A program made the translations under genes and the position numbers. 21,573 nt of DNA from the IMG/VR virus record IMGVR_UViG_3300026097_000122, positions 1 through 21,573 of that record, one strand, 5' to 3'. The DNA comes from a virus. Below the pieces are notes generated by a model that ran no database searches, was not told the DNA's origin, and saw nothing but the letters and a program-made list of their open reading frames with translations. The first letter of the stretch is position 1, and the number at the start of each line of letters is the position of its first letter. Shown in pieces: positions 1-21,573 of this stretch.

Positions 1-116
1 CCTTTAGGAGTAGCAATATTATTAGAGAAAGAACCCGCAGTTACGGGTTCTTTCTCTTCTTTGTTTACAGCTTCTTCATTGTTATTAAAGAAGTCAGATA
101 ATGGTTTTTTTGACAT
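1..116 (-). CDS. Partial phage protein downstream of ssb (N-terminus only)
   Basis: The gene starts at ATG 116-114 and runs off the left edge, leaving 39 codons. Its start shares one base with the ssb stop (TAATG), so the two are translationally coupled. The visible N-terminus begins MSKKPLSDFFNNNEEAVN and is polar, rich in Asn, Glu and Lys, as in an unstructured leader. The position directly after ssb in a replication operon suggests a replication or recombination protein, but no catalytic motif lies inside the window, so no function is assigned. A perfect 14-bp inverted repeat sits inside these codons and is listed separately. Confidence 0.6.
   Translation of the reverse strand, partial: MSKKPLSDFFNNNEEAVNKEEKEPVTAGSFSNNIATPK
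24..57 (-). terminator. Perfect 14-bp hairpin inside the start of the post-ssb gene
   Basis: Positions 24-37 (AGAGAAAGAACCCG) are perfectly complementary to 44-57, leaving a 6-nt loop. Read on the minus strand, a GC core (AACCCG/CGGGTT) is followed by a T/C-rich tail, so it could act as an intrinsic terminator or attenuator just after ssb. Read on the plus strand, the stem is followed by another T-rich run (TCTTCTTTGTTT). It lies about 60 nt inside an open reading frame, which is unusual for a full terminator. Partial termination, an RNA-processing site or a bidirectional stop are all possible. Confidence 0.4.
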
Positions 117-787
117 TAAATATCTTCCATCTTCTCATCGTCATCCACTCTTAGGTCAGAGGCAACTGCTTCTGAGAAATAGGAGGTATTTCTTAAAAGA
201 AAGTCTTTCTGATCTTCGTAACTAGGGCGCTTAAATATTTTTGCTAAATCATACAGCTCTAAGGCTTTTTCTTCATCAGTTAGAGCCACTGTACGCCTAG
301 AAGGGATACAGGTATACTTCACATTCATTACTTGAGGCCCTGTTTTTTCCCTCTTAATGGTTATGTCGTACCCTTCCTCTTCATCTGCCGGATTACCGTA
401 CTCAGGATTCATAGCATAGTCTAGTATTTGTTTATAGACAGTAGGCTTAAGGTCGAATAGTTTAATTTGCCCGTCTTTTCTATCAATAGCATTACACACA
501 TAAGAAAAAGTAGGTTTATCGCTGAAAACCGCAGTATCAATTTCTTGTACAGGGTCTGTGCCTTCTTTATCAAAGAAGCTTTCAGTATCTCTATCAAAAC
601 TTAAGCACTCTAAAGGGGTACGCTTCCCTTCATTATTAGTTACCCAGTACACATATCGAGGCATTACGTTACCGATAAGACGGATACGATTTTCTCCATC
701 TCCCAGTTTAATTCTCTCAATATTTCTATTTCCGTTGTTATTACCGCCTGCAGGTACTTTTTTTAGGTTTGTCCACTCTAGTGCCAT
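116..787 (-). CDS. ssb: Single-stranded DNA-binding protein, gp32-like
   Basis: The 223-aa product fits the T4 gp32-like single-strand DNA-binding family common in marine phages. It begins with a basic, Asn/Gly-rich N-terminus (residues 1-25). The core is rich in aromatic and basic residues, with segments such as RIRLIGNVMPRYVYWV (about 34-49) typical of an OB-fold. The C-terminal tail is strongly acidic (DDDEKMEDI), the usual docking tail for replication partners in SSBs. I do not see the zinc-binding Cys/His cluster of T4 gp32. The start has a good ribosome site (GGAG about 9 nt upstream). It lies near the end of the replication operon and would coat ssDNA at the phage fork. Family is fairly sure; exact subfamily is not. 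Confidence 0.8.
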   Translation of the reverse strand: MALEWTNLKKVPAGGNNNGNRNIERIKLGDGENRIRLIGNVMPRYVYWVTNNEGKRTPLECLSFDRDTESFFDKEGTDPVQEIDTAVFSDKPTFSYVCNAIDRKDGQIKLFDLKPTVYKQILDYAMNPEYGNPADEEEGYDITIKREKTGPQVMNVKYTCIPSRRTVALTDEEKALELYDLAKIFKRPSYEDQKDFLLRNTSYFSEAVASDLRVDDDEKMEDI

Positions 788-791
788 TTTG

Positions 792-1250
792 TTATTTCTC
801 CAATATAAATTTTATTTTCCGGTCAGCATGACATATTAAAGGATTTTTCCAGTATATTTTGTCTACATAGTGATCTGGAATAAAGTTGTTAGTGTTACTA
901 ATGCTTCTCTGACCAAGGATGTGAATGTAATCGCTTTTTATTTTTGATGATACATTATAGTGTAACCACGAGGGGTTAATCATGTAAGATTGAGGCTCAT
1001 GTATTTTAAAATAGGAAACGATATTGTTAGGGTGTTTGTATTCTAAATACCCTTTAGTATATAAATATCTAGGTATATACTTTATATTTAACTTATTTTG
1101 TAGGGATATTTCGCTTTTCGCTATTACTGCTCCTACTTTTTGTGTAGCGCAAAAAGTTAATAGTACTTCTACGTCTGCATTATTTTGTGCTAGTGCTTTT
1201 ATCTCTAGCACATTTAATATTATAGATTTATTACTAGTAATTGTCAACAT
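792..1250 (-). CDS. Hypothetical protein between SF2 helicase and ssb
   Basis: This is a 152-aa protein of unknown function. I place the start at ATG 1250-1248, which shares a base with the helicase stop (TGATG); the in-frame TTG one codon upstream is less likely. The sequence is rich in Ile, Asn, Lys and Tyr and has no recognisable catalytic motif, signal peptide or membrane segment. The N-terminal 50 residues look like an alternating beta/alpha fold (LTITSNKSIILNVLEIKALA). It lies 4 nt from ssb, so it is probably co-expressed with the replication proteins. A replication accessory role is possible from position only. Confidence 0.65.
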   Translation of the reverse strand: MLTITSNKSIILNVLEIKALAQNNADVEVLLTFCATQKVGAVIAKSEISLQNKLNIKYIPRYLYTKGYLEYKHPNNIVSYFKIHEPQSYMINPSWLHYNVSSKIKSDYIHILGQRSISNTNNFIPDHYVDKIYWKNPLICHADRKIKFILEK

Positions 1251-2551
1251 CAAAATGAATTTATCTTAAACCTCTGCTGTCTGTACCAAGTTAATCTTTT
1301 TTCTTGAGTATTTTTAACTATACTACCTGAAAGCCATAAGTCTATTATTAAAGGATTTTTTTTATCTTCATGCTCTCTTAGTATTCTACCTATTCGTTGT
1401 TCTAATTTTGCATAGTTGTTTTGAGGGCAAGTAAACATTATAGTATCCAATCTATGACAAGAAATTCCTTCATCAAATATTTTAGTACTTAATATAGCAC
1501 TAACAGAACGGCCTGCTTCTTTAAGGATAGCATCTCTTTCTTCTTTTTTAGTCGCACCTACTAATAGTTTTGAGCCGTCTAATTTTTGATTTATACGTTT
1601 AAGTAATTCTAGTCGTTCTCCTACTATTAAAAGACATCTTCCTTGTGCTATTTTCTCTTTAGCTATAGAACATATTAAATCTATATAGTTATCATTTTCA
1701 GATAACATATTTATAGCTATTGCCCAGTCTCTCATAGGGTTTCTAACTCTAAACGTAAAGTCTGTCTTTACTATTTGCACAGAAGGTGTTAGTCTTCCTT
1801 TATCAATAGCTGTAACTTTATTAGGGCCAAAGTAGTCAGGCAGTATTACGTGTAGCCCATCTTTTCTTACAGGAGTAGCAGATAACGCTATTTTAACTCT
1901 AGAATTTAAACCATTAACAGCTTTACTAAAAGTTTCTGCAGGGCAAAGATGCGCTTCATCTACTATAACAACTTCAAATAGATTTTTTACTTTATCTAGA
2001 TTATTTAGTAGGCTTTTATATATAGCTATAGTTATGTTAGACAATTGAAATCTTCCATCGCCTATAAATCCAGGAGTTACTTCTGGTATTAGATCTTGTA
2101 CTGCTTTATACCATTGCTCTGCTAGGAGTTTAGTATGTACTATTATAATTGTTGGTTTAGAGTTTTTTGCTATTAAGTAAGCGCCTAAGAAACTTTTACC
2201 CCACCCACAAGGAGCCTTTACTAGGCCACTATACAGTTTATTATTCTGATAAAGTCTGTCTGCTGCCTTTTGTTGTTCGCATTTTAATGTGCCATTAAAA
2301 GTCCAATTTTGGTTATCAAATAACGGTCTATTATCAATTAAGTTTTCAAAATCTATTTTAAAAAAAGACCCGGAAGGCACAGAGATAGTATTGCTCTCAG
2401 CATCTTTATTCCATGTAGAGAAAAAGTCATCGCCTACTTTATAATTAAAGTAGTCATAAAATATATCTGACTCGTCTATATAAAGGTCTTCTTCTTTAAA
2501 ATATATCTTGTCTGCTATAGTAGCATTTTTTAGTTTAAATTTATTATTCAT
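1250..2551 (-). CDS. Superfamily 2 DEAH-type DNA helicase (UvsW/RAD25-like)
   Basis: The 433-aa protein carries the ordered SF2 motifs: Walker A APCGWGKS (residues 113-120), motif Ia around IIIVHTKLLAEQW (136-147), Walker B DEAH (198-201), motif III SATPVR (224-229) and motif VI EQRIGRILRE (about 384-393). This layout matches compact phage helicases related to T4 UvsW and to RAD25/SSL2, which unwind branched DNA or RNA-DNA hybrids and act in recombination-dependent replication and fork rescue. An N-terminal segment of about 85 residues precedes the helicase core and could bind branched DNA. The start overlaps the stop of the upstream open frame (ATGA), and the stop overlaps the next gene (TGATG). 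Confidence 0.9.
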   Translation of the reverse strand: MNNKFKLKNATIADKIYFKEEDLYIDESDIFYDYFNYKVGDDFFSTWNKDAESNTISVPSGSFFKIDFENLIDNRPLFDNQNWTFNGTLKCEQQKAADRLYQNNKLYSGLVKAPCGWGKSFLGAYLIAKNSKPTIIIVHTKLLAEQWYKAVQDLIPEVTPGFIGDGRFQLSNITIAIYKSLLNNLDKVKNLFEVVIVDEAHLCPAETFSKAVNGLNSRVKIALSATPVRKDGLHVILPDYFGPNKVTAIDKGRLTPSVQIVKTDFTFRVRNPMRDWAIAINMLSENDNYIDLICSIAKEKIAQGRCLLIVGERLELLKRINQKLDGSKLLVGATKKEERDAILKEAGRSVSAILSTKIFDEGISCHRLDTIMFTCPQNNYAKLEQRIGRILREHEDKKNPLIIDLWLSGSIVKNTQEKRLTWYRQQRFKINSF

Positions 2552-3075
2552 AGCTTAATTTTATCCTTTTTTATATAAAAAGAACTAAAATTATATAAAT
2601 GCCATGAATAATCTATGTATACTGTCCCTACCCATAAGTTACTTATATTTTCAGTATCTACTAAGAAACTGGGAATAATAAAGGGATAGCTAATATTTTC
2701 TAGCCATATTGCATTTTTTGATACCTTAATAACTTTTCTATAAGTTAAAGGATAGTAATGATTTTTTTTATTTAGATAATGAACTTTATTATTAGCGTCA
2801 TAGCCCCATTTAGAGTTACTTATAAGTAAGGAACTTAGAGTGGTACAAGTATAGTCATATTCTATTAAAAAATCTTTTCTGGTTCTTAATATATCGAGTC
2901 TTTTAGTATATAGTTTTTCGGGTACTGATAAGTCATCTACTAGCTTTAAATTGTTATAATCTTTATATTTTTCTTGAATAAACAGCTTAGATCCCCTATA
3001 GAATAAATCTATAGGGGATTTTGATAGAGTAAAAATAGGAAAAGTTATTAAAGAAAATTTACTTGGCGTAATCTT
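2548..3075 (-). CDS. Open frame without ATG/GTG/TTG between polymerase and helicase
   Basis: A frame of 175 sense codons is open from 3075 to a TGA at 2550-2548 that overlaps the helicase start (ATGA), exactly as a coupled gene would end. I read every codon in this frame and found no ATG, GTG or TTG. The product looks protein-like, with segments such as SLITFPIFTLSKSPIDLFYR, WLENISYPFIIPSF and LWVGTVYIDYSWHLYNF, rich in Tyr, Leu and Ile. By rough base composition, 175 codons without a stop are very unlikely by chance in such AT-rich DNA. It overlaps the last 17 nt of the polymerase in the +1 frame. It may use a rare start (ATT, ATA or CTG), be reached by recoding from the polymerase, or be a gene that lost its start, including through a sequence error. 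Function unknown. Confidence 0.5.
   Translation of the reverse strand, partial: KITPSKFSLITFPIFTLSKSPIDLFYRGSKLFIQEKYKDYNNLKLVDDLSVPEKLYTKRLDILRTRKDFLIEYDYTCTTLSSLLISNSKWGYDANNKVHYLNKKNHYYPLTYRKVIKVSKNAIWLENISYPFIIPSFLVDTENISNLWVGTVYIDYSWHLYNFSSFYIKKDKIKL
2991..3019 (-). repeat. Perfect 11-bp inverted repeat just after the polymerase gene
   Basis: ATCCCCTATAG (2991-3001) is perfectly complementary to 3009-3019, with a 7-nt loop. On the transcribed minus strand the hairpin begins 39 nt after the polymerase stop codon. It is followed by CTAAGCTG, not a T-run, so it is a poor terminator in the direction of the genes. On the plus strand it is followed by TTTTG. It lies inside the startless open frame and may be an RNA-processing or recoding structure. 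Confidence 0.6.
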
Positions 3076-5299
3076 TTAGCTCTCCCCAACTAGGGCCTAT
3101 TTCAATATCTACATTAATAGGCTTGCCTTCTATAAATACCCCTCTATCTTTTTGTAGATTATTTGTCAGTTCTGTTATATAGGTATCTATCATATCTTCA
3201 CGCACTTCTGCTACCGTAGAGTCATGCACTGTTGCAAATATTTTAATTTGCTTTTCTAGCTTATTATCTTTGACCCAGTTTACAGTATCGATAATGCCTA
3301 GTAGGTTAATATCAGAAGCTACAGACTGAATTAGGAAATTTAAGCCTGATCTTCTAGCATGAGAAGCTACGGCTCTAGAGTCTGCTCCTACTTCGGGTAG
3401 TCTACGTTTTCTACCGAATTTACTATAGGTAAAGTGGTTGTCGCTTATAAAACTTAAGTTTGAGTCAATCCATCTTTTTAGTTCTCTTGCTTGATCAAAG
3501 TACTTCTTAATAAAGACTTTAGCCTCTTCCATTGAGACATTTGCAGTTTCGGATATTTTAGAAGGCCCTGCACCATACAAAATACCAAAAGTAATTGCTT
3601 TAGCGTGTTGACGTTTTTCAGGGTATAGATTTTTTACTTCTTCTATCTCACAAGGCAATTTAAACATTCCATGTGCGACATACGAGTGGAAGTCTAACTC
3701 TTCTTTAAAAGCTCTCTGCAAGAACTTATCGTTAGAGAGTGCTGCAGCCACATATACTTCTGCAGTACCTAAGTCTGCTTGTATAATCTTATAGCCTGGC
3801 CGCGCATTAAAAAACCTTTTAATCCCTGAGTCTTTATCTCTAGGCAGGTTTTGGTAATTAAGAACACCTGATGAAGATAATCTGCCCGCAGCGGTACCTG
3901 TCACATTAAAACTCGAACGAAGGCGTTGATCTTCGTCTACTCCGTTTTTTATGTTTTTGATATAAGTCTGCGAGAGTTTAACTTTCTTACGTAGATCAAG
4001 AATGGCATCAGCTAGAGGATTATTAAGGGCTTCTAAAACTTCTGCATCAGTAGAGAAAGCGCCTGTAGCCGTTTTTTTCTTTGCAGGCAGTTTCATAATA
4101 TCAAATAAAACTTCACGTAGGTGATAAGTACTATTAGGATTAAATGTTTTTTTATTTTTCTCTTCAAAAACTCTAATGCTCGGATTTAACTGTATTTCAG
4201 CCACGCACTCTTCGATATCTATTCTATAGTCCTGCTCTACATCTTGCAGAACTCCTAGGTTTATAGGCCCTCCAGTGTCTTCTAGATACATTATTGCGCT
4301 AGTAGCAGGCTTTAGAATATCTTCATATACTGACTTAAATTTTTCATTCTTATCTATGATAGGTTTAAACTTAGTATATAGCTGAAAGGTTGCATCTACG
4401 TCTTTACACGCATAAGGACTTAGTATCTCAATAGGCAACATGCCATAGTCAAAGTCTGCTAGTAGTATTTTATTTCTACGACAAAACTCTTTCTTATATT
4501 CGTGCAAATCTTTATCATAGTCTCCTAGATCAGTAAACTTCATAGCCAGATCTTTTAGGCCGTGACTACCTACTGACTCATCTAAGCAGTAGTGCATTAA
4601 AATAGTATCATCGAACCTAGGAAAAGTAAAATCGAATTGGTACTGTAAGAATTGCATATCAAACTTGGAGTTATGAAAAATACAGTTTTTACCTTTAAAC
4701 ATTTCATCAAATTCTGTATATAGATCTTCTACTACATCACTAGCTACAAAAATACCTTGATGTGGCTTAGTTGACAAAGCAATACCAATAACTCCCCCTT
4801 TTCTAGGCGAAAGGGATGTTGTCTCAATATCTACTACTAGATCATCTACTTTTTTAATCTGTTCTAGGTAAGGATAAAACTCTTCTGAAGTGCTAATATA
4901 AGCATAGTCTTTTTCATTAACAATACTTTCTTCTCCAGCTACTACACTATTGATTTTAGCAAAACACTTCTGAAGCTCTACTCTGTATTGGGGCTTTATA
5001 GAAAGCATATTAGGATCAATAATAGGTATAACCTTATCATTTACTACTGTACCTGCATACTTTAAAATACCTGTCAGCCCACAAGTATATTTAAGAGCCT
5101 CAGCGCCTACAGGGCAAACAATATCGTAGTCGTCTAGCAGGCTCAGATCTAAATCAACGTCTTTTTTTAATATTTTTTCTTTTGGCGACGAGCATAAAAA
5201 GAGAACATCAAAATCCAAACCCTTAGAAAAAGATCTAAGCTTTATAGGTGTGTCTTGCTTATTAGGGGAACTAATAATGTAAACTAATTTAAGATTCAT
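3059..5299 (-). CDS. polA: Family A DNA polymerase with 3'-5' exonuclease
   Basis: The 746-aa replicative polymerase starts at ATG 5299-5297, with GGAG upstream; an in-frame TTG at 5317 is less likely. Exonuclease motifs are VVDIETTSL (about 155), HNSKFD (about 209) and YACKDVDATF (about 296). Polymerase motif A is QADLGTAEVYVAA (Asp 509), motif B is RQHAKAITFGILYG (563-576) and motif C is TVHDS (691-695). The residue equivalent to E. coli Phe762 is Phe. Motif A has Tyr where E. coli has Arg712, and motif C has HDS rather than HDE; I believe both occur in marine phage enzymes. The first 130 residues include PVGAEALKYTCG and KVIPIIDPN, which recall uracil-DNA glycosylase folds (inference). There is no 5'-3' exonuclease domain. 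It overlaps the primase by 11 nt. Confidence 0.95.
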   Translation of the reverse strand: MNLKLVYIISSPNKQDTPIKLRSFSKGLDFDVLFLCSSPKEKILKKDVDLDLSLLDDYDIVCPVGAEALKYTCGLTGILKYAGTVVNDKVIPIIDPNMLSIKPQYRVELQKCFAKINSVVAGEESIVNEKDYAYISTSEEFYPYLEQIKKVDDLVVDIETTSLSPRKGGVIGIALSTKPHQGIFVASDVVEDLYTEFDEMFKGKNCIFHNSKFDMQFLQYQFDFTFPRFDDTILMHYCLDESVGSHGLKDLAMKFTDLGDYDKDLHEYKKEFCRRNKILLADFDYGMLPIEILSPYACKDVDATFQLYTKFKPIIDKNEKFKSVYEDILKPATSAIMYLEDTGGPINLGVLQDVEQDYRIDIEECVAEIQLNPSIRVFEEKNKKTFNPNSTYHLREVLFDIMKLPAKKKTATGAFSTDAEVLEALNNPLADAILDLRKKVKLSQTYIKNIKNGVDEDQRLRSSFNVTGTAAGRLSSSGVLNYQNLPRDKDSGIKRFFNARPGYKIIQADLGTAEVYVAAALSNDKFLQRAFKEELDFHSYVAHGMFKLPCEIEEVKNLYPEKRQHAKAITFGILYGAGPSKISETANVSMEEAKVFIKKYFDQARELKRWIDSNLSFISDNHFTYSKFGRKRRLPEVGADSRAVASHARRSGLNFLIQSVASDINLLGIIDTVNWVKDNKLEKQIKIFATVHDSTVAEVREDMIDTYITELTNNLQKDRGVFIEGKPINVDIEIGPSWGELKDYAK

Positions 5300-6176
5300 A
5301 TTCGTAACTTTCTCCAAACAGATTTTTTAGCTCTAGCGCATTCAAGTCTCCAGGGTCTCTACTATCTGGAGGGGTAATAATAACTGTCTCAATATCTTTA
5401 GACTCTAACATTTCGCTAATCTTCTTAGCTGCTTTATTACCGCTTACATCATTGTCCATAAATATAGTAGCCTTTTTAAGGCCAAAGTTGTTTAATACTT
5501 CCAATTTTTCTTTTCCAAAGTTGTTAGTCCCGAATATACACACTGCATTTTTATAACCGTGCTGCCACAAGTTTAACATATCAAATAAGCCTTCTACAAT
5601 AATTAAGTGACTTTTATCTTCTATATTATCAATAGGAAATACAATATCATTAATTTTTTCATTACTAGGCTGCCTAAAATATTTAGGGGTATTACTTGTT
5701 ATATTTAGTATTTTAAATCTTCCCTCTATAAAACGTAACTTACCAAATTGGTATATGGGAAAACATAAGTAATCACTAAACCCTGAGCTTTGAGTAGTGA
5801 AAGCTTTGAACTTTGAAATTACTTGCTTATTTATGCCTTTAAAATCGTGAGTATATAACAACATGTCTTTCGGAAGTTTTATTTCTTCTTTTAAAAACTT
5901 GTTATACAGTTTTGACTTTAACTTTCTTAACTTATAAGGCTGTTTTGTATCTAGGTCTAGTACTTCTGTTTCTCCGATAGTTTTTAGTAGCTTAGCGTAA
6001 CTACCTCCAAATCCGCAAGAAAAACAATGAAACATATTCTTATCTAGATTAAACCGCATACTTGGGTTAGTATCTTCATGCTCCCCACTTATACATTTAA
6101 TCTTTATCTCAGAAGAGTTATTTTCATGTACATAAGGTATTTTATGTTTATCTAGTACATTTATTATACTATGCAT
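5289..6176 (-). CDS. DnaG-type primase (CHC2 zinc finger plus Toprim)
   Basis: The 295-aa protein starts with a CHC2-like zinc-binding domain: Cys28, His33, Cys51 and Cys54, with HCFSCGFGG around the last two. A Toprim domain follows, with its catalytic Glu in IIVEGLFDM (Glu195) and the metal-binding DND in FMDNDVSGNKA (241-243). A DPGD motif lies at 274-277. This is the minimal arrangement of a phage RNA primase that makes primers for lagging-strand synthesis. It is much shorter than bacterial DnaG (around 580 aa) because the C-terminal helicase-binding domain is missing; the adjacent DnaB-like helicase is a separate gene. Its start overlaps the helicase stop (TAATG) and its end overlaps the polymerase start. 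Confidence 0.92.
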   Translation of the reverse strand: MHSIINVLDKHKIPYVHENNSSEIKIKCISGEHEDTNPSMRFNLDKNMFHCFSCGFGGSYAKLLKTIGETEVLDLDTKQPYKLRKLKSKLYNKFLKEEIKLPKDMLLYTHDFKGINKQVISKFKAFTTQSSGFSDYLCFPIYQFGKLRFIEGRFKILNITSNTPKYFRQPSNEKINDIVFPIDNIEDKSHLIIVEGLFDMLNLWQHGYKNAVCIFGTNNFGKEKLEVLNNFGLKKATIFMDNDVSGNKAAKKISEMLESKDIETVIITPPDSRDPGDLNALELKNLFGESYEYES

Positions 6177-7555
6177 TAGCCTAAATCTCTACCTGTCTCT
6201 TTATTATCACTGCCATACTTATTAAGGATTTTACCGCCTATAGCTACTGATTTATTAGAGTCAATACGTAAAGCATCCCAATCCATATGTACGTTAAATT
6301 TTATAGCTTTACCGTTACGTATTTTAGCTGTTTCAAATGGTAAAGCATTAGGATCTTCGCTTAAATCACTAGGCATAAATCTAAAGCTCTTATCAGCAGA
6401 ATCCAAAACTCCTTTAGCAAAACGTGCTTCACCGCTCGCATCAATCTGATAAGGAGAGATCATAATTACTTTATATTTTCTTGCGAGAGTTTTTAAAGAC
6501 TCTGCAATGTGTATCTGGCTTTTCCAATCCATTCTGTCTTCTATTTTAACAATGTTCAAGTAGTCTATAACGCACATTTTTACATCATATTTAGAAGTCA
6601 TCATATTTAGGTAATGGTCAATCCTAGCAAGGCTTAATTGTACATCATCAATAATATGAAACCTATTTTCTTTAAAAGGCAGTATGCCTTGTCTAAGTTT
6701 TCTGTCAAAATCAGATATATTACCATCTGTATCTAGCTGACTAAGTAGTTGCTTAGCTTCATCGGTAGTTGACTTATAAAAATTAGTAAGTTTACTTTGT
6801 GCAATCTTTATTTTATCAGATACATCTAACTGGTTAAGCATAAACTTACTAAAAGGTATTTTACTTATCATACTCATAAGTCTGTAATATACCTCAATAT
6901 ATCTCATCTCAATACTCATAAACATTACAGAGTTATTAAGCATAAAGTTGTTTAGAGCCATATTAAGTGTAATTATTGATTTACCAGATCCTCTTCTGCC
7001 TCCAAATAGAACAAGCTCTTCTAGAGCAAATCCGCCATTTAAAGAATCAAACTCACTGCTTAGGCCACTAGGATACATAATAACATTATCTTCGGCGGGC
7101 ACAGTGTCCATTGTAGCTACATCAAATAGTTCTTCTCCTTCAGGTATAAATTTTTGTACCGTCAAGATAAAATCTTGCAGCCTATCAATAACTTCTGTTT
7201 GTTCTAAATTATCTAGCTCATCAATAAACTTATCTAAAAAAGTAATAGTCTCTTCTCTAATATAAAAATCTTGTAGTTGAGAAGTTATAAATAAGTTGTC
7301 AATAGACCCTTCGCCTTCTAGCGTTATGTCTAATATTTGACGTCTTAAATAGTCTTTTGATGCTTCTTGTTTTTGAAGCTCATAAAACTCTTGAGACGAG
7401 GGTATTCTCAAATTCTTATTATAAAAGTTACTTATTTTTCTAAATAACAAAAGATTATTGCCTGTAAAGTATTTATTTACAAGCTTGTTATAAAAATCAG
7501 CACTTTGGCTTGCTAATAGTCTTTTTATTGCTAGTTTTTGTAAGTCTACTGCCAT
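6176..7555 (-). CDS. DnaB-type replicative DNA helicase
   Basis: The 459-aa protein has the RecA-like core of DnaB/gp4 replicative helicases. Walker A is GGRRGSGKS (185-193), the catalytic Glu is probably in MSIEM (Glu216), and Walker B is MCVIDYLNIV (Asp331). A likely arginine finger/H4 region follows around SPYQIDASGEARFAKG (about 368-383). The N-terminal 140 residues are helical, as in the DnaB N-terminal collar, but divergent. It would form a hexamer that unwinds the fork with the neighbouring primase and polymerase. The start overlaps the upstream HTH gene by one base (TAATG), and the stop overlaps the primase start in the same way. Confidence 0.92.
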   Translation of the reverse strand: MAVDLQKLAIKRLLASQSADFYNKLVNKYFTGNNLLLFRKISNFYNKNLRIPSSQEFYELQKQEASKDYLRRQILDITLEGEGSIDNLFITSQLQDFYIREETITFLDKFIDELDNLEQTEVIDRLQDFILTVQKFIPEGEELFDVATMDTVPAEDNVIMYPSGLSSEFDSLNGGFALEELVLFGGRRGSGKSIITLNMALNNFMLNNSVMFMSIEMRYIEVYYRLMSMISKIPFSKFMLNQLDVSDKIKIAQSKLTNFYKSTTDEAKQLLSQLDTDGNISDFDRKLRQGILPFKENRFHIIDDVQLSLARIDHYLNMMTSKYDVKMCVIDYLNIVKIEDRMDWKSQIHIAESLKTLARKYKVIMISPYQIDASGEARFAKGVLDSADKSFRFMPSDLSEDPNALPFETAKIRNGKAIKFNVHMDWDALRIDSNKSVAIGGKILNKYGSDNKETGRDLG

Positions 7556-8337
7556 TATCTAGTTATTACCGGAAATAAATTGTGTCTAGGTACAAACATT
7601 TTTCGTTGCATATAATCGCCATCAGTTACAATATTATAACTTTCTCTACCATACTCTTCTAAGTGCGTCTCTACTCTTTTAATATGAGGCTTGAGAGCCT
7701 GTAGTTTCCAACTATAAGAGTCTTCTAGAATCCAATAGATTTCGTAATGAATACCTTGTACTGGCTCTTTAAACTTGCGTTCACTTTTTGCAGTAAAAGG
7801 AGTTAACTCTATATACTTTTGTATCCCAGAGTTTAAATACTCTAAATAGTCTTCATCTAGTATCTTTTCTACATACGCAAAACAATTGCCAGGAGCATAA
7901 AAAACTTTATCTTGCTTTTTAAACTTAGTATCTAAGTCTTGAGTTATGTGATCAGTTTGCGCCTGTCCATTCTTTTTTCTTGCGCGTATAGGCACGCCTT
8001 GCTCAATTATAAAGGATTTTATTTTTTGAGAAGAAACGTAGTTTTGGGCGGCGATAGCACTAATGCTTTCTCCGTTCTGATAGTCTTTAGCAATCTGTCT
8101 TTTTTCAAAGTCTGAAAATACTTTATTCTTAGCTTTTTGTTTTAGTTCTGCAACTCTAGCTTCTTTATCTTTAAAGTCTTTGATTATGTTATCAAGTCTT
8201 TTAGTATTATAGGCAATACTTAGGTGCTCACAAACACTCTTTTTAGTCTTACCTACTTTAAGCATCCAAATAGCTTGGCGTATTTTAGCTTCTGTTATTT
8301 CTAATTTTTCTTTAGTATTAGTTTTTTTACGAGGCAT
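7555..8337 (-). CDS. HTH-containing DNA-binding protein, first gene of replication operon
   Basis: The 260-aa protein is basic at its N-terminus (MPRKKTNTKEK) and has two helix-turn-helix-like modules. One lies at about 18-55 (KSVCEHLSIAYNTKRLDNII). A clearer one lies at about 75-115 (FSDFEKRQIAKDY, then SISAIAAQNYVSSQKIKSF), resembling resolvase or sigma-4 type HTHs. The C-terminal half (about 140-260) is a mixed alpha/beta region I do not recognise. Being the first gene behind a near-consensus promoter and directly before the DnaB helicase suggests an origin-binding protein, helicase loader or early regulator. This role is inferred from position; only the HTH is visible. Confidence 0.7.
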   Translation of the reverse strand: MPRKKTNTKEKLEITEAKIRQAIWMLKVGKTKKSVCEHLSIAYNTKRLDNIIKDFKDKEARVAELKQKAKNKVFSDFEKRQIAKDYQNGESISAIAAQNYVSSQKIKSFIIEQGVPIRARKKNGQAQTDHITQDLDTKFKKQDKVFYAPGNCFAYVEKILDEDYLEYLNSGIQKYIELTPFTAKSERKFKEPVQGIHYEIYWILEDSYSWKLQALKPHIKRVETHLEEYGRESYNIVTDGDYMQRKMFVPRHNLFPVITR

Positions 8338-8356
8338 CTAAAACTCCATTAACTGT

Positions 8357-8392
8357 ATTAATTATAATACCTCAGATAATAGCAAATGTCAA
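8357..8392 (-). promoter_or_regulatory. Strong sigma-70 promoter for the replication operon
   Basis: On the minus strand a perfect -35 box TTGACA (8392-8387) is followed by exactly 17 bp and a -10 box TATTAT (8369-8364, 5 of 6 consensus). An overlapping TATAAT lies 3 bp further on. Transcription would start near 8357, about 20 nt before the ATG of the HTH gene at 8337. This is the best host-type promoter I found in the window, and it sits exactly where the replication operon begins. Confidence 0.8.
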
Positions 8393-8400
8393 TACAGAAT

Positions 8401-8715
8401 TTAATTTATTTGGAACTTGAATTCCTCGTCTAAAAAATAAAGATCGTTAGTTAGTTCTCTTACTAGTCCTGTTTGTGTGTACACAGCTACAAAACTATTC
8501 TGTATATCTGGAGTAGTGCGGTATATATACTCTAATATAAAACTAGACCTATAAGAATCCAATAGTTCTTCTTTTTTTTCTAGATCTGCGGTTTTATAAA
8601 ATCTATCAATGAGCTGATAAAAGTACTTATCTTGCTCTTCTTCTGCCATAGACACTATTGACTCAATAGTATCGTCCGACAGTTTATTTAAAAATAAAGG
8701 GCTATCGCTTGACAT
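8401..8715 (-). CDS. Small acidic hypothetical protein
   Basis: The 104-aa product is predicted from ATG 8715-8713 with GGAAGA about 11 nt upstream. A GTG nine codons upstream lies inside the terminator stem and is unlikely. The protein is acidic and helical (LSDDTIESIVSMAEEEQDKY, DLEKKEELLDSYRSS), with no membrane segment or known motif. It lies between the terminator of the four-HTH gene and the replication promoter, so it is probably expressed by read-through or from a weak promoter I cannot place. Function unknown. Confidence 0.6.
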   Translation of the reverse strand: MSSDSPLFLNKLSDDTIESIVSMAEEEQDKYFYQLIDRFYKTADLEKKEELLDSYRSSFILEYIYRTTPDIQNSFVAVYTQTGLVRELTNDLYFLDEEFKFQIN

Positions 8716-8731
8716 ATAGTAAGTCTTCCAT

Positions 8732-8757
8732 AAAAAAAGCACGGCAAAAGCCGTGCT
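8732..8757 (-). terminator. Rho-independent terminator after the four-HTH gene
   Basis: On the minus strand AGCACGGC, a TTTT loop and GCCGTGCT form a perfect 8-bp GC-rich stem (8757-8738). A run of seven T follows (8738-8732). It lies 27 nt after the stop codon of the gene ending at 8784. This is a textbook intrinsic terminator, and it separates the regulator from the replication genes. Confidence 0.93.
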
Positions 8758-8783
8758 ATATTAGTTAAATATTATTGTTTTTA

Positions 8784-9479
8784 TTATGCTTCTAAAGCTT
8801 TAGGTGTGTAGTCAGAAGCTGCAATACCTCTACGGGTAAGAACAGTCTTAACACCTCGTTCAGTTTTAGAGAAATGCTCTGCAAGTTCTGCAACTGTCAT
8901 AGATGTGGCAAGATCTTCGATGCCTTCATATGTATCTGTTTTTGTTGCTTTCTTATCACGCTGTGGAGCTTTCAACTGCATAGAAAGAAGTTTACCGCGA
9001 ACAGAATTTACAGTTTTACCAAGAGTTTCAGCGATCTCTTCAAGGAAAGAACCACTCTCTGCCATCTCTGCAATTTTAGCTTCTTCGGCTTCTGTATAGG
9101 TACGTGGCGTCACTTTTTTGTCTGCAGGCTTAATATCGCCTGTCATTTCTAGTGACAGTGCTTTTCCGTTTACCTGACGGGCATTAACTTCGCGCCCCCA
9201 TGCACCAGAAAAGTGTGCTGCAATTTCTTCTGCAGTATGTTCACCGCTTTTTGCTTCTAAGAAAGCTACAAGCTCTGCAGTCTCGCCTTCGTTAAAAGCA
9301 GGAGCTGCTTTTGGCTTAGTAGGTACGTCAAACCCTAGCTTACGCAACTTTGCAGTTACTGAACGACGTGGGAAGTCAAATTCATCACAAATAGATACAA
9401 TAATATCTTCTGTGATCCCGCCGGCACACAACTCTTCCATGCGTGTAACCATTTCTTCTGTATATTCAAATTTAGCCAT
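8784..9479 (-). CDS. Four-module HTH (Myb/GcrA-like) DNA-binding protein
   Basis: The 231-aa protein seems to be four tandem copies of one helical DNA-binding unit. Units span about 5-55, 62-112, 123-175 and 185-227. Each ends in a recognition-helix-like segment followed by a short basic or hydrophobic run: RRSVTAKLRKLGFDVP, ARQVNGKALSLEM, VNSVRGKLLSMQLKAP and ERGVKTVLTRRGIAA. The pattern (acidic/aromatic helix, short helix, then S-V-x-x-K-L) resembles Myb/SANT or GcrA-like HTHs. Its base composition is clearly more GC-rich than neighbouring genes, and its codons (GCT, GAA, CGT) look optimised, which suggests high expression. It has its own promoter with palindromes and its own terminator. 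It could be a genome-coating or regulatory protein that also controls itself. The homologous unit recurs in the next gene upstream. Confidence 0.75.
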   Translation of the reverse strand: MAKFEYTEEMVTRMEELCAGGITEDIIVSICDEFDFPRRSVTAKLRKLGFDVPTKPKAAPAFNEGETAELVAFLEAKSGEHTAEEIAAHFSGAWGREVNARQVNGKALSLEMTGDIKPADKKVTPRTYTEAEEAKIAEMAESGSFLEEIAETLGKTVNSVRGKLLSMQLKAPQRDKKATKTDTYEGIEDLATSMTVAELAEHFSKTERGVKTVLTRRGIAASDYTPKALEA

Positions 9480-9511
9480 TTTTACCTCTAGTTATTTAAA
9501 TGTTAAGTTAT

Positions 9512-9528
9512 CGAAACTATATGTTTCG
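9512..9528. promoter_or_regulatory. Second palindrome just downstream of the predicted start
   Basis: CGAAAC-N5-GTTTCG forms 6-bp arms at about +2 to +18 of the predicted transcript. Its half-site differs from the upstream palindrome, so it may bind a second protein or form a small 5'-UTR hairpin. Confidence 0.4.
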
Positions 9529-9529
9529 T

Positions 9530-9565
9530 ATTAATAATACTATCAAATGTTTGATAGAATAGCAA
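9530..9565 (-). promoter_or_regulatory. Promoter of the four-HTH gene
   Basis: On the minus strand TTGCTA (9565-9560) and TAGTAT (9542-9537) are separated by exactly 17 bp. Each matches the sigma-70 consensus at four of six positions. The predicted start is near 9530, giving a leader of about 50 nt before ATG 9479. A ribosome site AGAGGT lies in TAACTAGAGGTAAAA just before the start. The spacer is filled by a perfect palindrome, so the promoter is probably regulated. Confidence 0.55.
9540..9557. promoter_or_regulatory. Palindromic operator candidate in the promoter spacer
   Basis: CTATCAAA-TG-TTTGATAG is a perfect inverted repeat with 8-bp arms. It covers most of the -35/-10 spacer and the first bases of the -10 box, so a dimer bound here would block RNA polymerase. 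The regulator is unknown; the adjacent HTH proteins are candidates. Confidence 0.5.
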
Positions 9566-9581
9566 GAAAAATATTAATCTA

Positions 9582-9593
9582 AGTTTGCAAACT
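9582..9593. repeat. 12-bp perfect palindrome AGTTTGCAAACT
   Basis: This uninterrupted palindrome lies between the stop of the small HTH gene (9613) and the four-HTH promoter. It is too short and lacks a T-tract to be a good terminator. It is more likely another protein-binding site; chance is possible in AT-rich DNA. Confidence 0.3.
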
Positions 9594-9612
9594 GCTTATT
9601 TTAATATTTTAT

Positions 9613-9933
9613 TCAATCTTGATAATTTATCTTAGACTTTAAAGCATCAACAAGCAACTCTAAATTTGATTTTTTTGTAAGGTTTAGCCCTTCTATTTCA
9701 ATATTTAGCATTTGCTCTATGTCTCTTATCATTGTTTTGACGCTTCTTTTATCTTCTTTTATTTCTTCCGGTTTTCTGTATATTTTCATTTGTACTAGCT
9801 TACTTATTACACTCCTATGGCCTTTGCCAAAGTGCTCAGCTACATCATGTACATCTAACCCTTGATCAACATAAAGATCTTTTAGTATATCTTCTTCTTC
9901 ATCACTCCAAGCTTTATTAGATTTTTGTGCCAT
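9613..9933 (-). CDS. Small Myb/HTH DNA-binding protein
   Basis: This 106-aa protein has two parts. Residues 8-52 form a Myb/SANT or GcrA-like HTH: WSDEEEDILKDLY, then VAEHFGKGHRSVISKLVQM and a basic RKPEE. It matches the repeated unit of the four-HTH protein downstream, including the S-V-x-x-K-L recognition helix. Residues 65-106 are a short helical domain (MIRDIEQMLNIEIEGLNLT, KKSNLELLVDAL) of a kind I associate with small phage HTH proteins, perhaps for oligomerisation. It overlaps the PC4-like gene (TAATG). Likely a phage transcription regulator; target unknown. Confidence 0.7.
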   Translation of the reverse strand: MAQKSNKAWSDEEEDILKDLYVDQGLDVHDVAEHFGKGHRSVISKLVQMKIYRKPEEIKEDKRSVKTMIRDIEQMLNIEIEGLNLTKKSNLELLVDALKSKINYQD

Positions 9934-10220
9934 TATTCATCTCCTTTCTCAAAAAGTTCTAGTTGTTTAGGTTCAGTAGCTATTTTATCCCAATACCGTT
10001 TAGCAACTATTTCTCCAGCTTTTTCAAGAAGATGAGCGGCCATGTCAACATTATCAGGCCGTAATGCTAGTCCTTTTTTTGTAGGGAACCACCTACCAGT
10101 ATCTCCGTCTAGCATATATTCTCGTATATGAATATAATCTTGACCTCTAAACTCATTTACGGTTATTTTTATAGCTTTATCTTCAGATATATAACCTACT
10201 ACACCTAAATCAATTTCCAT
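9933..10220 (-). CDS. PC4/YdbC-like transcriptional coactivator domain protein
   Basis: The 95-aa protein resembles the PC4 (p15) ssDNA-binding domain. Residues 17-62 follow its pattern: a strand with IKITVNEFRGQDYIHIREYM, an acidic turn with G (LDGDTGRW), then FPTKKGLALRPDNVDMAAHL. The pieces E-F-x-G, I-R-E-Y and K-K-G-L-x-L are the conserved landmarks. PC4-fold proteins bind ssDNA or melted promoters as dimers and act in transcription or replication. The C-terminus (70-95) is an extra charged tail. It overlaps the GT4 gene by 11 nt and the small HTH gene by one base. I assign the fold with fair confidence; its phage role is inferred. Confidence 0.68.
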   Translation of the reverse strand: MEIDLGVVGYISEDKAIKITVNEFRGQDYIHIREYMLDGDTGRWFPTKKGLALRPDNVDMAAHLLEKAGEIVAKRYWDKIATEPKQLELFEKGDE

Positions 10221-11331
10221 TTATTCTCTTTACTGATGGATATTCATGCACCATACTTAAGGCTTTAAAATACTCCATCCCTATACTTTCCCAAGATTTA
10301 ATCTTACTAGAAATCTTGTTAATATGCTTTTTTTCTTTATATAGAGCTATCATTTGACTTTTCAGATGCTCTATATCTGGTTCTAATACCGAAGTATGAG
10401 CGCCCATTCTATTAAAACTATCTCCTGGTTTGCCCGCAAAGATATTATTTATGTCTACTACTATAGCTTTTGAATTAATTTTGTACTGGTCTACAAAGTC
10501 TTCAGTAGCTCCTCCACTAGTAACTAGAGGTATCGCCCCGCACGCCATAGCTTCTTGAATAGGCATTCCAAAGCCTTCTCCTCTATAAGGATGTACTATA
10601 ACATTAGCACTATTATAAAGCTCAGCCATTTGAGATTCACTATAATCTTCATCTATGTAGGTTATCTTACCTACTTGCTTATTATACTGAAGTTTTATTA
10701 TATTTTCTTGTAAATTGGTTTTACCGTATACTTTTGGAGTATCTTTTACTATTAAGTGTACTTTATCTTTATTAGAGAAGCATTGCTCCCATGCTTTTAT
10801 TAGTAAATCAAAACCTTTACGATATTGATCGCATCCTACAAACAAGAAAACATATTCTTCTTTAGGCTTAAATTCTGGTTTAGGGTAAAAAATGTCTGGG
10901 TTATAGCCATTAGCAATGGTAAATATTCTTTGAGGGTTTAGCCCTCCTTCTTCGAATACATTAGAGGCCCAAGTGCTGGGGGTGATTAAAGCGTCTGCAA
11001 AAGTCTCAAATTTATATTGCCATTCAAATGGTACTTTAGAGAACTCCCAGGGCTGTATATATACTACTTTAGTTTTTTGGTTTGAAGGCCAGCGCCACAT
11101 GGGAGGATAACTGTGCCGTAGTTGCACATCAGGAGAGGTAGTGTTTTCGCGCTTAGGCTTTAAAGACTCTATCAGGCTAATATCTTCTTTAAAAACATTA
11201 TTGCTATGATCATGGCTGTCAATAGGCGAAACTACTACATCAGTATGCTTACTTAATTCTTTTGCTACATATCTATTAACTATAGATAAAGAATGATTAT
11301 CATAAAACTTACCTACTATTTCTACTAACAT
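10210..11331 (-). CDS. GT4-type (GT-B fold) glycosyltransferase
   Basis: The 373-aa enzyme has the two-domain GT-B layout. The C-terminal nucleotide-sugar domain is clear: VFLFVGCDQYRKGFDLLIKA (about 162-181), then VHPYRGEGFGMPIQEAMACG (about 250-270). The latter contains the E-x7-E retaining-transferase motif typical of GT4. IANGYNPDIFYP before the C-terminal domain is also typical. No signal peptide or membrane segment is seen, so it acts in the cytoplasm on a nucleotide-sugar donor; the acceptor is unknown. It is the last gene of the glycan cassette and overlaps the PC4-like gene by 11 nt. Confidence 0.88.
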   Translation of the reverse strand: MLVEIVGKFYDNHSLSIVNRYVAKELSKHTDVVVSPIDSHDHSNNVFKEDISLIESLKPKRENTTSPDVQLRHSYPPMWRWPSNQKTKVVYIQPWEFSKVPFEWQYKFETFADALITPSTWASNVFEEGGLNPQRIFTIANGYNPDIFYPKPEFKPKEEYVFLFVGCDQYRKGFDLLIKAWEQCFSNKDKVHLIVKDTPKVYGKTNLQENIIKLQYNKQVGKITYIDEDYSESQMAELYNSANVIVHPYRGEGFGMPIQEAMACGAIPLVTSGGATEDFVDQYKINSKAIVVDINNIFAGKPGDSFNRMGAHTSVLEPDIEHLKSQMIALYKEKKHINKISSKIKSWESIGMEYFKALSMVHEYPSVKRINGN

Positions 11332-11333
11332 AA

Positions 11334-12155
11334 TTACCTCTTATACATTTCTTTAGCTTGTTCTTTACAATAGACTAATAAATCTTTTTCTTTTATTAGT
11401 GTTAACGCTTCCCACTGAGGGCCCATGTTACTAGTTTTAAAGTTTCGTAGGTCTTTGTAGTTATCTAGTGTTACTTTTTGTCTAGTTGAATAGAAAGGGT
11501 CTTGTTTGCTTTCATTGCTATGACCAAAGTTGTTTATTTTTAAATCTAAATCTGAATCTGGTCTGCAAAAAGACCAGTGAAGTATTGCTAAAGGGGATTG
11601 AATTACTTTTTTATTATTAGTCCATCTACAGTAAGTAAAAGTATTTTCTTTTTGAGTTACAAAGCTTTGGACTTCATTATTTGGTAGGCTTTTTCTATCT
11701 GAATTAGCTATAACTAGTATTGAGTCATTTTCAACTCTTTTATAAGGTAGTACCCAATAGAACATTAGATCAAGATCATAAGACTCTACTATAGGACAAA
11801 ACTTAGTGAAAAAATCTTTAGCATTAATCAGTTGTTCATCTGCGTCAAATGAAAATACCCAATCATTAGAGCACTGTTCTTTTAAAAAGTTACGCTCATG
11901 GTTGTCGTTTTCAATAGGAATAGAGCTTCTATGGAAATTGTCTTCAACAATAGTTATTTTATTATCACCATCAATCTGAGATAATTCTGACCATAGTTTG
12001 TTTTCGTCAAACTTAATTTTATTGCCTGTCCACGATATTCTATCTTTATCTAATCCCAACACAATTTCATCTACATAATTATAGTAAGTACGAATAGAAT
12101 TTGCTAGGTAAGAAGCATCATATGAAATAAGGCTAATAACACTTTTTTTACGCAT
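11334..12155 (-). CDS. GT2-like (GT-A fold) glycosyltransferase
   Basis: The 273-aa protein starts with SVISLISYDASYLANSIRTY, the opening strand and helix of GT2-like enzymes. The metal-binding DxD lies in NDWVFSFDADEQL (about 98-110). The N-terminal 170 residues fit a compact GT-A domain like the TagF/WaaE-like family. The rest contains LHWSFCRPDSDLDLKINNFG, which I do not recognise. It overlaps the fusion gene by 8 nt and lies 2 nt before the GT4 gene, so all are co-translated. Donor and acceptor cannot be told from sequence. Confidence 0.75.
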   Translation of the reverse strand: MRKKSVISLISYDASYLANSIRTYYNYVDEIVLGLDKDRISWTGNKIKFDENKLWSELSQIDGDNKITIVEDNFHRSSIPIENDNHERNFLKEQCSNDWVFSFDADEQLINAKDFFTKFCPIVESYDLDLMFYWVLPYKRVENDSILVIANSDRKSLPNNEVQSFVTQKENTFTYCRWTNNKKVIQSPLAILHWSFCRPDSDLDLKINNFGHSNESKQDPFYSTRQKVTLDNYKDLRNFKTSNMGPQWEALTLIKEKDLLVYCKEQAKEMYKR

Positions 12156-13584
12156 TTTTATTTGTCTTTTCTATTATCATAAGACCATTATTGTCTTTAG
12201 TCTCATATACTATTTCCCAGTCCTTATTAGCACTTAAAAACTCGTCAATGGCTAAGCGTATGCCCCCTTGACTACTTAGCCTGTCTCTAGTAGGATGATT
12301 AGGGTCCATGTCAGGGTAACCTTCTCCTACAGTACCAAAAGTTTCTGTATCGTGAAATGCTATATATTTATTTACTTTACCAGCATGTAGTTTTATCTCT
12401 TCTTTTAGTTGCTCGTATACATGCCAGGTGTCAATAAACAATAAATCTGTTTCTTCTATATCTACTGCAAGCACGTCAGCGCCTATATAAGAGGCATTAA
12501 TTCCTATCTCATTTTTAGCCCCATCGATTAAATATTTAAGATTTTCTACGTCTTCTTCAAGGTGTGGTTCAGGATTACTATACTGATAGTCGTAAGAAAC
12601 AAACTTATCTACACCTGAAAGTAAAAATGCTATAGTACTATTACCTGTTCTAGCGCCCATTTCAGTTACATGATTACATTTACTAGCATACTCTCTTAAA
12701 ACAGGGAGATGCTTATAAATATCTGATTCTGTATTACAAATATATTTATATATGTCTTCAAGAAGCTTTCGACTTACAGGAGGTTTTTTTGGTTTTATAG
12801 GCTTTAACTCTTCGCCTGTATCAACTTCAATATTTAAAGTTTTCATTTCTGGCGAGCCCTTCCATTTTTCCATAAATATTGAACGATTTATTGACCATTT
12901 TTCTTTTAAAGAAGGATTTTGAGCTATTAATCGTTTATTGTCTTTGCCTTCGAAGTGAAGAAGCGGTATACCCGTTTGATAAATTTTAAAACCAGCGCGA
13001 CGTGCAGTAAGGCACCAATCCACATCACGATAGTAAGTCCAATAAAAAGAGGGATCAAAATTACCAATAGCAGCTCGAACAGCTTTTTTGATATAAATTC
13101 CGCCCATTGTAACCCAGGCCACTTCTCTAACTTTGTCGTATTGACCCTCATCGATTTCCAACTCGCTACTTGCCTTTCCAGTAAATAGGTCAAGTCCTCC
13201 TCCGAAATGTATTGCTTCCCCATTTTTATTAAATCTTCCTCCTGCGTGCTGTATTATATACTTACCCTCGGGGGTAGTTCTTGGGTACAGCAGCTTCATT
13301 CCAAAAATACTAGCTTCAGGGTAACTATTTACAGTATTAAGTAAATCATAGTACCAAGTATTATTATCGTCTTCTAGCATAGGCAACATATCTGCGTGTA
13401 AAACTATTACGTCTCGATCTTTGTGCTTATTCCATAGGTATTGATACGCTAAATCACTTCCTATTTTGCCAGTATCTTGCCAAAACTCGCATTCTATCTC
13501 TGGGCCTAGAGACTGTTTTAGTTGAGCAACTTCTTGCTCAATTAAGTAAGGAACTATTACTATAGGATTATTTATTTCTGTCAT
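12148..13584 (-). CDS. Fusion of GT2 glycosyltransferase and class I methyltransferase
   Basis: The 478-aa protein joins two enzymes. Residues 1-245 are a GT-A/GT2 domain: VIVLHADMLPM (59-69), VAWVTMGGIYIKKAVRAAIG (155-174) and FYWTYYRDVDWCLTARRAGF (180-199), the late GT2 motifs with the catalytic Asp region. A basic-proline linker (KPIKPKKPP, about 261-269) follows. Residues 275-478 are a Rossmann SAM-dependent methyltransferase: motif I VTEMGARTGNST (306-317), DLLFIDTWHVYEQLKEEI (380-397) and YIAFHDTETFG (407-417), as in the CmcI/Methyltransf_24 group. It may add a sugar and methylate it or a neighbour. The 17-nt overlap with the next gene and the single frame support a genuine fusion. Confidence 0.82.
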   Translation of the reverse strand: MTEINNPIVIVPYLIEQEVAQLKQSLGPEIECEFWQDTGKIGSDLAYQYLWNKHKDRDVIVLHADMLPMLEDDNNTWYYDLLNTVNSYPEASIFGMKLLYPRTTPEGKYIIQHAGGRFNKNGEAIHFGGGLDLFTGKASSELEIDEGQYDKVREVAWVTMGGIYIKKAVRAAIGNFDPSFYWTYYRDVDWCLTARRAGFKIYQTGIPLLHFEGKDNKRLIAQNPSLKEKWSINRSIFMEKWKGSPEMKTLNIEVDTGEELKPIKPKKPPVSRKLLEDIYKYICNTESDIYKHLPVLREYASKCNHVTEMGARTGNSTIAFLLSGVDKFVSYDYQYSNPEPHLEEDVENLKYLIDGAKNEIGINASYIGADVLAVDIEETDLLFIDTWHVYEQLKEEIKLHAGKVNKYIAFHDTETFGTVGEGYPDMDPNHPTRDRLSSQGGIRLAIDEFLSANKDWEIVYETKDNNGLMIIEKTNKNA

Positions 13585-14569
13585 CTAACCACCTTTCAAA
13601 AGCGTCTAATACATCTTTAGCTACTACGCTTCTAGTGCAGGACCATCCGCTAGTAGTATGAGGACATTTTCTAGGCCAAAAACCTAAAGAAGCGTGCGGG
13701 CCTTCTTGTCCTGTAAATTTTTTAGAGTCCCTATCTTCATACATTTTAGTAGCTAGACACTTAGTCTCATATACTCCGCAATGGTTTTCTTTTCTATGAG
13801 TTACTGTTATATGTTTTCCTTTTTTAGAGTAAAACTCTGGGCAGTCTAGCTTTACTGGAAATATTGACGGTATGGAAATAGTATCTAACCCTAAAGCAGC
13901 AGAAGCGTGATGTAAACTACCTATAGGCCCAATAAAAATATCGTGCGTATTTAATAAGCATAAAGACTGGTACATACTTAAGTCTCCAACATCTACCCCA
14001 AATAAATTTATTTCAGAAGGCATATTACGACTATCAAGAATATCTTTTATTCCGTACATAATGTCTAGTCTTAGACTTTCTTTTTGTAACTTTCTATTCC
14101 AGTCTAGTGGGCCATTCATTCCTATTCTTAAAACATTTGATTCTGTTTTTTCAGACTCTACATATAGTTCTAAGTTACCATCATTTAGTATTTTCTCAGG
14201 TAAATATTCTTTTATTCTGTAATTGTTGCTTATATTATTACCAAAATCTGTCCACCAACCGACTTGGGGTATAAATAAATCAATTTTTTTAAATTCTTCT
14301 TCTGTCTTAGAAAGAGATATTCTCTCTAATACGCCTTGTTTATTTATTATTGCTATTCCTGCTGCGTCTATCCAAGGCTGCTTACTAAAAACCTCTACAG
14401 CTTCTATTAAGCTATCTTCGGAGTCATTAGTAGTTATGCGCATATTATCTCTTACTACAAAAGATACTAACCAGTCCGGGTTATGCTCTTTAAATCTACG
14501 GGCAGAGTTGATCCCGAACAAACAATCCCCAAAAGCCATTGAGTTAAAAAATACTGCATGTTTTTTCAT
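13568..14569 (-). CDS. GT9-like (heptosyltransferase-related) glycosyltransferase
   Basis: The 333-aa protein begins AVFFNSMAFGDCLFGINSAR, a diverged form of the GDxLxxxPA opening of GT9 heptosyltransferases. Its later DIFIGPIGSLHHASAALGLD (about 212-231) matches the GT9 donor-site pattern G-P-x-x-x-x-H-x-A-x-A-L-G. The C-terminal 90 residues are unusual, with several Cys and His (HCGVYETKCLA, KCPHTTSGWSCTR) that could bind a metal. GT9 enzymes normally use ADP-heptose for LPS core; the donor here is unknown. It overlaps both neighbours (ATGA at the SDR end, 17 nt at the fusion gene). Confidence 0.7.
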   Translation of the reverse strand: MKKHAVFFNSMAFGDCLFGINSARRFKEHNPDWLVSFVVRDNMRITTNDSEDSLIEAVEVFSKQPWIDAAGIAIINKQGVLERISLSKTEEEFKKIDLFIPQVGWWTDFGNNISNNYRIKEYLPEKILNDGNLELYVESEKTESNVLRIGMNGPLDWNRKLQKESLRLDIMYGIKDILDSRNMPSEINLFGVDVGDLSMYQSLCLLNTHDIFIGPIGSLHHASAALGLDTISIPSIFPVKLDCPEFYSKKGKHITVTHRKENHCGVYETKCLATKMYEDRDSKKFTGQEGPHASLGFWPRKCPHTTSGWSCTRSVVAKDVLDAFERWLDDRNK

Positions 14570-15597
14570 TTGTTAAATAACCTTTTAGTCCAAGTTTCTG
14601 GTGTATTCTCGTTAACTATCTCTAACTCAATATGATAACCAAAATCCCGCTCAGGTTGAGTCTTTATCCAACTAACAGTATCTCTTATAGTGTCTTCGAT
14701 AGAGTTGGTAGTTTTATAATTTAGAACTGCTTGGGCTTTTTTAGTATCTACCCATGCGTGCTTTACTTCTCTAGGCCTAGGAGGCATATATTTTATATTA
14801 GCTATTTTATTACAGTGCACAGCTACTCTAGCTGCTAAGTTTTTAATAGAGGTCTCTGTGCCGTCACTAGGCCCGATATTAAACACCTCTCCAGAATTAA
14901 TATCTTTAATTTTTTCATGGGCTACTAGAAAAGCATTTACGCAATCATCTACATGCGAAAAAGAACGTTTTTGTTCTCCGTCTCCATATACAAATACTGG
15001 TTTTTCTTTTAAGGTTAGATTAGTGAATATGCTCATAACATTTCTAAAAGGGTCACTATAACACTGGTGAGGCCCACATACATTATGAGGCACCATATGT
15101 ATTACCTTTATACCATGAATATCGCTCATTAAATTTAGATGTTGTTCTGCATGTAGCTTAGCTAACCCATAAGGATCTACAGGGTTTGGTATATCACTCT
15201 CTTTAAAAGGAGGATTACCTTCTCCATATCGAGCCATAGAGGTTGTGTTGATAAATAAGCTTACTTTTGAAGATATAGCAGCACTGCATACAGAAGCAGT
15301 GCCTGAATAGATATTCTCTACAATAGTTTTAGGCGCAAATACACTTAATCCTTCGTGTGCTAACGCGGCACAGTGGATTACTGTAGAAGGAGTATGTCTT
15401 TTAAAAAGGCTACACAACTTCTCATTGTCTAAAATATCACAGTTATAGAAAAAGAAGTTGTCATGCGTAGGCATGTTTGTTTTGTACCCACCTATCAGAC
15501 TGTCTATGCCTACTACTTGCCAGCCTTTTTTTAAATAAGCATTACATAAGTGACTACCAATTAACCCAGCACTTCCTGTTATTACAATTGATTCCAT
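14566..15597 (-). CDS. NAD-dependent sugar epimerase/dehydratase (extended SDR)
   Basis: The 343-aa enzyme begins MESIVITGSAGLIGSHL; GxxGxxG is at residues 8-14. The catalytic triad is Ser120 (NTTSMARYGEG), Tyr143 and Lys147 (DPYGLAKLHAEQ). The substrate-binding part with FVYGDGEQKRSFSHVDDC and EVFNIGPSDG follows, as in UDP-glucose 4-epimerase and GDP/dTDP-sugar dehydratases. I chose ATG 15597 because the conserved Rossmann strand starts there; a longer in-frame extension to 15699 lies wholly within the upstream gene. It overlaps the preceding transferase by 16 nt. It probably makes the nucleotide sugar used by the neighbouring transferases. Confidence 0.92.
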   Translation of the reverse strand: MESIVITGSAGLIGSHLCNAYLKKGWQVVGIDSLIGGYKTNMPTHDNFFFYNCDILDNEKLCSLFKRHTPSTVIHCAALAHEGLSVFAPKTIVENIYSGTASVCSAAISSKVSLFINTTSMARYGEGNPPFKESDIPNPVDPYGLAKLHAEQHLNLMSDIHGIKVIHMVPHNVCGPHQCYSDPFRNVMSIFTNLTLKEKPVFVYGDGEQKRSFSHVDDCVNAFLVAHEKIKDINSGEVFNIGPSDGTETSIKNLAARVAVHCNKIANIKYMPPRPREVKHAWVDTKKAQAVLNYKTTNSIEDTIRDTVSWIKTQPERDFGYHIELEIVNENTPETWTKRLFNK

Positions 15598-16346
15598 ATT
15601 GACTCCCAATCTACTACAGGGGTAATACATCCATCTTGTAGGTGAGTAGACGTACCTGGAACAGGACAAACGGCTACTCCTTGCTTGAACGCTTTCCAAG
15701 TCCAGGAATCATCTGAGAATAAGCCTGCCTGCAAGATAGAGTACTTAAAAGGTAGAAAAGCAAGACCAAGTGCTGCTAGCGTTAAAGTAGATGAAGCTAC
15801 TGTTCTTAAATGGCAGTCAGGCCCTATTATCATCTCACAGGTGGTATCTCTATCAAAATACCTGTCTGGATAATCATAAGGAACATAAAAACCACTATAC
15901 CCACTTTTAAACACGTTTTTCATATAAGTAATCGCATTAGGAGTATGTAAATAGTCATCTTCGCAGATGTATATCAACTCTTTAGGATTAGCCTCACATA
16001 AGGATATTAAAGTTTCCATTAAAGGCATACAAGTATTTATAGTAACAGGGTGGTACTGAGGATAGGGGTGTTCTCCATAAGGAGGCACTTCTGTACGTTT
16101 TGGGATATCTTTAATAGTTATATCTGCTATAGTAGTAGAAGTCATCCACTCTTTAGTATCATCTGTTACACTATCTGCAAGCACAATAATACGGTCTGAA
16201 GTTTCCAGACCGTTTTGTAAACTTAACCAGCATTTTTTGAATATATCAGATTTGTACTTACCGTTCCACCTAGGTTTATCACTATTGCCGTCACTAGTAC
16301 TTCCTGGTGATTTATTTGCTTCTGATGCTCTATATAAAATTATCAT
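15582..16346 (-). CDS. GT-A type glycosyltransferase-like protein
   Basis: The 254-aa protein has an acidic metal-binding motif in ELIYICEDDYLHTPNAITYM (about 123-142), as in GT-A transferases. Its N-terminal strand MIILYRASEAN and SDRIIVLADSVTDDT (about 50-64) fit nucleotide-sugar binding. The C-terminus, GTSTHLQDGCITPVVDWESI, resembles a segment known from phage and LPS sugar transferases that may close the active site. It is the first cassette gene and starts about 20 nt after the tmRNA end, with only a weak ribosome site (AAAGAA). A strong terminator between them is absent, so it may share the tmRNA transcript. Confidence 0.7.
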   Translation of the reverse strand: MIILYRASEANKSPGSTSDGNSDKPRWNGKYKSDIFKKCWLSLQNGLETSDRIIVLADSVTDDTKEWMTSTTIADITIKDIPKRTEVPPYGEHPYPQYHPVTINTCMPLMETLISLCEANPKELIYICEDDYLHTPNAITYMKNVFKSGYSGFYVPYDYPDRYFDRDTTCEMIIGPDCHLRTVASSTLTLAALGLAFLPFKYSILQAGLFSDDSWTWKAFKQGVAVCPVPGTSTHLQDGCITPVVDWESIWNQL

Positions 16347-16411
16347 TTAATTCTTTTTTTTATAATAAGTGAGCCCGTTCTGTTGCCCGGTGGAACTCAT
16401 ACCGCGTAGAC

Positions 16412-16450
16412 TCAAGCTGCGAGTGCTACAGGTGCAAAGTTATTGTTTGC
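16412..16450 (-). other. tmRNA tag-peptide reading frame, ANNNFAPVALAA
   Basis: Twelve codons beginning at the resume codon GCA (16450-16448) encode ANNNFAPVALAA and end at TGA (16414-16412). With the charged alanine added first the tag is A-ANNNFAPVALAA. The hydrophobic LAA end is the proteolysis signal read by ClpXP-type proteases. The sequence just before the resume codon is AAACTAAAC. The A-N-x-N start and the VALAA end are the alphaproteobacterial pattern as I recall it. Confidence 0.93.
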
Positions 16451-16534
16451 GTTTAGTTTTTTCTTGCGGTTACAGTCGCTTGCGCACTGGCTCCTAGCTT
16501 ACTTTTTAACACCTGTCGATCCTGTGTCGGTCCC

Positions 16535-16604
16535 AGCAAAGATACACTGCCGAATGGCGTATAGCCTATCCCCGTGTAACTGAATACCCTAAACAATGTA
16601 TCTA
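16535..16604 (-). other. tmRNA intervening segment (removed by processing)
   Basis: This 70-nt spacer joins the CCA end of the acceptor piece to the 5' end of the coding piece. AGATACA (16603-16597) and TGTATCT (16546-16540) pair over 7 bp and continue almost directly from the acceptor stem, as expected for a precursor cut by the host tRNA-processing enzymes. The loop between them contains a further GATAGGCTATAC segment. Confidence 0.85.
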
Positions 16605-16662
16605 TGGTGGAACCGCCGGGTACCGCCCCCGGGTCCAGAATGTTTCCAATTCACATTATTGG

Positions 16663-16693
16663 AGCTTATATAAGCTTAACACTAAATTTACAA
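16663..16693 (-). promoter_or_regulatory. Candidate promoter for the tmRNA
   Basis: On the minus strand TTGTAA (16693-16688), a 17-bp spacer and TATAAG (16670-16665) fit sigma-70 spacing. The -10 region lies in a perfect 14-bp palindrome AGCTTATATAAGCT (16663-16676). A start near 16660 would sit at the beginning of the acceptor piece. The palindrome could instead be a binding site or part of the RNA leader. Confidence 0.4.
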
Positions 16694-16739
16694 ATATGCA
16701 AATTTAAAATTACCGTGCATTTGCTGTTTGCTAAAATTT

Positions 16740-16985
16740 TTATTTAACTCTTTTACCCTGCGAAGCTTGGCGTTCTAGCTTATCTAAAAGCTCTATACGT
16801 TTCTTTTCTTGTTTTCTGTATCTTTGAACACCTGCTTTTTTATCTTCTCGCTCTTGTTCTTTTTTACTGACATAAAACTTTTTTCTACGGCTCTCATCAT
16901 AGTATCCGTCTTTATTTAGTCTCCTCATCATAGCTTTATACGCTCTTGAAACGTCATTATTATAACGTTTTACACTTACTTTCAT
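16740..16985 (-). CDS. rpsU: Ribosomal protein bS21 (phage-encoded)
   Basis: The 81-aa protein is a bS21 homologue: MKVSVKRYNNDVSRAYKAM, followed by LNKDGYYDESRRKKFYVSKK and a very basic helix (RYRKQEKKR). It fits the S21 pattern of an N-terminal strand, a basic helix and a long C-terminal basic helix. The length is close to the bacterial 70 aa, with a short extension (LDKLERQASQGKRVK). I chose ATG 16985 because AGGAGA lies 8 nt upstream and the conserved sequence begins there; an in-frame ATG at 17003 adds six codons that cover this ribosome site. bS21 sits by the mRNA exit and anti-Shine-Dalgarno region of the 30S subunit, so a phage version may retune initiation. It overlaps the upstream gene (ATGA). 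Confidence 0.88.
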   Translation of the reverse strand: MKVSVKRYNNDVSRAYKAMMRRLNKDGYYDESRRKKFYVSKKEQEREDKKAGVQRYRKQEKKRIELLDKLERQASQGKRVK

Positions 16986-17212
16986 ATGTATCTCCTTACC
17001 CATTTATAAAAGTTATTATCAGAATATTTTCCTGTTAATTTATCTACTACTCCTCCATTTTTTACTAATACAAAACAGGGAGTAGTTATTTTTTTGCTCA
17101 ATGTATCTGTATCTACGCTTTCTACACTGATGCCTTCTTTTTTTAGTTTATACAACTGTCTTTCTACATATACATAGTTGTTTTGATTGTATAATCCAAC
17201 TATCTTTTTCAT
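16982..17212 (-). CDS. Small thioredoxin/glutaredoxin-fold-like protein without CxxC
   Basis: The 76-aa protein has a strand-helix-strand start (MKKIVGLYNQNNYVYVERQL), then a T-P-x-F strand and turn (ITTPCFVLVKNGGVVDKLTG). This resembles the cis-proline and G-G hairpin of thioredoxin folds. At the usual CxxC place (about residues 8-14) it has YNQNNYV, so it cannot be a classical redox enzyme; one Cys (46) follows the TP. It heads the minus-strand operon with bS21 and tmRNA and shares an ATGA junction with bS21. The fold call is tentative; function unknown. Confidence 0.5.
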   Translation of the reverse strand: MKKIVGLYNQNNYVYVERQLYKLKKEGISVESVDTDTLSKKITTPCFVLVKNGGVVDKLTGKYSDNNFYKWVRRYI

Positions 17213-17346
17213 AATAAAATCTCACTTTCTTTATAACTAGTGTAGCAAAGCACTAATTTACTGTTATTTTATAATTGCCTATCATAAAAATTATTGTTAG
17301 TATATAAAGGTACTGTTACAAAACTAGAAAAGGGAAACAAAAGCAA
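17213..17346. promoter_or_regulatory. Divergent intergenic switch region
   Basis: This 134-bp AT-rich region separates the minus-strand genome half from the plus-strand half and should hold divergent promoters. For the plus strand, TTGCCT (17275-17280), 17 bp and TAGTAT (17298-17303) form a plausible sigma-70 promoter. For the minus strand I see only weak TATAAA-like -10 boxes. A short inverted repeat TAGTG..CACTA (about 17239-17255) could be an operator. Confidence 0.45.
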
Positions 17347-17673
17347 GTGCATAATCAGTATCTAAAAGAGTTTAATAAAATCAATAATATCTTAAAAGTA
17401 AAGCATAGTAATACAAAAAAACTTAAAGAAGTACTTAATCCTGTACTATTAAAACTTAATAATCCTACCTTTTACTCTAAATACCTATATGCTAGCCCTT
17501 ATCAAAAGTATGGCTATCCTAGCTCTAGTTATAAAAACAATCATTTTATTATATTCACTTCGGAGTGTATCAGTATTATTAATAAAAGTCAAGATGTAGA
17601 TGAAATGCTAAAAAAGTTACAAATAGAATTATCTTGGCTACTAAAAATCCCATTTAATTTCTATCTTAAATAA
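17347..17673 (+). CDS. Hypothetical protein with GTG start
   Basis: The 108-aa product starts at GTG 17347, the only canonical start near the beginning of the frame, with AAGGGA about 12 nt upstream. It is basic and Asn/Lys/Tyr-rich, with a helical first third and an aromatic middle (FYSKYLYASPYQKYGYPSSS). No known motif is seen. It is the first plus-strand gene and is followed at once by a strong terminator, so it is a single-gene transcript, perhaps an early host-interaction gene. Function unknown. Confidence 0.6.
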   Translation: MHNQYLKEFNKINNILKVKHSNTKKLKEVLNPVLLKLNNPTFYSKYLYASPYQKYGYPSSSYKNNHFIIFTSECISIINKSQDVDEMLKKLQIELSWLLKIPFNFYLK

Positions 17674-17678
17674 ACGTT

Positions 17679-17710
17679 AAATATCGGGCTTTTTAGTCCG
17701 ATATTTTTTT
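17679..17710 (+). terminator. Rho-independent terminator
   Basis: AAATATCGG (17679-17687) pairs perfectly with CCGATATTT (17698-17706) around a 10-nt loop, and the T-run continues to 17710. It lies 5 nt after the stop codon of the GTG-start gene. The stem is AT-rich apart from its CGG core but continuous. Confidence 0.88.
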
Positions 17711-17736
17711 AAAATTAGACATATCCACCTGTGTAT

Positions 17737-17781
17737 GCTATTGTTTATTAGTGCGGTATAGTAGTAGTTATAAACAATAGC
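17737..17781. promoter_or_regulatory. 12-bp inverted repeat around a promoter-like sequence
   Basis: GCTATTGTTTAT (17737-17748) and ATAAACAATAGC (17770-17781) are perfect inverted copies 21 bp apart. The spacer contains TATAGT (17757-17762), a good -10 box with no clear -35. The two arms could be paired operator sites spanning the transcription start, or a stem in the 5' leader of the next gene, whose ATG is 29 bp downstream. Confidence 0.45.
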
Positions 17782-17809
17782 GTAAAAAAATACTAAAGGT
17801 GAATTAACA

Positions 17810-18130
17810 ATGGAAAGAGACCAGTTTTATGAAGATGTAACCCAAGACCTAAAAAAGAATATAGAGACCCTACATAATCGTTCTCAGAAAACAAAAGGTG
17901 ATTTGCAAACTCACGAAGCTGTTTGTGCTGAGCGTTATAAAAATTTGTTAATAGCCTTAGAAAAAATGGATACTGCTATAGAGCAGAACAATGTACAAAT
18001 AAAAAGTTTACATAATTTAGCTATAGAAGGTAAGGTTAGCTTAAAGACGTTAATAAAGCTAGGCGCTTTTATTGCTTTTATTTTAGGAGTAGTATACACT
18101 GCTATGGGTGTTTACAGTAAGATACCATGA
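17810..18130 (+). CDS. Coiled-coil protein with one C-terminal membrane segment
   Basis: The 106-aa protein has a hydrophilic N-terminal half (1-70) with heptad-like coiled-coil character (YKNLLIALEKMDTAIEQNN). One strongly hydrophobic segment follows near the C-terminus (LGAFIAFILGVVYTAMGVY, about 84-102), then a short tail. There is no N-terminal signal peptide. This tail-anchored layout is seen in XhlA-like phage proteins that work with holins, so lysis or membrane anchoring is possible. It starts after a good ribosome site (AAAGGTGA) and overlaps the next gene by ATGA. Confidence 0.6.
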   Translation: MERDQFYEDVTQDLKKNIETLHNRSQKTKGDLQTHEAVCAERYKNLLIALEKMDTAIEQNNVQIKSLHNLAIEGKVSLKTLIKLGAFIAFILGVVYTAMGVYSKIP

Positions 18131-18459
18131 ATGAAGAAATAGTACAAACATTAAAAGATCTTCTTCTGAAAGAGCCTGTTGATGTTTATAACGAAGACCA
18201 AGACATTAAAATAAGTAACATAGAGTTAGTAGATACTCGCACAGTTAATGGGGAGCAGAGTAGAGATATTGGCTCTGCCAACTTATTTTTGGCTTCTGCT
18301 TTTTTAAGTACAGTAATGGGGGTAGACTTGCCTACCAAAAACTCAGAAGAATTAGCTAAAAGCAAAAAAGCATGGGACACTGCTTTAACAGCCTTAAAAG
18401 AAGAAAATTTTATTAGGCAGCGACCTGATACGGTTAGAGAAAGTTTTAAACTTGTTTGA
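18127..18459 (+). CDS. Hypothetical acidic protein
   Basis: The 110-aa product starts at ATG 18127, overlapping the stop of the membrane protein gene. It is acidic and mainly helical, with NLFLASAFLSTVMGVDLP in the middle, which is only mildly hydrophobic and not a confident membrane segment. No motif is recognised. Its overlap with the nuclease gene places it in the same operon. Function unknown. Confidence 0.6.
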   Translation: MNEEIVQTLKDLLLKEPVDVYNEDQDIKISNIELVDTRTVNGEQSRDIGSANLFLASAFLSTVMGVDLPTKNSEELAKSKKAWDTALTALKEENFIRQRPDTVRESFKLV

Positions 18460-19132
18460 TTATAGTATTTGTAAAAGTGCGTATAATATAGATAGAGATA
18501 CTGGAAGAGTCTATAGTACTAAAGATGGAGAATACCCGAGTATTACTACCATACTAGGAGCTACTTCTCCCAGTAAAGTATATCTAGACAAATGGCGAGA
18601 AAAAGTAGGGGCAGAAGAGGCTGCTAGAGTATCAAAAGAAGCTACTGACAGAGGCACTTCAGTACATGATTACGTAGAAAAGTATTTTAATTTACCAGAG
18701 CCTAGAAATTTTTCTGATTTCTATACTAGCTCAGAGTTAGATAAAGAACCAGGTAATGTACGTAGCCCTGTAAAAAATATTATTAAGGTTTGCGAGAATA
18801 ATAACTTTAAGCCTTATGCCCAAGAAATACCTTTATGGCATCCAAAGTTAAAGTTTGCTGGAAGAGTAGATGGTATAGGATTATGGAATGATGTATTAAG
18901 CATTATTGATTTTAAAACCTCTAAGAAAAAGAAATATGCATCTTCTATAAAAGACTACTATATACAGGCTACTGCCTATGCTGTAGCACATAATTATTTA
19001 TTTTACACTGAGATAAATAACTTTAATATTGTTATAGGCGGAGATACCGATACTCAGGTATTTTCAGGAAAAGTAGTAAACTATATCCCAGAATTAAAAT
19101 TTAGAATAAAGAGTTTTTATAAAAATATATGA
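18452..19132 (+). CDS. RecB/Cas4-like PD-(D/E)XK exonuclease
   Basis: The 226-aa protein matches the RecB-family nucleases common in phages. Its order is: ITTILGATSP (31-40), a helix with RGTSVHDYVEKY (67-78, His72), FAGRVDGIGL with catalytic Asp140, IIDFKTSKKKK with Asp153-x-Lys155, and YYIQATAYAVAH with Gln172, the usual QxxxY helix. I see no Cys cluster for an iron-sulfur site. It starts at TTG 18452, overlapping the previous gene by 8 nt, with AGAGAAAG upstream. Likely role: DNA end resection or degradation of host DNA during replication. PhoH follows, as in several marine phages. Confidence 0.85.
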   Translation: MFDYSICKSAYNIDRDTGRVYSTKDGEYPSITTILGATSPSKVYLDKWREKVGAEEAARVSKEATDRGTSVHDYVEKYFNLPEPRNFSDFYTSSELDKEPGNVRSPVKNIIKVCENNNFKPYAQEIPLWHPKLKFAGRVDGIGLWNDVLSIIDFKTSKKKKYASSIKDYYIQATAYAVAHNYLFYTEINNFNIVIGGDTDTQVFSGKVVNYIPELKFRIKSFYKNI

Positions 19133-19758
19133 TTATACTATCTGAATCTCAGAAAAAATTTATTAGAGACATACATAAGTACGATTTAGTATTTGCAACA
19201 GGAGCAGCAGGTACAGGAAAAACCCACGTAGCTTGCTCTGAAGCACTAGAATATCTTAAAAAAGAAAACATAGATAAGATTGTTATTACTAGGCCTTTAG
19301 TAGCTACTGAAGAAATAGGTTTTTTGCCGGGTAATATAGACGAAAAAATAGAGCCTTTTATGAGTCCTATAATACAGGTACTCAAAGAAGTTTACGATAA
19401 AAAATATATAAATCAGCTTATTACTTCTGAAAGAATACAAGTATTGCCTTTAGCACACGCTAGAGGAGTTACGCTAAAAAACTCTTATATCATTCTAGAC
19501 GAAGCACAAAACACTACTATAACACAAATGAAAATGTTCTTAACCAGATTTGGTCCTAATATTAAGTGCGCCGTGGTAGGAGATTTAAAGCAATCAGATT
19601 TAGTATCTCAAGAAAGCGGATTACAGTGGGCATTAAAAACATTAAAAGAGTGTAAGCTCGTAGGGCATACTCAGTTTTCTAATGAGGAAGTGGTTAGAAG
19701 CCCTCTAGTTAAAGAGATTATGCGTTATATTTATGCAGAACAAGAGAAGAATACCTAA
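19129..19758 (+). CDS. phoH: PhoH-like P-loop ATPase
   Basis: The 209-aa protein is a complete PhoH-like ATPase. Walker A is GAAGTGKT (25-32). IVITRPLVATEEIGFLPG (51-68) holds the typical R-P and L-P-G signatures. Walker B is YIILDEAQNTT (120-130), and VVGDLKQSDL near 165 is the sensor region. It starts at ATG 19129 overlapping the nuclease stop (ATGA). PhoH is widespread in marine phages and bacteria; its role is unclear and may involve RNA, so I give no pathway. No extra domain is present. Confidence 0.92.
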   Translation: MIILSESQKKFIRDIHKYDLVFATGAAGTGKTHVACSEALEYLKKENIDKIVITRPLVATEEIGFLPGNIDEKIEPFMSPIIQVLKEVYDKKYINQLITSERIQVLPLAHARGVTLKNSYIILDEAQNTTITQMKMFLTRFGPNIKCAVVGDLKQSDLVSQESGLQWALKTLKECKLVGHTQFSNEEVVRSPLVKEIMRYIYAEQEKNT

Positions 19759-19921
19759 AGATAAATTACTAACTCTATTAGAAAAAGATTTAACGGTTTA
19801 TGAGAGAGGACTAGTGTCTAGTATTCTTCGGGCACAAAAATACTACCCCCAGATAACTCCTAGAATGTATAGCTCATTCTGGAGAGTGTATGATAAGTAT
19901 TTTTTAGATTTAGGAGAATAA
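19733..19921 (+). CDS. Small hypothetical protein overlapping PhoH
   Basis: The 62-aa product begins at ATG 19733, 26 nt inside the end of phoH, in another frame. It is basic at the start (MQNKRRIPKDKLL) and helical, with an aromatic end (RMYSSFWRVYDKYFLDLGE). The open frame, its ATG and the next gene 1 nt after its stop support a real gene. No known domain. Confidence 0.55.
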   Translation: MQNKRRIPKDKLLTLLEKDLTVYERGLVSSILRAQKYYPQITPRMYSSFWRVYDKYFLDLGE

Positions 19922-19922
19922 A

Positions 19923-20117
19923 ATGCCGTTGAAACGAGGAAAAAGTAACAAAGTTATTACTAGTAATATAAAAGAGCTTATGGGCAAGACTCCTAGCTCT
20001 AACCGTAGAAAAGCGATAAAAACTTTAGCTAAGAAAAAAGGTATAAAGCCGAAAGTTGCAAAGCAAAAACAAGCAGTTGCTATAGCACTTAGTAAGGCAA
20101 AAAAGAAGAAAAAGTGA
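19923..20117 (+). CDS. Small lysine-rich protein (DUF6496-like)
   Basis: The 64-aa protein is very basic. MPLKRGKSNKVITSNIKELM is followed by an SSNRRKAIKTLAKKKGIKPK segment and ends with KQKQAVAIALSKAKKKKK. The start and the Q-A-V-A-I-A-L-S-K-A end match a short family I know from viruses and phages as DUF6496. It could bind nucleic acid through its Lys-rich tail. A GTGA overlap joins it to the next small gene. Confidence 0.7.
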   Translation: MPLKRGKSNKVITSNIKELMGKTPSSNRRKAIKTLAKKKGIKPKVAKQKQAVAIALSKAKKKKK

Positions 20118-20293
20118 AAAGAAAATCTAGAGTTAACGAGGCAGGTAACTATACTAAACCTACTTTAAGAAAAAGATTGTTTGAAAAGATAAAGTCGGGC
20201 ACTAAAGGTGGCCGTGCTGGGCAATGGAGTGCTAGAAAAGCGCAACTGCTAGCCAGTGAGTATAAACGTCAAGGTGGCGGCTACAAAAAGTAA
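20114..20293 (+). CDS. Small basic Gly/Arg-rich phage protein, GTG start
   Basis: This 59-aa gene begins at GTG 20114, sharing a GTGA junction with the preceding stop. The product starts MKRKSRVNEAGNYTKPTLRK, then has KSGTKGGRAGQWSARKAQLL and ends KRQGGGYKK. The G-x-Y-T-K-P-T and GQWSARKAQ segments recur in small proteins of aquatic phages and large algal viruses (recalled, not checked). It is positively charged and may bind nucleic acid or be a minor virion component. It lies in the run of small basic genes. Confidence 0.75.
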   Translation: MKRKSRVNEAGNYTKPTLRKRLFEKIKSGTKGGRAGQWSARKAQLLASEYKRQGGGYKK

Positions 20294-20299
20294 GATGCT

Positions 20300-20857
20300 A
20301 TGAACGAATATTCTACTACTATCTTTAATACCTCAATTTGGGGTTATATGCTTACGAATGAAAACTATAACTATAAAGAGTATCTTACTCATATACTAAA
20401 ACTTTATAACAATAAACCTTCTGTATCAAAAAGTAATGCAGGAGGAGGTTGGCAGTCTGAAAGTAATCTACACGAAGACCCGCTATTTAAACCTTTTGCA
20501 GAGAATATACTTATTAAGCAAATTGCTGATAATATTTTAAAAGACTATAATGTCTCAGATTATAGAGTTCATAGTATGTGGGCGAATGTTAATAAAAACC
20601 ATTCTTTTAATTACCACCATACGCATGAAGGATACATATCAGGAGTATTTTACCTTCAAGTACCTTTGAATAGCGGTAGGCTTGTATTTACAAATCCTGC
20701 TGTTCGAAGTGAGGGCCATTTAATTAGAGGAAGCAACTATGCCATACAACCAGAGCGTTTAGCCTGCATAGTATTTCCTAGCTGGCTTGAGCACTATGTA
20801 GAGCCAAATAACTCTTATGAGTCAAGAATAAGTATTAGTTTTAATATAGGACTTTAG
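20300..20857 (+). CDS. 2OG-Fe(II) oxygenase-like protein
   Basis: The 185-aa protein resembles the phage and marine 2-oxoglutarate/Fe(II) oxygenase group with NYHHTHEGYISGVFYLQVP (104-122). This is followed by SGRLVFTNP (125-133) and FPSWLEHYVEPNN with ESRISISFN (159-182). Candidate iron ligands are a His in HHTH (106-109) and His165; Arg176 would bind 2-oxoglutarate. The acidic ligand of the usual HxD pair is probably Glu110 or replaced, so activity is likely but not proven. Substrate unknown; related phage enzymes may hydroxylate proteins or DNA. Confidence 0.75.
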   Translation: MNEYSTTIFNTSIWGYMLTNENYNYKEYLTHILKLYNNKPSVSKSNAGGGWQSESNLHEDPLFKPFAENILIKQIADNILKDYNVSDYRVHSMWANVNKNHSFNYHHTHEGYISGVFYLQVPLNSGRLVFTNPAVRSEGHLIRGSNYAIQPERLACIVFPSWLEHYVEPNNSYESRISISFNIGL

Positions 20858-20891
20858 TTTTATAAACTACTATACTTTAAAGGAGAAGTAA

Positions 20892-21002
20892 ATGAAAAAA
20901 CCTACTAAAAAAGGTAACGGGCTTACTGAAAAACAAAAAAAGCTACCTAAAGCACTACAGCAGGCTATACTAAAGAAAAAAAAGAGTAAGAAGAAAAAAT
21001 AA
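20892..21002 (+). CDS. Very small lysine-rich protein
   Basis: The 36-aa gene starts at ATG 20892 after a clear AGGAG site and ends at TAA, which shares one base with the next ATG (TAATG). The product starts MKKPTKKGNGLTEKQKKLPK, and its second half ends in a run of lysines (KKKKSKKKK). It is too short for most gene finders. The ribosome site and coupling make it credible. Function unknown; nucleic-acid binding is likely from its charge. Confidence 0.65.
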   Translation: MKKPTKKGNGLTEKQKKLPKALQQAILKKKKSKKKK

Positions 21003-21256
21003 TGCCATTAAAAAAATCGCAAAAGTCTTTAAAAAAGTGGACTGCGCAAAAATGGCAATACTCTTCTAAAAAAGAAAAAGATAAGCCTGCTTCTGCTAGA
21101 GGAAGATATTTGCCTAAAGCAGCATGGAAATCGTTAAGTTCTGGAGAGAAAAGAGCTACTAATGCAGCTAAACGCAAAGGTAGTAAAAGCGGAAAACAAT
21201 TTGTTAAACAGCCCTCTAAAATTGCTAAAAAGACTGCTACTTATCGTAAGAAATGA
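21002..21256 (+). CDS. Small basic protein (DUF5872-like)
   Basis: The 84-aa protein begins MPLKKSQKSLKKWTAQKW, contains ARGRYLPKAAWKSLSSGEKR and ends with a basic GKQFVKQPSKIAKKTATYRK tail. This is the pattern of a small viral family (DUF5872-like as I recall) found in phages and large DNA viruses. It overlaps both neighbours by one base or ATGA. Likely a DNA-binding or packaged protein, by charge only. Confidence 0.7.
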   Translation: MPLKKSQKSLKKWTAQKWQYSSKKEKDKPASARGRYLPKAAWKSLSSGEKRATNAAKRKGSKSGKQFVKQPSKIAKKTATYRKK

Positions 21257-21573
21257 ATATATACTTTGATCATGTTCTAGGAAAGCAAAAGAACGAAGAT
21301 TTAATATACTCATTAGTTTCTGCAACTTTTGATCCAGAAGAGTGGGAGTATGCATTTGATAATGGATGGGCTCCTACTCCTGTTTGGTACCCTTCAAACT
21401 TTGATAACAACCACTCATTTATTTGGTATCAAAGTAGACAGACAAGAATTAATATTAAAAACTACGTTTGTAATAAAAAAACTAAAAAACTAGTAAAAAA
21501 TTCTCCTGTAGTATGTAAAATATCAAGCTGTTTGTTAGAAGACATAGACACTATATTTGAGGTATATACTAGT
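21253..21573 (+). CDS. Partial hypothetical protein at right edge
   Basis: The gene starts at ATG 21253 (ATGA overlap) and runs off the edge after 107 codons. The visible part begins MNIYFDHVLGKQKNEDLIYS. A Trp/Tyr-rich region with EWEYAFDNGWAPTPVWYPS and SFIWYQSRQTRINIKNYV follows. I do not recognise the family, and no catalytic motif is clear. It closes the visible part of the plus-strand operon. Confidence 0.65.
   Translation, partial: MNIYFDHVLGKQKNEDLIYSLVSATFDPEEWEYAFDNGWAPTPVWYPSNFDNNHSFIWYQSRQTRINIKNYVCNKKTKKLVKNSPVVCKISSCLLEDIDTIFEVYTS

Follow-up and report, generated by a model that had tools for sequence, protein, structure and literature searches.

What does a circularly permuted, two-piece tmRNA gene of the alphaproteobacterial type do in a phage genome, and what could the permuted form offer to a phage? 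The question is raised by a 21573-bp IMG/VR virus record, which was analysed here in its entirety and is referred to as the window. According to the covariance model, a complete gene of this kind lies on the minus strand at 16368-16712. In a search of the whole window, the Rfam model alpha_tmRNA (RF01849) matches 16712-16368 along its whole length (model positions 1-355) with 140.4 bits and an E-value of 8.7e-39, above its gathering score of 50 bits. The model tmRNA_permuted (RF04321) matches the same gene with 118.7 bits (E 4.8e-23), and these are the only two Rfam matches in the window. ARAGORN calls one gene, a permuted tmRNA at 16321-16699 (minus strand) with the tag ANNNFAPVALAA. The initial annotation had placed a permuted two-piece tmRNA at 16367-16662 and had named these two programs as checks; both agree that the gene is real and the locus correct, while the covariance model draws the interval slightly longer on the 5' side.

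Read along the minus strand, the acceptor piece (16605..16712) lies upstream, followed by the spacer, or intervening sequence (16535..16604), and the coding piece (16368..16534). The acceptor piece, recognized by RF01849 and ARAGORN, contains the T-arm GGACCCGGGGGCGGUACCCGG followed by UCCACCA, and thus the 3' strand of the acceptor stem with an encoded CCA; its end reads CGGTTCC-A-CCA, the final A being position 16605. The coding piece, delimited by RF01849, opens at 16534 with GGGACCG, the 5' strand of the acceptor stem, and continues with the resume codon, the tag and the 3' stems. The acceptor stem is paired at seven out of seven positions and includes G3-U70, the alanine identity pair. 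The tag frame (16412..16450, minus strand; coding part 250-288 in ARAGORN) runs from 16450 to 16412 through the codons GCA AAC AAT AAC TTT GCA CCT GTA GCA CTC GCA GCT TGA, giving ANNNFAPVALAA with a hydrophobic end before the TGA stop. The end of the acceptor piece, the 70-nt spacer, the GGGACCG start, the 7-bp stem with G3-U70 and the tag with its TGA had been read exactly from the sequence beforehand. The spacer measures 70 nt and forms a terminal hairpin which stacks onto the acceptor stem. Stem and hairpin together make up one long fold of -35.5 kcal/mol (z -4.1), which none of 200 shuffled sequences equalled, and the terminal duplex of the spacer accounts for -13.3 kcal/mol. Directly upstream of the tmRNA, no sigma-70 promoter stands out clearly above background or shuffles.

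The stretch around the gene is that of a phage. PHROG matches comprise an SSB, a helicase, a DNA polymerase, a primase, a replicative helicase, an exonuclease and PhoH. The polymerase and the helicase are similar to T5-like phage proteins, though at no more than about 28-41% identity, and therefore there is no close cultured relative; the source is probably an uncultivated marine phage. In viral relatives with a DnaB 77-79% identical to that of the window, there is a common gene order from the SSB to a glycosyltransferase cassette, the tmRNA and a bS21-like gene. The last part of this order, glycosyltransferase, tmRNA and bS21, is seen in L170-L183, and the synteny extends over 10 or more independent viral contigs in all. 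That the contig is a host chromosome or a misassembly with a bacterial tmRNA, as the alphaproteobacterial type of the model might suggest, has a negligible probability and is ruled out by the phage replication genes along the contig, the synteny in viral contigs, the phage-only clade of the tmRNA and its counterparts in cultured phages.

Both neighbours of the tmRNA are syntenic in relatives. Directly upstream lies a gene for a bS21-like ribosomal protein (16740..17003, minus strand), which scores 20.1 bits with Pfam Ribosomal_S21, under the cut-off of 27; several homologues reach 27-51 bits, among them the copies at the syntenic position in sister phages (27.3 and 29.9 bits). A bS21-like gene is found within about 0.15-1.5 kb upstream of the tmRNA in several phage lineages (the window, L183, L171, L166, L204, L338 and L416), so that the two form a recurring pair of translation-related phage genes. 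Directly downstream lies a putative glycosyltransferase-like gene (15582..16346, minus strand), which has no Pfam match of its own; its neighbours are an epimerase and a GT1 gene, and it is the first gene of a sugar-nucleotide and glycosyltransferase cassette. This cassette extends over 10210-16346 on the minus strand right after the tmRNA, with glycosyltransferase-like genes, an NAD-dependent epimerase and other sugar-related genes. Similar sugar genes also follow several cargo-bearing tmRNAs in other phages.

A permuted tmRNA scores above the cut-off in 26 of the 41 related records, and none was detected in those with a DnaB 60-65% identical (L179-L182 and L188). The gene is thus conserved in the closest lineage and patchy beyond it. 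The same distant records keep the bS21-like gene and have a glycosyltransferase nearby, and the tmRNA must therefore have been gained or lost within the lineage. One viral contig, L028, has a pair of distinct permuted tmRNAs (8159-8493 and 9090-9481) separated by about 0.6 kb, with the tags ANDNFASEDYALAA and ANENFALAA and with a tRNA-Trp and a tRNA-Ile between them.

The initial annotation held that a permuted tmRNA in a phage would be rare or undescribed, and this does not stand. Of the 133 distinct phage tmRNA structures reported in PMC9004378 (2022), 53 are two-piece, and 50 of these come from marine or aquatic phages; the paper also describes the tmRNA of Melnitz, a phage that infects OM43. 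The search for the same arrangement in other phages was successful: permuted tmRNAs were confirmed in the cultured phages HTVC008M, Mosig and Melnitz-2 and in one single-cell virus, and one stringent pattern retrieved at least 119 IMG/VR stretches that carry one. At the DNA level, the window tmRNA has no match in 50,697 phage records, and its relatives were reached by protein and covariance-model searches only. The window gene is another member of a reported kind, the phage two-piece tmRNA. The Pelagibacter phages HTVC008M and Mosig share with it the RF01849 and RF04321 matches, found in complete records, and differ in their short spacers, lower scores and phage family. Melnitz ssrA (MZ577095-98; PMC9004378) is closer: it is likewise phage-borne, permuted and of the alphaproteobacterial two-piece type, lies near PhoH, a PDDEXK nuclease and late-transcription genes, and falls in the same phage clade as the window. 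In contrast, Melnitz belongs to the T4-like Kyanoviridae and has a glutamine riboswitch following its tmRNA, its tag is ANDNYVPVDYALAA, and its spacer has 142 nt and carries cargo where that of the window has 70 nt and none.

Where did the phage gene come from? It shares with alphaproteobacterial tmRNA (RF01849) the order of the pieces, the T-loop, G3-U70, the encoded CCA and the tag type, and differs in that its carrier is a phage lacking SmpB. The initial annotation had suggested that it was captured from an alphaproteobacterial host; the model type is compatible with an alphaproteobacterial origin as such, while recent capture is not supported by the sequences compared. In a FastTree phylogeny of the mature sequences, the window gene and the other phage tmRNAs, including that of Melnitz, share one long branch of their own beside three sampled alphaproteobacteria, the exception being a short viral contig (L002) that is placed among those bacteria. 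The best phage sequence is about 66% identical to the window tmRNA and the best sampled bacterial one 62%, in a bacterial sample that may be without SAR11. The origin of the gene seems to be old or phage-to-phage, and the type of the tmRNA does not name the host, because the phage copies group together, the gene is syntenic and Melnitz has the alphaproteobacterial type yet infects OM43. Nor does the tag point to a host, since a tag-based pattern in genome contigs yielded no tmRNA among the checked candidates, only unrelated coding sequence.

The most distinctive property of these phage genes resides in the spacer, and it is a property of the group, known from the relatives. The window copy is without cargo: its spacer contains no ATG ORF and no protein-coding gene. 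Spacer lengths in relatives vary from 16 to 256 nt, and the long ones hold open frames. Pattern scans of viral sequence for long spacers gave at least 120, at least 120 and 49 stretches; among the matches listed, 234 distinct spacers measure at least 85 nt, and 186 of these contain an ATG ORF that is 25 amino acids or longer. When records were sampled by neighbouring proteins, regardless of spacer length, such an ORF was present in 12 of 22 distinct spacers. The ORFs among the matches listed form 51 mostly unrelated BLAST families, an approximate count (about 50) since a few, for example family 7, are joined mainly by frames reading into shared tmRNA sequence. In the sisters of the window, L171/L192 and L170/L213, a gene lies within the spacer; the window shows the same site in its cargo-free state.

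Little of the cargo can be named. DUF6356 (E 5e-12) and PGDYG (1e-6) were matched with Pfam, and PHROG and Pfam together recognized a known domain in only two of ten cargo representatives. By eye, many cargo proteins have one predicted membrane segment. The spacer ORF in L212/L213, on the contigs of the window sisters L172/L170, displays a CxxC pattern (MKYCKNCKHYWTKGTKGKWCCKFGKKCEKAMGHCK...) and is possibly zinc-binding. Several cargo families also have free-standing members at other places, often at a distance of 75-115 nt from a tmRNA spacer; the family MEIIWHILLTVC... is found within the spacer in many phages and corresponds in Melnitz to gene 85, directly upstream of ssrA. The 142-nt Melnitz spacer itself contains an unannotated ATG ORF, MFKWLSKTRLVVITRDYFRERNRKADAKIPKYLSG..., with a GGAG Shine-Dalgarno site. 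The text of PMC9004378 does not mention a spacer or nested gene by those terms, and the Melnitz record is also silent on the spacer ORF. The stretch in question is 5985-6437 of L216 (MZ577097, 45984-46436), and at this very place the locus tags of the record skip 87 and 88. In the open-access papers searched, no description was found of protein genes within a permutation spacer.

Bacterial spacers present a different picture. Only three of 385 alphaproteobacterial genomes match the long-spacer pattern, with spacers of 96-156 nt, and in the alphaproteobacterial spacers longer than 85 nt there is no ORF beyond 25 amino acids and none that is convincing. Most sampled bacterial spacers are 10-74 nt long and non-coding, a sample drawn mostly from best-scoring matches, with the bias partly offset by the pattern scan; those of the phage group are hypervariable and often coding.

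Could the spacer ORFs be chance open frames? In favour of such a reading, shuffle tests give weak results when the shorter cargo ORFs are taken one by one (p 0.03-0.15 for several of them), and the case for these rests on conservation. Among the matches listed, 185 ORFs lie in the sense and 61 in the antisense orientation, a 3:1 bias, and a Shine-Dalgarno-like motif precedes 120 of 167 ORF starts (72%) against 82 of 721 other ATGs (11%). In the 19 families with informative pairs, pN/pS ranges from 0.09 to 0.65, well below 1 in the true frame only, while the two shifted frames give values from 0.44 to above 8 and exceed the true frame in every family tested. The cargo families that can be tested are under purifying selection. 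Together with the Pfam matches and the free-standing homologues, these selection, strand, motif and frame controls make chance frames exceedingly improbable, and this explanation is ruled out.

The cargo does not disrupt the tmRNA. Among 166 ORF-bearing genes, 165 keep a complete acceptor stem, all 166 have G3-U70, and 153 yielded a tag by automatic recovery. The spacer ends still pair in 94% of the long spacers among the matches listed, compared to 16% of shuffles, which places the cargo in the loop of a hairpin that is stacked onto the acceptor stem. The content of the loop is highly changeable. In four sister phages from the lineage of the window, the 1 kb on each side of the spacer, mature pieces included, is 94-99% identical, yet the spacers measure 30, 94, 111 and 74 nt, the 111-nt one containing an ORF for a membrane microprotein. 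Judged from such comparisons, the spacer is a hypervariable cargo site, and the cargo in it turns over far more quickly than the tmRNA and the sequence on either side.

On the strength of all this, it is very probable that the window carries a functional phage-borne circularly permuted tmRNA gene, and that its spacer doubles as a cargo site in the wider phage group. The RNA of the window itself is most likely a working tmRNA, because the acceptor stem covaries, G3-U70 is invariant and the tags are intact: among 130 distinct tmRNAs, 128 have a fully paired 7-bp acceptor stem, all have G3-U70, and compensatory exchanges between G-C, C-G, A-U and U-A are seen at pairs 4-6. We infer two-piece maturation, charging, tagging and, where there is cargo, its translation. 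A precursor would be transcribed from the minus strand together with the bS21-like gene; host RNase P would cleave before G16534, and host 3' processing would trim the RNA to the CCA at 16605. The 70-nt hairpin spacer would be discarded, the two pieces remaining paired, and host alanyl-tRNA synthetase would charge the acceptor piece. A search for SmpB in 15 phage records, among them those of HTVC008M (147-kb), Mosig (141-kb) and Melnitz-2 (142-kb), found none, and host SmpB is therefore required. It would bring the charged tmRNA to stalled ribosomes, where the nascent chain would gain ANNNFAPVALAA, and in this way ribosomes may stay usable during infection.

The lack of SmpB in the phages examined here would also fit a phage tmRNA that acts not as a working molecule but as a decoy or inhibitor of host trans-translation. 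There is a precedent: a phage RNA consisting of a tRNA-like domain only is known to inhibit tmRNA, and a decoy role has been proposed for that of mycobacteriophage DS6A (PMC11915505, PMC4131195). However, tag frame, core and acceptor identity are intact in the window and its relatives and would be needless in a decoy, which renders this role unlikely.

A working tmRNA with cargo in its spacer would have a double use. A single transcript would then be both tmRNA precursor and mRNA, with the small genes and their own ribosome-binding sites in the hairpin loop, and the terminal stem would be kept presumably to let processing still work. Of the 51 families, 28 have the representative stop codon inside the spacer and 23 have it past the RNase P cut; in these 23, cleavage would yield a nonstop mRNA, which this very tmRNA might tag, so that a feedback is possible. 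A tentative proposal, which we hold to be possible but not probable, is that the permutation spacer is a recombination-active docking site in marine phages which ties tmRNA maturation to cargo expression, possibly with this feedback built in. The cargo may also be passive, the spacer tolerating small inserts, with the nested genes linked to the tmRNA neither in function nor in regulation. This has a substantial chance of being true, somewhat short of even: the families are many and unrelated, free-standing homologues occur nearby, and cargo-free spacers go down to 16 nt. The strong sense bias, the Shine-Dalgarno sequences of the ORFs, the purifying selection and the loading of about half of the sampled spacers have to be set against it, but they show that the genes are real and do not show coupling. 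A tolerated insertion site is a simpler view than feedback.

Genes nested in a segment that is removed from a tmRNA have been reported in other forms: one permuted tmRNA has a tRNA-Ala in its intervening sequence and one a repetitive element, while group I introns bearing homing endonuclease genes (HEGs) are found in another form of the tmRNA gene (PMC11915505, 2025). The phage spacers are similar to the intron-bearing and tRNA-Ala cases in this nesting. They differ from the intron cases in that no intron or endonuclease is seen here and the removed segment is the permutation spacer, and from both in that the cargo consists of many families of small proteins. Many small phage proteins are hidden from annotation by this nesting, in cultured Melnitz as well. 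The question is raised whether tmRNA maturation and cargo translation compete with or regulate each other. Nested and exchanged spacer genes provide a natural reason why a permuted tmRNA may serve a phage.
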